A stretch of 64,000 nucleotides of DNA. Origin: Anaerovibrio sp. JC8 (lineage in GTDB: Bacteria; Bacillota; Negativicutes; Selenomonadales; Selenomonadaceae). The translations under genes and the position numbers were made by a program. The stretch lies in assembly GCF_002100115.1 (NCBI RefSeq), contig NZ_ANBM01000004.1, positions 62,001 to 126,000 on the forward strand, written 5' to 3'. The notes under the pieces are model-generated. The model saw only the letters and a program-made list of their open reading frames with translations, was not told the DNA's origin and searched no databases. Each line of letters starts with the position of its first letter. Positions within the stretch are counted from its first letter, which is position 1. Below, in pieces: positions 1 through 64,000 of the stretch.

Positions 1-648
1 GAGACCATCAACCTCCATACGGAAGGAAATCTTTGCCACTGGCTCGCTCTGGCTGAGGAGCTCAGTGATTTCACTGTTTTCCTCCATGCCGAAGTCTACC
101 AGATTTACCTTTGGTGGTGAAATATCAATCTTCTTGTTGAACATGGTAGACAATGAGGTAGCAACTGTACCCATCATCTGGTTCATGGATTCACCCACCG
201 CACTCATGTGGATCTCAGTGAGTTCCCCTGGTGGGTTAAGACCATCACCACCCATCATCAAATCAGCAATGATGGAAGCATCCTGAGCCTGAATAGCCAA
301 GATATTGTTACCGTTAATACCGATAACGTAGCCTACCTCAACTATCAGATAAGGCATTGGATACTCATCTTTGATGATCTGCATGGTAGCCATGGAAACC
401 GTAGGAGTGGTAATGTTTACCTTGTGGCCAAGAAGAACGGACAACGTGGTTGCCGCACTTCCCATGGAAATATTACCAATTTCTCCTAAAGCATCTTTCT
501 CTATATCTGAAAGCATGCCATCAACATCTGCTCCAGCATCGGAAGGAGCCGGTGCCGCCTCAGTAGGCTCTGGATTACTGCTTTCAGAAGATCCACCGCC
601 GCCGTTCATCAGCGCATCGATCTCCTCCTGTGTAAGCATATCACCCAT
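1..648 (-). CDS. fliY: Flagellar motor switch phosphatase FliY (3' part outside window)
   Basis: FliY is a C-ring switch protein of Firmicutes that dephosphorylates CheY-P. The first 216 residues are visible. Residues 4-14 (MLTQEEIDALM) resemble the FliM/FliY N-terminal CheY-binding peptide. A Gly/Ser/Pro linker follows, then a CheC-type domain with two phosphatase motifs, EIGNISMGSAA near residue 56 and ESMNQMMG near residue 153. The C-terminal FliN (SpoA) domain should lie beyond base 1 and is not visible. The start overlaps the fliM stop by 8 bases, which suggests translational coupling at the distal end of the flagellar operon. Confidence 0.93.
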   Translation of the reverse strand, partial: MGDMLTQEEIDALMNGGGGSSESSNPEPTEAAPAPSDAGADVDGMLSDIEKDALGEIGNISMGSAATTLSVLLGHKVNITTPTVSMATMQIIKDEYPMPYLIVEVGYVIGINGNNILAIQAQDASIIADLMMGGDGLNPPGELTEIHMSAVGESMNQMMGTVATSLSTMFNKKIDISPPKVNLVDFGMEENSEITELLSQSEPVAKISFRMEVDGL

Positions 649-1648
649 TAGTGCCTTCATCTCCTTCCGTCTTAATCAATTTCGTGATCTGCACCGCAGA
701 TCGTTTGCCGGATGTACCCGGCCGACACAGGAATTTAGTGTCGTTTCCTATTATACATTTCAGTTCATCGTCGACCCTGGTATCCAGCTGCAGCACATCG
801 CCGTAGCTCAAGGACAGGAACTCGCGAACCGAAATATCGAATTGTCCCATCTGAACAATTACAGGAACCTTGGTTCTTCTAAGCTTTTCTTTAATAATAT
901 CAGTATTTTCCGGGTGTTCCTCCCTGCTGACATTGGCAGATACCCAGAAGGTTGTAGTCAACTTGGACATGATAGGCTCAAGCACCAGATAAGGAATACA
1001 GATATTGAGGAATCCTTCTACTGAACCGATCTGTGTCTTAAGTGTTATGATAACAACCATATCGCTAGGTGGAACAATCTGGGCAAACTGAGGGTTTGAC
1101 TCCATTGCCTCCATCTTAGGATTGAACTGAACAACATTAAACCATGCTTCTCTGAGATGTCCCAAGGCCTTATCAAAAATTCTTCTGATAACGGCCTCCT
1201 CTATCTCAGTAAGCACGCGGGCCTTAATAGTGTTCTCTCCCTGACCACCAAATACCCGGTCTATAATGGAAAACGCAATACCAGAGTTCATCTCAAGGAT
1301 GATATTGCCCTTCAGAGGCGGTACTGCCAATATTCCAATAACACTAGGGTTTGAAAGCGATTGGACAAATTCCTGATATGTTAACTGCTCAACGGACACA
1401 ACCTCTACAGATACCAGTGCACGCAAGTACGTGGACAGGTATGTGTTAAACAGTCGTGCAAAGTTGTCATGCAGCATGTTTAATGTTCTAATCTGATCTT
1501 TAGAGAACTTATCTGGACGCTTGAAGTCGTAAGTCTTAACCTTTTTCTGGTTTTCTTCCTTCTTCATTTCCTCAGCGTCGGCTTCACCAGAAGCGAACTG
1601 GGCCAGTAGTTTGTCTATCTCAGATTGTGAGAGTACATCATCTGCCAA
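641..1648 (-). CDS. fliM: Flagellar motor switch protein FliM
   Basis: FliM is the middle C-ring protein and binds CheY-P to reverse rotation. The 335 residues match the family length. The N-terminal peptide DVLSQSEIDKLLAQF is the CheY-P binding helix. The central CheC-like domain carries the FliG-contacting GGQG motif near residue 134, and the C-terminal part is a SpoA domain. The last codons overlap fliY by 8 bases, and fliL lies 43 bases upstream. No anomaly is seen. Confidence 0.97.
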   Translation of the reverse strand: MADDVLSQSEIDKLLAQFASGEADAEEMKKEENQKKVKTYDFKRPDKFSKDQIRTLNMLHDNFARLFNTYLSTYLRALVSVEVVSVEQLTYQEFVQSLSNPSVIGILAVPPLKGNIILEMNSGIAFSIIDRVFGGQGENTIKARVLTEIEEAVIRRIFDKALGHLREAWFNVVQFNPKMEAMESNPQFAQIVPPSDMVVIITLKTQIGSVEGFLNICIPYLVLEPIMSKLTTTFWVSANVSREEHPENTDIIKEKLRRTKVPVIVQMGQFDISVREFLSLSYGDVLQLDTRVDDELKCIIGNDTKFLCRPGTSGKRSAVQITKLIKTEGDEGTNG

Positions 1649-1691
1649 GCTTCATCCCCCTTTCCTTCTCAATATTTATGTTAGCCATAGT

Positions 1692-2213
1692 TTACTGAAG
1701 CATAAAGCTGGTGATGTAAACATCATAAACACTGCCCTCGCCGAGAGCCTTGTTTACCTCACTCTTAATCTTGGCCTTTAAATCATCCTGCTTGTTGGCA
1801 TCCAGCTCTTCGATCTTTACAGTACGAAGAATCTGCAAAGTGGAGTCCATAATCTTGGTTTCTGCCATTGGTACCAGCTTGCCTTCCTTAACGACCTCTT
1901 CCTTTTCAGGATTCAGCTCCATAACAATGCCTACCTTCAGGAAGCGGCTGGCCTTGATGCCACCAACATTGACAATCATACCTTCCTTGGGATCGCCAAG
2001 CTTGACAAAAACACCAGGATCGTGATTCTTTACCTCACCGCCAGCTACATTGGCGCCGTTGGACATCACCTGAGTGGTAATGAAAAAGGAAATACCGCCT
2101 GCCAGTATCAAGCCAAAAAGAATAAGAACTACTACGATAATGATAGGAAATTTCTTACCTTTGCCACCTGCCTCGGGAGCCGGTTGTTCCTCGATCTTTT
2201 CTTCATCAGCCAT
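1692..2213 (-). CDS. fliL: Flagellar basal body-associated protein FliL
   Basis: FliL is a single-pass inner membrane protein that surrounds the stator and supports torque. The 173-residue protein has a short acidic cytoplasmic start, one hydrophobic segment at about residues 23-46 (PIIIVVVLILFGLILAGG), and a periplasmic FliL domain ending in the usual YITSFMLQ. It precedes fliM in the operon. A 231-base gap separates it from flbD upstream, so it may have its own leader or promoter. Confidence 0.95.
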   Translation of the reverse strand: MADEEKIEEQPAPEAGGKGKKFPIIIVVVLILFGLILAGGISFFITTQVMSNGANVAGGEVKNHDPGVFVKLGDPKEGMIVNVGGIKASRFLKVGIVMELNPEKEEVVKEGKLVPMAETKIMDSTLQILRTVKIEELDANKQDDLKAKIKSEVNKALGEGSVYDVYITSFMLQ

Positions 2214-2444
2214 TCTATGTCACTCCTTCATTTTTTATCCGACGCTAACGGCTGCAAAGGCTCCCACCTCTTAGATGTAAGACAAGCATCCGTAACGCTC
2301 TGGGTAAAATTCGACTAAATGCAGCGAAAAATAAAGCTCCAACTGCATAAGTCTCATTTTATCTATACAATTGACGAGAATCCATTCTCACCAAAATATA
2401 TTCAATAATTATTATTTTACCAATTATATGACAAAATACAACTA
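2214..2444 (-). other. Intergenic leader between flbD and fliL, no gene seen
   Basis: This 231-base gap is unusual in an otherwise tightly packed operon. The half near flbD is AT-rich with several TATAAT-like stretches. The half near fliL is GC-richer with short self-complementary pieces. I could not match it to a known riboswitch. The motA-motB pair, which sits between flbD and fliL in many clostridial operons, is absent and no remnant could be read. Confidence 0.5.
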
Positions 2445-2642
2445 TTATTTAAACCATGCCCGCTTGTACTTTACCACCTGGCGGACAACCTCTTCCATTG
2501 GCTCTTCCACGATAATCTTCTTGCCATTGGTCAGTGTAATTACAGTATCAGGAGTTTCCTCGATTGTTTCTATAATTTCGGCATTGAGGACGAATTCCCC
2601 TTTTTTACTACGATCAGAATTGAATTTTGTAAGCTTAATCAT
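2445..2642 (-). CDS. flbD: Flagellar protein FlbD/SwrD
   Basis: FlbD (SwrD in Bacillus subtilis) is a small cytoplasmic protein that increases flagellar power for swarming. The 65 residues begin MIKLTKFN and carry the family core FVLNAEIIETIEETPDTVIT followed by GKKIIVEE. The length is normal. It lies directly after flgE, as in Bacillus and clostridia. A clear AAGGGGGA Shine-Dalgarno precedes the ATG. A strong hairpin lies between it and flgE. Confidence 0.93.
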   Translation of the reverse strand: MIKLTKFNSDRSKKGEFVLNAEIIETIEETPDTVITLTNGKKIIVEEPMEEVVRQVVKYKRAWFK

Positions 2643-2668
2643 ATAAGCTCCCCCTTAAAAGCATATTA

Positions 2669-2705
2669 ATTTGTTGGCAGGTGCAGGGAGCACCTGCCAA
2701 CAAAT
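2669..2705 (-). promoter_or_regulatory. Long perfect hairpin between flgE and flbD
   Basis: A 16-base-pair perfect stem (left arm 2669-2684, right arm 2690-2705) has a 5-base loop. Stem core: GGCAGGTGC / GCACCTGCC. On the transcribed minus strand it follows the flgE stop and is followed by AATATGC and then the flbD Shine-Dalgarno, with no U-run. It is therefore more likely an mRNA-stabilising or partial attenuating structure for the abundant hook mRNA than a classical terminator. Confidence 0.75.
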
Positions 2706-2737
2706 AACTTAAAAAACCTTTTAAATTCCTAATAAAA

Positions 2738-4138
2738 TTATCTCTTCATATTGATAAGGTTCTCCAACATCTCATCAGATACAGTAATAATCTTGGAGTT
2801 GGACTGGAAACCACGCTGAGTGATAATCATGTTACTGAATTCCTCAGCCACGTCCACATTGGACATTTCCAGGGCAGAGGCAGTAATGGTAGCACCAAAG
2901 CTAGCGGCAGTACCGATGTTAGGGGTACCGGAGTTATTTGACTCTACATAGAGGGAATTACCCTTCTTGGTAAGACCAGGAGCATTGGTGAACTGAGCTA
3001 CTGCAATCTGGGCCTCCTTACGGAGTACACCGTTGGTGTAGGTACCAACAACAGTACCGGACTCGTCGATAGTTACAGTATCCAAAGTACCAGATGCATA
3101 GCCATCAGCTTCAGCATTAATAGTGCTGGAGTTGGCATACTGGGTCAACTTATCAAAAGTAATGTTAACCTTTTGTGGAGCAGCACCATTCCCCTGGGAA
3201 TAAGTGAGATTAAGAACAGCACTACCAGATTCATAAGCGCCGGAGTCCTTAAACTTAATAGTCGCATCAGCCATGGTTAAAGTAGTTAGCGAACCATCTT
3301 CCTCAGTAATTGTACCTTTTGCCAGTTTTGCCATCCATTCATTTGCCGCTGTCTTTTCAACGGTAATTGGTACAACATGGGCAGAACCCAGGGAATCATA
3401 TACTTTTACGGTGGTAGACAATGGTATACTGTTACCTATCTTATATGTACCAGTAGTTACCGTCTGGGTCGTACCATCACTCATGGTAAGTACTGCTGCT
3501 GCAATATTAGTACCATCTACAGTGCATGGATCAGGTGGAGTAACAGCCTGGCCGTTACTGTCAGTAGCAGTAACACTTTTAATCGTTGCAGCGGAAGCAT
3601 TAAGATTATTTATATAATTAGCAATCTGAGTTGAAGACGAAGGCATGGTCTTGCCTGCACGAATCTGAATAGAAGAAGTTGCACCATTGGTATTAATGGA
3701 ATTATGCTCAGTAGCAGAAGCATTCATATATCCCTGAACATACAAGCCTTCCGCATTAACCAGATTACCTTCAGCATCGAAGTTAAAGGCACCATTACGG
3801 GTATAGAAGGTCTGGTTTCCCTGCTTTACTACGAAGAGAGCATTACCAGAAAGACACAGGTCAGTATTAATACCGGTGCTCTGTACAGAACCATCCTTGA
3901 AATTTACGTCAATAGCAGAAATCTTCATACCAAGACCAATCTGCTTAGGATTGGTACCACCAGTAGTACCGGAAGCCTGGGAAGCTGCGGTGAGGGTCTG
4001 GCTTAAGGAATCCTCGAAATTAACACGGCTGGATTTAAAACCAGTGGTATTTACGTTGGAAATGTTGTTACCGATAACATCCATACGGGTCTGATGATTT
4101 TTAAGTCCGGAAACGCCGGAAAACAGTGAACGCATCAT
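2738..4138 (-). CDS. flgE: Flagellar hook protein FlgE
   Basis: FlgE polymerises into the extracellular hook after export by the flagellar type III system. The 466-residue protein has the rod/hook N-terminal signature GNNISNVNTTGFK near residue 29 and the C-terminal coiled-coil module ending SDEMLENLINMKR, which pack into the D0 domain. The centre is Thr/Ser/Gly-rich and variable, as usual. It has no Sec signal peptide, as expected. It sits between a TIGR02530-type gene and flbD. Confidence 0.97.
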   Translation of the reverse strand: MMRSLFSGVSGLKNHQTRMDVIGNNISNVNTTGFKSSRVNFEDSLSQTLTAASQASGTTGGTNPKQIGLGMKISAIDVNFKDGSVQSTGINTDLCLSGNALFVVKQGNQTFYTRNGAFNFDAEGNLVNAEGLYVQGYMNASATEHNSINTNGATSSIQIRAGKTMPSSSTQIANYINNLNASAATIKSVTATDSNGQAVTPPDPCTVDGTNIAAAVLTMSDGTTQTVTTGTYKIGNSIPLSTTVKVYDSLGSAHVVPITVEKTAANEWMAKLAKGTITEEDGSLTTLTMADATIKFKDSGAYESGSAVLNLTYSQGNGAAPQKVNITFDKLTQYANSSTINAEADGYASGTLDTVTIDESGTVVGTYTNGVLRKEAQIAVAQFTNAPGLTKKGNSLYVESNNSGTPNIGTAASFGATITASALEMSNVDVAEEFSNMIITQRGFQSNSKIITVSDEMLENLINMKR

Positions 4139-4229
4139 AATGAATCAATCTCCTTTTCTTTGTCTGATGCGGCTTTTTGTAAAGGACCTCTGTCAGTCAG
4201 TCCTTTAAGCTCTCCAATAAGGTCCAAGC

Positions 4230-4619
4230 TTATAATATGGCCGCACTGTCAATATTCGTAAATATATTTTCCTTTGCACTTGATCCATCCATGGCGGTAA
4301 TTACAGTCCGATTGGTGACACTGACTACAAGAGCGGTATCATTCATGTAGATAACCGATTCCCTGGCACCCTTTTCAGCCATCCTGGCCACGGTGTCATC
4401 CAACTTTGCAAGATCCTGCTCACTAAAGGTAAGATTTCTGTCCCTTAGGCGCTGGAGTGCATGGTTTGAGAACATCACCTTTTGAGAGCTTTGCTGCAAT
4501 ATATCAGCGAAGGTTGCTCCCTTGGTTATGGCTGTATCAGCAGCCCGGCGATGATTAAGACTGGAATTTTCCACTGGCAAAATGGGTTGTGACGGAAAAA
4601 AGATTTTTGGGTCACTCAT
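4230..4619 (-). CDS. Flagellar operon protein of TIGR02530 type
   Basis: This 129-residue protein is the small conserved protein normally found between flgD and flgE in Firmicute flagellar operons. Recognisable parts are the central helix FSNHALQRLRDRNLTFSEQD and the end VSVTNRTVITAMDGSS. Its function is not established. Context suggests a role in hook assembly. It has no membrane segment or signal peptide. The flgD stop is 18 bases upstream. Confidence 0.88.
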   Translation of the reverse strand: MSDPKIFFPSQPILPVENSSLNHRRAADTAITKGATFADILQQSSQKVMFSNHALQRLRDRNLTFSEQDLAKLDDTVARMAEKGARESVIYMNDTALVVSVTNRTVITAMDGSSAKENIFTNIDSAAIL

Positions 4620-4637
4620 ATCTTGCCTCCTAAACTT

Positions 4638-5135
4638 TTATGCACCTTTGCCCACACGGGTAATATGTGCAATTTCAACCTTGGTAGTCATTTCAGTTCC
4701 ATCGGCAGCCTTAACTGTTGCCAGCACGGAAGTCTTGCCATCAGTTACGCTGACACCGGAAACAGTACCTTCATAGAAATTCTTACCATCTGAAGACCAC
4801 TGAATGTCCTTGCCAATCATGCTGCTAAGCTGGCCAACCAATACGGAAGAGTCGATATTCTCCACCAGGGTATAAACCTCGCCCAACTTGCTGGCCACAT
4901 TGGTCATCTGCTCCAAGGAGGAATACTGGGCCAACTGGGCAAGATACTCGGTGTTGTCCATAGGAGAAAGTGGATCCTGATACTGCATCTGGGTTACCAG
5001 CAGAGAAAGGAATGCATCCTTGTCCAGCTCGCTCTTCTTACCGACCTCGGAAGCGGCTACGCCCATTGACTTCTTGTACTCATCATAATCATAGGTCTTG
5101 CCATCGACGGTAATGGTATTTAATGAATTTGCCAT
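4638..5135 (-). CDS. flgD: Flagellar hook assembly scaffold FlgD
   Basis: FlgD forms a temporary cap that lets FlgE subunits assemble. The 165-residue protein shows the family N-terminal block: KDAFLSLLVTQMQYQDPLSP near residue 41, then NTEYLAQLAQYSSLEQM. A short C-terminal beta domain contains IGKDIQW and GTVSGVSV. It is shorter than the enterobacterial protein because it lacks most of the C-terminal Fn3/Tudor part, which is common in Firmicutes. fliK lies 21 bases upstream. Confidence 0.95.
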   Translation of the reverse strand: MANSLNTITVDGKTYDYDEYKKSMGVAASEVGKKSELDKDAFLSLLVTQMQYQDPLSPMDNTEYLAQLAQYSSLEQMTNVASKLGEVYTLVENIDSSVLVGQLSSMIGKDIQWSSDGKNFYEGTVSGVSVTDGKTSVLATVKAADGTEMTTKVEIAHITRVGKGA

Positions 5136-5156
5136 ATTTATACTCCTTTCTGAAAT

Positions 5157-6797
5157 TTATACGGCGTAGTCAACGCCATCGGAAATCTTGTTGCCTTCGC
5201 TGTCGCGAATAACCTCAGTAGCCTGATTTACCGGCCCTGCTGCAAGATTCTCCACATCCTCTTCAAAATCCTTTAAGTCAATTTCCTGACTTCTGACATT
5301 CTGCTGCTGTTGCTGCTGGTAGTAGCCCTGGCTTTGTCCCTCTGGCAGCTGGCCATCGGAAAGTCCTGTCTGAACTTCTACGCTGTCTACCTTGATGCCC
5401 TGCTCATTCAGTTCCTTCTGCAGCTGAATCATTGAAGTTTCCAGCATAGCCCTCACCTGGGCATTATCAGTATGGAATGTGGCGGTCACACCACCATTGC
5501 TGTTTACAGCCACCTTCAAGGTAAGATCACCAAGATGTCTCGGGTTCAGCTTAATTACCATTTCAGTGTTCTCAGCATTACGGAGAAGTCTGGCCTGCTC
5601 CACAATCTGCTGGGTAACCTGGTAGGTATCCCTGGTCTGAGCCACGTTTGGCTGACTGTTAGTCTGGGCCACGTTGTCAGTGGTCTGAGTCTGAACAGAG
5701 GAGTTAATGGCCTGAGTGGCATCCATTCGATTGTTTACGGTTGCTTCCTCAGCTTCTGCCTGCTGAGCCTGCACTACTGGAGCAGCTGCTTCATTTTCCA
5801 TATTCTGCTGGAAATTCTGCTGTGGCTGCTGGAAGCTCTGCTGCGACTGCTGACTATCAGGATTTAAACTCTGTTTTGGTTCACTGGTATTTACCACCTG
5901 AGTCTGCTGTCCGAGAAGATTGTTCATATCCTCTACAGTAGTCTTCTGAGTAGCGGTGTTTGTCGCCGGCTCAGTGTCCTGGCTCACAATTCGGCTGCCG
6001 GAAAGAACGGCCAGCATGTGCTGTTCTTTGGTCATATCGCCGGAATTGATTACCTGGGAACCGTCTGGTGCGGTTACAGCTTCCACTGGCTGCACTGGCT
6101 TTAACAGTGCCTCAATGGATTTTGGCTGATGCATCTGAGGCTGCTGTACTTCAGCATTCTGCTGAGTCTGCTGAGTTGCCTGACCCTCCGGCTCTGCTAC
6201 CACCTGTCCATCAACTACGACGGCTTCCTTGGCGGCATCCTGAACCTGTACATTAGTGGTTTCAGTCTGCTGCTGGAGCTGTGTGGCAGCTGCTGGCTGC
6301 TGTAATTCCTGGGCTGCGGTGCTGATTTCCGGAGTAGCGGTATCCACTACAGTCTGAATCGGCTGTTCAGCTACTGGCTGTTCCAGAATTGGCTGGACAT
6401 TTTCCTCAGTCTGGGCTGCTGGCATAGAAGAAGTAAGCTCGGCCAATGGCATCGGTACAACAGTGGTTGCGGTGGCTTCTGCCGCCATTTCCTCTGCTGC
6501 CTCATCCACTACCTCGGCTACAGCCCCCTTGACATCGCCCTCTGGCTTTGCCTCCGCTGTGTCAGCCTTCTGTACTGGCTTGTCAGCTACTGGAGTTTCA
6601 ACAGCTTCCTTGGTAAGCTCGGTCAGCTTATCCTCCTTGGTGACATCTTTAAGCTCCGAGGAGAAATCCTTGCCCTGCTTGCCGCTGGTTGCCTTGCGTC
6701 CCTCAAAGGCCTTGTTTACATTTTTCTGAACATTGACATTGCCCTGTGGAGCAGCTGGTGCAGCGGTAAAGAGATTTGCACTTACGTTTGTTCCCAT
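5157..6797 (-). CDS. fliK: Flagellar hook-length control protein FliK
   Basis: FliK is a secreted molecular ruler that switches export from hook to filament substrates. The 546 residues divide into a long low-complexity region (about 1-390) rich in Gln, Ala, Val and Glu, and a conserved C-terminal domain with VIKLNPRHLGDLTLKV near residue 414 and HTDNAQVRAMLETSMIQLQK. Gln runs such as YYQQQQQQN follow. Assignment rests on the C-terminal domain and its place between the motE-like gene and flgD. Confidence 0.93.
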   Translation of the reverse strand: MGTNVSANLFTAAPAAPQGNVNVQKNVNKAFEGRKATSGKQGKDFSSELKDVTKEDKLTELTKEAVETPVADKPVQKADTAEAKPEGDVKGAVAEVVDEAAEEMAAEATATTVVPMPLAELTSSMPAAQTEENVQPILEQPVAEQPIQTVVDTATPEISTAAQELQQPAAATQLQQQTETTNVQVQDAAKEAVVVDGQVVAEPEGQATQQTQQNAEVQQPQMHQPKSIEALLKPVQPVEAVTAPDGSQVINSGDMTKEQHMLAVLSGSRIVSQDTEPATNTATQKTTVEDMNNLLGQQTQVVNTSEPKQSLNPDSQQSQQSFQQPQQNFQQNMENEAAAPVVQAQQAEAEEATVNNRMDATQAINSSVQTQTTDNVAQTNSQPNVAQTRDTYQVTQQIVEQARLLRNAENTEMVIKLNPRHLGDLTLKVAVNSNGGVTATFHTDNAQVRAMLETSMIQLQKELNEQGIKVDSVEVQTGLSDGQLPEGQSQGYYQQQQQQNVRSQEIDLKDFEEDVENLAAGPVNQATEVIRDSEGNKISDGVDYAV

Positions 6798-6988
6798 GAA
6801 TTCACCTCCTTAAAAAAGTAATAATATATATGATTTCCACCTCATCCACCGCCCTTACAGAAGCAAGTTCTCCTAACAGCGGTCCCCCTTCCCCTCAAGG
6901 GAAGGCCAATGAAGTAGTTAACCATCAAAAATATTTTACCAAAAGAAGATTAAAGTACAATTAAGAAAAATTATTAATTAGTTATAAT
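6798..6988 (-). other. Gap between motE-like gene and fliK, with small hairpins
   Basis: This 191-base gap holds an AAGGAGG Shine-Dalgarno for fliK at its left end. It also has a GC-rich stretch near 6840-6910 with short inverted pieces, including CCTTCCC / GGGAAGG around 6888-6905. No gene is seen. The hairpin has no U-run, so it is unlikely to be a strong terminator. Confidence 0.45.
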
Positions 6989-7612
6989 TTAATTTTGTGC
7001 CTGGGGCTGATTCTGTTCAGACTGTGGCGGATTCTGCATTGGCCGCTTTGGAGCACCATTATACATAATCCTGGTAATATTAGCAGCCCGATCAGTATCA
7101 AACTTGGTCAGCACCTGGGAAACCTGGGATTCATCCATACGCTGAAGAATGGATATGACAATATCATCATCCATACCTTCCATAATCTTGGCAGCCTCCT
7201 CAGGCTTCATCTCATTGTAGAGACGGGCCAGCTTGGAAACACGTTTTTTTTCTGCGGCCTGTCTTTCCTTGGTCTGCTTTTCAATTTCCTCCTTGGAAAG
7301 TACTACAGGCTTGGACTGGTTTTTCTTGTCGTCCTTTTTAACCTCTTTCTTGGCCTCAGTCTTCTGGGTGGCTTCATCCACGGAGGATTCACCATCCTCC
7401 ACTGGTCTTACAAAGTATTCACCGATAACTGGCATATCGTAAAGGCCATATTTTTCATTTGCTTCGTTGGTATCTATAATTCTGAAGTAAATGCCCAAAA
7501 AGAAGCCAACGATTATTATAACAAGCAAAACCAGGGCTATAATAAAGAATTTCAGTATTTTTTTGAATTTACTTGGCTTTTTTTCAGCTTCGTCATTCCG
7601 ATTCTCGTCCAT
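6989..7612 (-). CDS. MotE-like flagellar membrane protein (MgtE N-domain)
   Basis: The 207-residue protein has a Lys-rich cytoplasmic start and one membrane helix (about residues 20-43, FFIIALVLLVIIIVGFFLG). A charged coiled-coil (KKEVKKDDKKNQ ... EEIEKQTKERQ) follows, then an MgtE N-terminal domain (EEAAKIMEGMDDDIVISIL). This order matches MotE/YlxF-type proteins that help assemble the stator or basal body. The start is placed at the ATG at 7612, which a GGTGG sequence precedes; an in-frame GTG lies three codons upstream. Its position between the transglycosylase gene and fliK matches ylxF of Bacillus. Confidence 0.85.
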   Translation of the reverse strand: MDENRNDEAEKKPSKFKKILKFFIIALVLLVIIIVGFFLGIYFRIIDTNEANEKYGLYDMPVIGEYFVRPVEDGESSVDEATQKTEAKKEVKKDDKKNQSKPVVLSKEEIEKQTKERQAAEKKRVSKLARLYNEMKPEEAAKIMEGMDDDIVISILQRMDESQVSQVLTKFDTDRAANITRIMYNGAPKRPMQNPPQSEQNQPQAQN

Positions 7613-7633
7613 TAAATCCACCCTATATTAATA

Positions 7634-8200
7634 TTATCGATAAATATCCAATACCTTATTTACATAATTTTGGGTCTCAATATACGGTGGAACGCCACCA
7701 TAATCCTTAACAGCCTGTGGGCCCGCATTGTATGCAGCCACGGCCTTCTTCACATCACCATTGAAGGTATCCAGCATCTCCTTGATGTACTTGGCACCTC
7801 CATCAATGTTCTGCTGCTTGTTATACGGGTCAACCCCCAGGGAAGCAGCAGTATCCGGCATAAGCTGCATAACGCCAACTGCTCCCGCAGAGGACACAGC
7901 CCCCTGATTGCCACCGGACTCTGTCTGGGCAATAGCTGCTACCAGACGTGGGTCAACATGGTACTTGGAAGCCGCCTCATTTATAAGGGCAGTGGTATCA
8001 CCGCCAAAGCTGGTATTTTCCACCTTGGTGCCGCTGAAATCCATGGTAGGATTCAGCTTGCCCTCTGCTGCCTTTAGCTCAGCGGCAAAGGTGTTATTGC
8101 CTGCTGCATTGGCATTATAGGCCGGTCTGCTGATACCAAATCTGTCATTAAGTTCATTAATGCGCTGGACAACACCCTCCAGGCCTTCTATTCTCATCAT
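7634..8200 (-). CDS. SLT-type lytic transglycosylase, flagellar rod-associated
   Basis: The C-terminal half (about residues 75-188) is a Slt/LT domain with the catalytic Glu in AQTESGGN, followed by GAVGVMQLMPDTAASLGV and the AYNAGPQAV motif. Such enzymes cleave peptidoglycan glycan strands. There is no signal peptide or membrane helix. The N-terminal 75 residues are polar, with a helix MRIEGLEGVVQRINELN. Its position inside the flagellar operon suggests export by the flagellar type III apparatus to open the wall for the rod, the job of FlgJ elsewhere (inference). The ATG at 8200 has a GGTGA Shine-Dalgarno six bases upstream. Confidence 0.88.
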   Translation of the reverse strand: MMRIEGLEGVVQRINELNDRFGISRPAYNANAAGNNTFAAELKAAEGKLNPTMDFSGTKVENTSFGGDTTALINEAASKYHVDPRLVAAIAQTESGGNQGAVSSAGAVGVMQLMPDTAASLGVDPYNKQQNIDGGAKYIKEMLDTFNGDVKKAVAAYNAGPQAVKDYGGVPPYIETQNYVNKVLDIYR

Positions 8201-8229
8201 ATTCAATCACCTTCACACATACAGATGTC

Positions 8230-8679
8230 TTAACCCATATTTCTGAAGTAGAGCTGGCCGCCGATTTCATCCAGTACCTTCTGTTCCTCGAAGAGAACCT
8301 CTGCCATGTACTGCTGGAAGCGTTTTTCCTTCAGCTGCTCAATGCTCTTTAATTTGTTCATTATCTTTACAAGCTCTGTCATGCGCTTTTGGCGCTCAGC
8401 CTGGCACTCCATAATGAAATGCTGCTGCTGCTCAATCTGCTCACGCTTGTAGTTAAAGAAGCTGTTGTAGGTCATGAGGGTACCAACAGTAATGGTTCCC
8501 TTGCTGGTAAGGGCATCATAATCCTTATGCCCCTGAGCCATCTGCTCCAGCAGCTCCTCCAAGTGATGTCTTGCTTCTTCAAGCTTTTTTGTAGCGGTGG
8601 CCAATTCAACCTGCGCCTGGTCCTTATTCATTTTGGTAACCTTCAGCAGGGTTTCCAGCTGGAACCTGAATTTCTTCAT
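8230..8679 (-). CDS. fliJ: Flagellar export chaperone FliJ
   Basis: FliJ is the coiled-coil stalk that couples the FliI ATPase ring to the FlhA export gate. The 149 residues are almost entirely helical. They begin MKKFRFQLETLLKVTKM, the standard FliJ opening, followed by heptad-rich Glu/Gln/Lys segments. The length is typical. It lies directly downstream of fliI. Confidence 0.92.
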   Translation of the reverse strand: MKKFRFQLETLLKVTKMNKDQAQVELATATKKLEEARHHLEELLEQMAQGHKDYDALTSKGTITVGTLMTYNSFFNYKREQIEQQQHFIMECQAERQKRMTELVKIMNKLKSIEQLKEKRFQQYMAEVLFEEQKVLDEIGGQLYFRNMG

Positions 8680-8705
8680 GTCTGGCTGCCTCCACTATTC
8701 TATGT

Positions 8706-10013
8706 CTAAATGGCTTCCAGTCGCTCTATGGTTTCATCGAAGCCCTGTACCTCGAATACCCCCTGGCACAGGAAGTCATTTATGGCGTCAATTTTCTGAA
8801 TGGCCTCGTCAATCTTCGGGCTGGAGCCCTTGACGTAAGCACCTATATGTATCAAATCCTCAGCGTCCTTATATACTGCCATAAGGGCCCTGAGCTTTCT
8901 GTTGGCATCCATGTGTTCATCCGGCACAACGGCTGACATTACACGGGATACGCTGGCCAACACATCTATAGCCGGAAAATGGTTCTGGGCTGCAATGTTT
9001 CTTGACAGCACTATATGACCGTCAAGAATACTTCGCACCGCATCGGCGATTGGCTCATTCATGTCATCGCCATCAACCAATACAGTATAAATACCCGTTA
9101 TGGAACCCTTCTCACTGGTGCCCGCTCTTTCCAGAAGTCTTGGAAGTAAAGCGAACACAGACGGGGTATAGCCTCTTGTGGCAGGCGGCTCACCAACGGT
9201 AAGTCCCACCTCACGCTGAGCCATGGCAAATCGGGTTACAGAGTCCATCATGAGAATAACCTTGCGGCCCCGATCACGGAAGTATTCCGCAATGGCAGTA
9301 GCCGTCATGGCACCCTTTATACGCACCAGGGCAGGCTTGTCAGAGGTTGCAACAACTACAACCGACCTTTTCAGGCCCTCTTCCCCCAAATCGCGCTCGA
9401 TAAATTCCTTTACCTCACGGCCACGCTCTCCAACCAGTGAAATAACACTGATGTCGGCTTCGGTATTACGGGCAATCATGGAAAGCAGGGTGGATTTGCC
9501 CACGCCACTGCCGGCCATAATGCCGATACGCTGGCCCTGGCCCATGGTAATGAGACCATCAATGGCCCTTACGCCAACGTAAAGTGATTCCTTTATAACC
9601 GGCCTGTCAAGCGGGGCCGGCGGATCAGCCTGCAAAGGATATTCCTCCTTGCACAGGATGGGACCCTTTCCATCTATGGGATTTCCCAGACCGTCAATTA
9701 CCCTTCCCAAAAGCTCCGGACCAACCTTAACCTGGAGAACCTTCTGGGCTGATACTACCTCACAGCCTGGTCCAATACCCTTGGAATCTCCCAAAGGCAT
9801 CAGCAGAACCTTACCATCCCGAAAGCCTACCACCTCAGAAGGTACAGGCTCAACATCGGGGAAATGTGACTTAACATAGCACAGCTCTCCCATGCTGACG
9901 TTTGGCCCCTGGCATTCAATAACCAGACCAACCATCTGCACCACCTTGCCAATCATACGCATTGGCTTGCTGTTTTCAACTGCGTTGGTAAACTTTTTCA
10001 GGTTGATTTCCAT
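8706..10013 (-). CDS. fliI: Flagellum-specific ATPase FliI
   Basis: FliI is the hexameric ATPase that unloads export substrates at the flagellar type III gate. The 435-residue protein has the Walker A motif MAGSGVGKSTLL near residue 168, Walker B KVILMMDSVTRFAMAQRE, and the F1-beta-like signature PSVFALLPRLLERAG. Its start codon overlaps the fliH stop by one base (TAATG), so translation is probably coupled. Confidence 0.97.
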   Translation of the reverse strand: MEINLKKFTNAVENSKPMRMIGKVVQMVGLVIECQGPNVSMGELCYVKSHFPDVEPVPSEVVGFRDGKVLLMPLGDSKGIGPGCEVVSAQKVLQVKVGPELLGRVIDGLGNPIDGKGPILCKEEYPLQADPPAPLDRPVIKESLYVGVRAIDGLITMGQGQRIGIMAGSGVGKSTLLSMIARNTEADISVISLVGERGREVKEFIERDLGEEGLKRSVVVVATSDKPALVRIKGAMTATAIAEYFRDRGRKVILMMDSVTRFAMAQREVGLTVGEPPATRGYTPSVFALLPRLLERAGTSEKGSITGIYTVLVDGDDMNEPIADAVRSILDGHIVLSRNIAAQNHFPAIDVLASVSRVMSAVVPDEHMDANRKLRALMAVYKDAEDLIHIGAYVKGSSPKIDEAIQKIDAINDFLCQGVFEVQGFDETIERLEAI

Positions 10014-10804
10014 TATTTCATAACATCCCTAATAGACTGCTCAATTACCTCAAGCTGAGTACTCAGCTTGGCATCTATGGTTCCATTAGGTGACTCCACA
10101 ACCACGTCACCTAACTTTAAGGTTTCATCGGATTCAATGGTCAGCTCGCATTTACCCTCCATGGTGGTAAGATAATCTGAGCGGGCCATCAGCACCAGCT
10201 CGTAGGCCTCCGGGCAAACCCTTACAGTCACCTGCGGCTGGTCCTTAACCTTTTCTATGGCATTTTGCACCAGTGGCAATACCATCTGGGGTATATCAAT
10301 AAAATGCTGGGGAATGACCTTGTTGGCAATTTCAATAACCATTTCAGCAATGGTATTTTCTGCCTTGGTAACATAGTCAAGAGCTTCCTGCTGGGCAACC
10401 TTGATGGTATTTTCAGCTTTGGCATTGGCATCCAGAATAATCTGATGCTGCTCCTCCCTTATCTGCTCCATGCCCTCCTGGCGTCCGGCCTCAATGCCTT
10501 CCTGCCTTCCGGATTCCCTGGCTTCATCTCTAACTGCATCTGCCTGAGTGGTGGCCTCAGAAATAATTCTTTCCGCCTCGGCTCTGGCTTCTTGTTTTGT
10601 TATCTCGCTGGCTATTTCAGCATCCTTGAGCTTCTGAATGGCTGCCTCCTCCTTGCGGCGGATGTTGGCCATAATGTTCTCACGAACTTCCTCGCTCATT
10701 TCAGGGGAGTCTTCCTCCTCCGGAACTACAGGACGCTCAAACTTTGGAGTCTCCACAATATGCGGGTCCTCCTGCCAAACGACACCTTTCAGCACCCTAG
10801 ACAA
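10013..10804 (-). CDS. fliH: Flagellar assembly protein FliH
   Basis: FliH is a dimeric regulator that binds the FliI ATPase, similar to the peripheral stalk of F/V-ATPases. The 263-residue protein has an acidic start, a long charged helix at about 45-150 (EAERIISEATTQADAVRDEA), and a conserved C-terminal domain with VIPQHFIDIPQMVLPLVQNA and VRVCPEAYELVL. It overlaps fliG by 8 bases and fliI by one base. Confidence 0.93.
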   Translation of the reverse strand: MSRVLKGVVWQEDPHIVETPKFERPVVPEEEDSPEMSEEVRENIMANIRRKEEAAIQKLKDAEIASEITKQEARAEAERIISEATTQADAVRDEARESGRQEGIEAGRQEGMEQIREEQHQIILDANAKAENTIKVAQQEALDYVTKAENTIAEMVIEIANKVIPQHFIDIPQMVLPLVQNAIEKVKDQPQVTVRVCPEAYELVLMARSDYLTTMEGKCELTIESDETLKLGDVVVESPNGTIDAKLSTQLEVIEQSIRDVMK

Positions 10805-11819
10805 TCATTTCGTCACCCTTTCCACGGGAAATTACAATCTCGCCCTTCTCTTCCAGACGACGGATGACATTTACGATACGCTGCTGAGCTTCCTCAACGT
10901 CACGAATCTTAACAGGGCCCATGTACTCGATTTCTTCACGCAGCATATCGCCGGCACGCTTGGACATATTCTTGAAGACCTTGGCCTGAACGTCCGAATT
11001 GGTAGCCTTGAGGGCCAAGGACAGATCCTTGGTGTCCACCTCGCGGAGTACCATCTGCAGCGAACGGTCGTCGATCATTACAATGTCCTCGAATACGAAC
11101 ATGAGCTTCTTGATTTCCTCGGTGAGCTCCGGATTGTCTACTTCCAGAGCATCTACGATGCCCTTTTCAGTAGCACGGTCTACGCGGTTCAATACTTCTA
11201 CGATAGCCTTAACACCACCGGCATCGGTGAAGTCCTGAGTTACCAGTGCAGACAGCTTGCGCTCCAAGACTCTCTCAACCTCACGGAGTACCTCCGGGGA
11301 GGTACGGTCCATGATGGCTATTCTTTTTGCAACCTCAGCCTGTCTTTCCGTAGGAAGGGAAGCCAGGATGGTAGCGGCCTGATCCGGATCCAAGTAGGCC
11401 ATAATCAGGGCTATGGTCTGAGGATGCTCGTTTTGAATAAAGTTTAACAGCTGGCTTGGGTCAGTCTTATGCAGGAAGTCGAATGGACGAACCTGAAGGC
11501 TGGTGGTGAGACGGCTGATAATTGCAGAAGCCTTCTCGGAGCCCAGTGCCTTTTCCAGGACGTTCTGTGCATATTCCAGACCACCGGAGGACAAGTAGTT
11601 CTTGGCCATGGCCATCTGATAAAATTCACTGATTACGGCTCTCTTCTGCTCCGGAGAAACCTGCTTCTGATTGGCAATTTCCAGGGTCAGCTTTTCGATT
11701 TCTTCGTCGTTCATATGCTTGAACAGCATGGCAGAATATTCAGGGCCGAGGGTTATAAACAGAACCGCAGCTTTTTGCTGATTAGATAATTCCGGTTCCT
11801 TGTCACCATACATATCCAT
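10797..11819 (-). CDS. fliG: Flagellar motor switch protein FliG
   Basis: FliG joins the MS ring to the C ring and contacts the stator. The preferred start, the ATG at 11819, gives 340 residues. It has a GGAGG sequence ten bases upstream, whereas the longer frame would need a TTG inside fliF. The middle domain carries IQNEHPQTIALIMAYLDPDQ near residue 115. The C-terminal domain contains FVFEDIVMIDDRSLQMVLRE, with the charged torque helix following. The family length is about 335. Confidence 0.97.
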   Translation of the reverse strand: MDMYGDKEPELSNQQKAAVLFITLGPEYSAMLFKHMNDEEIEKLTLEIANQKQVSPEQKRAVISEFYQMAMAKNYLSSGGLEYAQNVLEKALGSEKASAIISRLTTSLQVRPFDFLHKTDPSQLLNFIQNEHPQTIALIMAYLDPDQAATILASLPTERQAEVAKRIAIMDRTSPEVLREVERVLERKLSALVTQDFTDAGGVKAIVEVLNRVDRATEKGIVDALEVDNPELTEEIKKLMFVFEDIVMIDDRSLQMVLREVDTKDLSLALKATNSDVQAKVFKNMSKRAGDMLREEIEYMGPVKIRDVEEAQQRIVNVIRRLEEKGEIVISRGKGDEMIV

Positions 11820-11824
11820 AGTTA

Positions 11825-13414
11825 TCAATCCTCCGACAGCCAAGTCTTAACAAGCAAAGCAATCTCGGCAGGCTTGGTACGGATGAGTTCCTCGATAACC
11901 TGACGCTCGTTGATGTGTTCCTGCTCCTCTGGAGTGAGCTCATCAGGCTCAACAGTACCAGCCTCAATAGCAGCAGCACGCTCTGCTTCCAAACGCAATC
12001 TCTCTTCCTCTTCCAGTCTTGCCTGCTCCTCGGCAGCCTCTCTTGCCAAACGCTCCTGTTCCCGCTTTCTTCTGATATAGAAGAAAACTATGAGGGCGAT
12101 TATCAGGAGAACCAAACCGATGGCAATGTACATATTTCTGGCCTGACGGTCCTTCTCAGCCTGCTCCTCGGCAGCACGTCTGTCAGCCAGCTCGGTGCTG
12201 AATGGCAATGGCTCAACGGATACGGTATCACCGCGGTCCGGATTGATGCCCACAGCAGAGGATACAGAACGGGAAATGCTCTCCTGCTGGGCAGGAGTGA
12301 TGTCGTCATTTACCAGAACGGCAATATTTACACGCTTGATGGAGCCCGGAGAAGCAATGGTCTTCGCCTTGGCCTCGTTAATTTCATAATTCTTGGTGGT
12401 TTCCTTCTTTGAATACTGCGCATTGCTGTTATTCTCGGTAGCCACATAGCCAGGCACATTGGACTGGGTGCCGGCCGGACCGCCAGGAGTATTGGAGGTC
12501 CCATTGTAGGATTCATTTACAGTCTGCTCACTGCGGATAATACCGGAATCGTCTACTACAGGAGTAAAGGTCTGGGTATCAGTCTGACGCTGGTCAAAGT
12601 CCAGCTCAACATTTACGCGGACATAGGAGCGTCCTTCACCCAAAGCCTGATCCAGCATGGTCTGAACATCCTTCTGCATGCGGTCCTGAACCTTGCGGGT
12701 CATTTCCAGCTGGGTCATGGTCTTGGCACTTACGCTGTTTTCCTCGTCCTCGTCCGGATCATTCAGAATCCTGCCGGTTTCATCAACTACAGTAATATTT
12801 TCAGGCGAAAGCCCCTGGATACTGTTGGAAGCCAGGTTGACAATGCCCTTGATTTCTTTTTTGTTTAACTGAGTGTTCATTTTCAGCTTCAGCATAATGG
12901 ATGCTGTCGCCGGCTTCTCGTTTTTCTTGTAAAGGCTGTCCTCCGGAAGCACGATGTGCACTCTGGCCTTTTCTACAGCCTCAATCTGTTCGATAGTACG
13001 GGTCAGCTCACCCTGCAATGCCTGAAGATAGTTGACCTTGTTCTGGAACTCAGTAACGCCCAGCTTGCTGTCATCAAAAATCTCAAAGCCCTTGTTACCA
13101 CGAGGGAGTCCCTCGGTAGCAAGCTGCAGTCTGGCTTCATGAACATTGGCAGAAGGTACCAGTATGGTGGTGCCCTGCTTTGTTTCCTGAACCTCGTATT
13201 CTACTTTAGTTTCCTTGAGCTTTGCCGCTACCTCACCAGCATCCTTTGTCTCCATATTGGTAAACAAGGGAACCATATCTGGCTTGCCGCCATACATGAA
13301 GCTGGCACCGATTATGAGAAGCACCAGCAGTGCAATACCGCCGATAGCCATGTAACGCTGTTTCTTAGTGGTTTTTTCCCAAAGCTGAAGGTATTTTTCT
13401 TTCCACTCGCCCAT
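11825..13414 (-). CDS. fliF: Flagellar MS-ring protein FliF
   Basis: FliF forms the membrane MS ring, the first structure built. The 529 residues begin with a cytoplasmic helix and a first membrane segment at about 24-42 (IGGIALLVLLIIGASFMYG). The YscJ-like ring domains follow, with EIFDDSKLGVTEFQNKVNYL near residue 110. A second membrane segment lies at about 427-447 (MYIAIGLVLLIIALIVFFYI), then an acidic C-terminal tail that binds FliG. A Gly/Asn-rich loop (NGTSNTPGGPAG) lies between ring domains, as usual. Confidence 0.97.
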   Translation of the reverse strand: MGEWKEKYLQLWEKTTKKQRYMAIGGIALLVLLIIGASFMYGGKPDMVPLFTNMETKDAGEVAAKLKETKVEYEVQETKQGTTILVPSANVHEARLQLATEGLPRGNKGFEIFDDSKLGVTEFQNKVNYLQALQGELTRTIEQIEAVEKARVHIVLPEDSLYKKNEKPATASIMLKLKMNTQLNKKEIKGIVNLASNSIQGLSPENITVVDETGRILNDPDEDEENSVSAKTMTQLEMTRKVQDRMQKDVQTMLDQALGEGRSYVRVNVELDFDQRQTDTQTFTPVVDDSGIIRSEQTVNESYNGTSNTPGGPAGTQSNVPGYVATENNSNAQYSKKETTKNYEINEAKAKTIASPGSIKRVNIAVLVNDDITPAQQESISRSVSSAVGINPDRGDTVSVEPLPFSTELADRRAAEEQAEKDRQARNMYIAIGLVLLIIALIVFFYIRRKREQERLAREAAEEQARLEEEERLRLEAERAAAIEAGTVEPDELTPEEQEHINERQVIEELIRTKPAEIALLVKTWLSED

Positions 13415-13458
13415 TCTCTCAATCCCTTCGCTGTGTTTTGCCTGATTTTACCAAGAAA

Positions 13459-13761
13459 TCATACCTGCATGCGCATAATTTCCTGATAAGCCTCCACAGC
13501 TTTGTTGCGAACCTGAAGGGTAAGCTGCAATGCGATATCAGCCTTTTCAGCTGCCACTACAACCTGAGATATATCTTCTACCCGTCCGGCTGCCAGAAGG
13601 GCGTTCATTTTTTCGGATTCCTTTTCCAAGGCATTTACATTGCCAAGGGCATCCCCGAGGTACTCACCAAAGGTCTTGACAACAGGAGCTTCCTGGGTCT
13701 CACCCAAATGACTCTCAGCATGCATGGACACCGGAGTCATCTTTAATGCTTCTATCTGCAT
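13459..13761 (-). CDS. fliE: Flagellar hook-basal body complex protein FliE
   Basis: FliE is the small adaptor linking the MS ring to the rod. The 100-residue protein contains the family core FGEYLGDALGNVNALEKES and the conserved end ALQLTLQVRNKAVEAYQEIM, followed by RMQV. The length and position between flgC and fliF are standard. No signal peptide is expected, since it is exported by the flagellar system. Confidence 0.95.
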   Translation of the reverse strand: MQIEALKMTPVSMHAESHLGETQEAPVVKTFGEYLGDALGNVNALEKESEKMNALLAAGRVEDISQVVVAAEKADIALQLTLQVRNKAVEAYQEIMRMQV

Positions 13762-13774
13762 TATGTCACCTCAT

Positions 13775-14233
13775 TTATTTACTGATATTTAAGGCCTGTG
13801 AAGCCATACTCTTCGCTGCATTGATGGTAGTAACATTTGCTTCATAGGCACGGGAAGCAGTAATCATGTCTACCATTTCATTTACAATGTTAACATTTGG
13901 CAGCTCAACATAACCATCCGCATTGGCGTCCGGATGGCCAGGATCATATACGAGCTTGCCCTGAGTTGTGTCCTCCTGAATAGCCACGGCACGCACACCA
14001 TCGCCAGCCTTTTTGCCAAACTCTGACTTGGAAATCTCACCCGAAAGCACACGGGCAAAATTCTTGTTGTGCATTTCTCTAGGCTCAAATACTACGAACT
14101 TGCGCTTGAACGGGGTACCGTTCTCAGTGCGGGTAGTATTAACATTGGCAATATTGTTGGATATTACATCCATTCTGAGACGCTCAGCTGTCAAACCGGA
14201 AGCAGCTGCATCTATGCCGCCAAACATACTCAT
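13775..14233 (-). CDS. flgC: Flagellar basal-body rod protein FlgC
   Basis: FlgC is a proximal rod subunit. The 152 residues carry the rod signature ASGLTAERLRMDVISNNIAN with NVNTT following, and the C-terminal module VDMITASRAYEANVTTINAA with KSMASQALNI, both typical of FlgC. The length is slightly above the 130-150 usual for the family. It lies 51 bases after flgB and 13 bases before fliE. Confidence 0.96.
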   Translation of the reverse strand: MSMFGGIDAAASGLTAERLRMDVISNNIANVNTTRTENGTPFKRKFVVFEPREMHNKNFARVLSGEISKSEFGKKAGDGVRAVAIQEDTTQGKLVYDPGHPDANADGYVELPNVNIVNEMVDMITASRAYEANVTTINAAKSMASQALNISK

Positions 14234-14284
14234 AAGCTGTTCTCCTCATTATATATAAAAGAATTAATTCACGCTGTTGATTGC

Positions 14285-14698
14285 TTATTTGCTGGTAATA
14301 GTGGTCTTTAACCGCTGAATAAAGCTGCCCATTTCCTTGGTCATGGCATTGTAGTAAATCTGGTTTTTGGCCATATTTGCCATTTCCTTGTCAATATCCA
14401 CATTATTCTTGTCTGTTCTCATTATGGTACTTTCGTCCATAACTACAGCAGCCTCCGCCCGCTCCCGCATAGGAATCGGCATGTGACGGTCATGGGTACG
14501 CACCATCTCAAGGCCCAGCTGTTTGTCCAGCCCCATTTCCTTGGCCAAAAGGCTTTCAAACACAACGTCACTTTTCTTAAACTTAGGAGTGTTGACGTTG
14601 GCAATATTATTACTGATTACTTCATGTCTGAGATTTGCCGCCGACATACCTCGGGACAGATAATCCATGGTAGAGGTATTAAAAATCTGATCCAACAT
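14285..14698 (-). CDS. flgB: Flagellar basal-body rod protein FlgB
   Basis: FlgB is a proximal rod subunit and the first gene of this flagellar operon. The 137-residue protein has the rod motif RHEVISNNIANVNTPKFKKS near residue 25 and a C-terminal helix with YNAMTKEMGSFIQRLKTTIT. The Shine-Dalgarno AGGAGG lies about eight bases before the ATG. The operon promoter should lie in the 305-base gap before it. Confidence 0.96.
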   Translation of the reverse strand: MLDQIFNTSTMDYLSRGMSAANLRHEVISNNIANVNTPKFKKSDVVFESLLAKEMGLDKQLGLEMVRTHDRHMPIPMRERAEAAVVMDESTIMRTDKNNVDIDKEMANMAKNQIYYNAMTKEMGSFIQRLKTTITSK

Positions 14699-15003
14699 GG
14701 GCTCATATCCTCCTAAAAATATATCTAAAAACTCAAAAATGCATAATTCGGTACACTACTTACATTCTACATCTAATTAAAAAATCCTTGTCTATTCTAA
14801 CATATTTGTTGAAATTCAAGAAGATTTTTCCATGTTTTTTCCATATTTCACAGGGAATTGTGACTAAAGTCCACTATAGTTTATAAGTTAATATAGTGAA
14901 ATTTAATTATATTTTATATTAAAAAAGAACAAGGAGATTGCAACCTAAAGAATACAAGCTCCCTGCTCTTATTTTCGTCACATTTGATAACAATCCGTTG
15001 TCA
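14699..15003 (-). promoter_or_regulatory. flgB operon upstream region with possible promoter
   Basis: This is a 305-base AT-rich gap. An extended -10 (TGTTAGAAT, TAGAAT at 14794-14799) is the best promoter candidate for the flagellar operon, but its -35 is weak. An inverted repeat with 7-base arms CACTATA / TATAGTG spans about 14872-14899. A second small dyad, GTGACT / AGTCCAC, lies near 14860-14875. Either could be an operator. The codY terminator fills the distal end. No gene is seen. Confidence 0.45.
14921..14975 (-). terminator. Rho-independent terminator of codY
   Basis: On the minus strand a stem GAGCAGGGAG / CTCCTTGTTC, with two G-U pairs, encloses a loop of about 20 bases and is followed by TTTTTT. 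It starts roughly 35 bases after the codY stop codon. It separates codY from the flagellar operon, so flgB needs its own promoter or readthrough. Confidence 0.75.
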
Positions 15004-15795
15004 TCAGTTTGTTTCCTTAGCCAGCTCCTCGATGCCCTGCCAAAGGTATTCGTTCAGCACCCTGATATGGGTCCCCTTCATACCCTGGGACTTTGGCTCA
15101 ACCAAACCGGCAGATTCCAGCTTTCTCAATGCGTTGACTATCACAGAACGGGTAATTCCCAGCTTATCCGCTATCTTCGAGGCATTAACCGCACCGTTGT
15201 TTCCATCCAGTTCACGGATAATACTCAGTGTAGCCTGCTTTTCAGAAATCGAAAGTGATTCTAGAGCATTATGAACAGTTTCCTTCTTACGGCTTTCCTC
15301 CTGATTTCTTCTGGAGCGGTCGTGAAGCATTTCCATGCCCACAACAGCTGCGCCATACTCGGCCAGGAGAAGGTCATCGTTGGTAAAGTCCTCATTGTAC
15401 CTTGCTACTACCAAAGTACCAATACGCTCACCAACACCGTAAATCGGAACAATAGTGGTGTTCTTGCCATGGAACTTGCACTTGGTCTCACTGCCATCCA
15501 CGAACGCACAAAGACCGGACTTGGAGCGAAGATTGGCTGAGGTCTCATCGATCTTGTTAAGCCAGTTTACATAATGGCGGGGGAACCTGCCCACAGCCAC
15601 AACATTGTCAACCATCAGGTCACATTCAAAATCATCCTGAAAGGCATAACCGTAAATGCTGCCCTCTGTATCTACAATATATACATTTGCATCAATAACA
15701 TTGCTGAGTACGGTGGATATTTCCCTGTACTCCACATTATGGAACCGCTGCAATACTCTGTTAATCTTTCTCGTTCTCTCCAAAAGAGTAGCCAT
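15004..15795 (-). CDS. codY: GTP- and branched-chain amino acid-sensing repressor CodY
   Basis: CodY represses nutrient-scavenging genes when GTP and Ile/Leu/Val are plentiful. The 263-residue protein matches the family length of about 259. Residues 1-155 form the GAF-type sensor (start MATLLERTRKINRVLQ), and the winged HTH is at about 205-240 (ASKIADKLGITRSVIVNALR). It sits between hslVU and the flagellar operon, as in Bacillus subtilis. A TGGTAGAAT extended -10 at 15847-15855 is a likely promoter of its own. Confidence 0.97.
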   Translation of the reverse strand: MATLLERTRKINRVLQRFHNVEYREISTVLSNVIDANVYIVDTEGSIYGYAFQDDFECDLMVDNVVAVGRFPRHYVNWLNKIDETSANLRSKSGLCAFVDGSETKCKFHGKNTTIVPIYGVGERIGTLVVARYNEDFTNDDLLLAEYGAAVVGMEMLHDRSRRNQEESRKKETVHNALESLSISEKQATLSIIRELDGNNGAVNASKIADKLGITRSVIVNALRKLESAGLVEPKSQGMKGTHIRVLNEYLWQGIEELAKETN

Positions 15796-15846
15796 ACTCT
15801 TTTACCTCCTAGTGAATATTTTTTCGTCCTACTTTTAGTACATGTT

Positions 15847-15855
15847 ATTCTACCA
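15847..15855 (-). promoter_or_regulatory. Probable codY promoter (extended -10)
   Basis: TGG followed by TAGAAT lies about 50 bases before the codY ATG and just past the hslU terminator, whose U-rich tail occupies the -35 position. No good -35 is visible, so the TG extension would have to compensate. Confidence 0.5.
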
Positions 15856-15863
15856 CAAAAAAT

Positions 15864-15906
15864 AAAAATACGCACATAATTTGTAATATTTTTTGTGCGT
15901 ATTTTT
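15864..15906 (-). terminator. Terminator after hslU
   Basis: A perfect 13-base-pair stem AAAAATACGCACA / TGTGCGTATTTTT lies between hslU and codY. A-rich and T-rich flanks on both sides would let it work on either strand. It ends hslVU transcription ahead of the codY promoter. Confidence 0.85.
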
Positions 15907-15968
15907 TATATTTAAAATTTTATTCGTTTTTGATACATTTGCAATTTCAAGATATTATTATGCATTTA

Positions 15969-17363
15969 TCACAAAATAAACTGACTGACATCCTGATTAA
16001 TTACAATTTCAGAAAGAGCTTCCTTCACGTAGGCCTCATCCACTACAACGTGCTTTTCCTCCATGTCCGGAGCATCAAAGGAAAGATTTTCCAGCAGCTT
16101 CTCCAAAATGGTATGGAGGCGGCGGGCACCGATATTTTCATTCTGGTTATTTACGTCGCAGGCCAGCTTTGCCAGACAGTCAATGGCCTCATCAGTGAAC
16201 TCCAGCTCAATGCCCTCTGTGCCCATAAGAGCCTGATACTGCTTAATCAAGGCATTCTGTGGCTCAGTGAGGATACGCTTAAAGTCCTCCTTGTCGAGGG
16301 AGGTAAGCTCCACACGGATTGGGAAGCGGCCCTGAAGCTCCGGAATCAGGTCTGATGGCTTTGAGGTATGGAAAGCACCGGCTGCAATGAAGAGGATATG
16401 GTCGGTCTTTACCGGACCATACTTGGTCATGACAGTGGAGCCCTCCACGATTGGCAGAATATCACGCTGTACGCCGTCACGGGCCACATCGTGATTGCTA
16501 CCGTGACCACCGCTGGAGGCCACCTTGTCAATTTCATCCAGGAATACGATACCACTGTTTTCCGCAACTCTGACAGCTTCCTCAGTAACCTCTTCCATAT
16601 CCACCAGCTTCATGGCCTCCTCCTGCTGGAACAGCTTGCGGGCTGCTTCCACAGTGACCTTCCGCTTCTTGTGCTTCTTCGGCATCATGCTGCCAATAAT
16701 ATCCTGAAGGTTGTCACCCATACCCTCCAGTGATGAGCCGGCAAACATGCCAACCATCGGCTTGTTGTTGTCCTCAATATCAATTTCAATGAGCTTGTCT
16801 TCATACTCGCCGGCCAGCAGCTTTTTACGGCACCATTCACGGCCTGCCTGATACTGCTTTGGCTCACCCTCGTTATCCTCTTCCGCCTCATCCTCGGTGG
16901 AGCCACCAAAAAGCTGGCCGAATGGATTAACAACAGATTTCTTTGGCTGTGGAACCATAACGTCCAAAATACGCTCCTCGGCCATTTCTGCTGCCTTTTC
17001 CTGTACCTCCTCCAAACGGGAGGAACGGACCATGCGAACAGCGGTCTCTGCCAGATCACGGATTATGGATTCCACATCACGGCCTACATAGCCCACCTCA
17101 GTAAACTTGGTGGCCTCCACCTTGATAAATGGAGCCTTGACCATCTTGGCCAGACGACGGGCAATCTCAGTTTTGCCTACACCGGTGGAACCAATCATGA
17201 GAATGTTCTTCGGGATAATGTCATCCTTCATGCTTTCGCTGTCCAGCTGACGGCTGCGCCACCGGTTTCTCAGGGCAATGGCAACAGACCGCTTGGCAGC
17301 CTTCTGCCCCACAATGTATTTATCTAATTCCTCAACAATTTGTTTTGGAGTCTGTTCGTTCAT
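15969..17363 (-). CDS. hslU: ATP-dependent protease ATPase subunit HslU (ClpY)
   Basis: HslU is the AAA+ unfoldase that feeds substrates to the HslV peptidase. The 464-residue protein has Walker [18 protein letters not shown] near residue 57, Walker [15 protein letters not shown] near residue 268, a sensor region [18 protein letters not shown], and the conserved C-terminal end DVSQFIL, which inserts into HslV. The I-domain between the Walker motifs is acidic. It lies 19 bases after hslV. Confidence 0.97.
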
Positions 17364-17382
17364 ACAAAAAATCCTCCGTTAA

Positions 17383-17925
17383 TCAGTCCAGTTCCTCAAC
17401 CTTGATATTGTGGTTGGTGTATACGCAAATATCTGCCGCAATGGTCAGGGCTTCCTTGGCAATTTCAGCTGCAGACAGCTCTGTATGCTTTACCAAAGCC
17501 CGGGCAGCAGACAGGGCATAAAAGCCGCCTGATCCAATGGCACCCACGCCGCCATCCGGCTCAATAACCTCACCGTTGCCGGAAATCATCAGCAGATTTT
17601 CCTTGTCAGCCACCAAAAGCAGGGCCTCCAGCTTACGCAGCACCTTATCAGTGCGCCACTGCTTGGCCAGCTCCACGGACGCTCTTGGCAGATTGCCGTT
17701 GTAGGCCTCCAATGTGGCCTCGAATTTTTCAAAAAGGGTAAAGGCGTCCGCCACGGAACCAGCGAATCCGGCCAGCACCTTCCCATGATAAAGGCGACGT
17801 ACCTTGCGGGCACTGGCCTTCATAATGGTGTTCTGACCAAAGGTCACCTGGCCATCGCCGGCGATGGCGGTTTTGCCATTATGCTTAACTGCAACTATTG
17901 TTGTTGCATGAAATTGTGTTTCCAT
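17383..17925 (-). CDS. hslV: ATP-dependent protease peptidase subunit HslV (ClpQ)
   Basis: HslV is the proteasome-like peptidase of the HslVU complex. The 180-residue protein starts [18 protein letters not shown]. By family analogy, processing before a Thr of the TTIVAV block would expose the catalytic N-terminal Thr. The AGDGQVTFG and [15 protein letters not shown] motifs and the [14 protein letters not shown] block are typical. The upstream neighbour xerC (codV), present in Bacillus, is missing and a family A repeat stands in its place. Confidence 0.96.
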
Positions 17926-17950
17926 AAGAATCTCCTATTTAATGTGTCAT

Positions 17951-18134
17951 GGCAAGGGGCTGATTGCTTTTCGCAATTAGGTCACGAGACGTAAAGAAAC
18001 TATTTTTTACTTACTTACACATCAAGAAAACATCCACTGTTTGAGCGAAGCGAGTTTGGATTTTTCTTGATGCTAATTAAAATGTAAAAAATGGTTTTAG
18101 TCGAGAGACCGGGCGAAAGTAACAGTCCCTTGCC
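17951..18134 (+). repeat. Family A hairpin repeat, copy 1 (short core)
   Basis: Nested inverted repeat between hslV and trmFO. The outer stem is GGCAAGGG / TCCCTTGCC. The middle stem pairs AAACTATTTTTTAC with GTAAAAAATGGTTTT, and an inner stem pairs CATCAAGAAAA with TTTTTCTTGATG. The apical sequence GTTTGAGCGAAGCGAGTTT is about 25 bases shorter than in the other copies. A separate inverted repeat (AAAGTAACAG / CTGTTACTTT, 18116-18144) overlaps its right edge and the trmFO stop and may serve as the trmFO terminator. Confidence 0.8.
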
Positions 18135-18142
18135 TGTTACTT

Positions 18143-19453
18143 TTACAGGTTCTGTTTAAACTCTTCCAAAGTTGCTAAAGCTCGCTCGGCGATGCGCTGC
18201 TTCTTCAGCTTCTTGTCCCGGATTTTTTCCTTTATCGGGGACATGATACCAAAATTCACGTTCATAGGCTGGAAGTGCTTGGCCGGTGCAGTAGTAATGT
18301 AGTGGCACAAGGAACCGTGGGCGGTTTCCTGCGGGAACACCACCGGCTCCAGCCCATTACAGATACGGGCCGCATTGATGCCAGCCACCAAGCCGGAGGA
18401 AGCGGACTCCACATAGCCCTCTACCCCGGTCATCTGCCCGGCGAAGAACAAATGGTCATTCCCCTTAAACTGCATAGTAGGACGCATGGTTTCCGGAGAA
18501 TTAATAAAGGTATTCCGATGCATAACACCATAGCGGACAAATTCTGCATTTTCCAGTCCCGGAATCATGCCAAACACCCGTCGCTGTTCCGGCCATTTCA
18601 AATGTGTCTGGAAACCTACAATATTGTAAAGGGTTCCATCAGCATTGTCCTGACGGAGCTGAACCACGGCATATGGCAGCCTGCCATCTGCCGGATTTTC
18701 CAGGCCTACCGGCTTCAGCGGGCCGAACAGCAGGGTATCCTCCCCTCTGGAGGCCATTTCCTCCACCGGCATGCAGCCCTCAAAGAATTTTTCCTTTTCA
18801 AAATTATGGGTCGGTGCCTTTTCGGAATTTACCAGCTCTGTCCAAAAAGCATGGTATTCCTCCTTGTTCATTGGGCAGTTGATATAGGCAGCCTCACCCT
18901 TGCCATAACGGGAGGCCTTCCAGGCCTTGGTCATATCCACGGATTCCAGGGTCACAATAGGAGCAGCTGCATCATAAAAATACAGATATTCCTGCCCCAT
19001 GAGCTCACCGATATTCTCAGCCAGCTTCCCCTCAGTCAGCGGACCACTGGCCACGATGGTAACGGCATTTTCCTCGTACGGAATTTCTTCCAGTTCTTTA
19101 TGAATTACATTAATAAGCGGATGGTTGCTGACCTTGTCTGTTATGTACTGACTGAAGCCCAACCTATCCACCGCCAATGCACCACCGGCGGGAACCTTGG
19201 TAGCATCTGCCGCTTCCATAATAATGGAGCCCAGACGGCGCATTTCCTCCTTGAGAACACCTACAGCATTTTCAAGGCCGGCACCCCGAAGGGAGTTGCT
19301 GCAAACAAGCTCCGCAAACAGGTCCGTCTTGTGGGCCGGGGTATTCTTCACCGGGCGCATCTCGTATAAATCAACTTTTATTCCTCTGCTGGCGGCCTGC
19401 CAGGCAGCCTCACTGCCTGCCATGCCGGCGCCAACAACAATTATTTTATCCAT
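18143..19453 (-). CDS. trmFO: Folate/FAD-dependent tRNA (uracil-54) methyltransferase TrmFO
   Basis: TrmFO makes 5-methyluridine at tRNA position 54 using methylenetetrahydrofolate and FADH2. The 436-residue protein opens with the FAD-binding fingerprint [16 protein letters not shown]. It contains the [20 protein letters not shown] block and the late [20 protein letters not shown] motif that define the family. It overlaps the topA stop by 8 bases, as in Bacillus, where topA and trmFO are adjacent. Confidence 0.97.
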
Positions 19454-21761
19454 TCTGTTCCTCTTGTGCTTTTTGGGCCGCCTCTGCCTTTTGGGCCTTC
19501 TTGGCCTGCTTTAAAAGCTCCTTGTTAATTGGATGGTCAATTCTGGTCTTGCAGTCTGCATTGTAGCAATAAATCAGGCCACGGCCATTTCTGTAGTAGT
19601 GCTTCAGCTGCAGTGAACCGCACTCTGGGCATGGCTCCGGAATTGGAGCATCCCAACTGACAAAATCGCACTCAGGATATTTGTTGCAGCCGAAGAAGCC
19701 CTTGCCACGGCGGGATTTTCTCTCCACAATATGACCATCGCACTTAGGGCACTTCACACCTGTATCCTTCAATATAGCCTTGGTATTGCGGCAATCCGGG
19801 AAGCCAGGACATGCCAGGAACTTGCCAAAACGGCCCTGCTTCACTACCATCATACGGCCACAGATATCACATGGCACATCGGAAACCTCCACAGGCAGCT
19901 CCACATGGCCAATGGCCTCGTCTGCCTTTTCCAGGGTTTCGGCAAATGGTCCGTAGAATTCACGCAGAAGATCCGTTTTATCTACCTTGCCCACGGCAAT
20001 GCTGTCCAGCTTGCCCTCCAGATCAGCGGTAAACTTGGCATCTACAATATCCTTGAAGTATTCCTTCAGCATATCCACCACAATATCACCCAGCTCTGTC
20101 GGCTGGAAGGACTTGCTGATACGCTGTACATAGCCTCTTGCCAATATGGTTTCAATAATAGGAGCATAGGTGCTTGGGCGTCCAATCCCCATTTCCTCCA
20201 GAGTCTTAACCAGAGACGCATCATTATAGCGCGGTGGTGGCTCAGTGAAGTGCTGAACAGGATTAACCTTAAAGAGATTAATATCATCACCAACAGCCAT
20301 CTCCGGCAGAATAACATCCTTATCGTTGGTATCTGCCATGGTATAAACGGCTGTAAAGCCGGCAAACCTCATCTTGGAGCCGGTGGATTTCAATGTAAAT
20401 TCGTCCTTGATATTCTTGGCCTTGCCATCATTTTTAATGGTCACAGTAAGTCTGTCAAACAGGGCAGGAACCATCTGGCTGGCCACAAAACGCTGCCAAA
20501 TAAGCTGATACAGCTTGAACTGGTCCTTGCTGAGATATTTCTCAATCTGCTGTGGTACCAGCATGGCACTGGTAGGACGGATAGCCTCATGGGCATCCTG
20601 GGCCTTCTTGCCAACAGAATAAACATTGGCCTTGACCGGATAATATTTCTCCCCAAAGTTTTCCAGAATATATTCCTTGGCTTCCTGCTGGGCCTGCTCG
20701 GAAATACGCACAGAATCGGTACGCATATATGTTATGAGACCCACAGGGCCCTTACGTCCCAAATCAATACCTTCATAGAGCTGCTGAGCAACCATCATGG
20801 TGCGCTTGGAGGTAAAGCCCAGCTTTCTTGCTGCATCCTGCTGAAGGCTGGAGGTGGTAAACGGAGGAGCCGCCTTGCGGGTGGCCTGACGCTCCTTGAT
20901 GTCAGACACCATCCACTTGCAGGCCTCCATTTTCTCCTGAATCTCCTTGGCCTCATCACCCTTGCTGATTTCCAGCTTCTTGCCGTTGATCTGGGAAAGC
21001 TCGGCATCAAACTGATGGGAGGTGCCCTTTTTCAGCTTGGTGCCAATTGTCCAATATTCCACGGAAACGAAATCCCTGATTTCCTTTTCCCTGTCACAAA
21101 TCAGCTTTACAGTAACGGACTGCACACGGCCGGCACTCAGACCCTTTCTGACCTTGCGCCAAAGGAGCGGGCTCAGCTTGTAGCCCACAATACGGTCCAG
21201 CATGCGGCGGGCCTGCTGGGCATCCACCATATCCAGATTAATGGCGTGCGGCTCCTTCACAGCTGCCTGAATAGCCGGCTTGGTTATTTCATTAAATACA
21301 ATACGGCAGTCAGAGCTGCTGTCGATATCAAAAATATGGGCCAAATGCCAGGCAATGGCCTCACCCTCACGGTCCGGGTCGCTTGCCAGATATACTTTAT
21401 CAGCCTTCTTGGCCTCTTTTTTCAGTTCCTTGATAAGGTCACCCTTACCGCGGATATTTATATACTTTGGCTCAAAGTTGTTATCCACGTCAATGGCAAA
21501 CTGGCTTTTGGGAAGGTCACGGAGATGCCCCATGGACGCCTTTACCACATACCCCTTGCCCAAATAACGCTCAATGGTCTTGGCCTTGGTTGGAGACTCC
21601 ACCAGCACAAGGGTACTCTTGGTATCCTTGGACTTCTTTGACTTGGCAGTAGTCTTTTTGGCAGTTTTTCCAGCAGCTTTTTTGGCAGTGGTCTTTTTAG
21701 CAGCAGCTTTCACTGCTGTTGATTTCTTTTTCTTAACGTCTTCATTTTGCGTTGCAGTCAC
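19446..21761 (-). CDS. topA: DNA topoisomerase I with Lys/Ala-rich N-terminal extension
   Basis: TopA relaxes negative supercoils. The 771 residues begin with about 47 residues of Lys/Ala/Thr repeats ([20 protein letters not shown]) before the TOPRIM domain ([18 protein letters not shown]). The catalytic Tyr is in [14 protein letters not shown] near residue 343. Three C-terminal zinc ribbons follow from about residue 630: CDICGRMM...CPGFPDC, CPKCDGH...CNKYPEC and CPECGSL...CYNADC. The basic N-terminal tail is unusual for TopA and resembles that of RpoD in this window. It lies 13 bases after dprA. Confidence 0.97.
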
Positions 21762-21774
21762 AAAATGTCCCCCT

Positions 21775-22878
21775 TTATTTCCTTACATACGAATGAGCCT
21801 CATTACTCTGTATTATCCCCCGTATTTCCATCTGGAGAAGCAAAAAGGCTACGTTGGCAGGGCTGCTGCCATGTAAATTGTATATTATTTCATCAATGGA
21901 TAATGGCTTATCAGGGGTAAGCAGGCTGTAAATACGCTGTTCATCCTCCGATAATGCAAATTTCTTTTCCATATTATCATTTTTTTCTGACAAAGTCTTG
22001 TTTTTTATAAAATCACTGTACTCTGATATTATATCGCTAATGTCAAGTACAAGCTTGGCTCCATGCTGAATCAGCCGGTTGCAGCCAAGACTGCCCTGGG
22101 TAAAAATCCCGGCTGGAACGGCGAAAACATCACGGTTGGAGCTGATGGCATGCTCCACCGTAATAAGGGCACCGCTTCGTTCCGCTGCTTCCACCACCAG
22201 GGTCCCCCGGCACATTCCTGCAATAATGCGGTTGCGGGCCGGAAAGGTATATTTATTGGGCTCGCTGTCGGGAAGGTATTCGGAAATCACAGCCCCCCTC
22301 TCTGCAATTTCCTCCAAAAGCTTTCTGTTGGAACGGGGATAGACCACATTCACCCCACAGCCCAGAACCGCCTCCGTAATTCCATTCACGGACAATGCGC
22401 CTTTATGGCTTTCCGTATCAATACCGTATGCGGCTCCGCTAACAATTGTAATCCCCTGGGATGCCAGCCCGCAGGAAAATCTTTCCGCAGCCGCCCGTCC
22501 ATATGGGCTAATTTTTCGTGACCCCACCATGGCCAGCCGCGGCCATTCATTGTTCAGCTGCCCCTTGTAGAATAAAATATGAGGGGGCTGAAAGATTTCC
22601 TTCAATAAAATAGGGTATGCCTCATCATCCTTATGGACCAGCTTTATATGATTTTTTTGACAGCTTTCCGCCAGTTTCTCCGGACAGCGGGAATTATCAC
22701 GGCGAAATTCCAGGAAGCTGGCTGTTTTATTTTCCGTCAACAGCTTTGTTTCAGCCAGCTCCCCTTCCGTGGCCTGCCAAACTGCCTCCCCGTTTTTAAA
22801 TATCTCCAAAAGCCCTTCTAAAATCCCCGTAGTCATTCCCGGAATATTCTGTAAAACTCCTAAGTAATATTTTTCCAT
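21775..22878 (-). CDS. dprA: DNA-processing protein DprA (Smf)
   Basis: DprA protects incoming single-stranded DNA and loads RecA during transformation. The 367-residue protein has an N-terminal SAM-like helical part and the Rossmann-like DprA core with AMVGSRKISPYGRAAAERFS near residue 115. It also has SGAAYGIDTESHKGAL, AVLGCGVNVVYPRSNRKL and the GALITVEHA motif. A C-terminal winged-helix part (DKPLSIDEIIYNL) is present. The gene order dprA-topA-trmFO is widely conserved in Firmicutes. Confidence 0.95.
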   Translation of the reverse strand: MEKYYLGVLQNIPGMTTGILEGLLEIFKNGEAVWQATEGELAETKLLTENKTASFLEFRRDNSRCPEKLAESCQKNHIKLVHKDDEAYPILLKEIFQPPHILFYKGQLNNEWPRLAMVGSRKISPYGRAAAERFSCGLASQGITIVSGAAYGIDTESHKGALSVNGITEAVLGCGVNVVYPRSNRKLLEEIAERGAVISEYLPDSEPNKYTFPARNRIIAGMCRGTLVVEAAERSGALITVEHAISSNRDVFAVPAGIFTQGSLGCNRLIQHGAKLVLDISDIISEYSDFIKNKTLSEKNDNMEKKFALSEDEQRIYSLLTPDKPLSIDEIIYNLHGSSPANVAFLLLQMEIRGIIQSNEAHSYVRK

Positions 22879-22973
22879 ATATATTCAACCTCTATACTTT
22901 AGTTTGTAAATATATAATAGTAAATATTTTACTTTTTGTTAAGAGTTTTTATATATTTTATTAACAATATAAC

Positions 22974-23010
22974 AAAAGCAGGCTGCAATAAATTACAGCC
23001 CGCCCCAAAA
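22974..23010 (-). terminator. Terminator after pncB and the small ORF
   Basis: The minus-strand stem GCGGGCTG / CAGCCTGC, with a 10-base AT-rich loop, is followed by TTTTGTT. It lies just after the small ORF that follows pncB. It isolates dprA, which must have its promoter in the AT-rich stretch 22880-22970. Confidence 0.7.
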
Positions 23011-23015
23011 ATACA

Positions 23016-23093
23016 TTATTTTGTAAAAAGCTTGTCCCAATATGCATAGAGTACCATCAGGAACACCAGTATTAAGATGATAACATCACCCAT
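23016..23093 (-). CDS. Possible 25-residue membrane peptide downstream of pncB
   Basis: An ATG at 23093, three bases after the pncB stop, opens a 25-codon frame ending in TAA. The peptide is MGDVIILILVFLMVLYAY then WDKLFTK: one hydrophobic helix, an aromatic belt and a basic end, like known bacterial single-helix micropeptides. It sits between the pncB stop and a terminator, so it would be co-transcribed. A GAGG sequence lies about 14 bases upstream, rather far. No homologue is recognised. Confidence 0.45.
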   Translation of the reverse strand: MGDVIILILVFLMVLYAYWDKLFTK

Positions 23094-23096
23094 AGC

Positions 23097-24152
23097 TTAA
23101 TCCACATCCTCAAGTCTTGGGTTGTCGCTAAATGCCCGGCCAGCCTTGGCACATGGCTTGCCGTTAACCAATACAATGTCGGCAGTGAAATCCGCATTGG
23201 TAGCAAAGATGTTGCTGCCCACAGCATATACATCTACAGGAACATTATTGGTCTCAAAGAGACGGATACGCTCAGGATTGAAGCCACCGGAAACCATGAT
23301 TTTTACATGGTTAAAGCCCTCTGCATCCAGTGCCTCACGGACATTGCGAACCAGCTGCTCGTTTACGCCGGTTGGCTTAAAGTGACCCATCTGACCAATA
23401 AGGGACTTGTCCACCATCTTGTCGGAGGTATCAAGGCGCACACCGTATAGCTTGTCACCCAAAGCACGGGCTACCTTCAGGCTGGTGCCAACACAGTCGT
23501 TATTGAAATCCACCAAGGCTACACGGCCGATTTTAGGGTCGATGTACTTATCAAACATTTCCGTTGCCTTCAGTGTATCACCGCCGCAGGCTGCAATAAG
23601 GGCATGTGGAATGGTACCAGCTGCCTCAATTCCCCAGGTCAGGGCATTGGCAGGAGTGGAAACATTGGTCATGCCGCCGATTTTGGCTGCATATCCGTCC
23701 CCCTTCTGAACCGCATAATGGTCAAAGCGGGAAGGGAAGAACAATACCGGCTTGCCGTTGGCTGCCTCAACAGCCTTGGCACAGTTGGTGGCCACCTTGG
23801 TCTGGCGGGCAATAATACCCAGATATACGGTTTCCAGATGGCTGAAATCCGCCAGATCACCTTCAATGGTCATAACGGTTTCCCACGGCTCGATTTTATC
23901 TCCGTCATGAAGGGCACGGATTTTTATCCGCTCCGGATGATAAGCACAACGCTTAATGAGGGCAATGGCCTCGTCAATACCACAGAGGGTAGCATAATCA
24001 CGCTGGAAAATCTGCATGGTTACTGTTGGATGATAATCAGCGTGGTTCAGAATCTCCTGGGTGCGGAGAAAATATATGTCACTGTACAATCCGCTCTTAA
24101 TCTCATCTACCGGAAAATCAAAGCTTTCTGGATTAAGCCGCTTCTTAGTCAT
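23097..24152 (-). CDS. pncB: Nicotinate phosphoribosyltransferase
   Basis: PncB converts nicotinate and PRPP to nicotinate mononucleotide in NAD salvage. The 351-residue protein belongs to the shorter class. It shows YSDIYFLRTQEILNHADYHP near the start, FFPSRFDHYAVQKGDGYAAK (substrate region), GTIPHALIAACGGDTLKATE, and the phosphate-binding KIMVSGGFNPERIRLF. The upstream 24153-24281 gap is shared with the divergent plus-strand gene and should hold both promoters. Confidence 0.93.
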   Translation of the reverse strand: MTKKRLNPESFDFPVDEIKSGLYSDIYFLRTQEILNHADYHPTVTMQIFQRDYATLCGIDEAIALIKRCAYHPERIKIRALHDGDKIEPWETVMTIEGDLADFSHLETVYLGIIARQTKVATNCAKAVEAANGKPVLFFPSRFDHYAVQKGDGYAAKIGGMTNVSTPANALTWGIEAAGTIPHALIAACGGDTLKATEMFDKYIDPKIGRVALVDFNNDCVGTSLKVARALGDKLYGVRLDTSDKMVDKSLIGQMGHFKPTGVNEQLVRNVREALDAEGFNHVKIMVSGGFNPERIRLFETNNVPVDVYAVGSNIFATNADFTADIVLVNGKPCAKAGRAFSDNPRLEDVD

Positions 24153-24281
24153 AAAATATGCCTCCTAAAAATTAAACTGGTTTTCAGCACTAATTAAAGA
24201 AACCAGCTTTATTTAATCTCGTACTGTCTTATGATACAATGAAAACATCAATAAACGCAAATGAAATAAGGAGTTTTTCCC

Positions 24282-24641
24282 ATGGACAGCAAAATAATAG
24301 CCTTATCCACTGCCAATACAACGGACATGGAGGAAGAATTAAAGGCCATCAGGGTTTCCTCCCGGGGCATAGAAATAATGAAGGAAAAGCTGGTTTTTCG
24401 CTGCTTTAAAATTACAGACGTGGACACCAGGGCCGCCAACATCCTGAAGCAGACCATGCTAAGCCAGGGGGCTGAGGCCGCCGTATCCGCAGGAACCGTA
24501 AATCTCAGTGTTCCCCATACAGACGTGATAGTAGGGGCCACCCTGCACCAGCTGAGAAAGGCTGTATTCCGCCTAAAGGAGCAGCCCTGGGGATTAAAGG
24601 CCATTGCCGACAGCATTGAAAAAGAGTTTTTAAATATCTAG
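24282..24641 (+). CDS. Stand-alone homologue of the N-terminal extension of some dihydropteroate synthases
   Basis: The 119-residue protein resembles the roughly 110-residue extension found in front of the catalytic barrel in many clostridial FolP proteins. Telling pieces are DVDTRAANILKQTMLSQGAE, AAVSAGTVNLSV and LKEQPWGLKAIADSIEKEF. The catalytic barrel is absent. An AAGGAG sequence lies upstream of the ATG, and a TATGATACAAT sequence at 24230-24240 is a possible -10. It is followed 74 bases later by folB, so a folate role is likely. No frame continuing into a FolP barrel is visible. Confidence 0.7.
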   Translation: MDSKIIALSTANTTDMEEELKAIRVSSRGIEIMKEKLVFRCFKITDVDTRAANILKQTMLSQGAEAAVSAGTVNLSVPHTDVIVGATLHQLRKAVFRLKEQPWGLKAIADSIEKEFLNI

Positions 24642-24715
24642 TTTTTAAGCAGGAAAAAGAATTCCTTTGGCGAAGTAATCACTATATGAGAATATAATCT
24701 AAGGAGTTGATTTTC

Positions 24716-25078
24716 GTGGCAAAAATTAGAATAGTAAACATGATGTTTTACGGTTTTCACGGCCAGTACGAGTACGAGCGTGAGCAGGGCCAGAAATTCT
24801 ACTTTGATGTGGAAGTAACCACCAAGACCGACAAGGTAGTGGATAGTGATGACGTGGCTGACACCATCAATTCCAGCACCATTTACTCCATAGTAAAGGA
24901 TGCAGTAGAAAACAAGAAATTCCATCTGCTGCAGGCTCTGGGCGGCCATATTGGTGATAAGCTCATTGCCCACAGCCCTGTTGTGGCCGAGGTTAAGGTA
25001 ACCATCCGCAAGCAGTATGTACCTATCTCCGGTGCCCTGGACTATGTTGAGGTTGAGGTTACCCGCACAGCTGAATAA
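24716..25078 (+). CDS. folB: Dihydroneopterin aldolase FolB
   Basis: FolB cleaves dihydroneopterin in folate synthesis. The GTG start at 24716 gives 120 residues and has AAGGAG nine bases upstream; the longer TTG frame would start right at that site. Family motifs are MMFYGFHGQYEYEREQGQKF, then FDVEV, and a central DTINSSTIYSIVKDAVE. The end VTIRKQYVPISGALDYVEVE is typical. A terminator follows at once. Confidence 0.94.
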   Translation: MAKIRIVNMMFYGFHGQYEYEREQGQKFYFDVEVTTKTDKVVDSDDVADTINSSTIYSIVKDAVENKKFHLLQALGGHIGDKLIAHSPVVAEVKVTIRKQYVPISGALDYVEVEVTRTAE

Positions 25079-25092
25079 TGAATGCATTTTTA

Positions 25093-25123
25093 AGGACCTG
25101 TACTTCCCGGTGCAGGTCTTTTT
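25093..25123 (+). terminator. Terminator of the folB transcript
   Basis: The stem GACCTGTAC / GTGCAGGTC, with a small loop, is followed by TTTTTATT 15-45 bases after the folB stop. Confidence 0.85.
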
Positions 25124-25151
25124 ATTGCTGCAAAAACACAATTTTTATCGA

Positions 25152-25180
25152 CAAAAAAAGACGGAGCATTTAGCTCCGCC
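25152..25180 (-). terminator. Terminator of the NlpC/P60 gene
   Basis: The minus-strand stem GGCGGAGC / GCTCCGTC, with loop TAAAT, is followed by seven T residues, just after the hydrolase stop codon. It converges with the folB terminator. Confidence 0.88.
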
Positions 25181-25190
25181 AAAAGAAGTT

Positions 25191-25853
25191 TTAAATTACT
25201 CTGCGTGCGCCGATGTAGCAGGAGCCCCAGTAACCACTGTACAGGGAATCTACAGCAACACCACGGCTGGAAGATGCATTAATGAAGGAACCATCGCCGA
25301 GATAGATACCAACATGGGATGCACCATAATCGTAAGTGGAGAAGAATACCAGATCACCTGGGATCAACTCACCACGGGATACTGGCATGCCAACCTCATA
25401 CTGTGCATCTGCAGTGCGTGGAAGATAAATTCCAGCATTGGCAAATACATAGCGTACATAACCGGAACAATCAAAACCACCTGGAGACGTACCACCGAAC
25501 ACATAAGGTACACCAATGTAGTTCATTGAATCGGAAATGATACGGCGGGAAATGGAATTAAAGCTACGGCTAACCTGTGGCATCTCCCTACCCATCAAAG
25601 CGGTGTAGGTAGAAGGGCCAACCAGACCATCAGCATCAAGACCCAGATTGCTCTGGAACATCTTTACTGCTTCCACAGTAGCCGGTCCAAAATCACCATC
25701 AGCTGAAACATCATATCCAAGGTTAGCTAACTGACCCTGAATTTCTGCTACCTCACTTCCCTGGTCTCCCATACGAAACGCGGAAGCGTTGCACACGGAA
25801 AAAACGCACACAAACATCATGGATAGCGCAAATATGCGCATAAACTTACCCAA
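25191..25853 (-). CDS. Secreted peptidoglycan hydrolase: PG-binding plus NlpC/P60
   Basis: The 220-residue protein has a signal peptide (about 1-25, ending SVCNASAF). A peptidoglycan-binding type 1 domain follows at about 28-88 (GSEVAEIQGQLANLGYDVSA). The C-terminal NlpC/P60 peptidase domain has the catalytic Cys in FDCSGYVRYVF and His in ASHVGIYLGDGSF. Such enzymes cut D-Glu-meso-diaminopimelate bonds in stem peptides. The TTG start at 25853 has AGGAG seven bases upstream; a later ATG is in frame. Its leader is a c-di-AMP riboswitch, tying expression to wall and osmotic status. Confidence 0.93.
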   Translation of the reverse strand: MGKFMRIFALSMMFVCVFSVCNASAFRMGDQGSEVAEIQGQLANLGYDVSADGDFGPATVEAVKMFQSNLGLDADGLVGPSTYTALMGREMPQVSRSFNSISRRIISDSMNYIGVPYVFGGTSPGGFDCSGYVRYVFANAGIYLPRTADAQYEVGMPVSRGELIPGDLVFFSTYDYGASHVGIYLGDGSFINASSSRGVAVDSLYSGYWGSCYIGARRVI

Positions 25854-25871
25854 AAAGACACTCCTCTCTCT

Positions 25872-26014
25872 ATGCGCCTACGAGGTTAGCTGTCGGGTTA
25901 GGGTTGAGAAAGACTACCCTTTAAGATCCACTTATGCAGCATCCTTGCTGCAACAGCTGATTTTCATTCACCCCAAAAATTTGGTTCCCCCGCTCCATGG
26001 GCTGGATTAGGCTT
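25872..26014 (-). ncRNA. Cyclic di-AMP riboswitch (ydaO/yuaA type)
   Basis: The minus strand carries the conserved blocks of this class in order: GGAGCGGGGGAACCAA, GGGGTGAATGAAAATC, GCAAGGATGCTGCATAAG, GGGTAGTCTTTCTCAACCC, and the 3' hallmark AACCCGACAGCTAACCTCG then TAGGC. It lies immediately before the NlpC/P60 gene. Riboswitches of this class usually switch such wall hydrolases off when c-di-AMP is high. A TATAAT near 26035 may be the -10 of its promoter. Confidence 0.93.
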
Positions 26015-26059
26015 TATTATAGATATGTATGCCCATTATATTAGATTGTAAAATGCTAT

Positions 26060-26408
26060 GAGTGATCAATAAGCCGAGTTCTGTTACGCAAAAGCGGTGA
26101 CAATCATTTATCTGGACTGCCAGTTGCCTGACAGCTCTAGCGACACACCCGGAAGGTCAGCGGGCCGCCTCATATCCTTCCCTATTCGGTCTTGCTCCAT
26201 GTGGGGTTTATCAAGCCAGCCAGTCACCTGACTGCTGGTGCGCTCTTACCGCACCTTTCCACCCTTACCCGGCGAACCGGGCGGTTTCCTTTTCTATGAC
26301 ACTTTCCCTAAGGTCACCCTCGCTGGACGTTATCCAGCACACTGCCCTGTGGAGCCCGGACTTTCCTCAAACTACAAACATAGTCAGCGATTGTCTTTCA
26401 CGCTCATA
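26060..26408 (-). ncRNA. rnpB: RNase P RNA, bacterial class A
   Basis: RNase P RNA matures tRNA 5' ends. The minus strand shows the 5' catalytic core GAGGAAAGTCCGGGCTCC, the P7/P10 region with GGTGGAAAGGTGCGGTAAGA, a loop equivalent to the CCA-binding GGTAAGGG, and the 3' core ACAGAACTCGGCTTATTGATC. Its length of about 350 nt is normal. A perfect consensus promoter lies just upstream. The exact ends are approximate. Confidence 0.95.
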
Positions 26409-26416
26409 ACACCGTA

Positions 26417-26445
26417 ATTATATCACCATGAAAAAATGGTGTCAA
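26417..26445 (-). promoter_or_regulatory. Consensus housekeeping promoter of rnpB
   Basis: TTGACA (26440-26445), a 17-base spacer and TATAAT (26417-26422) on the minus strand match the sigma-A consensus at all 12 positions. The expected start is about 26408-26410, directly at the RNase P RNA 5' end. Confidence 0.93.
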
Positions 26446-26487
26446 ATTATATAGGTCAAAATTGGTCATATAATGATATTGTGCTGG

Positions 26488-27138
26488 TTACCTTTTGATA
26501 ATATTGAGTAATTTCTGTATTTTTTGTTCGATATCCTCAGCCTGTGTAATTTCAGTGACTACAGCCATATTTCGGGCACCATGTTCCCATACATGAAAAA
26601 TATTTTGGGCTTTTATGCCACCAATTGCTACAAATGGCACAGAAGAATTTTTCGCTGCATATTCCACGTAGGAAAAGCCCACTGGCTCAGCAGTGGCCTT
26701 GGTTTGCGTTGCAAAGACCGGTCCCACTCCCACATAGTCAATAATATCTTTTAGCTTATTTGCTGCCTCCAATTGGGTCGGAGAATGGGTCGAAAGTCCG
26801 ATAACCATGTCTTTACCCACTAATTGTCTGACAATTTCGACAGGCAAATCATCCTGCCCCACATGAATTCCATCGGCTTCAACTGCCATGGCCAAATCCA
26901 CAAAATCATCAATTATTAAGGCTGCACCATACTCACGGGTCAGCTTTCTAAGCTCAAGGCATTCCTCATATCGGGCCAGTCCGCTCTTTTCCTTTTCCCG
27001 ATACTGGACGAAGCGAATTCCAGCCTCCAGCATTGCCTTGACCACCTGATAATTACTGCGTCCCAGAGAATTTTTCTCCGATGTAATCCCATAAATTGGA
27101 AAGCCTTTAAATAGGGCCATAGTCTCCTGTCGTTTCAT
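26488..27138 (-). CDS. thiE: Thiamine-phosphate synthase
   Basis: ThiE joins the pyrimidine and thiazole halves of thiamine. The 216-residue TIM-barrel protein shows the family motifs FVQYREKEKSG (Q-x-R-x-K), DDFVDLAMAVEADGIHVGQD, IGLSTHSPTQLEAA and VGPVFATQTKATAEPVG. It starts three bases after the Nif3-like gene stop, so it is in an operon with nif3 and trmK. No TPP riboswitch precedes it. Confidence 0.93.
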   Translation of the reverse strand: MKRQETMALFKGFPIYGITSEKNSLGRSNYQVVKAMLEAGIRFVQYREKEKSGLARYEECLELRKLTREYGAALIIDDFVDLAMAVEADGIHVGQDDLPVEIVRQLVGKDMVIGLSTHSPTQLEAANKLKDIIDYVGVGPVFATQTKATAEPVGFSYVEYAAKNSSVPFVAIGGIKAQNIFHVWEHGARNMAVVTEITQAEDIEQKIQKLLNIIKR

Positions 27139-27141
27139 GAT

Positions 27142-27960
27142 TTATCCTTTCTTGCTTACTACCTGGAAGAAATCCTCAGATAAATTGTCCTCACACACCT
27201 GGATGTCTGCTCCATGCTTCATGGAGGAAAGCTCCTGACGCAGATAATCGGCCACTGCCTTTACCATAGGAAATTCCGTGGCAAAATGACCGGCATCAAT
27301 AATGTTGATTCCCTGCTTAAAGGCCTGCTGGGCCTCATGGTATTTCAAGTCACCCGTAACATACACATCCGCGCCCTTAAAGACTGCCTTGCTGATAAGG
27401 TCCGAGCCAGCCCCGCTGCACAGAGCCACCTTCCGTACCATAGCCTTGCCGCCCTTGACCAGGCGCACATGATTGCATGGCAAGGTGTTGCATAGCTTTT
27501 GGGCAAAATCCTCCACGGAAACAGATACTGGCAGACAGCCTATCCTTCCCAGACAATCCCCCGTATCGGGGTCCGTCACTGCCAGCCCCTCAACCTGCTC
27601 CAGCCCCCACAGCTTGGCCAGAATATCATTACAGCCCCCCTGGGCTATATCCAGATTGGTATGGGCTGAATAAACGGCAATGTTATGGGACAGGAGCTTT
27701 TGCAGCATGGCACCATCGTAGGTATCGGTTCTGATGCTGAGCAAGCCCTTAAACAGCATAACCGGATGGTGGCTGATAATCATATCCGCCCCCAGCTCAA
27801 TGGCCTGCTCCACCACCGGCTGGCTCACATCAAGACAAACCAGTATTTTGGTAATTTCCTGCTCCGGGCTTCCCAGCTGAAGGCCCGGGTTGTCCCAGTG
27901 CTCCGCCAGCTTCTTTGGAGCCAGCTTCTCCATAATGCCCATTATAGTCTGACACTTCAT
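27142..27960 (-). CDS. Nif3-like dinuclear metal center protein
   Basis: The 272-residue protein belongs to the NIF3/YqfO family, which forms toroidal hexamers with two metal ions. The metal ligands are seen in ISHHPVMLF near residue 61, SAHTNLD near residue 98 and the late AGHFATEF. It starts by overlapping the trmK stop (ATGA). The trmK-nif3 pair is conserved in many Firmicutes. The biochemical role remains uncertain; a GTP cyclohydrolase-type label is sometimes applied without proof. Confidence 0.92.
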   Translation of the reverse strand: MKCQTIMGIMEKLAPKKLAEHWDNPGLQLGSPEQEITKILVCLDVSQPVVEQAIELGADMIISHHPVMLFKGLLSIRTDTYDGAMLQKLLSHNIAVYSAHTNLDIAQGGCNDILAKLWGLEQVEGLAVTDPDTGDCLGRIGCLPVSVSVEDFAQKLCNTLPCNHVRLVKGGKAMVRKVALCSGAGSDLISKAVFKGADVYVTGDLKYHEAQQAFKQGINIIDAGHFATEFPMVKAVADYLRQELSSMKHGADIQVCEDNLSEDFFQVVSKKG

Positions 27961-28634
27961 TTTAAATACCCCTCCAACAGCTTTATCCTGGCTTCAGTTT
28001 CCGCCAGCTTACCCCTGGTCTGTTCGCCACCCTTTTTTAACCCCTGGCGGATTTTCTCCAGCTGCTCCAGATTATTTTCCACATGGTCCTTAAACAGAAG
28101 GGGACGCTTCTTAATCAGGACCGGTCCCAAAATCAGCTCCGGCTCCGTAAGGGGCGCAGTTTCTCCCGGCACCGCCCTTATAATCTGATAAACACGGCCG
28201 TCCACCTTGGCCAGGGTCTCGTCCTCAATATGCCACTTGTGGTCATAAAGCCACTGGCGGAGATACTCAAAGCCATTCTGTGGCTGGAGCACCAGACATT
28301 TCAGCTGCTCCACAACTTGGGGCTGGGCTGCCAGAATATCTGCCTCCAGCTTGCCCCCCATGCCGGCAATACACACAGTCTCAACCTCGCCGGGCTTCAG
28401 AGCAGCCAGACCATCACCCTGCCGAACCTCAATTTCCCCATTGAGCCCTGCATCCGCAATGGTGCGGCGGGCCGCCTGACAGGGGCCTTCATTCAGGTCA
28501 GCAGCAATAACCAGACGATCATTGTTTGCCTTATATAATTCAATGGCCAGATAGGCATGGTCGGTGCCAATATCCGCCACGCTGGAAGCTGGTGGAACAA
28601 AATCCGCCACCGCCTGTAAACGGTCATCTAACAT
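27957..28634 (-). CDS. trmK: tRNA (adenine-22-N1)-methyltransferase TrmK
   Basis: TrmK uses S-adenosylmethionine to make m1A22 in tRNA. The ATG at 28634 has GAGGTG six to seven bases upstream and gives 225 residues; the upstream frame extension would run into a family A repeat. The SAM-binding motif VADIGTDHAYLAIEL is near residue 20, then VIAADLNEGPCQAARRT. The catalytic-region block VLQPQNGFEYLRQWLYDHKW is present. Confidence 0.93.
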   Translation of the reverse strand: MLDDRLQAVADFVPPASSVADIGTDHAYLAIELYKANNDRLVIAADLNEGPCQAARRTIADAGLNGEIEVRQGDGLAALKPGEVETVCIAGMGGKLEADILAAQPQVVEQLKCLVLQPQNGFEYLRQWLYDHKWHIEDETLAKVDGRVYQIIRAVPGETAPLTEPELILGPVLIKKRPLLFKDHVENNLEQLEKIRQGLKKGGEQTRGKLAETEARIKLLEGYLK

Positions 28635-28657
28635 TTTGTCACCTCTTTTGTTTATTA

Positions 28658-28868
28658 AGGGCAGTGGGGTTGAGGTTTTGAGCAATACGGCACGGTACGT
28701 AAAGAAACTTTTTATTGCTAAACCTTAATATTAGTGAAAAAAATCATTTGTCTGAGCGACGCAAATCTTGTCCTGTAAGGGCGAAGCGAGTTATGTTTTT
28801 TTCACTATATAAATGCAAGAAAAAGTTTTAGAACCGGGACCGTCGCGAAAAACACAGCCCCACTGCCT
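28658..28868 (+). repeat. Family A hairpin repeat, copy 2
   Basis: Nested inverted repeat between rpoD and trmK. The outer stem is GGGCAGTGGGG / CCCCACTGCC. The middle stem pairs AAACTTTTTATTGC with GCAAGAAAAAGTTTT. The inner stem is AGTGAAAAAAATCAT / ATGTTTTTTTCACT. The apical core reads CTGAGCGACGCAAATCTTGT then CCTGTAAGGGCGAAGCGAG, with the direct repeat GCGACGC / GCGAAGC. The trmK leader must read through it or start inside it. Confidence 0.85.
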
Positions 28869-28881
28869 AATATAAAACAGT

Positions 28882-28909
28882 AAAGGGGACGGCATAAGCA
28901 GTCCCCTTT
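28882..28909 (-). terminator. Terminator of rpoD
   Basis: A 9-base-pair stem AAAGGGGAC / GTCCCCTTT is followed on the minus strand by ACTGTTTTAT, about 25 bases after the rpoD stop. Confidence 0.75.
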
Positions 28910-28933
28910 GAATATTAACGATATATACTGAGC

Positions 28934-30712
28934 TTAGTCAAGGAAATCCTTCAGCTTCTTGCTGCGGGTAGGATGACGCAGCTTTCTGAGGGCCTTGGCC
29001 TCAATCTGACGGATACGCTCACGGGTAACCCCGAAGCTCTGACCCACTTCCTCAAGGGTACGGGCCCGGCCGTCCTCAATACCAAAGCGGAGCACCAATA
29101 CCTTGCGTTCACGCTCAGTAAGGGTATCCAATACCTCTGCCAGCTGCTCCTTCAGCATCATGAAGGAAGCCTGCTCTGCCGGAGCCGGTGCATCATGGTC
29201 CTCAATGAAGTCACCCAGATGGGAATCCTCTTCCTCACCAATAGGAGTTTCCAGTGAAACTGGCTCCTGGGCAATCTTCATGATTTCACGAACCCGCTCA
29301 ACGCTGATGTCCATCTTCTTGGCAATCTCGTTAGGCTTCGGATCACGACCCAGATCCTGCACCAGCTGACGGGTAACCCTAATCAGCTTGTTAATGGTCT
29401 CAACCATGTGAACCGGAATACGGATGGTTCTGGCCTGATCCGCAATAGCTCTGGTAATGGCCTGTCTGATCCACCAGGTAGCATAGGTACTGAACTTATA
29501 CCCCTTGGTATGGTCAAACTTCTCTACAGCCTTAATCAGACCCAGATTGCCCTCCTGAATCAGATCCAGGAACAGCATGCCACGGCCCACATAACGCTTG
29601 GCAATACTTACTACCAGACGAAGGTTGGCCTCAGCCAGACGCTTCTGTGCGTCCTCACCAAAGGCCTTGGCGGTATTCATGGCGATGATATCAGTCTTGG
29701 AAAGTGGCTCCACCTCATATTCTGCATAGCCCAGGGCCTCATTATATGTGGTGAACAGCTCACTGTCAAAGTCATCCAGCCCATCAATATCCTCCTTGTA
29801 CTGATCCACAATAGCATTAACGCTGTCGCTCTCAATATGGAGATATTTGCGGGTAACATCGTTGTTATCCAGCTTCAGCAGCTCAGTCCATTCAGACAGT
29901 GGTCTTACACTGTCCTGACCTGCCTGGACATCCTGCTTGACCACCTCATCGGCAGCCAGGCGTATTTCTGCAGAAACGCCGTCCTCCATGCGCTCTGCCA
30001 ATTCCTTCTCCTCAGAACCTGTGAGAAGTGGCACGCGGCCAATCTCCTTCAGATACATACGAACCGGGTCATCTATATTCACACCGTCAGGTATGTTAAT
30101 ACCTACCTCAACGTCGACGTCTTCTTCATCTTCAGGTTTATCAACATCATCGTCCGAATCGTTATCGTCAAAAGAAACTTCCACACCATTCTTACTGAAC
30201 TTGTCCACAATGATCTCATCCAGCTCTTCTGGAGATATATCCTGTTTCTGTAAAGCTTCCATAATCTCCCCTGCTGTTATCTTATTCCCATTATCACGGG
30301 CACGCTCCACTAAATCCGCTAAATTGCCTGTTTCCATCTCCTGGTTATCTTCCACAGTAACCTTTGCTTCATCTGAAGCCTTGGCCTTAGCGCTCTCCTT
30401 AGCTTTAGTGCTCTTGGTGGTTTTAGTTGTCTTAGCCGGCTTTTCACTCTTGGCAGCCTTTGCAGCCGTAGCTTTCTTGGTTGCTGCCTTGGTGGTAGCC
30501 TTCTCTGTAGTTGCTGCAGCCTTGGTTGTTGTTTTCTTGGCTGCTGCACTTTGGGTTGTTGATGTAGTTTTGGTAGATTTTTTGGCTGCAGTCTTGCCAG
30601 TTTTCTTTTCTGCAGTCTCTGCTGCCTTGCTTGTCTTTGTCTTCTTCTGGGTTACTGCCGCCTTGGTCTCTTCCTGTTCAGTAGTGGTAGTATTTTTCTT
30701 TTTCTCAGCCAT
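28934..30712 (-). CDS. rpoD: Primary sigma factor RpoD with Lys/Ala/Thr-rich N-terminal extension
   Basis: RpoD directs RNA polymerase to housekeeping promoters. Of its 592 residues, roughly the first 115 are low-complexity Lys/Ala/Thr sequence ([17 protein letters not shown]). Region 1.1 ([20 protein letters not shown]) and an acidic stretch follow. Region 1.2 contains [16 protein letters not shown], region 2 contains [20 protein letters not shown] and [12 protein letters not shown]. Region 4.2 ends the protein with [20 protein letters not shown]. It precedes 30-base-spaced dnaG in the order dnaG-rpoD of the macromolecular synthesis operon. Confidence 0.97.
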
Positions 30713-30750
30713 TGATAAACCTCCTTTCTCAAAAATTTGATACTTGATTA

Positions 30751-32547
30751 TCAGTTAACACCTTGTAATTCATCCATTTCATTTTTTATTTTCTGACTGG
30801 CAGCCAGCTCCTCCAAATATTTTGCATCACCCTGCCGATATAGCTCCTCGGCATTCCTTGAATGCACTTCATACTGGCTCACCAGATAATTTTTGCGCAA
30901 TTGGCGTACACAAGCCTCATATAGTACGGAGCGGTCCTCTTCTCCCAAATCCTCGACAACAGCCCTGGACAATTCCTCCACTGCCTCGTCGCCTAAATTG
31001 GCCAACCCCATAATATCGCTTATCTTCTCGCCTGCCCTGAATTTTCCCATAAGGGCTATCAATATTTTTTTGTGAATATCGTCAGGCACCGACTCTATAG
31101 GCACCAGGCTTGCAAAATGGTCCAAAATGGCGGGCTCATCCCATGCCATGCGAATAATTACCCTGCCTGCCCGGCGTCCGGCATCATCCACCTGCCGTAC
31201 CACGCTTCTCATAGCCTTGGTATTGCCATGCTGACTGCCAGCCCAACGGCTTTTTTTGCCTAACTCTACAAGTATATCATTTTCTGACACACTTAGCAAT
31301 TGTGCCACCCTGGATACGTAAGCTGAACGCTCGGCAGTATTCTTTATGGTGGCCAATACAGGCAGCATTTCCGACAGGGCCCTAAGCCTTCCCTCCAGCC
31401 CGGATACATCACTGTGGGCCATTATATGCTTCAGGCGGAACTCCACCACGGAAACGGCCTGGCTGATAACCTTTTTGAAGTCCTCAGCCCCGTGCTTTCT
31501 GATGTATTCATCTGGGTCCTTGCAATCCGGCAGCTGCACCACCTTGATAACAGCACTGGTTTCAGCAGCTATGCCAATGGCTCTTTCAATAGCCTCCTGC
31601 CCGGCATTATCACTGTCATAGCAGAAATAAATAGCAGGAGCATATCTCAGCAGCTTTTTGCACTGGTCCACGGTAAATGCTGTTCCCAGAGAAGCAACCA
31701 CATTTTTAATGCCGGCCGCCGCCACGGAAATAACATCCATATAGCCTTCCACCACAAGGGAAAAACCCTCCTGAGCTATGGCCCGGTGAGCCTTATCCAA
31801 TCCGAAGAGAAGCCTGCGCTTGTTAAACAGAACTGTCTCAGGAGAATTGAGGTACTTCGGGTTGCCGTTGTCAATGACACGGCCGCCAAAGCCGCACACC
31901 CTGCCCCGCTCGTCCATAATTGGAATCATGACCCGGTTGCGGAATCTGTCGTACTCACCCTGACCCTTCTGACGCTTGACCACCAGCCCACTTTCCAGTA
32001 AAAGCTCTGTATCAATGCCACGCTTGGCAAAGGCTGTGGTCAGCTTATCCCAGGCATCAGGAGCAAAACCAAGATTAAATTCTTCTATTGTATTGTCGTT
32101 TATACCGCGATGATGGAAATATTCCAGACCGGCTGCTCCATATTTGGTCATGGTAAGACAATTATGGAAAAACTTTCCGGCCAGCTCGTGGGCCTCCCGA
32201 AGCTTTTTCAGCTTCTCCTCCCGGGCTATTTCCTCAGGACTCCGCTGTCTTTCAGGAAGGGGAATATTCAGCTTCTCCGCCTGAAAAATAATGGCTTCCT
32301 TGTAGGAAATGCTCTCTATCATGGATATAAACTTAAAAACATCCCCACCTGCGTGACAGCCAAAGCAGTAGAAAAACCCTTTTTCGGGGGTCACAGCAAA
32401 GGAAGGTGTCTTTTCATTGTGAAAAGGGCAGCAGCCCCAAAACTGTTTTCCTTTGCGCTTTAGCGGTACATAAGTGGAGATTACAGAAACAAGGTCTGAT
32501 TCTGACCGAACTCTTTCCACGAATTCATCTGTCAGCCAGGTTGCCAT
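30751..32547 (-). CDS. dnaG: DNA primase
   Basis: DnaG makes RNA primers at the replication fork. The ATG at 32547 with AAGGA eight bases upstream gives 598 residues; the longer frame is unsupported. The N-terminal zinc ribbon is [12 protein letters not shown]...[10 protein letters not shown]. The TOPRIM core has the acidic motifs [15 protein letters not shown] near residue 260 and [12 protein letters not shown]. The C-terminal part, which binds DnaB helicase, is variable. rpoD follows 38 bases later. Confidence 0.96.
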
Positions 32548-32773
32548 GTGTATCATCCTTTTCCAACGCATAAAAACAGCGCAAAGATTTGTCATACATA
32601 TACAGTGGTTTCCACAAAGATACCAAGGTATATTTCGCGGCCAAAAACAAAAATCCTGCAATTTCTGCGATTTTTTCTTCAGCCTGATTCAAATCCCTTG
32701 CACTGTTAATATTCCATATAAATTCAAAATATCCTTTTTTTATAACGCAATCGTTCAAAATTTCCCATTTCAC
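32525..32773 (-). CDS. Unrecognised 82-residue protein upstream of dnaG
   Basis: A GTG-started frame overlaps the dnaG start by 23 bases. It reads as a plausible protein (helices DLNQAEEKIAEIAGFLFLAA and YTLVSLWKPLYMYDKSLRC) with balanced composition rather than a shadow frame. The GTG lies in the loop of a hairpin TTTCCCAT / ATGGGAAA (32761-32781), which would hamper initiation, and no clear Shine-Dalgarno is visible. It could be a small protein coupled to dnaG or only part of its leader. No family is recognised. Confidence 0.4.
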   Translation of the reverse strand: MKWEILNDCVIKKGYFEFIWNINSARDLNQAEEKIAEIAGFLFLAAKYTLVSLWKPLYMYDKSLRCFYALEKDDTHGNLADR

Positions 32774-32874
32774 ATGGGAAATATTCTACTTAGTGTTTCA
32801 ACGAGGCGAGAGTTTTTTGCCGAGTTATATTGACAAAATCATATTAATGTATCAAGTCCAGTCTTTTTAGCCTA
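32774..32874 (-). other. Short gap between dgt-like gene and the dnaG leader
   Basis: About 100 AT-rich bases follow the dgt-like stop. No terminator with a U-run is evident. A TTGTCAATATAAC stretch near 32832-32844 is a weak promoter candidate for the dnaG-rpoD operon. Confidence 0.3.
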
Positions 32875-33873
32875 TCATTTAACCATAACTCCCACAGGTG
32901 GCATGAAAATATCATTAAACATCTGTACTGCGTAGCTGTCGGTAATGCCGGCCACATAGTCCACCACGGTCTGCTCCAGCCCCCACTGATTTTGCCGCTG
33001 CAGAAATTCGGCCGGCATTTTATCAGGATTTTCCATAAAATACTTAAAGAGCTGTTCAATGACGAACACAGCCTGGCCCCTTTCCTGAGCCAGCCTGTCC
33101 GAGTGATATATATTATTGAACATAAATTCCCGGAAAATTCTCATGGCCTCGGTCATGGAGTCAGAAAAAACAATGTCCTGGGCCGCTTCGGAAGAACGGA
33201 TCATATCCGATACCATGGCCGTAATCATTTTGGAGGTATCGGTGCCGATACGGTCAATTACCACCGACGGAAGGCTGTCCGGCTTTAAGATATCCGCCCG
33301 CATGCTGTCATCATAATCATGGCAGAGATAGGCAATACGGTCAGCCCAATGAACGATTTTTCCTTCCATAGTAAAAGGCTTCACAGCACCGCTATGGTGC
33401 TCAATGCCATCCATCGTTTCCTTGGTAAGATTCAGTCCCTTGCCACCCTTTTCCAGATATTTTACCACCCTCAGGCTCTGCTCGTTATGGGCAAAGTGCC
33501 CCGTCAGACGGTCAAGAGCCGCTTCCCCGGCATGGCCAAAGGCAGTGTGCCCCACATCGTGTCCCAGGGCAATGGCCTCCGTCAAATCCTCGTTAAGCCG
33601 CAGGCTGCGGGCAATGGTACGGGCTATCTGGGAAACCTCCAGACTATGGGTCATACGGGTACGGTAATGGTCCCCGGAAATTATATAGACCTGAGTCTTG
33701 TGCTTTAGACGGCGGAAGGCCTTGGAATGGATAATCCGATCCCGGTCCCGCTGGAATCTGGTACGAAATTCGCAGTCCTCCTCCGGACGCTCCCGCTGGG
33801 CATCACGGCTTTTGGCCGCCAAAGGGGACAACATCTGGTATTCATTTTCCTCGGTACGCTCCCTGACCTTCAT
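32875..33873 (-). CDS. dgt: dGTPase-like HD-domain deoxynucleotide triphosphohydrolase
   Basis: Proteins of this family hydrolyse dGTP or other dNTPs to nucleoside and triphosphate. The ATG at 33873, preceded by GGCGGTGG, gives 332 residues. The HD metal ligands are in RMTHSLEVSQIAR near residue 75 and ALGHDVGHTAFGHAGE near residue 103; a third is in WADRIAYLCHDYDD near residue 180. The arginine-rich start FRTRFQRDRDRIIHSKAFRR is typical. It lies upstream of the dnaG-rpoD pair, a common Firmicute order. Confidence 0.92.
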   Translation of the reverse strand: MKVRERTEENEYQMLSPLAAKSRDAQRERPEEDCEFRTRFQRDRDRIIHSKAFRRLKHKTQVYIISGDHYRTRMTHSLEVSQIARTIARSLRLNEDLTEAIALGHDVGHTAFGHAGEAALDRLTGHFAHNEQSLRVVKYLEKGGKGLNLTKETMDGIEHHSGAVKPFTMEGKIVHWADRIAYLCHDYDDSMRADILKPDSLPSVVIDRIGTDTSKMITAMVSDMIRSSEAAQDIVFSDSMTEAMRIFREFMFNNIYHSDRLAQERGQAVFVIEQLFKYFMENPDKMPAEFLQRQNQWGLEQTVVDYVAGITDSYAVQMFNDIFMPPVGVMVK

Positions 33874-33990
33874 ATAATCCACCGCCTTTTTATATAAGAA
33901 CAAAAATCATACTAAATTAGTCTCATTTTATGGTTTAACATTTTAGCCCCATCATGTCAAGGGTTACGGGGTTATAATACAAAAACATTA

Positions 33991-34019
33991 TACACAAAAT
34001 TATTTATCTATGATATAAT
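33991..34019 (+). promoter_or_regulatory. Probable promoter of the 70-residue protein gene
   Basis: TATAAT at 34014-34019 is preceded at 17 bases by TACACA (33991-33996), four of six matches to the -35 consensus. An AGAGGGGAGAG Shine-Dalgarno lies at 34048-34058 before the ATG at 34065. Confidence 0.6.
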
Positions 34020-34064
34020 ATAGCATATTATGTTTATTATGTTTTTTAGAGGGGAGAGTTCTAA

Positions 34065-34277
34065 ATGACTCAGGAATCTATCGAAGCAATTCTCAAAGCA
34101 AAAATTGCTGAAGAGCGCGGCAAGCTGCCAGTTCATGAATATATCGACCTGAACGCTGTTTCTAATGGTCGTGGTGTTGCTGACGGCGGTCTCATGTTCC
34201 TCAAGGCTGTTGACACTGCTCTGGACATCATGAGCAAGTCCGTAGCAGCTACTCTGGCTGAGGTTGTAAAAGACTAA
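34065..34277 (+). CDS. Unrecognised 70-residue cytoplasmic protein
   Basis: The protein starts MTQESIEAILKAKIAEERG and contains LPVHEYIDLNAVSNGRGVAD and TALDIMSKSVAATLAEVVKD. It has no Cys, no membrane segment and no signal peptide, and appears as two helices around a Gly-rich turn. It is one of three plus-strand genes in the window and has its own promoter, a strong Shine-Dalgarno and its own terminator, so it is likely well expressed as a single transcript. I do not recognise the family. Confidence 0.8.
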   Translation: MTQESIEAILKAKIAEERGKLPVHEYIDLNAVSNGRGVADGGLMFLKAVDTALDIMSKSVAATLAEVVKD

Positions 34278-34286
34278 TTCAAACAT

Positions 34287-34323
34287 CAAAAAAATGCTGT
34301 TCCTTTCGGAACAGCATTTTTTA
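34287..34323 (+). terminator. Terminator of the 70-residue protein gene
   Basis: The stem AAATGCTGTTCC / GGAACAGCATTT, with loop TTTC, is followed by TTTATTTG and begins about ten bases after the stop. The A-rich left flank would also let it act on the minus strand. Confidence 0.92.
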
Positions 34324-34340
34324 TTTGTACAAAAACGATA

Positions 34341-34551
34341 AAGTGCAGGAACAGATGGCTTGAACAATAGGTTCCGGTGCGTTACAAAACTTTTTGTTGC
34401 GATACTCATATAATAGTGGAAAAAATCATTTGTTTGAGCGACGCAAAGCTAGTCCTGTAAGGGCGACGCGAGTTATGATTTTTTACACTATATAAATGCA
34501 AGAAAAAGTTTTAGCAACGGATACCGTGTGAAAGCCACTGTTCCTGCGCTC
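34341..34551 (+). repeat. Family A hairpin repeat, copy 3
   Basis: Lies between the small-protein terminator and the glyS stop. The outer stem is GCAGGAACAG / CTGTTCCTGC. The inner stem is AGTGGAAAAAATCAT / ATGATTTTTTACACT. The apical core contains TTTGAGCGACGCAAAGCTAG then TCCTGTAAGGGCGACGCGAG, with the 7-base direct repeat GCGACGC twice. On the minus strand the outer stem follows glyS and is trailed by ATCGTTTTTG, so it may double as the glyS terminator. Confidence 0.88.
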
Positions 34552-34563
34552 TTTTTAATTTAC

Positions 34564-36627
34564 TTATGCAAGTACAATTTTGCTGAAGTCTGCAATCTGG
34601 CAGATGAGCTGGTCAACGGCCTTTAAGAGACCCAGACGATTATTCTTGATCTTCTCGTCCTTGTCCATAACCATAACAGCATCAAAGAAGCCATCAATAG
34701 GAGCAGCCAGCTTGGTCAACTCAGCCATAGCCCCGGCATAGTCCTGCTTTGCAAGGAGGTTTTCCACCTTGGCGGAAGCTACCTTGAACTCATCATGGAG
34801 CACACCCTCAGCTGCCTCAACAAAGAGGGAAGCATCGCATCCGGCAGCTACAGTTTCATCCTTGCGGGAAATATTGCCTGCACGGTTGAAGGACTGAATG
34901 GTCTCCTCAATACCTTCCTGCTTAACAGCCTCGTTTACAGCCTGAGCACGGAGGGTTACGGAATAGATATCGTCTACGTCAACGAATACAGCATCTACCA
35001 CATCATAGCGAATTTCTGCATCGGACAGAACATTCTTCAGACGGAGCTTCATGAAGTCAGCCACATCCTCCTGCATCTTGGCCTGAGCCTTGGCATCAGT
35101 AATGTTAAGCTGCTCCATAGCCTTGGCAACCAGACCGGAGAGGGAAATATGATACTTGGCCTCTACCAGCATGTTTACCATACCCAGAGCCTGACGGCGG
35201 AGGGCAAATGGATCCTGGGAGCCGGTTGGAATCAGGCCACGGCTGAAGGTTGCCACCAGATTATCAATCTTGTCAGCAAGGGAAACAATACGGCCGGCAA
35301 CGGAAGCAGGCTGTCCATCAGCCGCACTTCTTGGCATGTAGTGTTCATCAATAGCCTGAGCAACAGCTGGGGTCTCGCCATCCAGCAGTGCATATTCACG
35401 GCCCATGATACCCTGCAGCTCAGTGAACTCAGTTACCATGCCGGTTACCAGGTCAGCCTTGCACAGCTTGGCAGCCCGGACAGCATCCTTCTTCTCCTGG
35501 TCAGAAACCTTTAATTCATCAGCAATATAAGCAGCCAGCTTTTCCAGACGGCCAGCCTTGTCATAGATGGAGCCAAGGCCCTCCTGGAATACAACGGTCT
35601 TCAGCTTGTCGCCATGCTCCTCCAGAGACTTCTTGCGGTCCTCATCGAAGAAGAACTGGGCATCCTCCAGACGGGCACGGAGCACACGCTCGTTACCGTG
35701 CTGTACGATTTCCAGATGCTCGCTGCCACCATTACGGATAGTAATAAAGAGCGGCATAAGCTTGCCATCCTTCAAAACAGGGAAGTAACGCTGATGGTCG
35801 CGCATTGGAGTAATAACTGCCTCAGCCGGCAGCTTCAGATACTTGTCATCAATAGTACCACAGAGAGCGGTTGGATACTCTACCAGATAGAGTACCTCCT
35901 CCAGCAGGCCTTCCTCAATCTGTGCCTGGCCACCCTTGGACTCAGCCAGCTCCACGATCTGCTGACGAATCATCTCACGGCGGCGGTTGTGGTCAACAAT
36001 AATGAACTGCTCCTCGCAGGCCTTTTCATAGCTGCAGGCGCACTTAATCTCAAAATCCCCCTCGGAGAGGAAACGATGGCCACGGGATACACGGCCGGAC
36101 TTAACATTGGCAGTTTCAAACTCAATAACATCCTCACCGTAGAGGCCTACCAGCCAGCGGAGCGGACGGATGAACTTGTAGTCAAGGTCTGCCCAGTGCA
36201 TGTTGTTTGGGAAATTCAGGCCATCTACCAGACCCTTCAGGGTATCACTGAGGAGATCAACAGTCTTGCCGCCCACCTCATGCACCATGGCATAAACATA
36301 GCCATCCTTGGTAACCAGATCCTTGGCCTCAATGCCCTGGCCACGGGCAAAGCCCTCAGCAGCCTTGGTAGGGTTGCCGTCAGCATCAAAAGCAATATTT
36401 ACAGCCGGACCACGGTTCTCCTTGGACAGGTCAGCCTGAGTTTCGGCCAGGCCTTCCACAATAAGAGCCACACGGCGTGGGGTACCCATGGTCTTTACAT
36501 TATCAAAAGTCAGACGCAAATCAGCGAAGGTCTTCTCGGCATTTTCCTTAAGCTGGGCAATAATACCAGGCATTGCATAAGCTGGAATTTCCTCAGTACC
36601 GATTTCTAATAATAAAGTCTTGCTCAT
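34564..36627 (-). CDS. glyS: Glycyl-tRNA synthetase beta subunit
   Basis: GlyS is the large subunit of the tetrameric bacterial GlyRS, with tRNA-binding and HD-like domains. The 687-residue protein begins KTLLLEIGTEEIPAYAMPGI, has the conserved PTALCGTIDDKYLKLPAEAV near residue 253, and YFPVLKDGKLMPLFITIRNG soon after. PTGSQDPFALRRQALGMVNM lies near residue 470. It starts one base within the glyQ stop, as expected for the coupled glyQS pair. Confidence 0.97.
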   Translation of the reverse strand: MSKTLLLEIGTEEIPAYAMPGIIAQLKENAEKTFADLRLTFDNVKTMGTPRRVALIVEGLAETQADLSKENRGPAVNIAFDADGNPTKAAEGFARGQGIEAKDLVTKDGYVYAMVHEVGGKTVDLLSDTLKGLVDGLNFPNNMHWADLDYKFIRPLRWLVGLYGEDVIEFETANVKSGRVSRGHRFLSEGDFEIKCACSYEKACEEQFIIVDHNRRREMIRQQIVELAESKGGQAQIEEGLLEEVLYLVEYPTALCGTIDDKYLKLPAEAVITPMRDHQRYFPVLKDGKLMPLFITIRNGGSEHLEIVQHGNERVLRARLEDAQFFFDEDRKKSLEEHGDKLKTVVFQEGLGSIYDKAGRLEKLAAYIADELKVSDQEKKDAVRAAKLCKADLVTGMVTEFTELQGIMGREYALLDGETPAVAQAIDEHYMPRSAADGQPASVAGRIVSLADKIDNLVATFSRGLIPTGSQDPFALRRQALGMVNMLVEAKYHISLSGLVAKAMEQLNITDAKAQAKMQEDVADFMKLRLKNVLSDAEIRYDVVDAVFVDVDDIYSVTLRAQAVNEAVKQEGIEETIQSFNRAGNISRKDETVAAGCDASLFVEAAEGVLHDEFKVASAKVENLLAKQDYAGAMAELTKLAAPIDGFFDAVMVMDKDEKIKNNRLGLLKAVDQLICQIADFSKIVLA

Positions 36628-37508
36628 TATGCCTTATTCCCCTTTCCCATCATTGGATAGCCCAGCTCCTCACGCTGCTTCAGATAGCAGGCAGCGCACA
36701 TGCGGGCCAGTTTACGGACGCGGCCGATGAAGGCAGCACGCTCAGATACGGAAATAGCACCACGGGCATCCAGCATGTTGAAGGTATGGGAGCACTTCAA
36801 TACATAGTCGTAGGCCGGATGAACGTAGCCCTTGTCAATAATGCGGACAGCTTCCTTTTCGTACTTGTCGAACAGCTCAAAGAGCAGGTCAGAGTCGGAA
36901 AGGTCAAAGGCATAGGTGGACTGCTCAAACTCATTCTGATGGAATACATCACCATAGGTGTAGTTGCCAACCCACTGAATGTCATAAACATTCTCAACGC
37001 CCTGAATGTACATGGCCAGACGCTCCAGACCATAGGTGATCTCAACTGCGGTTGGCTTGATATCCTGGCTGCCTACCTGCTGGAAATAGGTGAACTGAGT
37101 GATTTCCATACCATCCAGCCAAACCTCCCAGCCAAGGCCCCATGCGCCCAGGGTTGGGGATTCCCAGTTATCCTCTACAAAGCGGATATCATGCTCCTTT
37201 GGATTGATACCAAGCCGCTCCAGAGAAGCCAGATACAGCTCCTGAATGTTGTCAGGGGATGGCTTCATGATAACCTGGAACTGATGATGCTGATACAGAC
37301 GGTTTGGATTGTCGCCATAGCGGCCATCTGCCGGACGGCGGGAAGGCTCCACATAAGCCACATTCCAAGGCTCAGGTCCAAGAACTCTGAGGAAAGTGAA
37401 AGGGTTCATGGTGCCGGCACCCTTCTCCACGTCATAAGGTTCGCCCAAGATACAGCCCTGCTCGGACCAGAACTGCTGGAGGGCCAGGATTATTTCCTGA
37501 TATTTCAT
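36627..37508 (-). CDS. glyQ: Glycyl-tRNA synthetase alpha subunit
   Basis: GlyQ is the catalytic subunit that activates glycine. The 293-residue protein has the family opening [20 protein letters not shown], the block [20 protein letters not shown], the [20 protein letters not shown] stretch, and [20 protein letters not shown]. It follows a glycine-specific T-box leader, so the operon is induced when tRNA-Gly is uncharged. Confidence 0.97.
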
Positions 37509-37539
37509 AAGAGTATGCCTCCTTCTGATTTGTTACAGA

Positions 37540-37740
37540 AACAATAAAAAAACGCCCCTGTAACATCGGTTAATAATGTTACAGGGACGAGATAACCCGC
37601 GGTTCCACCCTGCTTGAATGCCAAAGCATTCCGCCTCAATGGATATTTACTTATGCTCCAAAGTGCCATTCATCCCGGCAGCAGGCTCGCACCCTCCCTG
37701 CATCGCTGAAATGGGACTACTCCTCTTTTTCATTGCAAGA
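37540..37740 (-). ncRNA. T-box leader, glycine specific (GGC specifier)
   Basis: On the minus strand a Stem I region (GAGGAGTAGTCCC ... GCAGGGAGGGTGCGAGCC) is followed by a specifier loop with GAATGGCACTTTGGAGC. The GGC codon at 37665-37667 matches glycine. The T-box sequence GGGTGGAACCGCGG lies at about 37598-37611. The terminator stem (GTCCCTGTAACAT / ATGTTACAGGGGC, 37546-37590) ends in seven T residues. Uncharged tRNA-Gly would favour the antiterminator. Confidence 0.94.
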
Positions 37741-37743
37741 AAA

Positions 37744-37772
37744 ATTTTAGCAAAATCCAAGAACACTGTCAA
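37744..37772 (-). promoter_or_regulatory. Promoter of the glyQS T-box transcript
   Basis: TTGACA (37767-37772), a 17-base spacer and TAAAAT (37744-37749) lie on the minus strand just before the T-box Stem I. Eleven of twelve positions match the housekeeping consensus. Confidence 0.9.
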
Positions 37773-37784
37773 GAATGTTAAACA

Positions 37785-37993
37785 GGGGGCAGTACAGGTA
37801 TCTTTCGCTCAGTTCCAGTACTAAAACTTTTTCTGCCCAAATTAAATAGCGAAAAAAATCATAACTCGCGTCGCCCTTACAGGACTAGCTTTGCGTCGCT
37901 CAAACAGATGATTTTTTTCACTAAGGCATAGTAAGGCACAAAAAGGTTTCTTAACGTACTGTAACCTAATGCTCAATCTACCTGCACTGCCCT
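37785..37993 (-). repeat. Family A hairpin repeat, copy 4 (inverted orientation)
   Basis: Lies between tRNA-Arg and the glyQS promoter. It reads on the minus strand relative to copies 1-3. The outer stem is GGGGGCAGTACAGGTA / TACCTGCACTGCCC. A second stem, CAGTAC / GTACTG, lies inside it. The inner stem is AGTGAAAAAAATCAT / ATGATTTTTTTCGCT. The core TTTGAGCGACGCAAAGCTAG then TCCTGTAAGGGCGACGCGAG appears identical to copy 3. Confidence 0.88.
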
Positions 37994-38047
37994 CAAACTA
38001 TCACAAACAAAAACCTGCCACAAACTGTGACAGGCTATTTCCTAAAA

Positions 38048-38122
38048 TGGTGCGCTCGGCGGGAGTCGAACCCACGCTTTCAGCTCCGGAGGCTAACGTC
38101 CTATCCACTGGACTACGAGCGC
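38048..38122 (-). tRNA. tRNA-Arg (anticodon CCG)
   Basis: The cloverleaf is clear on the minus strand. The acceptor stem is GCGCTCG / CGAGCGC with CCA encoded, the D-arm contains AGTCCAGTGGATAGGACG, and the anticodon arm is TTAGC-CTCCGGA-GCTGA with anticodon CCG. The T-arm is GTGGGTTCGACTCCCGC. This reads CGG arginine codons. Confidence 0.96.
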
Positions 38123-38210
38123 TTGCTTAAATAATATCGTCATGGAATGACTAAATTTCCGACAAGGAGTATTATACCATCCCTTGTCCTATTCCGCAAG
38201 AAGAAAGAAA

Positions 38211-39017
38211 TTAGCGGACGAAATACGGCTTTAAGGCCATGGTTATAAAGAATATCAGTGCCGCAATTACCACAATGGTGGCTCCTGCAGCCATATTGAA
38301 CTCATAGGCCAGCATCAGGCCGGACAGGCCGGATATCATGGCACTTCCAATGGACACGGCATGGTACTGCTTCACACTGTTGGACACATTGCGGGCCGCA
38401 GCGGCCGGCAGCACCAGCAGGGAATTGATAATCAAAAGGCCAACCCACTGAATACTGATGGCCACCACCACTGCCACCATGGCGGCAAAGATGCTTTCCA
38501 CCAGCATTACATTAATGCCCCGGCTACGGGCAAAGGACTGGTTTATGCTCAGCACCAGCAGCTTGTTGAAAATAAAGCCCCAGGCAGTAAACACCAGCAC
38601 CAGCACCACCAGCAGGGAAATCAGTTCCTCATGGGTAATGCTCAGAATATCACCAATAAGATAACTGCTGAACTTGTTGAAGCCACCACCGTAGGACATC
38701 ATCATCAAGCCCACGGCAATACCCGTGGATGAAAAAACTCCAATAATGGTATCGGTGGAGGCAGAGCTTTTATTCTTAATCCACGTAATAAGCAGGGCAA
38801 AAACCACAGAAAACAATATCAAGGACTCCATTGGGGATACAATGCCCACCACAGCTCCGATGGCCAGCCCTGTAAAGGCCCCGTGCCCCAGAGAATCGGA
38901 GAAAAAGGCCATGCGGTTGGATACCACCATGGTGCTTAACAGCCCAAAGAGCGGAGTTATAAGAAGAATTGCCAGAAAGGCATTTTTCATGAAATCATAT
39001 TCCAGCCATTCCATCAT
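38211..39017 (-). CDS. Metal ABC transporter permease (ZnuB/MntB type)
   Basis: The 268-residue protein has about eight hydrophobic segments and the ABC-3 permease signatures FSDSLGHGAFTGLAIGA near residue 35, where the EAA-like loop is, and IQWVGLLIINSLLVLPAAAA near residue 164. This family imports Zn, Mn or Fe. It overlaps the ATPase gene by four bases (ATGA). No substrate-binding protein gene is adjacent, so the metal cannot be assigned. tRNA-Arg lies downstream. Confidence 0.92.
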   Translation of the reverse strand: MMEWLEYDFMKNAFLAILLITPLFGLLSTMVVSNRMAFFSDSLGHGAFTGLAIGAVVGIVSPMESLILFSVVFALLITWIKNKSSASTDTIIGVFSSTGIAVGLMMMSYGGGFNKFSSYLIGDILSITHEELISLLVVLVLVFTAWGFIFNKLLVLSINQSFARSRGINVMLVESIFAAMVAVVVAISIQWVGLLIINSLLVLPAAAARNVSNSVKQYHAVSIGSAMISGLSGLMLAYEFNMAAGATIVVIAALIFFITMALKPYFVR

Positions 39018-39886
39018 TCCTCACCCTCCTTTGGAGCGCAATCCGGACAGCCACAGCCAGCCTGATGCTTCTTTGGCTGATGCTCCACCCAGACAAAGCC
39101 GGTGCCACCACGATTGGCGCCCCCCTCTGCCAGCATGCCGAAAATTTTCCGGGTCCTGTGGTCACTAAAGACCTCCTGAGGCGTGCCACTGCACACCACG
39201 CCCTTATTCATAAGCACCACCTGGTCTGCATGCTTGGCCACCATATTGAGGTCATGGGAAATGAGAATAATGGTCATGTCCTCATTATTCTGCAAATCCT
39301 CCAAAATATTGTAAAAAATCTCCAGACCGTTCTGGTCAACACCGGACACTGGCTCATCCAGCAGGAGAATATCCGGCATTGGATTAAGGGCCAGAGCCAG
39401 CAGCACCCGCTGCAGCTCACCACCGGACAAGGCACCCAAGCGGCGGTCAATAAGCTCCACTGCCTTAACCCGCTTCAGGCTTTCCTCCACCTCATGGCGA
39501 ATATTGGAAGGAAAGAGCCAGGCCGGACGGGAGGACCGGCACACGGAAAAGAGGTCCAGCACCGTCACCGGGGCACTGACATCAAACTTAAGGTACTGGG
39601 GCACATAGCCAATCACCGGCTTGCCGCTGTGCTTGCCCTTGGCATCAGTGTACTTCAGGCTTCCCGTATGGCTTACCTCACCCAAAATAGCCCTAAGGAG
39701 AGTGCTCTTACCCGCTCCATTAGGGCCAATAACCGCCGTAAGCTGACCGCAATGGGCGTGAATATTCACGTCCTCAAAAATAGTCAGCTTACCTACCTTC
39801 ACTGTGAAATTTTCCAGCTTTGTGCAGCACACCCGGGAGCAGTCATTGCCCTCCCCCTTGGAGTGCCTAAAAAATTTTTTCAGCAT
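39014..39886 (-). CDS. Metal ABC transporter ATP-binding protein (ZnuC/MntA type)
   Basis: The 290-residue ATPase has Walker A IGPNGAGKSTLLRAIL near residue 53, the signature LSGGELQRVLLALAL near residue 153, and Walker B DILLLDEPVSGVDQNG. The C-terminal tail after residue 255 is unusual, with His and Cys (VEHQPKKHQAGCGCPDCA) that could bind metal; this could sense or buffer the transported metal (inference). The partner permease follows directly. The gene starts just after a family B repeat. Confidence 0.92.
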   Translation of the reverse strand: MLKKFFRHSKGEGNDCSRVCCTKLENFTVKVGKLTIFEDVNIHAHCGQLTAVIGPNGAGKSTLLRAILGEVSHTGSLKYTDAKGKHSGKPVIGYVPQYLKFDVSAPVTVLDLFSVCRSSRPAWLFPSNIRHEVEESLKRVKAVELIDRRLGALSGGELQRVLLALALNPMPDILLLDEPVSGVDQNGLEIFYNILEDLQNNEDMTIILISHDLNMVAKHADQVVLMNKGVVCSGTPQEVFSDHRTRKIFGMLAEGGANRGGTGFVWVEHQPKKHQAGCGCPDCAPKEGEE

Positions 39887-39931
39887 AATATTCCTTTTAT
39901 TTAAAAATGATTATTACACTACATGTCAGAC

Positions 39932-40064
39932 ATACGGGAAGGTACACTGTGGAACGCTCGCGCTCACTAGTTTGCGTAGTGGATACTAAGCTCATCCTTC
40001 GCCAAGGGCTTGGATTCACTAAGTACCAACGCAAAATACGTCCCCAGCTGCACCTCCCCATATG
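39932..40064 (+). repeat. Family B hairpin repeat, copy 1
   Basis: A 133-base element between the ABC-2 permease and the metal ABC operon. Its core reads CTCACTAGTTTGCGTAGTGG then ATACTAAG, and later CTTGGATTCACTAAGTACC then AACGCAAAATACGTCCCC. TTTGCGT / ACGCAAA pair, and the outer arm GGAAGGTACA pairs imperfectly with TGCACCTCCCC. The same element recurs inverted at 51.55-51.70 kb. No coding content is visible. Confidence 0.85.
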
Positions 40065-40084
40065 TCGTTATATGCTTTAATCAT

Positions 40085-40822
40085 CTATTTTAACTGATCC
40101 TTCAGGGCCTTGTTGCCTAATATAAAACCTATTATAGCATAAACCACCAGTACCGCAACTGACTCCATGGCCACCGGGCTCTGGGTGGAAATCCCCCGCA
40201 GAAGGTAGCTGGTGTGAGTCAGAGGCAGTACCTCAATAATCCACCGCAAAGCCTCCGGCAGAGTCTGGGTTGTAAAAAAGGTGCCGCACAAAAAGGACAT
40301 TGGCAGCAAAGCATAAGTATTCACCTGGGACAGCTCCTCGTAGCTGTCCATTTTCATGGCAGCGAAAAAGCCCACCTCGGCAAAGACAATGCAGTTCAAA
40401 ATAAGAATAGCTATAAACAGAGGAGTAATATTCAAGTTGGCCCCAAAAATAAGGGCCAGCCCCATAATAATAGCCGAGGAAATCAGGCCTCTGAGCACTG
40501 CCGCCAAAATCTTGCCGATAATAAAGGCATTAAAATGCATAGGGGCAATTATATACTCCCCGATACTGCGGTGATATATCCGCTCCGTACACAGGGGTGT
40601 CAGACTGTTGTAGCTGATATTCATGGAATTAAGGGCCATAATACCCGGCACCAGAAAATCCAGATAAGAGCCGGAGCCCACCTGAATGCTGCGGCCCAAG
40701 CCCCAGCCGAAGGCCACCAGATACAGCATAGGGGCCACCATACGGCTCAGGATAAATTTTGGCAGCCGGCGCTTCAACACCACCCAGTCCCGCCAAAAGA
40801 CAGTACAAATATCCGTCAGCAT
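40085..40822 (-). CDS. ABC-2 type transporter permease
   Basis: The 245-residue protein has about six hydrophobic segments typical of ABC-2 exporters (NodJ/DrrB class). An amphipathic start is followed by MVAPMLYLVAFGWGLGRSIQ near residue 27. The late SFLCGTFFTTQTLPEALRWI then IEVLPLTHTSYLLRG is the family signature. It overlaps the ATPase stop by one base (TAATG). It ends the cobalamin-riboswitch operon that also carries tonB, which hints at an export or envelope role, but the substrate is unknown. Confidence 0.88.
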   Translation of the reverse strand: MLTDICTVFWRDWVVLKRRLPKFILSRMVAPMLYLVAFGWGLGRSIQVGSGSYLDFLVPGIMALNSMNISYNSLTPLCTERIYHRSIGEYIIAPMHFNAFIIGKILAAVLRGLISSAIIMGLALIFGANLNITPLFIAILILNCIVFAEVGFFAAMKMDSYEELSQVNTYALLPMSFLCGTFFTTQTLPEALRWIIEVLPLTHTSYLLRGISTQSPVAMESVAVLVVYAIIGFILGNKALKDQLK

Positions 40823-41688
40823 TATACCCCCTCCTTTCGGCCGGTCAGTTCAATAAAGGCATCCTCCAAATTGGTACGGCGAATGTGGGCACCATGCTCC
40901 AGGGTGCCGGCAAAGACTGCTGCCTCCTGCCGGCTCTCAAAGAACTGGTACTGATGCCCCGTCTGGTCATCCCATTCCACCGTAATGCGGCCCAGGCTAT
41001 TGCAGAAGGCCTCCGGAGTATCAATGGCAATGAGCTTTCCCTTATTGACAATGGCCACCCGATTGCAGAGGGCTTCCGCTTCCTCTATATAATGGGTAGT
41101 AATAATAACCGTGGTCCCATTGGCTGCCAGAGCCCGGATAAGCTCCCAAATACGGCGGCGAACCTGAGGGTCCAAGGCCACAGTTGGCTCATCCATAAAG
41201 AGAATTTTCGGCTCGTGAATCAAGGAACGGGCAATAAGCAGACGGCGCTTCATGCCGCCGGACAAGGACCGGGGCATGCGGTTGATGGTGTCCCCCAGCT
41301 CCACAAAATCCAGCATTTCCTGAATCCTCTGCCGCCTTTTTTCACTGCTCATGTGATGCAGGCGGGCATGGAGCTCCATATTTTCCCCCACTGTCAGATC
41401 ATTGTCAAAATTAATATGCTGGGGCACCACACCAATGAGCTTCTTGATTTCCCGTGGATTTTTCTTGATGGACTCCCCATTATAATAAATCTCACCCAAA
41501 GTAGGCTGAGTTTCCATGGTCAGCATGCGAATAGTGGTAGTTTTCCCCGCCCCGTTAGGGCCCAGAATGCCAAAGATTTCCCCCGGCTTCACCTGAAGGG
41601 ACAGATTATCCACTGCCCGCTTGGTCACTACCTTTTTATCCTTGTTTTTAACTTGAAATTCTTTTATCAGGCCTTGAATTTTTATCAT
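40822..41688 (-). CDS. ABC transporter ATP-binding protein (NodI/DrrA type)
   Basis: The 288-residue ATPase energises the following ABC-2 permease. Walker A GILGPNGAGKTTTIRMLTME is near residue 41, the signature SLSGGMKRRLLIARSLI near residue 140, and Walker B ILFMDEPTVALDPQVRRRIW follows. The ATG at 41688 with GGAG nine bases upstream is preferred over a TTG nine codons earlier. It lies 30 bases after tonB and is likely co-transcribed with it. Confidence 0.9.
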   Translation of the reverse strand: MIKIQGLIKEFQVKNKDKKVVTKRAVDNLSLQVKPGEIFGILGPNGAGKTTTIRMLTMETQPTLGEIYYNGESIKKNPREIKKLIGVVPQHINFDNDLTVGENMELHARLHHMSSEKRRQRIQEMLDFVELGDTINRMPRSLSGGMKRRLLIARSLIHEPKILFMDEPTVALDPQVRRRIWELIRALAANGTTVIITTHYIEEAEALCNRVAIVNKGKLIAIDTPEAFCNSLGRITVEWDDQTGHQYQFFESRQEAAVFAGTLEHGAHIRRTNLEDAFIELTGRKEGV

Positions 41689-41718
41689 AAATGGGTACTC
41701 CGTAATAATCTTCAATAA

Positions 41719-42528
41719 TCATCTGAGCTTAAAGGTAATTCTTACCCGCTTCTGGAAGGGAACCGCCTGTCCGTATTCATTGTAGGCGGTGGTATAACGA
41801 TACCCCCAGGCAGCATCCAGGGCCGACTGGTCCATTTCCCCATATCCGGAGGAGGACTCCACATCGGCACTAATGACATCACCATCGGTACCCACCACAA
41901 TGCGGACAATAACCTGCCCCTTTACATTGCGCTGGCGTAGGTTTTCCGGATAAACCGGCTCAGGAGCCTCCAACAGACTAGGTGGGATAGCCGGACGCTT
42001 GGCATTGCCGTCACCAGTGCCCGGACCCTCTCCGTTACCGCTGCCAACACCGGGACCAGTACCCTGGCCGGAGCCATTGCCGTTGCCGTCTCCATTGCCA
42101 GTACCATTTCCAGTTCCACTAAGGCTGCTGCCGCTGCCTTCCCCAGTTCCATTGGGAGCTGTTACAGCTGCAGGGGCCACAGGGGCATTGTGCTCCTTTT
42201 TGAACTGCTCCTGCTTTTCCGGTTCCTTGGTGAAGGTTTCCTCGATTTTTGGCAGAATTTCCTCTTTCTTTTTATCCAGTACCACATCATCAATAGATGG
42301 TGCTGCGGGAGCCGGTGGTGCCGGGGCCGCCGCTGCTGCTCCGCCTCCACTGTGTCCCCCGCCGGCGTCCGCGTCATAGAGGCTCACATCCACCGGCTGG
42401 TCCTCCTTTGGAGATACTACCACAAAGAGCCCTGTCAGACAAACAATGGCAAATATCACCAGATGAATGACCAGTGAGCCGGCCCAGGCCCGGTATTCCC
42501 GCTTTTTATCTGAATTATCTGAGGCCAT
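41719..42528 (-). CDS. TonB-like energy transducer with Gly/Asn-rich linker
   Basis: The ATG at 42528, with GGAGG eight bases upstream, gives 269 residues. A single membrane helix lies at about 18-36 (LVIHLVIFAIVCLTGLFVVV). The periplasmic linker has Ala/Pro, then charged, then a long Gly/Asn-rich run at about 125-165 (GTGNGDGNGNGSGQ) instead of the usual Pro-Lys linker. The C-terminal TonB domain contains PVYPENLRQRNVKGQVIVRI and ends FQKRVRITFKL. It follows exbD directly. By family role it passes proton-motive energy from ExbBD to outer membrane receptors. Confidence 0.9.
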   Translation of the reverse strand: MASDNSDKKREYRAWAGSLVIHLVIFAIVCLTGLFVVVSPKEDQPVDVSLYDADAGGGHSGGGAAAAAPAPPAPAAPSIDDVVLDKKKEEILPKIEETFTKEPEKQEQFKKEHNAPVAPAAVTAPNGTGEGSGSSLSGTGNGTGNGDGNGNGSGQGTGPGVGSGNGEGPGTGDGNAKRPAIPPSLLEAPEPVYPENLRQRNVKGQVIVRIVVGTDGDVISADVESSSGYGEMDQSALDAAWGYRYTTAYNEYGQAVPFQKRVRITFKLR

Positions 42529-42529
42529 A

Positions 42530-42940
42530 TCACTTACCTCCGGATTCCGCCGCCAAGCCAAATTTGGTAATACCGGCAGCCTTGAACTTATCCAGCAGGC
42601 CAATGACCATACCATAATCCAGGCTCTGGTCCGCCCGGACCACCACGGCGAACCGTGGATTACGGGCACTTTCCGCCTGGGCCTTGGCTATGAGCTCCTT
42701 TTCCCCGATGAGCTTATCCTCCAGCCACAGGGAGCCGTCAGCCTTCATGGTCACCAGATAATTGACACTAAGCTGGGTTTCCACACTCTGGGCCTTGGGC
42801 ATATTAACGGGAACCGTCTTTAAATTCACCATATACAGGGTGCCGATCATGAAGAATACCAGCAAAAAGAACATTATATCAATCATTGGAATAATCATGA
42901 CCTCAGGCTTGTCAAAATCATGACGATTGCGGATGCGCAT
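42530..42940 (-). CDS. exbD: ExbD/TolR biopolymer transport protein
   Basis: The 136-residue protein has one membrane helix (about 18-37, MIDIMFFLLVFFMIGTLYMV) with the conserved proton-carrying Asp in IPMIDIMF. A small periplasmic domain ends LDKFKAAGITKFGLAA. It lies two bases after exbB and its stop sits two bases before the tonB start. Together the three form the energy-transducing complex. Confidence 0.94.
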   Translation of the reverse strand: MRIRNRHDFDKPEVMIIPMIDIMFFLLVFFMIGTLYMVNLKTVPVNMPKAQSVETQLSVNYLVTMKADGSLWLEDKLIGEKELIAKAQAESARNPRFAVVVRADQSLDYGMVIGLLDKFKAAGITKFGLAAESGGK

Positions 42941-42942
42941 AC

Positions 42943-43560
42943 TTAATCACGCTCCTCTGCCATGCCCTCTACCAGGGAAAAGCACTGCTCCATATCAGAC
43001 ACAATGCTGTCTATACGCTGAGTGAAATATGCATGAACACCAAGAGCAATAATAGCGGTGCAAAGGCCCATGGCGGTAGCAATCAATGCCTCACCAACAC
43101 CACCGGTAATGGCAGTAGCCTGGCCAGATTCAATATTAAACACACTGAAGGCAGAAATCATTCCACTGATGGTACCCAAGAGGCCTAAAAGCGGTGCCAT
43201 GGTAACAATAACATTCAAATAATAAAGGCGCTTGCGGAACCGGGTCAAGGCAATACCAGACTGAACCTCAAAAAAGGTGGTAAGAGGCACATTCTCCGCC
43301 CCAGTAAAGGCCATTCCCTTAGTCAACAGGGATGGAATAATTCCTTTGGTGCTGCCGGCCAAAGAAGCGGCTCCTTCCCGGTCCCCTTGGCTGAGCATAT
43401 CTGCAAAATTGCGGGCAAAGCTCCGGCCCGGGTCCTTGGCCTTAAAGTACATACTGCGCTCAATGGCAATAGCCACCACAAACACGGAGCAGAGCAGCAA
43501 CACATACATTACCGGTCCACCCTTATGAAAAAAACTGATTCCAGTCATTATAAGTTCCAC
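42943..43560 (-). CDS. exbB: ExbB/TolQ/MotA proton channel protein
   Basis: The 205-residue inner membrane protein has a first helix at about 17-35 (VMYVLLLCSVFVVAIAIE). Two further helices carry the family motifs LYYLNVIVTMAPLLGLLGTI then SGMISAFSVF and GGVGEALIATAMGLCTAIIA. A GTG start with GGAGG seven bases upstream is chosen. It opens the exbB-exbD-tonB set, 85 bases after cbiK and preceded by a weak hairpin. Confidence 0.94.
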   Translation of the reverse strand: MELIMTGISFFHKGGPVMYVLLLCSVFVVAIAIERSMYFKAKDPGRSFARNFADMLSQGDREGAASLAGSTKGIIPSLLTKGMAFTGAENVPLTTFFEVQSGIALTRFRKRLYYLNVIVTMAPLLGLLGTISGMISAFSVFNIESGQATAITGGVGEALIATAMGLCTAIIALGVHAYFTQRIDSIVSDMEQCFSLVEGMAEERD

Positions 43561-43586
43561 AAAAAAACCTCCTTGCAAAAACATTA

Positions 43587-43614
43587 CCCCCTTAGTATAT
43601 CACAACCAAGGGGG
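43587..43614 (-). terminator. Hairpin between cbiK and exbB, possible weak terminator
   Basis: The stem ACCCCCTT / AAGGGGGT, with a 12-base loop, is followed on the minus strand by AATGTTTTTG. A partial terminator here would set exbB-exbD-tonB expression below that of cbiK. Confidence 0.5.
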
Positions 43615-43644
43615 TACTGCGTCATTCATATAGTTTAAACTAAA

Positions 43645-44640
43645 TTATTTAGCCTGCAATGCATCCCAAGCTTCGTTTGCTCTCTCAACGTAAATGTCAC
43701 GGATAGCCTTGTTCTCGCCAAGACCATGGATGTAAGTGCTTACATTGAAGCCTTCCTTGGTCAGGATGGACTTGTGGGAATCTTCCTCATCACCGGCCAT
43801 ATCATTGTTGGCATGGTCACCGGCAACCATCATCATAGGCATGAGGGTTACGTTCTTGATGCCCTTTGCCTTCAGCTGAGGAATGATGTTATCCAGAGCA
43901 GGCCAGCCCTCTACAGTGTAGATGTAAGCATTGTCATAGCCCAGCTGGTTCAGACGGTTCTGCATTACAGTGTAGTATGCGTTGGCAGGATGTGGAGTAC
44001 CATGCTCCAGAATGAGAACAGCGTCCTCACTGCCGGTCTTAGGGAACTGGGTAGCAAAAGCCTTCATGGTTTCGATAATATCGTCACGCTGCTCCTCCTG
44101 GCCCATCCAGTACATGAGGGAAGTACCCATGGTCATCTTCTTGAAATCATTCTTGTACTGATGGAATACAGCCACATCATAGGAATACTCCATACCAGGA
44201 ATTACATCAAGGGTAGTGAGGGCTACACGGGTATAGCCTTCCTTCTTCAGCTGCTCCAGAGCCTCCTCAGGAGTTGGGTAGGTGATACCCTCATTGGCCT
44301 TGATGCGGTCAATGATAATATGGGAGGTAAAAGCAGTAACAACCTTTACGCCAGGATGTGCAGCCTGAATATCAGCTACAGTCTGGGTAATGGTCTTGTC
44401 GCGGTTATCCTTGTAGGTAGTACCAAAGCTCATTACTACGATAGCATCCTTGTTGGCCTTGTTTGCCAGAGCCTTGTTCTCGTTTACCATAACGCCAATC
44501 TGGGAAGCGTTCTTCAAGGCAGTGGTTGCAGTAGTAACCTCTGGATTCAGGGAATAAGCAGCCTCGGAGCTGTTTACATTAACGGACAGCAGAGCTGCAC
44601 AAGCCAAAGAGCAAGCTACCATTTTCTTTAAATTCTTCAT
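43645..44640 (-). CDS. cbiK: Secreted anaerobic cobaltochelatase CbiK
   Basis: CbiK inserts Co2+ into sirohydrochlorin in the anaerobic B12 pathway. The 331-residue protein begins with a signal peptide (about 1-28, VACSLACAALLSVNVNSSEA), so it should act in the periplasm. Similar exported CbiK forms are known in Desulfovibrio. The metal-binding His residues are in LILEHGTPHPANAYYTV near residue 209 and MVAGDHANNDMAGDEEDS near residue 271. VMSFGTTYKDNR is the N-terminal family motif. A cobalamin riboswitch lies upstream and exbBD-tonB downstream, so it may serve cobalt or tetrapyrrole uptake (inference). Confidence 0.92.
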   Translation of the reverse strand: MKNLKKMVACSLACAALLSVNVNSSEAAYSLNPEVTTATTALKNASQIGVMVNENKALANKANKDAIVVMSFGTTYKDNRDKTITQTVADIQAAHPGVKVVTAFTSHIIIDRIKANEGITYPTPEEALEQLKKEGYTRVALTTLDVIPGMEYSYDVAVFHQYKNDFKKMTMGTSLMYWMGQEEQRDDIIETMKAFATQFPKTGSEDAVLILEHGTPHPANAYYTVMQNRLNQLGYDNAYIYTVEGWPALDNIIPQLKAKGIKNVTLMPMMMVAGDHANNDMAGDEEDSHKSILTKEGFNVSTYIHGLGENKAIRDIYVERANEAWDALQAK

Positions 44641-44681
44641 GATTTAATTACCTCTCTTTTAATAAATTTTTTAAAAATAAA

Positions 44682-44711
44682 AAGCTCTCTCGCGAAGACG
44701 CGAAAGAGCTT
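44682..44711 (-). terminator. Terminator of the cbiK cobalamin riboswitch
   Basis: A 13-base-pair stem AAGCTCTTTCGCG / CGCGAGAGAGCTT, with loop TCTT, is followed by TTTATTTTT on the minus strand. It sits between the cobalamin aptamer and the cbiK Shine-Dalgarno. B12 binding would favour it and switch the operon off. Confidence 0.92.
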
Positions 44712-44737
44712 AATACATACGATTTCATGAGAAACCT

Positions 44738-44955
44738 GTAAATAATCCCCTTCCTATCGCTCGCAGGTAATAACGGTGATTGTTCAACAGGCAGTTCTCC
44801 TGACTCCAGTTCATCATCATAACTTTGCCTTCCCGGATATCCCAGTGGCATTGATAAAGTATGACTCCCTGATACAGTGGCGGGACCGTACCGGCTTTAA
44901 ACCGGTTTCTCATGTTAGGCCAGCCCAATAATGGACCTTGGCACCTGTTCCCTCA
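44738..44955 (-). ncRNA. Cobalamin riboswitch upstream of cbiK
   Basis: The minus strand shows GGTGCCAAGG at the start, CTAACATGAGAAACCGG, the core GCCACTGTATCAGGGAG, the B12 box GAGTCAGGAGAACTGCCTGT and the closing GGAAGGGG. It controls cbiK and probably exbB-exbD-tonB and the ABC-2 genes behind it. The aptamer copy at 46.9 kb is very similar. Confidence 0.94.
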
Positions 44956-44970
44956 TATTCAGCTAGGTAT

Positions 44971-44999
44971 AGTATATTGCAAAATCCCTTATTAAGCAA
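44971..44999 (-). promoter_or_regulatory. Promoter of the cbiK operon
   Basis: TTGCTT (44994-44999), a 17-base spacer and TATACT (44971-44976) lie on the minus strand just before the aptamer. The -35 box overlaps the stop codon region of the permease gene. Confidence 0.75.
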
Positions 45000-46407
45000 T
45001 ACCCGTAAGCATATAGAACAGTACGCAAAGGAATGGTACAAGGAACTTCATGCCCATCAGTACGATAATATCGGCATAGGATTCCTTGTGGCTGAGACCG
45101 CAGATAGCCAGCAGGGTAACAAGAGCACCTGCATGAGGAACTGGGTCAATACCGATGGATGCAACAGCCACAATACGATGGAGTGCTTCCAAAGGAATAC
45201 CGGCAGCAGTGGCCATCTGTGCCCACTGGTCACCCAGCATGGACAGAGCGATGGTCAGACCGGAGGATGCGGAACCGGTGATACCGCACATTACGTTGGT
45301 AGTGAGAACTGCAGAGAACAGTGGGCCACCACCAAAGTCAAGGTTCAACAGGAAATCCTTGATAACAGCGAAGCCACCCAGGCTTACTACTACGCAACCG
45401 AAGGCATAGCCGGAGGCTACGTTCAGTACAGCACTACAGGAGGATACAGCGGAGCCGTTAATGGTAGGCAGCATACCATCCTGAAGACGAAGGTGACGAC
45501 GGGCAATAAATGCCGCAACGATGGAGCTGAGAATCAGTGCAATACTGATGGACCAGCCCGCGGAAATCTTGGCTACGGAATGAGCCAGGAGGGACAGCTT
45601 CAGGCCGCCCAGGGACTCCAGAGAGTTCTGATCCCAGTGGAAGCCCCAATCCCAGTTAAATGGGTTGGAAAGAATTACGTTCAATACGATAACCATAACC
45701 AGTGGAATACAGGAAACCTTCCAGTTAGGGTTAGGAAGCTTATGACGGCGCTGGCCAAACTCGATGTGACGGCCATAGCCCTCGCCGGCATCCTTCAGAC
45801 GCTTGGCCCGGAAGGAAATCCAGCCCCAGCCCATAAGCAGGAATACCAGGGATGCGAACAAACCAATGCCTACGCCGGACCAGGTGGAGGTACCAAAGTA
45901 GGAAGAAGGAATAATGTTCTGAATCTGTGGAGTACCAGGCAAAGCAACCATTGCAAAGGAGAAGATACCCATCCACAAGGCAGCCGGTAACAGACGCTTA
46001 GGAATATCAGCCTTCTTGAATACTACAGCACCAAAAGGATACATAACGAATGCAACTACGAATACGGACAGACCACCATAGGTCAAAGCACCGCAGCCCA
46101 GCAGTACTGCCAGTACCGCACGCTTCTCACCCAAAATCTCAATAATCTTGCCGGCAACGGATGCTGCCATGCCGCCCTTTTCCATCAGACGGGCAAACAC
46201 CGCACCAAACAAGAAAATTGGATAGTAGTTCTTCACATACTCAGCAGCTTTTGTCATGTAAAGCTCACTGAAAATTGGTAAAACTGCATGCTCACTTCCA
46301 AGTGCAGCAACTACGGCAAACAGAGGGGCAACCAGAATTACGGATGCACCACGATATGCCATGTACATCAGACCGATAAGCGCAATAAGAATTATTGCTG
46401 TGTCCAT
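44992..46407 (-). CDS. GntP-family permease
   Basis: The 471-residue protein has about 12 hydrophobic segments. It shows the GntP-type sequence FAMVALPGTPQIQNIIPSS near residue 165 and SSGLTIALSMLGDQWAQMAT near residue 385. Members carry gluconate or other organic acids. The substrate here is unknown. An AGGAGGAG Shine-Dalgarno precedes the ATG. It ends where the cbiK promoter begins. It may be expressed from a TATAAT about 165 bases upstream, or by readthrough from the cobalamin riboswitch at 46.9 kb. B12 control would be odd for this family. Confidence 0.85.
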   Translation of the reverse strand: MDTAIILIALIGLMYMAYRGASVILVAPLFAVVAALGSEHAVLPIFSELYMTKAAEYVKNYYPIFLFGAVFARLMEKGGMAASVAGKIIEILGEKRAVLAVLLGCGALTYGGLSVFVVAFVMYPFGAVVFKKADIPKRLLPAALWMGIFSFAMVALPGTPQIQNIIPSSYFGTSTWSGVGIGLFASLVFLLMGWGWISFRAKRLKDAGEGYGRHIEFGQRRHKLPNPNWKVSCIPLVMVIVLNVILSNPFNWDWGFHWDQNSLESLGGLKLSLLAHSVAKISAGWSISIALILSSIVAAFIARRHLRLQDGMLPTINGSAVSSCSAVLNVASGYAFGCVVVSLGGFAVIKDFLLNLDFGGGPLFSAVLTTNVMCGITGSASSGLTIALSMLGDQWAQMATAAGIPLEALHRIVAVASIGIDPVPHAGALVTLLAICGLSHKESYADIIVLMGMKFLVPFLCVLFYMLTGIA

Positions 46408-46663
46408 TACGAAATCTCCTCCTAAAATTTTGTTAAAAAATAGTTGTTAGCTTATCTCATATAAAGAGTCAGCCTCTATATTAAAACAGTATGAAAGTTA
46501 AATGTCAAGACAAACTTGGCAGTAGGTATCAATTTTTTCGAAATTATGTATTTTTTTCATGTTTCTGTTCTGATTATAACCAAAAGTTATTAAAATCATT
46601 CTTTTAAACTTTTGTTCAGACTATTTTTTACATTATTTCATTTTCGGTGGGAGAAAAGAAAGA
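46408..46663 (-). other. AT-rich leader of the GntP permease gene
   Basis: About 255 AT-rich bases with no gene. On the minus strand GGTTATAATC near 46573-46582 supplies a TATAAT -10, but the -35 is poor. This may be the permease's own promoter. Confidence 0.4.
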
Positions 46664-46697
46664 TAGCTTCCGGATAGCTCCACCTATCCGAAAGCTA
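46664..46697 (-). terminator. Hairpin 3 downstream of the second cobalamin riboswitch
   Basis: The stem TAGCTTTCGGATAG / CTATCCGGAAGCTA (one mismatch), with loop GTGGAG, is followed on the minus strand by TCTTTCTTTTCT. It lies between the riboswitch and the permease gene. Confidence 0.7.
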
Positions 46698-46775
46698 GTG
46701 TTGCACCAGGCAACCAATGAATGAAATGAAATGTATGAGCAATGCTTTTCTTGCAGCGCTGAAACCACAAGAAAA

Positions 46776-46814
46776 AACCTTTCGACTATTTCAGTGACCC
46801 GAAAGCGAAAGGTT
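46776..46814 (-). terminator. Hairpin 2 downstream of the second cobalamin riboswitch
   Basis: The stem AACCTTTCG / CGAAAGGTT, with an internal TTTC/GAAA pairing, is followed on the minus strand by TTTTCTTG. It is terminator-like. Confidence 0.7.
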
Positions 46815-46836
46815 TGCTGTACAATGGCACAATAAA

Positions 46837-46867
46837 AGAAAAATCCTGACACCAAGCCAGGATTCAT
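46837..46867 (-). terminator. Terminator of the second cobalamin riboswitch
   Basis: The stem GAATCCTG / CAGGATTTTTC runs into a U-rich tail just 20 bases after the aptamer. It is the likely expression platform. What it controls is unclear, since no gene starts within 430 bases. Confidence 0.85.
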
Positions 46868-46884
46868 GCAATCTACGTTGCCAA

Positions 46885-47094
46885 ATCCCCTTCCCATCAC
46901 TCGCAGGTCAAACGGTGATTGTCAAACAGGCAGTTCTCCTGACTTCAGATCATCGCTCCATCACGCCTTCCCAGATTTCTCCAGTGACATAAATGTGATA
47001 TCGCTCCCTGTTACAGTGGCGGGACCGTACCGGCTTTCAACCGGTTTCTCATGTTAGGCCAGCCCAATAATAGGCCTTGGCACCTGTTCCAATC
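46885..47094 (-). ncRNA. Second cobalamin riboswitch, no adjacent gene
   Basis: The aptamer has all hallmarks: GGTGCCAAGG, CTAACATGAGAAACCGG, GCCACTGTAACAGGGAG, the B12 box AAGTCAGGAGAACTGCCTGT and GGAAGGGG. Much of it matches the cbiK copy base for base. Three terminator-like hairpins follow. The nearest gene downstream is the GntP permease, 478 bases away. It may control that gene by readthrough, make a small B12-dependent RNA, or be left over from a deleted gene. Confidence 0.92.
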
Positions 47095-47120
47095 TTTATT
47101 AAATTCATCTTACGAATATG

Positions 47121-47149
47121 ATACTAGCACTTTAGTTATTGGGTGTCAA
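47121..47149 (-). promoter_or_regulatory. Promoter of the second cobalamin riboswitch
   Basis: TTGACA (47144-47149), a 17-base spacer and TAGTAT (47121-47126) lie on the minus strand about 27 bases before the aptamer. The good match suggests the riboswitch is actively transcribed. Confidence 0.88.
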
Positions 47150-47177
47150 CCAAAAGTGACATATTTTTCCATATTTT

Positions 47178-48332
47178 TCACAAACGGTCCACCTGTATGC
47201 TCACCTGATGGTCCGGATAACTCTTGTGAATATCCTCCTCCACCATTTCTATAATGCGTTCATCAGTGAACTTGCAGCCATAAGGCACCGCCAGATCAAA
47301 GACAATACGGCCGGCAGCCGTAAGGCGGAAATCGTGGAAGGTAATCAACGGGTCAATGCAGGCCACAATATGATAGAGCTTTTCCTTGATTTCATTCTGA
47401 ATAGGGTCTCCCGTTACCATAGGGTCCACGTGCACCGTCATGGACACCTTGAATTCCTCACGGATGGACTCCTCCAGATTATCAATTATATTATGGGCCT
47501 CCATAAGGCTCATATCAGCCGGCACCTCCGCATGGAGGGACACAAAGATACGGCCGGGGCCATAGTTGTGAACAATGACATCATGCACACCCATAATCTG
47601 TTTTTCTTCCAATGTACGGCGGGTAATAGCCCGGACAAATTCCGGATCAGGAGGCTCACCCAGCAAAGGCTGCAATGTATCCTTGGCCGCCTCCCAGCCG
47701 CTGTGCATGATAAATAAGGCCACCACAATACCGGCCATGCCATCAAAATCATAGCCCATGGTCAGATTCACAATAAGGCAGATGATAACCACAAAGGTAG
47801 CCACACAGTCGCTGAGGCTGTCAGTGGCTGCCGCCAGCATGGCAGGAGAATCAATCCGCTTCCCCAGCCCACGGTTAAAGAGACCCAGCCACAGCTGCAG
47901 CAGCAGGGACAGAGTCAATATTACAACTACCGTTACGGAAGTATCCATGGCCTCCGGGTGCAGCACCTTTTCAATGGAGGACTGCATCAGCTCAATGCCA
48001 ATGACCAAAATAGCCCCGGCAATAATGAGCCCCGCAATATACTCTATGCGTCCATGACCAAAGGGATGCTCCGGGTCCGCCGGCTTGGCTGACATGCGAT
48101 AGCCCAAAATGGTAATTACCGCAGCACCGGCATCAGCCAAATTGTGCACCGCATCACCAATAATGGCAATGGAGCCGGAAACAAAACCAATAAACAGCTT
48201 TACAAGGCACAGAATTACATTCACCATGATGCCCACGCCGCCGCTGAGGTACCCATAGCTGGTCCGTACAGCAGTGTCATTTATCTGTTCACTGTTCTTT
48301 ACAAATTTTCTGATAAGAAAATCAGTTAACAT
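47178..48332 (-). CDS. Cation diffusion facilitator family metal exporter
   Basis: CDF proteins export Zn2+, Fe2+, Mn2+ or Co2+ in exchange for protons. The start at 48332 (MLTDFLIRKF) gives 384 residues; GTG and ATG starts up to nine bases earlier are possible. Six membrane helices are expected. The metal site residues are in GDAVHNLADAG near residue 56 and the conserved FGHGRIEYIAGL near residue 88. The C-terminal domain has VHDVIVHNYGPGRIFVSLHA and extends about 90 residues further (VHVDPMVTGDPIQNEIKEK), a longer form found in many Firmicutes. It overlaps the GH84 gene stop. Confidence 0.9.
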   Translation of the reverse strand: MLTDFLIRKFVKNSEQINDTAVRTSYGYLSGGVGIMVNVILCLVKLFIGFVSGSIAIIGDAVHNLADAGAAVITILGYRMSAKPADPEHPFGHGRIEYIAGLIIAGAILVIGIELMQSSIEKVLHPEAMDTSVTVVVILTLSLLLQLWLGLFNRGLGKRIDSPAMLAAATDSLSDCVATFVVIICLIVNLTMGYDFDGMAGIVVALFIMHSGWEAAKDTLQPLLGEPPDPEFVRAITRRTLEEKQIMGVHDVIVHNYGPGRIFVSLHAEVPADMSLMEAHNIIDNLEESIREEFKVSMTVHVDPMVTGDPIQNEIKEKLYHIVACIDPLITFHDFRLTAAGRIVFDLAVPYGCKFTDERIIEMVEEDIHKSYPDHQVSIQVDRL

Positions 48333-49782
48333 TCTCATCACCTACACTGGTTACATACCAAACATCAAAGTCCTTGACGAACTTCCAGACAGCATCGTCG
48401 GAAATCCGGGCAGAAGCTTCGTTGTCAACATAACGGGACTTGGCGTCCTTGAATTTTTTATATAATTCAGGCTGCTTCAAATCCGCCGGTTTCTTTTCCA
48501 ATATCATAAGGGCATATTTTTCCGCCTCGGTGAGATTCTTGAGCTGCCGCAGCTGAGGCTGGCATTCATCCAGATACTTCTTTGGCAGATGCGCCTGCAG
48601 CTTTATAAGGGCCCTTTCCCGCTTCTTATTGTCCTTCTTCAGCAGGTCCAGGGTCTTGCTTTTAGGAATGGTGTCCTTGCCCTTTGCAGTACCCCAGAGA
48701 TTTTTATATAAAAGCTGCAATTCCACAGCATCAGGCCGCCCGATGTGTGCCCAGTTATTTTCCAGCCGCTGGGAATGGCTGGCAAATATTTTCATGGGCT
48801 CAGCCAAATCGCCAAACTGTGACTTAATGGCCTTTTCCCAGGATTTCTTTTCATCATACATACCAGGGTTATTGGCAAAGTCCGCCCCGGTGGCAATGGC
48901 TATCTTGGACAGCTCGGCCTTTTCCATGGGATTGATGAAAAATGCCGGCACATCCTTGGCCTTCATGTCCTTATCCATCTTATCCAATGGGCCAAGGGCC
49001 AGCTTTTCCTTCATAAAATCCGTCACCGGATAGTTCCACCAGATTCCCATAGGCTTGCCATAGATGCTGTTTACCTGCTTCACCGTTTTATCAGACAACC
49101 CGTCGGGGCAAACCCCTTCCCCCGTGTACAGCACCAGCACATCCTTGTCCAGCTTGGCCGCCAGGGTGCGGGTGTAGTCGCTGATGGGGCCGTTCTTCTC
49201 CATATCCTGCAAAAAGTATTCCGTAGGCACCAGAATCAGATTGCTGCAATCGGGCCGAACCTTGATAAAGTTGGCGTTGACCCAATTGACAAAATCCGCC
49301 TGCCCCTGGGCATCCTTGGTGGGAATATCGTCAAAGAACAGGGCAAAATGCCGGATGCCAATATCATACATGGCCTGCATCTTGTTAATCATGGCGTAGC
49401 GGTCCTCGTACATGGACTGGCCGGAGAAGGCAATATCATTCCCCGGGGATACGGCAAAGATAAGATCTATCTTCAGCTCCTTGGCCTTTTGGGTCAGCTC
49501 CTGCAGCTCCCTGTACTTGTCCTCAGGATATGGCTGCCGCCAGTACTTGCGGTGATATTCATCATCCTTTGGAGCATAAATATAGGCATTCAGCTTCTTT
49601 GATGCCATAAATTTAAGCATATCCAGCCGGTGCTCATGGGTCCAGGGCACACCGTAAAAGCCTTCCACCACACCCCGCAGCGGAATGGCCTTGCTGTTTC
49701 CCCGGTCCGCCTGGGCATTGATAGGCAGCAGTGTCAAAACTATTAAGCATATAACCAACAAAAAAATTAACTTCATTTTCAT
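48322..49782 (-). CDS. Secreted GH84-type beta-N-acetylglucosaminidase
   Basis: The 486-residue protein has a signal peptide (about 1-25, LIFLLVICLIVLTLLPINAQ). The GH84 catalytic barrel follows from about residue 33, with GVVEGFYGVPWTHEHRLDML and YIYAPKDDEYHRKYWR. The paired catalytic Asp residues are in FALFFDDIP near residue 152. GH84 enzymes remove terminal GlcNAc from glycans or protein O-GlcNAc. The C-terminal region is helical. It probably acts in the periplasm or outside, on peptidoglycan-derived or host/plant glycans (inference). Confidence 0.9.
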   Translation of the reverse strand: MKMKLIFLLVICLIVLTLLPINAQADRGNSKAIPLRGVVEGFYGVPWTHEHRLDMLKFMASKKLNAYIYAPKDDEYHRKYWRQPYPEDKYRELQELTQKAKELKIDLIFAVSPGNDIAFSGQSMYEDRYAMINKMQAMYDIGIRHFALFFDDIPTKDAQGQADFVNWVNANFIKVRPDCSNLILVPTEYFLQDMEKNGPISDYTRTLAAKLDKDVLVLYTGEGVCPDGLSDKTVKQVNSIYGKPMGIWWNYPVTDFMKEKLALGPLDKMDKDMKAKDVPAFFINPMEKAELSKIAIATGADFANNPGMYDEKKSWEKAIKSQFGDLAEPMKIFASHSQRLENNWAHIGRPDAVELQLLYKNLWGTAKGKDTIPKSKTLDLLKKDNKKRERALIKLQAHLPKKYLDECQPQLRQLKNLTEAEKYALMILEKKPADLKQPELYKKFKDAKSRYVDNEASARISDDAVWKFVKDFDVWYVTSVGDENVN

Positions 49783-49836
49783 TAACCATCACCTGGATTT
49801 ATGGGAACAACCCCATGATGCCCGGGCAGTTCTAAA

Positions 49837-51240
49837 TTATATTTCCTGTAAAAAGGCCTTGTAGCCCTTCATTGTTTCGTATACATCCACCTTGCTTACG
49901 GCTTCCCAAGGAGCATGCATGCTGAGAACAGCCACACCGCTGTCAATTACATTCATGCCATAGAGGGCCATAATGTAGGCAATAGTGCCGCCGCCACCAA
50001 GGTCCACCCGGCCCAGCTCAGCTGTCTGGAAGGTAACCTTGTGCTTCTTCATAATGGCTCTTATGCGGCCCAGATATTCGGCACTGGCATCATTGGAGCC
50101 GGACTTGCCACCACGGCCGGTGAATTTATTAAATACCATACCCTTGCCCGGATAAGCCACATTCTTCTTGTCAAAGGCAGAGGCATAGAGAGAGTCATAA
50201 GCGGAGCTTACATCAGAGGACAGCATCCAGGAGTTGGCCAGACAGCGGCGCAAGGAAATGCCGCTATAGCCACCCAATGCGTGGAGCAGCTCAGCCACGG
50301 TGTTCTCAAAGAACCGGGACTGCATACCGGTAGCACCCACGGAGCCGATTTCCTCCTTGTCCACCAGCAGGCAGCAGGCAGTGCGCTTCACCTTCTTGGT
50401 TTCCAGCATGGCTACCAGAGAAGTATAAGCACATACTCTGTCATCGTGGCCATAGGCCAGCACCATGCTGCGGTCCAGCCCCAGATCACGGGCCTTGCCG
50501 GCAGGAACCATGGTGAGCTCGGCGGAAATGAAATCATCCTCCTCAATCTGGTACTTGTCCTTCAGGAGTTTCAGAATACCGGCCTTAACCGCATCCTTTT
50601 CCTCGCCCTTTAATGGATAGCTGCCGATAAGGATATCCAGATTCTCACCGGTAACCACCTTGGAGGCCTTCTTTTCCATCTGCTCCTGGGATAAGTGAAT
50701 CAGGAGGTCAGTAACGCAGAATACAGGGTCACCCTCCTCCTCACCAATGACAATTTCCTGTACGGTGCCGTCCATGCGAGCCACCACGCCGTGGAGAGCC
50801 AATGGCAAAGTCACCCACTGGTACTTCTTGATGCCGCCATAATAATGGGTATCAAAATAAGCCATGCCATCAGACTCGTAAAGAGGATTCTGCTTCAAAT
50901 CCAGACGACAGGTGTCGATATGGGCACCCAGAATGGCCATGCCATCCTCCAAGGACTCGGTGCCGATGTTGAACATGGCAATGGCCTTGCCCATGCAGAC
51001 AGCATATACCTTGTCACCGGCAGACAGCTTCTTGCCGCTCTTTACGATGTCATCAAGATTCCTGTAGCCGGCCTTTTCCGCCTGCTTAACAGCCTCAACT
51101 ACGCTTTCACGCTCGGTCTTGCACTGACTCAGAAAGGCCTTGTAGCCTTCATTGAGCTTGTGCAGGGCCTTCTTTTCTGCTTCGGTGTATTTATTCCAAA
51201 TTGGAGTCTTTTTTTCGTCTTTTTTCTGATCCTTAGCCAT
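49837..51240 (-). CDS. M18-family aminopeptidase
   Basis: The 467-residue cytoplasmic metallopeptidase shows the M18 metal and active-site motifs ILGAHIDTCRLDLKQNP near residue 104, LLVDKEEIGSVGATGMQSRF near residue 291, and a late SMHAPWEAVSKVDVYETMKG. YGHDDRVCAYTSL lies between. Family members remove N-terminal, often acidic, residues. The first 15 residues are very Lys-rich. The gene stands alone between GH84 and a pair of intergenic repeats. Confidence 0.9.
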   Translation of the reverse strand: MAKDQKKDEKKTPIWNKYTEAEKKALHKLNEGYKAFLSQCKTERESVVEAVKQAEKAGYRNLDDIVKSGKKLSAGDKVYAVCMGKAIAMFNIGTESLEDGMAILGAHIDTCRLDLKQNPLYESDGMAYFDTHYYGGIKKYQWVTLPLALHGVVARMDGTVQEIVIGEEEGDPVFCVTDLLIHLSQEQMEKKASKVVTGENLDILIGSYPLKGEEKDAVKAGILKLLKDKYQIEEDDFISAELTMVPAGKARDLGLDRSMVLAYGHDDRVCAYTSLVAMLETKKVKRTACCLLVDKEEIGSVGATGMQSRFFENTVAELLHALGGYSGISLRRCLANSWMLSSDVSSAYDSLYASAFDKKNVAYPGKGMVFNKFTGRGGKSGSNDASAEYLGRIRAIMKKHKVTFQTAELGRVDLGGGGTIAYIMALYGMNVIDSGVAVLSMHAPWEAVSKVDVYETMKGYKAFLQEI

Positions 51241-51315
51241 AATAAGCCTCCTTATTGTCTATAGGTACCGTGGGAAGGTACCTATTAGTATATATCGTCT
51301 AATAAGTTTAGAGAA

Positions 51316-51526
51316 TGGGGCAAGGAACCGGTGTCTTTCACGCCGTCCCTGTGCTAAAACTTTTTATTGCCTATATATAGTGTAAAAAATCATAACTCGC
51401 TTCGCCATACGGGACTAGCTTTGCGTCGCTCAAACAAATGATTTTTTCCACTAAAACCAAGGTATAGCAATAAAAAGTTTCTTCACGCGCTGGTACTAAA
51501 TGTTCAAGCCACCGGTACCAGCCCCC
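51316..51526 (-). repeat. Family A hairpin repeat, copy 5 (inverted orientation)
   Basis: Same orientation as copy 4. The outer stem GGGGCAAGGAACCGGTG / CACCGGTACCAGCCCC is the longest of the set. The inner stem is AGTGGAAAAAATCAT / ATGATTTTTTACACT. The core TTTGAGCGACGCAAAGCTAG then TCCCGTATGGCGAAGCGAG differs from copy 3 at a few positions. It lies upstream of the M18 gene and next to a family B copy. Confidence 0.88.
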
Positions 51527-51552
51527 TTACATATTATCGTTGTTATGCCAAG

Positions 51553-51697
51553 AGGTACGCGGGGAGGTGCATATGGGGGACGTATTTTGCGTTGGTACTT
51601 AGTGAATCCAAGCCGACAGGCGCCGGATGAACTTAGTATCCGCTACGCAAACTAGTGAGCGAGAGCGTTCCCCATTGCACCTTCCCGCAGTACCTCG
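51553..51697 (-). repeat. Family B hairpin repeat, copy 2 (inverted orientation)
   Basis: Inverted relative to the copy at 39.93-40.06 kb. The core CTCACTAGTTTGCGTAGCGG then ATACTAAG, and later CTTGGATTCACTAAGTACC then AACGCAAAATACGTCCCC, is nearly identical. The outer arms form a longer stem, GGTAC...CGGGAAGGTGCA against TGCACCTCCCCGCGTACC. It lies between dusB and family A copy 5 and might act as the dusB terminator. Confidence 0.86.
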
Positions 51698-51709
51698 TAT
51701 TATCAATTG

Positions 51710-52666
51710 TTAGTGCATCTTGTCCAGGATGCGTAAAAAGTCGTCGCGGGTTTCGGCTTTGTTGAACTGCACCCGCAGCTCGGCGTTGCCCTTGATGCCT
51801 CTGGTGTACCAGGTGGCATGCTTCCGCATTTCCCGCGGGCCCACATAATCACCCTTGAATTTCAGCAGCATATCCAGATGGCGGATAATAACTTCCTTCC
51901 GCTCCTCCATAGTTGGCCCCGGCAGACGCTCCCCGGTCTTTAAATACTGGGTCAGCTGACGGAAAATCCACGGATTGCCCTGGGCAGCCCTTCCTACCAT
52001 GACCGCCTCACAGCCAGATACTTCACGGATTTTGATTAAATCATCCACAGTGCGGATATCGCCGTTGGCAATAACCGGAATGCTGAGAGCTTCCTTCACC
52101 TGACGGATAATCTTCCAGTTGGCCTGGTCCTTGTAGAACTGCTCCCGGGTGCGGCCGTGAACCGCCACCGCCTTTACCCCGGCTTCCTCAGCCAGCTTGG
52201 CCATTTCCAGCACGTTGATACGCTTGTCATCCCAGCCAATGCGCATTTTCACCGTAACAGGCATGCTCACTGCCCCCACCAAGGCCTTTAAAACCTTGAA
52301 GGACCGCTCCGGGTCCAGCATCATGGCCGAGCCCTCGTGATTCTTCACTATTTTCGGTGCCGGACAGCCCATATTAAAGTCCAAAATATCCGCACAATGC
52401 AGTGATTCTATATATTCCGCCGCCCGGGCCACACTGTCCGGCTCCGCACCAAAAAGCTGCATGGCCATAGGCCGCTCCGCTTCCTCGGTGTGGAGCATAT
52501 TCAGGGTATGCTCGTTGCGGTAGTTAATCCCCTTGTCGCTGACCATCTCCGAATACACCAGCGGACAGCCCATTTCCCGGGCCAAAATCCTGTATGGAGT
52601 ATCCGTAACACCCGCCATGGGCGCCAAAAAGACAGGGATAGGGAATTCAAAGTTTCCAATGTTCAT
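51710..52666 (-). CDS. dusB: tRNA-dihydrouridine synthase
   Basis: Dus enzymes reduce uridine in tRNA with FMN and NADPH. The 318-residue protein opens FLAPMAGVTDTPYRILAREM. The catalytic Cys is in FNMGCPAPKIVKNHEGSAMM near residue 100. VTVKMRIGWDD and VHGRTREQFY follow, with GCEAVMVGRAAQGNPWIF near residue 221. It matches the DusB/YohI type. It starts three bases after the coaX stop. Confidence 0.95.
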   Translation of the reverse strand: MNIGNFEFPIPVFLAPMAGVTDTPYRILAREMGCPLVYSEMVSDKGINYRNEHTLNMLHTEEAERPMAMQLFGAEPDSVARAAEYIESLHCADILDFNMGCPAPKIVKNHEGSAMMLDPERSFKVLKALVGAVSMPVTVKMRIGWDDKRINVLEMAKLAEEAGVKAVAVHGRTREQFYKDQANWKIIRQVKEALSIPVIANGDIRTVDDLIKIREVSGCEAVMVGRAAQGNPWIFRQLTQYLKTGERLPGPTMEERKEVIIRHLDMLLKFKGDYVGPREMRKHATWYTRGIKGNAELRVQFNKAETRDDFLRILDKMH

Positions 52667-52669
52667 TAA

Positions 52670-53434
52670 TTACTGATTCCTTTCATAAAGAACCCGCAAA
52701 CCAGTCAGAGTGAGGAAATGGTCAATTTCATCAATGGTTTTGGATTCCTTGGCAATCATCTTTGCATAACCGCCGGTGGCAATAACCTTCATTGGCTTGC
52801 CATATTCCTGCTTAATCCGACGGACAATTTCATCTATCTGACCCACAAAGCCGAAAATAATTCCCGCCTGCATACCAGTAATGGTATTACGGCAAATCAC
52901 ATTCTTTGGAGTCACCAGCTCAATACGTGGCAGCTTGGCAGCCTTCTGGAACAGCCCCTCTGCAGAGGTGCCCAGACCAGTGGAAATAACACCGCCCAAA
53001 AAGTCACCGTTTTCATCCACCACATCAAAGGTGGTGGCAGTACCAATATCAATAACAATCAGTGGCCCGCCATACTGCTCGTAGGCCCCCACCACATTTA
53101 CAATACGGTCGGCACCAATATCCCGCGGATTTTCGTATTTAAGACGAATCCCGGTCTTAATGCCAGGCCCCACAATCAAAGGCTTTAAATGGAAATAACG
53201 CTCGCACATTTTCTCCATAGGCACCACCAATGGCGGTACTACAGAGGAAATAATAACGGCGGTTATATCCTCCATTTTAATGCCGTGATACAAAAAGAGA
53301 TTATTGATCTCCATACCATATTCATCACTGGTCTTCTGCCGCTCCGTGGACACACGCCAGTGACGGTACAGCTTCTTGCCGTCGTAGGTTCCCAATACCA
53401 CATTACTGTTACCAATATCAATTACTAAAAGCAT
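52670..53434 (-). CDS. coaX: Type III pantothenate kinase
   Basis: CoaX phosphorylates pantothenate, the first step of CoA synthesis. The ATG at 53434, preceded by GGAGG, gives 254 residues. The ASKHA phosphate-1 motif is [18 protein letters not shown] at the start. [20 protein letters not shown] lies near residue 104, then [20 protein letters not shown] and the [16 protein letters not shown] block. It overlaps birA by 17 bases. Confidence 0.96.
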
Positions 53435-54428
53435 ACTTGCCTCCAACTTTCAGATTATTTTTCCGGGGGCGAATGGACACATCCCCTGCATAAACCTTGC
53501 GGATTTCACTGCTGCCCTCCGGCTGTACCAGCAGGGCACCATCGGTATCAATATCCACGGCCCGGCCGGCGAAGGTTTCATTGATTCCCAGCACATTTAT
53601 GTCCTCTCCCAGGGTAACGGACAGCTTTCGCCATCTGTCCAGCACCCCATCAAAGCCATTGCGTCTGGTATCCAGATAATTGGCCTCCAGCCGACGGAGA
53701 ACCCGCTGGAAAAAGGCCACCCTGTCAAAATCACCGATGAACATGGACATGGAGCCGGCCTTGTCCTTTATATCCTCCGGAAAGGTGGTCGGGTCAATAA
53801 TGGCATTAATTCCCATACCAATGACCACGTAATTTATGCGGTCAATTTCCGCACTCATTTCCGTCAGAATGCCCACCAGCTTCCGACCCTGATATAATAT
53901 ATCATTTGGCCACTTAATGCCAGCCTCCAGACCAACCTCGTGCATGGCCTCCACAATGGCCACCGCCGCCAGCAGGGTACACTTCGGTGCCTCCTGAGGC
54001 AGAAAATCCGGCTTTAGGATAACAGAAAACCAGATGCCCCCCTTGGGACAGAAGAAGCTCCGGTCCAGGCGGCCCTTGCCGGTGTTCTGGCTTTCCGCCA
54101 CCACCACCGTGCCATCGGGAGCCCCCTGGGCTGCCAATCGCTTGGCCTCATTGTTGGTGCTGCCGATATCCTCAAAGGCCACTATCTGGCTGCCAATAAC
54201 CTTGTTTCCCAGGCCGTGGCTGATGACCTCCGGCAGCAGCCTGTCAGGAGCCCCCACCAGCTTGTAGCCGTTACGGGCCTGACTGTCGATATTGTAGCCC
54301 GCATTTTTCAATTCATTTATATGCTTCCAGACAGCAGTACGGGATACCCCCAGCCTTTCTGCTATATCAGCCCCGGAGAGGTAACGGTCCCCGGCGCCCC
54401 GTAGCAGCTCCAAAATCCCCTGTCGCAT
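53418..54428 (-). CDS. birA: Biotin protein ligase / biotin repressor BirA
   Basis: BirA attaches biotin to carboxylases and represses biotin genes. The ATG at 54428 gives 336 residues; the longer frame runs into the ftsH terminator. The N-terminal helix-turn-helix (about 17-40) is [20 protein letters not shown]. The ligase core has [20 protein letters not shown] near residue 116 and [20 protein letters not shown] near residue 165. A C-terminal SH3-like domain includes [15 protein letters not shown]. birA-coaX-dusB form an operon. Confidence 0.95.
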
Positions 54429-54461
54429 AACAAAAAATCCTCGCTTATTTCCATAAACCAT

Positions 54462-54506
54462 CAAAAGGGGCTGCTGCATCTATGGATTACATGCTTCAGC
54501 CCCTAT
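54462..54506 (-). terminator. Terminator of ftsH
   Basis: The stem AGGGGCTG / CAGCCCCT, with a 23-base loop, is followed on the minus strand by TTTTGATGG, just after the ftsH stop and before birA. Confidence 0.8.
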
Positions 54507-54515
54507 GAATACTTT

Positions 54516-56513
54516 TTATTTATCAGTGGTACTATTCAGTTTTGGTTCCGGCTCAGTATAAGGAACCTCCACCTCGTCCTCAGCCTTTTCAGCAGCCGCA
54601 TCACCATCGGCAGTTGCCTGCTCCACCGGCTCTACGGGAATCAGCTTTGGCTCATTATCGTCATCCTTAGGCTCTTCCGGCTTCTTTTCAGCCTCTTCCT
54701 TTTCGGTGACATTACCAAAGCCAACCAGCTCCTTCAGCTCTGCAGCCTCCAGAGTTTCCTTCTCAATGAGGGCCTCGGCAATAACATGCAGCTTGTCGAT
54801 ATTTTCAGTAAGGAGCTCACGGCAGGCCTCATAGGCCTCCTCAATGTACTTGCGAACCTCACGGTCAATATCGCTGGCAACCTCTTCAGAATAATTTCTC
54901 TGATTATTGATGTCACGGCCAAGGAAAACCTGATGGTCACGGCTCTCACCATAGGCCACAGGACCAAGGGTAGGACTCATACCATACTGGGTAATCATGC
55001 TTCTTACCAGCTGGGATGCCCGCTGAATATCATTCTGGGCACCGGTGCTGATTTCCTTCAGCACAACCTCCTCGGCTACACGGCCTGCCAGCAGGGTTTT
55101 CAGCTGGTCAAGGAGCTCGCTTCTGGTAGCATAGGAACGGTCCTCCTTAGGAAGCATGAGGGTATAACCGCCCGCCCTTCCTCTAGGAATAATGGTAACC
55201 TTGTGAACAGGGTCAGCATTTGGCAGGAGCATGCCCACCAGAGTATGACCACCCTCGTGATAAGCGGTCAGCTTCTTTTCCTTATCGCTCATCACCTTGG
55301 ACTTGCGCTCAGGACCGGCCATTACACGTTCAATGGATTCCTCCATCTCCTGCATGGCAATGGACTTCTTGTCCCGGCGGGCAGACAGAAGAGCCGCCTC
55401 ATTTACCAGATTGCTGAGGTCAGCACCGGTAAAGCCGGGAGTACGTCTTGCCAGCACGTTGAGGTCAACGTCCTTGTCAATCGGCTTGTCCTTGGTATGA
55501 ACCTTCAAAATAGCCTCACGGCCCTTAACATCCGGCTTGTCCACCACAATCTGGCGGTCAAAGCGGCCCGGACGCAGCAGAGCTGGGTCCAGAATATCCG
55601 GACGGTTGGTAGCCGCAATAATAATAATGCCCTCGTTGGCAGCGAAGCCGTCCATTTCAACCAGCATCTGGTTAAGGGTCTGCTCACGCTCATCGTGACC
55701 GCCACCAAGGCCGGCACCACGCTGACGTCCTACGGCATCAATTTCATCAATAAATACAATACAAGGTGAGTTCTTCTTGGCCTGATCAAAGAGATCACGG
55801 ACACGGGAAGCACCCACACCTACGAACATCTCCACGAAGTCGGAACCACTGATGGAGAAGAACGGTACACCGGCCTCACCGGCAACGGCCTTGGCCAGCA
55901 ATGTCTTACCAGTACCCGGAGGGCCAAAGAGCAAAACACCCTTTGGAATCTTGGCACCCAGCTGATTAAACTTGGCTGGCTGCTTAAGAAATTCTACTAC
56001 TTCCTCCAGCTCCTGCTTGGCTTCATCAGCACCGGCCACATCCTCAAAGCGGACCTTCACCTTGTCGCCGCCGCTCATTTTAGCCCGGCTCTTGCCGAAG
56101 GACATAACCTTGCCACCGCCCCCCTGGCTCTGCTGCATGATAAAGAACCATACACCAACCAGCAACAGGATAGGCAATACAGAGGACAGCAAGGTGGACC
56201 ACCATGGTGGCTCCGGCGGATTTTCTGCCTTAATATCTACCTTCTTGTCCTCCAGCAGCTTGATAATATCGCTGCGCTCACTAGGATAGGTAGGCAGAAC
56301 CGTAGTAAACTCTGTACCATCACTTAAGGTACCCTTTATGATGTTTTCAACAATAACAACCTTGGCAACCTTACCATCATTGATTTCCTGGACAAAGGAT
56401 GAATAATTCATCTCCATCTTGGAAGGACCCTTGGCAGAGAAATAATCAATCAATGATATGGCAACCAGAATGATGAGCAGGTAAAAACCCACATTACGGA
56501 TAAACTTATTCAA
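54516..56513 (-). CDS. ftsH: ATP-dependent zinc metalloprotease FtsH
   Basis: FtsH is a membrane AAA+ protease for damaged membrane proteins and regulators. The 665-residue protein has two membrane helices, at about 7-25 and 104-123. Walker [21 protein letters not shown] is near residue 193, and Walker [13 protein letters not shown] follows. The SRH region is [20 protein letters not shown]. The zinc site is [14 protein letters not shown] (HEGGH) near residue 418. The C-terminal tail is acidic. The order tilS-hpt-ftsH is widely conserved. Confidence 0.97.
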
Positions 56514-56608
56514 ACCTCAACCCCCTAAAAAGGCAATAATCTCTACAAATAATGATTATATCACATTGAAAGATTATCTTACAAACCCATGAAAATTTCA
56601 TGAATAAA

Positions 56609-57145
56609 TCATGAATAAATTTCTCTCTTCAAAACGCCAATTACAGGCAGGTTTCTGTATTTTTCAGCATAATCAAGGCCATAGCCCACCAGGAACTCAT
56701 CCGGAACCTCAAAGCCGCAGTAGTCGATATTTACCTCAACCTGACGGCGGGATGGCTTGGAAAGAAGGGCACACAGCTTCACGCTGGCCGGCTTGCGTTC
56801 ACGGAGGAGAGCCATGAGGTTGGTCATGGTAAGACCGGAGTCAATAATATCCTCCACCAGAAGGACGTGACGGCCGGCAATATCCTTGTTCAGATCCTTC
56901 TTGATATTCACCTTGCCGCTGGACACAGCAGCATCACCGTAGCTGGAGGCCGCAATAAAATCAATGTTGATTGGCAGTTTGATCTGTCTGATAAGGTCTG
57001 TAAAGAACACTGCTGCACCATTCAGGATACCTACAACAACCACGTCCTTGCCCTCATAATCCTTGGCAATCTGCTGACCCAGCTCTGCAACCTTTGCTGC
57101 AATAGTTTTTTCATCAAACATTACACTTTCCAAATCATTTTTCAT
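56609..57145 (-). CDS. hpt: Hypoxanthine phosphoribosyltransferase
   Basis: Hpt salvages hypoxanthine and guanine with PRPP. The ATG at 57145 with AAGGAG nine bases upstream gives 178 residues. The PRPP-binding motif is VLLVEDIIDSGLTMTNLMAL near residue 94. VVVGILNGAAVFFTDLIRQI lies near the N-terminus, and the end contains DEFLVGYGLDYAEKYRNLP. It starts one base after the tilS stop. Confidence 0.96.
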   Translation of the reverse strand: MKNDLESVMFDEKTIAAKVAELGQQIAKDYEGKDVVVVGILNGAAVFFTDLIRQIKLPINIDFIAASSYGDAAVSSGKVNIKKDLNKDIAGRHVLLVEDIIDSGLTMTNLMALLRERKPASVKLCALLSKPSRRQVEVNIDYCGFEVPDEFLVGYGLDYAEKYRNLPVIGVLKREIYS

Positions 57146-57146
57146 T

Positions 57147-58565
57147 TTATTCTTCTCCTTTTCCATAAGAAAGTATTACATACTGCTTCGTATCCTTGTC
57201 AGCCAGGGCCACAGATGTCTGCCGCAGTCCTGCCACCCAGATGATTTCATCACTGTGGGAGCTGACCACCAGTGGTACGCTGTCCCGGCTGCTCCGTTCT
57301 ACCTTGGCATCAACAAAAAAATCCTTCAGCTTTTTGCTGCCGGCTTCCAGCCTGATTCTGTCACCATCCTGACGATAGCGCACAACAAGCTCTGTACCGC
57401 ATTTTTCGGCGTCACAATAAATTTTACATCTTGAAAAAGGGGCTTCCCCTTCCAAAGAATCTGTCACAAAAGCAGAAATAGAACCGCCTCCGGGCAATTC
57501 AACCTTACTTCCCAATTTAAGAATTATTTTATATGGTGTATCTTTTATTGTACCATGACTTGTCAAAAATTCATCATTATTTTTTGATAAATAAAAAAAG
57601 CCATAGCTGATTTTTCCCAAACAACGGTGGGACAGATTAAGAGATGTTCCTGTGGCCCCTTTCTTTATAAGCTCCAGCACAGCTTCAACATGCTGAAAGC
57701 CAAAGGCTTTACCCGGTCTGAGCTGACCCACCATATACTGAATCAGCCGCCGCTGAATGGCCAGTGGCTCCTGCAGAAAGTCCCCCACCGGGCACTTCAG
57801 GGTGTTGCCTTTCCCCGTATCCTGACTAATGAGCCTGTCCGCCGCCTGCCGGCACAGGCTGTCCAGCAGCTCCTCCTCGGGAGCCGTCAGCTCCGCCAGC
57901 TGGCACAGGCTCTGGGATATATTGGGGTTATACTCACTCTGCAACAGGGGCAGCAGCTGAAGCCGCAGCTTGTTGCGGGTGCAGTCCGGCTCCTGGTTGG
58001 TGGCATCCAGACGGGGGCTCAGCCCCTGCTGACGGCAATACTCCACCAGCTCAGCCTTGGTAAAGCCCAGCAAGGGGCGGATAAGATTATCCCTTTTTGG
58101 CAGCATTCCCGTCAGCCCCTTCATACCAGTGCCACGCAGAAAGTGCATCAGCACCGTTTCCGCCTGGTCATCGGCATGATGGGCCGTGGCAATAAGGGCA
58201 TTATTCAAGCCTTCAGCCAGCTGCTGCAGAAAAGCATAACGCATTCTTCTGGCACAGGTTTCAAGGGACTCTCCGCTTTCCCTGCTCAGCTGGGGAATAT
58301 TGCCCGACTCCGCATAAAAAGGAATCCCCTTATTCTGGCAATAATCCCGTACAAAGGCCTCATCATCCATGGAGGCCTGGCCCCGAATGCCGTGCTCGTA
58401 ATGGGCCGCCACCACCTTAATGGCCAGCTTGTCCCTCAGCCCCCATAGCAAATCCAGCAAAGCCAGAGAATCCGGCCCCCCGGAGCAGGCCACGATTACG
58501 GTCTGTCCCGGCTCCGTCACAAAATGGGACTGCCAATATTCTGTTAGGCTTTTTTCAATGGCCAT
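57147..58565 (-). CDS. tilS: tRNA(Ile)-lysidine synthase TilS
   Basis: TilS converts C34 of tRNA-Ile(CAU) to lysidine so it reads AUA. The ATG at 58565 with GGAGG five bases upstream gives 472 residues. The PP-loop motif is VIVACSGGPDSLALLDLL near residue 24. HHADDQAETVLMHFLRGTGM lies near residue 133. A central TilS domain and a C-terminal domain with YRQDGDRIRLEAGSKKLKDF follow. Confidence 0.96.
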   Translation of the reverse strand: MAIEKSLTEYWQSHFVTEPGQTVIVACSGGPDSLALLDLLWGLRDKLAIKVVAAHYEHGIRGQASMDDEAFVRDYCQNKGIPFYAESGNIPQLSRESGESLETCARRMRYAFLQQLAEGLNNALIATAHHADDQAETVLMHFLRGTGMKGLTGMLPKRDNLIRPLLGFTKAELVEYCRQQGLSPRLDATNQEPDCTRNKLRLQLLPLLQSEYNPNISQSLCQLAELTAPEEELLDSLCRQAADRLISQDTGKGNTLKCPVGDFLQEPLAIQRRLIQYMVGQLRPGKAFGFQHVEAVLELIKKGATGTSLNLSHRCLGKISYGFFYLSKNNDEFLTSHGTIKDTPYKIILKLGSKVELPGGGSISAFVTDSLEGEAPFSRCKIYCDAEKCGTELVVRYRQDGDRIRLEAGSKKLKDFFVDAKVERSSRDSVPLVVSSHSDEIIWVAGLRQTSVALADKDTKQYVILSYGKGEE

Positions 58566-58581
58566 AATGCCCTCCAAAATA

Positions 58582-58612
58582 CAAGAAAAGCACCTTTTAA
58601 AAAAGGTGCTTT
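58582..58612 (-). terminator. Terminator between the S1-domain gene and tilS
   Basis: The stem AAAGCACCTTTT / AAAAGGTGCTTT is followed on the minus strand by TCTTGTATTTTGG, then the tilS Shine-Dalgarno. It probably attenuates rather than stops transcription into tilS, as no promoter with a clear -35 is seen between them. Confidence 0.7.
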
Positions 58613-58620
58613 CAGAAAGC

Positions 58621-59112
58621 TTATCTTCTGCGGCCACCGCCACGGCCACCGCGCTTTGAATCAGTCTTGCGGCTAAGGTCAGTCAGGCGCTCATCACTGT
58701 CCTTAAGGAAGCGGGAAAGCTTATCCTCAAAGGATGCAGTTGCGTTATTAAAGCGACTGCTGCCACCGGCACTGCGGGCAAAGCCGCCTGCTGGTCTGCT
58801 GCCCATGCTTGAACGTGGTTCAAAATTTTTCTTTTCAAAAGGCTTCTTTTCCGGGCTTGGCTGCTCCTCCTGCTTCTTCTCCTGAGCACGCTTTATGGAA
58901 AGAGCAATCTTTCCCTTTTCATCAACGGAAAGTACTTTGACCTTTACATTGTCCTGCTCATTCAGGAACTCACTAACACTATTGACATAAACGTCGGCAA
59001 CCTCGGAAATATGTACGAGGCCAACCTTTCCCTCCGGAAGGTTAACAAAAGCACCAAAATTAGTAATGCCAGAGACAACGCCCTCAACAATACTACCTAC
59101 TTCAATGGACAA
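58621..59112 (-). CDS. S1 RNA-binding domain protein
   Basis: The 163-residue protein has one S1 domain at residues 1-75 (VGSIVEGVVSGITNFGAFVN and GLVHISEVADVYVNSVSEFL). A charged linker follows, then an Arg/Gly-rich end (SKRGGRGGGRRR) likely to bind RNA. It resembles YabR/general stress protein 13 of Bacillus, encoded near divIC and tilS in the same order. A good promoter precedes it. Confidence 0.93.
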   Translation of the reverse strand: MSIEVGSIVEGVVSGITNFGAFVNLPEGKVGLVHISEVADVYVNSVSEFLNEQDNVKVKVLSVDEKGKIALSIKRAQEKKQEEQPSPEKKPFEKKNFEPRSSMGSRPAGGFARSAGGSSRFNNATASFEDKLSRFLKDSDERLTDLSRKTDSKRGGRGGGRRR

Positions 59113-59150
59113 AATACTTCCTCCTTAGATAATACAACACTAACACACGT

Positions 59151-59180
59151 ATTGTACCACCCTATTTCTTACAGTGTCAA
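59151..59180 (-). promoter_or_regulatory. Promoter of the S1-domain gene
   Basis: TTGACA (59175-59180), an 18-base spacer and TACAAT (59151-59156) lie on the minus strand about 38 bases before the start codon. Confidence 0.8.
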
Positions 59181-59202
59181 GAAAATCAAGGGTCTAAGCC
59201 CC

Positions 59203-59508
59203 TTACTTTTTTTGATAAATATAAGGTATTTCCCCATCCTTGGTCATACCCAAATCCTCACGGGCCAGCTTCTCCACATAGGCCGGATCCGCCAGCTGCT
59301 CCTTTTCCTGCTGCAGCAGCTCATTTTCCTCCTGGGCCGCCTTCAGCCTTGCCTCCGCCTGAACCTTGTCCTGGCTCAGATCGTGATAGGTGAAGGCCTG
59401 CTCCCCCAGCTTAAAGGCCGCCAGCAAAAACATGACCGCCATTATAATAACGAACCAGTTAATCTGACGCCTCTGAGGCCTTACAACATGCAATTTTGCC
59501 CTGCTCAC
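59203..59508 (-). CDS. FtsB/DivIC-like cell division protein
   Basis: DivIC/FtsB is a bitopic division protein that works with FtsL and FtsQ/DivIB. A GTG start with GGAGG six bases upstream gives 101 residues. The order is basic cytoplasmic start, one membrane helix at about 17-35 (WFVIIMAVMFLLAAFKLG), a Leu/Glu-rich coiled coil (EARLKAAQEENELLQQEKEQ), and the DivIC end YVEKLAREDLGMTKDGEIPY. It precedes the S1-domain gene, as in Bacillus. Confidence 0.92.
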   Translation of the reverse strand: MSRAKLHVVRPQRRQINWFVIIMAVMFLLAAFKLGEQAFTYHDLSQDKVQAEARLKAAQEENELLQQEKEQLADPAYVEKLAREDLGMTKDGEIPYIYQKK

Positions 59509-59557
59509 AAACGTCCTCCTTTCTGGTTCATACACATCGTCAAAATCACACTAAAAA

Positions 59558-60601
59558 TTACGTTTCACTCCACTGATAATAATCCGTTGTGGCAATACGC
59601 CTGTAGATGGAATTGCACTCATCACAGGCAAAGCGGGCCACCGTATCTCTCATATCGGCACGGCCATTGATAATCTTAACCGCCTCCGGCTCAAGATATC
59701 TCATGTTGGCACCACAGCGCGGGCAGGCACAGTTGCCATTTTCGTCCCGCTTCAGCTGCATTGGCTCCAAATCACCGGTGCCAATGATTTTCTGCCGCTC
59801 CGGAGTCAGGGTAAGCTCCTTCAGCTCAAAGACCTCATAAAGGCCGGAGCTCAGCAGCTCACGGTAAAAGGTATCACAGCGGCGACAGATATAACGCGGC
59901 TTGACATTTTCATAATCCACCTTGCCATTGACCACCCGGACCTGTCCCCCGTCGGAAAATTCCAGCTCCTGGTTGCAGACAGGACACAGATAACGGCCGG
60001 AGCCACTCTTGGCCAGGGCCACCACCGGATTGATATCCGTAACCGTATCCGTTGCAGTCTGAGGCTCCTCCTCATCCTCCAACGGGAAGGTATCATAAAG
60101 CCCGGAGCTTAACAGCTCACGGTAAAATACCCGGCAATCATCACAGATGAACTTGGGCTTAATGCTTTCATAATCCACCTTGTCCCCAATGACCTTGATG
60201 GCACCGCCCTCAGTACACCTCAATGTCTTGCTGCAGCGTGGACACTTGAAGCTGCCACCCTGCCCCTTAATGAGGTGAACCACCGTCTCCACATCCTTGG
60301 ACATGGAAGCCGCCTCCTGATTCTCAGAGGCGGTAGAATCCAGATGCATGGCCTTTGCTTCTTCCTTCAGCTCCTCATCCAGATCAAAAACATCATAGTA
60401 GCCGGAATGAAGCATCTCTCTGTAAAACTTCTGGCAATAAAAGCACACATGACGAGGCTTTATATTTTCATAATCCACCTTGCCATCAACAACCCTGACC
60501 TGTCCACCATCTTTATATACCAAGGGTCTGCCGCACTCCGGGCACAGCAGGGCCTCATCATTTCCTTTTTCTAATGCGGTAACTGACACCTTAACCACCA
60601 C
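59558..60601 (-). CDS. Protein of four tandem CxxC...CxxC zinc-ribbon repeats, unknown function
   Basis: The 347-residue protein is built from four related units of about 60 residues, at roughly 18-77, 117-176, 206-263 and 287-346. Each has CPxC, then a segment such as DGGQVRVVDGKVDYENIKP, then CxxC and FYRELLSSGLYDVFEL. All eight CxxC pairs are intact, so four treble-clef or ribbon zinc sites are likely. Acidic linkers separate the units. It has no signal peptide or membrane helix. Unit 4 is most divergent. It lies directly before FtsB/DivIC (50 bases). I do not recognise the family. Confidence 0.88.
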   Translation of the reverse strand: MVVKVSVTALEKGNDEALLCPECGRPLVYKDGGQVRVVDGKVDYENIKPRHVCFYCQKFYREMLHSGYYDVFDLDEELKEEAKAMHLDSTASENQEAASMSKDVETVVHLIKGQGGSFKCPRCSKTLRCTEGGAIKVIGDKVDYESIKPKFICDDCRVFYRELLSSGLYDTFPLEDEEEPQTATDTVTDINPVVALAKSGSGRYLCPVCNQELEFSDGGQVRVVNGKVDYENVKPRYICRRCDTFYRELLSSGLYEVFELKELTLTPERQKIIGTGDLEPMQLKRDENGNCACPRCGANMRYLEPEAVKIINGRADMRDTVARFACDECNSIYRRIATTDYYQWSET

Positions 60602-60744
60602 ACACTTTCTATAAAAGTATAGGAAGAATAGAAAAATAGAAACTCCCCAGATAATCCAGAAAGTTTATTAATAAAAATATTATAACATGAAACTAAAAAT
60701 TGAATACATAAAAAAATTGCATTTATTGGCAAAAATTCATTCTC

Positions 60745-61860
60745 TTAGCTCATATATTCTGCTATGGTAGTGGCAGCGTCGGTACGCCTGAATTTTCGGG
60801 AATTCTGGCTCATAAGGGCCAGCTTTTCCGGATGCCGCAACAGGTCCCCGATAATCTTGGCCAGACTGTCGCCGGAATGGAGCCAAACAGCCATGCCTCC
60901 CTCGGACATGAAGCGGGCATTATCCGTCTCAGGACCGGGAATAGGCTCATGAAGCACCATTGGAAGTCCCAAGGACATGGCCTCTGTCAGGGTGAGGGCC
61001 CCCGGCTTGGTTATGATAACATCGGAGGCTGCCATCAGCAATGACACCTTGTCCGTATATCCAAGGGCTGTAATATGGTGGTGAGAAGTAGCCGCAAAGG
61101 CCTCCACCTTCCTTTTCAGCTCCTCGTTGCGGCCCGCAATAACCAGCAGCTGCAGCTTTTCCCTAATCTTCTCCAGCTGGTCCAGGGCACCGTCCATACC
61201 CCCAAGGCCCAGACCGCCACCCATCATCATAATCACCGGATAATCCATGGACAGGCCCAGCTCTCGGCGGCACTCTGCCTTGTCATAGCCACGGCAGAAG
61301 GGCTCCGATACTGGAATGCCGCTGACGTGGATAATATCCCGGCTGATGCCGAATTCCACCAGCTGATCCCGCATGGATTCAATGGCCACAAAATAATGGT
61401 TCAGCTTGGGGCAGACCCACATCTGATGCACGGAATAATCCGTAATTATGGCACAGGAATCAAAATCCGCCTTTTTGTGCTCCAGCAGATGGGACACCGC
61501 ATCCGCCGGAAAGGGATGGGTGCAGATAATGGTATCCGGACGGTATTTCCTTATAAGAGACTTCATGGAATACACAATGACGGAGCTCATGGCCCATTTT
61601 ACAAAGCCACCCTTTTTCCGGCCGGCAGTAAACTGATACATAAACTCGTAGAGGTTGGGCACCAGATTCAGCATGGTCAGATAGCCGTGCTTCATCATGG
61701 CATTAATCCAGGAGGTTTTCATGGACATGAAATCAATGATATTTATGACAGCCTCCGGATGCTGTTTTTGGATGCTTTCAGCCACTGCAGCCGCAGCCTT
61801 TTCATGGCCTGAGCCCACCGAGGCCGTTACAATTAGAAAGGACTTGCCCTCCGACATCAT
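60745..61860 (-). CDS. MGDG/UgtP-type glycolipid glycosyltransferase
   Basis: The 371-residue protein opens SFLIVTASVGSGHEKAAAAV, the MGDG-synthase N-terminal motif. It has CTHPFPADAVSHLLEHKKAD and a GT-B C-terminal half with PVIMMMGGGLGLGGMDGALD near residue 209, then DVIITKPGALTLTEAMSLGL. By family it transfers Glc or Gal to diacylglycerol, making membrane glycolipid; a few relatives act on other lipids. The ATG at 60 bases inside the longest frame is chosen because GGAGG lies just before it. Confidence 0.85.
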   Translation of the reverse strand: MMSEGKSFLIVTASVGSGHEKAAAAVAESIQKQHPEAVINIIDFMSMKTSWINAMMKHGYLTMLNLVPNLYEFMYQFTAGRKKGGFVKWAMSSVIVYSMKSLIRKYRPDTIICTHPFPADAVSHLLEHKKADFDSCAIITDYSVHQMWVCPKLNHYFVAIESMRDQLVEFGISRDIIHVSGIPVSEPFCRGYDKAECRRELGLSMDYPVIMMMGGGLGLGGMDGALDQLEKIREKLQLLVIAGRNEELKRKVEAFAATSHHHITALGYTDKVSLLMAASDVIITKPGALTLTEAMSLGLPMVLHEPIPGPETDNARFMSEGGMAVWLHSGDSLAKIIGDLLRHPEKLALMSQNSRKFRRTDAATTIAEYMS

Positions 61861-61899
61861 CCTTCTACCTCCATAAGTGCAAAATTTAAACTCGACTAA

Positions 61900-61928
61900 A
61901 TTAAGCGGGAGCAAAACCCCCGCTTAAT
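61900..61928 (-). terminator. Hairpin after the SDR gene
   Basis: The stem TTAAGCGGG / CCCGCTTAA has a short loop and no clean U-run on the minus strand (TTTAGTCGAGTTT follows). It lies between the SDR stop and the glycosyltransferase start. It is a weak terminator at best. Confidence 0.5.
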
Positions 61929-61976
61929 ATGGCTAATTTTATCACACCGCCAACAAAGTAGCAACATTATCCAATT

Positions 61977-62741
61977 TTATGCCGTAATTCCCCCGTCAAC
62001 GCTCCAAATGGCACCGTTGACAAAGGCCGCCTCATCAGAGGCCAGAAAATCAATAACCGCCGCAACTTCCTCAGGAGTGCCGATTTTCCCCAGAGGATAA
62101 ACAGAGCTCATTTCCCGCAGAGCCTCATCCCGGTCAGGATACTGCTGCAGCTGCTTTTCCGTAAGGGGAGTCATTACATCCCCCGGACACACGCTGTTGA
62201 CCCGGATATTCCACGGCGCCAGCTCCAATGCCATGGCCTTTGTAAAGAGATTCACTGCCCCCTTGGAGGCACAGTAGGCACTGCACAGCATATTGCCGTG
62301 AACTCCCGCATCAGAGGAAACATTGACTATAGCCCCGGAGCCCTGCTTCTTCATTTCCATTGCCACCTGCCGGGTCATGAAATAGGTCCCCTTCACATTT
62401 ACATCCATGATGAGGTCAAAGTCCTCCTCATCCATATCCTCAATGGCCCGCTCAAAATAAATTCCCGCAGAGTTGACCAGTATATCTATGCGCTTATAAA
62501 TATCCAGGGTCTTTTGCACCGCATCGGCGCAGTCACTTAGCTTTCGCACATCACAGGGAATATAATTGCACCTTGCATTGCTGACCTTTTCCATCACGGA
62601 CTTTACAGCCCGCAGGCCACGGTCAGTATCCCGTCCCAGCATGACCACATTATATCCCTTTCCTGCGAATCTTTTGGCGGCAGCCAGCCCTATTCCGGAG
62701 GTGCCCCCGGTTATAATAACAGTTTTAGTCTCCATAATCAT
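61977..62741 (-). CDS. SDR-family NAD(P)-dependent oxidoreductase
   Basis: The 254-residue protein is a classical short-chain dehydrogenase. It has the nucleotide motif VIITGGTSGIGLAAAKRFAG near residue 8, NSAGIYFERAIEDMDEEDFD, the catalytic Ser/Tyr/Lys (NVSSDAGVHG and YCASKGAVNLFTKAMALEL), and the C-terminal VNGAIWSVDGGITA. It resembles FabG-type reductases, but the substrate cannot be named. It stands alone between HU and the glycosyltransferase. Confidence 0.9.
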   Translation of the reverse strand: MIMETKTVIITGGTSGIGLAAAKRFAGKGYNVVMLGRDTDRGLRAVKSVMEKVSNARCNYIPCDVRKLSDCADAVQKTLDIYKRIDILVNSAGIYFERAIEDMDEEDFDLIMDVNVKGTYFMTRQVAMEMKKQGSGAIVNVSSDAGVHGNMLCSAYCASKGAVNLFTKAMALELAPWNIRVNSVCPGDVMTPLTEKQLQQYPDRDEALREMSSVYPLGKIGTPEEVAAVIDFLASDEAAFVNGAIWSVDGGITA

Positions 62742-62778
62742 AAGTATCCTTTATATAGGCCAGGCCCAATAAGGGCAA

Positions 62779-62812
62779 CAAAAAGGCTGCCTCAGAAATT
62801 GTGGCAGCCAGA
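62779..62812 (-). terminator. Terminator of the HU gene
   Basis: The stem GGCTGCC / GGCAGCC, with an 11-base loop, is followed on the minus strand by TTTTTGTTGCC, starting about 25 bases after the hup stop. Confidence 0.88.
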
Positions 62813-62835
62813 TTGTATTACTTTAAAAAGCCTGA

Positions 62836-63168
62836 TTATCTTTTCTTGCCCTTCTTGGCTTTCTTGTCTTTCTTAGCTGGAGCAGCACCCTTCTTAGGGT
62901 TAACGGAATCCTTCAAAGCCTTACCAGCCTTGAATACAGGGTTCTTGGAAGCTGCGATCTTGATTTCCTCACCAGTCCGAGGGTTACGGCCGGTACGAGC
63001 GGCACGAGCCTTAACCTCGAAAGTACCAAAGCCAATCATCTGAACCTTGTCGCCTGCTACCAGGGCTTCCTGTACGCTTGCGAACAGGCCGTTTACTGCC
63101 TTTTCAGCATCCTTCTTGGTAAGACCTGCCTTTTCTGCAACCTTTGCAACCAACTGAGACTTATTCAT
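62836..63168 (-). CDS. hup: DNA-binding protein HU with Lys-rich C-terminal tail
   Basis: HU bends and compacts DNA. The ATG at 63168 with GAGGAGG upstream gives 110 residues. Residues 1-90 are the HU fold ([40 protein letters not shown]). A tail of about 20 residues, [14 protein letters not shown], extends beyond the usual 90-residue protein. Its own promoter and terminator make it a single-gene unit. Confidence 0.96.
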
Positions 63169-63240
63169 ATACATCCTCCTCTTATTTAGGTTTTTCTGAA
63201 ACCCGCATAATTGCTTGGTTTCTACCCCTTCATTGTCTCC

Positions 63241-63269
63241 AATATACCATAAACACTAGGTTTCTGCAA
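63241..63269 (-). promoter_or_regulatory. Promoter of hup
   Basis: TTGCAG (63264-63269), a 17-base spacer and TATATT (63241-63246) lie on the minus strand about 70 bases before the start codon. Confidence 0.82.
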
Positions 63270-63304
63270 TAAAAGTCTCAAAAATTATTGGATTTTTTTG
63301 AATT

Positions 63305-64000
63305 TTAGCACAATTTTGCCATGTTCCAGAGCTCATCCAGCTCATTTAAGGTGAAATCAGACCAGTTTTTCCCCGATTCCTTCACCTTATTTTCCACAAA
63401 ATGAAACCGCTCCGTAAACTTGCGGTTGGTGTTCATAAGAGCCAATTCAGCATCTACCTTCAGGAAACGGGCCAGATTTACCACCGTAAAGAGCACATCT
63501 CCCAGCTCCTCCTCAATATGCTGTGGATTCCCCTCAGCCTGGGCCTCCTTCAACTCGTCAACCTCTTCCTTTATCTTGTCCCATACCGGCGCTATTTCGT
63601 CCCAGTCAAAGCCCACCTTGGCCGCCTTGTGCTGGAGCTTCTGGGCACTCATAAGGGCAGGCAGCCCCTTTGGTACCCCGTCCAGTACGGATTGGCGCTC
63701 CTTCTTTTCCTTCTTTTTGATGGACTCCCAGGCCAGCACTGCCGCTCCCGCATCAGCCGCCTGTACATCCCCGAAGATATGAGGATGACGGCGCACCAGC
63801 TTCTCCGTGGCCTCATCAATAACCTGCTGCATGGAGAAATCTCCTGTTTCCTCCGCCATGCGGGCATGGAACACCACCTGCAGCAGCAAATCCCCCAGCT
63901 CCTCGCACATGAGATGCGGGTCCTGCAAATCAATGGCCTCAATTACCTCATAGGTTTCCTCAATGAGATTGGTGCGGATGCTTTCATGTGTCTGGGCAAT
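63305..64000 (-). CDS. mazG: Nucleoside triphosphate pyrophosphohydrolase MazG (5' part outside window)
   Basis: MazG cleaves NTPs to NMP and pyrophosphate. The frame stays open to base 64000, giving 232 visible residues. Both tandem MazG domains are seen. The first has THESIRTNLIEETYEVIEAI and EELGDLLLQVVFHARMAEE. The second begins near visible residue 130, with WDKIKEEVDELKEAQAEG and EELGDVLFTVVNLARFLKVD. Metal ligands are the EExxE and EELGD motifs. The start of domain 1, possibly preceded by a methylase-like domain as in YabN, is not visible. Confidence 0.93.
   Translation of the reverse strand: MAQTHESIRTNLIEETYEVIEAIDLQDPHLMCEELGDLLLQVVFHARMAEETGDFSMQQVIDEATEKLVRRHPHIFGDVQAADAGAAVLAWESIKKKEKKERQSVLDGVPKGLPALMSAQKLQHKAAKVGFDWDEIAPVWDKIKEEVDELKEAQAEGNPQHIEEELGDVLFTVVNLARFLKVDAELALMNTNRKFTERFHFVENKVKESGKNWSDFTLNELDELWNMAKLC

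Follow-up and report, generated by a model that had tools for sequence, protein, structure and literature searches.

Palindromic repeats are common in bacterial genomes and mostly unexplained. ERIC, YPAL and bcr1 are imperfect palindromes of 100-200 bases for which no mover is known; by description, the repeat analysed here is like them in its long-hairpin form, and to our knowledge its apex, which recurs across phyla, is not known from any of the three. With MITEs it shares being short, non-coding, intergenic and dispersed and having inverted ends, and relatives in one genome (G451) carry 8-9 bp target duplications. Unlike MITEs, the copies in the Anaerovibrio sp. JC8 genome (G000, the own genome below) have no detectable target duplication or parent transposon, and they keep an inner loop fixed although their end letters differ from copy to copy. 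REP, BIME and REPIN elements with their RAYT partner (PMC2817692, PMC3116915) are likewise extragenic palindromes with clusters of alternating orientation and free stem letters, but measure 20-40 bases versus ~200 bases here; they carry GTAG or CGTC tags, which are absent from the hairpin foot in the own copies (ends GGGCAG..CTGCCC), and the own genome is without the Y1 transposase. BoxC and potential intrastrand triplex motifs, reported to be unstable loci (PMC4666352), resemble some relatives (those in P2-like prophages and of the G028 type), which have a second A/T-rich, triplex-capable hairpin, whereas in the own genome this second hairpin does not occur as a repeat.

On balance, the copies are best explained as mobile palindromes of a non-autonomous, MITE-like kind, whose core is recognised by its structure and which template switching flips, homogenises and deletes, a reading held with some confidence. 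The earlier note had offered a mobile hairpin (MITE- or REPIN-like) or a structured RNA family; its MITE-like part is upheld by dispersed copies, patchy spread, lack of coding capacity and an apex-bearing G451 copy that has inverted ends around it and an 8-bp target duplication, while the searches for the Y1 transposase and in Rfam gave no support to the REPIN part and to a curated RNA family, respectively (see below).

Copies, anatomy and context of the hairpin

A covariance model (R1) was built from a 19-copy alignment (A2). In the window (the whole 64-kb stretch of DNA analysed), R1 matched five copies at 129-190 bits, with the places and strands that had been reported for them (Table 1), and the search returned no sixth. 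Four copies carry the long form of the apex and copy 1 the short form, and the intergenic location was borne out, apart from a possible 27-base overlap of copy 2 with a doubtful TTG start. The expectation of a high genome-wide copy number, drawn from five copies per 64 kb, was right as to a dispersed family but not as an extrapolation: a genome total of ~35 predicts ~1 copy in the window, which is thus locally enriched. The window also holds two cobalamin riboswitches on the minus strand with ~2 kb between them (44773-44963 and 46912-47102), and a c-di-AMP riboswitch immediately beside the RNase P RNA gene on the same strand (25859-26406).

Table 1. Window copies of the repeat and parts of copy 3, the copy under study.
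Feature	Position (strand)	Description	Evidence
Copy 1	17950-18134 (+)	short-apex form TTTGAGCGAAGCGAGTT, 185 bases	model R1, 129 bits
Copy 2	28659-28867 (+)	long-apex form	model R1, 172 bits
Copy 3	34342-34549 (+)	long-apex form	model R1, 190 bits; fold z -6.9
Copy 4	37786-37994 (-)	long-apex form; adjoins tRNA gene 38051-38122	175 bits
Copy 5	51319-51525 (-)	long-apex form	174 bits
Copy 3 outer stem, 5' arm	34342-34365 (+)	letters vary, pairing kept	helix 1: two-sided changes in 20/22 pairs
Copy 3 internal-loop motif, 5' side	34380-34390 (+)	CGTTACAAAAC; consensus CGTTAAGAAAC	conserved columns, 78 non-redundant copies
Copy 3 inner stem, 5' arm	34418-34430 (+)	GGAAAAAATCATT	helix 4, 95% of cells paired
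Copy 3 apex, long form	34431-34473 (+)	TGTTTGAGCG, extra small hairpin, GCGACGCGAGTT	alignments
Copy 3 internal-loop motif, 3' side	34508-34514 (+)	GTTTTAG	conserved columns
Copy 3 outer stem, 3' arm	34524-34549 (+)	partner of 34342-34365	fold and covariation

The element is an imperfect palindrome of 180-210 bases without coding capacity. From the tip outward it consists of the apex (conserved in the family as TGTYTGAGCGNAGCGAGTT), the inner stem (AAAATCAT/ATGATTTT), loops, stem 3 (CTTTTT/AAAAAG) and an asymmetric internal loop, conserved like the apex, in which CGTTAAGAAA faces TTTTAG; outside this loop lie the variable stem 2 and a variable outer stem with the ends GGGCAG/CTGCCC. The short apex reads TGTTTGAGCG, then A, T, C or G, then AGCGAGTT, and the long form is the same with a small hairpin inserted. 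The variable letter is the middle of GCGNAGC, and GNA triloops form very stable DNA minihairpins, GCGAAGC being a sequence used in published work; the apex is not favoured in this form by folding programs, and a minihairpin there is only a lead. The outer internal loop was at first read as a tandem G.A or kink-turn motif, a view that was given up, as other copies pair there.

Copy 3 folds at -82.3 kcal/mol, versus -50.5 +/- 4.6 for its shuffles (z -6.9). Among 78 non-redundant copies, the frequency of the major letter was 0.61-0.63 in the outer two stems and 0.85-0.87 in the inner two. In alignment A2, 87% of cells were paired (44-51% in slid structures), two-sided changes occurred in 43/60 pairs, and 0/500 shuffles reached any of five pairing measures; the outer stem, which forms the inverted ends, had 82% of its cells paired. 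Elements of the type found in G028, G033, G037 and G052 (n=16) keep the same motifs with free stem letters, 97.8% of their cells pairing and 16/26 pairs having two-sided changes. Because template switching yields two-sided changes without selection on RNA, the covariation does not by itself demonstrate that these repeats act as RNA. The repeats call for caution in covariation-based RNA discovery, and the family is a natural data set with which to separate selection from template switching behind compensatory changes.

Genomic copies with two called neighbours (n=29) lie between tandem (20), convergent (6) or divergent (3) genes, mostly adjoin stop codons, and show no preference of orientation relative to tandem neighbours (11:9). 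Neighbour genes were mostly housekeeping, with no transposase among the families shown, and were rejected as a source of the mover. Close doublets in Anaerovibrio were all head to head, minus then plus (5/5 in one set, plus others; examples are L219, L224, L234, L245 and L058), as were most but not all doublets in other genera. Random flipping should have scrambled this order.

Distribution across genomes and viral contigs

The genome-wide covariance search that the earlier note had proposed was run with model R1. It gave 35 full copies in the own genome and, with both strands counted, 47-59 in each of the congeners G002, G006, G008 and G015, 10 in G013 and 2-5 in three further genomes; none were found in G001, G003, G004, G005, G007, G012 and G014. 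The exact apex was present in 50/250 Negativicutes genomes, usually in multiple copies (reversed control, 0), its occurrence being patchy even inside genera, and in 13/299 genomes of a phylum-wide sample that partly overlaps the former, nine of them outside the class. It was also found in other Bacillota, and in P2-like prophages.

Viral contigs (2.9 million) were searched for the apex motif, for which we estimate a few matches by chance, so that single viral matches mean little. In P2-like prophage contigs, whose closest annotated phages are those of Mannheimia, Pasteurella, Salmonella and others, the hairpin lies between terminase and head-completion genes and has, besides the apex, variable stems and the internal-loop motif. 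In L246 (4230-4480) and similar viral contigs, the hairpin between the terminase small-subunit and head-completion genes is followed by a possible intrastrand-triplex hairpin. Two other viral apex families were set aside, one (L249/L259) being inside a gene and the other (L261 type) lying in a filamentous-phage context beside a Zot gene with no clear hairpin. Phage and plasmid collections held no DNA match to the repeat, and a literature search for the apex sequence returned chance matches only. Rfam gave no match, either at the gathering cut-off or at E up to 5, so the repeat was not found to be a known RNA family.

The family, which is defined by its structure, occurs in several families and in more than one phylum. 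It is conceivable, if doubtful, that it constitutes a cross-phylum class of mobile hairpins with a GCGNAGC apex, a fixed asymmetric loop and free stems, in which an undescribed recombinase or nuclease would recognise the folded strand and also flip inserted copies in place.

Inversion, remnants and persistence at orthologous sites

Coding DNA of G015 and G008 is ~84% identical to that of G000, and most G000 copies compared have a site in common with one or both, which indicates long persistence. One site, just behind a terminator, carries a copy in G015 and G008 and none in G000. At six sites with reciprocal best matches (L029, L033, L043, L051, L052 and L055) the orthologous copy was inverted, and nine other reciprocal comparisons had the same orientation. 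Where the arms differ, the inverted pairs gave 16 matches in the frame of the element and 0 in the frame of the flanks, outward to the seventh pair, so that the turn took in essentially the entire hairpin. The flip was assigned to the G015 side at L029 and to the G008 side at L043. That inversions were met again in independent genomes (G008 and G002; G006 and G002) makes assembly error an unlikely source.

Orthologous copies also differed by several two-sided changes (for example G-C to A-T in L030/L235), and long and short apex forms interchange at orthologous sites. The site of copy 2 holds an inverted copy with other stems in G008 and G002, a remnant in G013 and nothing in G009 and G011; some non-reciprocal cases (this site in G008/G002, and L048/L241) may be replacements. 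Remnants reduced to the outer stem were found at window site 3 in G015 and window site 2 in G013. In some copies (L046, L040, L042) change has been slower than in the coding flanks: L046/L223 are 100% identical versus 83-91% for the flanks, and L040/L211 99% versus 84-95%. Such slow change, a point against the favoured reading, is easier to square with selection or local gene transfer than with inert MITEs.

Conserved loops with covarying stems in several families, near-identity of orthologous copies at some sites and a usual place beside stop codons are what would be expected of a structured RNA family in many copies, a 3'-UTR element or sRNA with a protein or ligand binding at its internal loop and apex. 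Such a family would hardly ignore the direction of tandem neighbours, reverse its orientation at orthologous sites, occur so patchily or go without an Rfam match, and we consider this explanation unlikely.

These outcomes in natural genomes, namely in-place inversion, arms changing together and loss of the centre, are those expected of palindrome replication, and one report describes template switching between imperfect inverted repeats as homogenising the arms and inverting the spacer (PMC8604942). On the favoured reading of mobile palindromes, the polymerase would switch template between the arms during replication, which would keep the arms complementary while their letters drift, invert the whole hairpin in place and sometimes delete its centre. 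A point against it is that the conserved mismatched loop would not survive template switching by itself; something therefore selects that loop. A trans-acting protein probably recognises the core (asymmetric loop and apex) in the folded strand, which would be why the mismatched loop and the apex survive; copies inserted between genes, often beside a stop codon or behind a terminator, then persist for long. Dispersal, persistence, in-place inversion, centre deletion and pairing kept under sequence change are, at the level of DNA comparison, established for this family.

Mobility in G451 and candidate movers

G451 contains 111 matches to CAATTCGTAGTTTRGC (control, 3), in elements with shared inverted ends that are 63 bp, 150-290 bp with other contents, or 220-231 bp with the apex. 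Flush direct repeats of 8-9 bp border 7/17 elements, versus 0.4 for shuffled flanks, and the apex-bearing copy L358 (CTACATAT) lies inside terminal inverted repeats with a flush 8-bp target duplication. The G451 relative is clearly a mobile element; its 63-bp form appears to have arisen by deletion between two CGGCATCC direct repeats. The G451 element shares the apex and neighbouring stem with that of G019, a relative of the host family, and mainly the apex, with little else, with the window copies, so its target duplications can be extended to Anaerovibrio only by inference. The mover would be a trans-acting enzyme, which in G451 makes the 8-9 bp duplications. Against the favoured reading of mobile palindromes, 0/30 copies in the own genome had a target duplication, and no larger version or autonomous partner was recognised there in a non-exhaustive search by BLAST and model.

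Candidate movers were sought by protein family. The Y1 (PF01797, RAYT-type) transposase had no match in G000, G013 and G015, and reverse transcriptase (PF00078), as for a retron or group II intron origin, none in G000, G015 and G006. The conserved apex is a defined handle for seeking the mover.

Both movement and flips would be explained if the hairpin were the substrate of a structure-recognising recombinase (attC-like, or of the IS200/IS605/REP kind) that cuts at its base and reinserts it. Free stem letters with fixed loop letters, flips of the whole hairpin and the head-to-head Anaerovibrio doublets agree with this, but the doublets hold one orientation, which free flipping would randomise; the Y1 transposase had no match in G000, G013 and G015, no enzyme was found, and no attC-like boxes (RYYYAAC / GTTRRRY) were seen by eye. 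We rate it as rather improbable. Least of all do we credit host-maintained chromosomal sites that serve nucleoid, gyrase or repair functions, a role suggested for REP/BIME, and that ordinary recombination would have spread: long persistence at common sites and the slow change of some copies suit them, but they would not be expected to be absent from close congeners or to have the target duplications of G451.

No transposase lies in the BrnTA genes between G451 ends, nor in a 4-kb pair (L363), and both were rejected as movers. The former is a BrnT/BrnA toxin-antitoxin pair lying between the inverted ends as if it were cargo (L353:458-1150, contig C265). At L359-L362 a REP-like repeat, GTAGGGGCGGCATTCTGCCGCCC palindromes, likewise lies within these inverted ends, which suggests nested repeat families.
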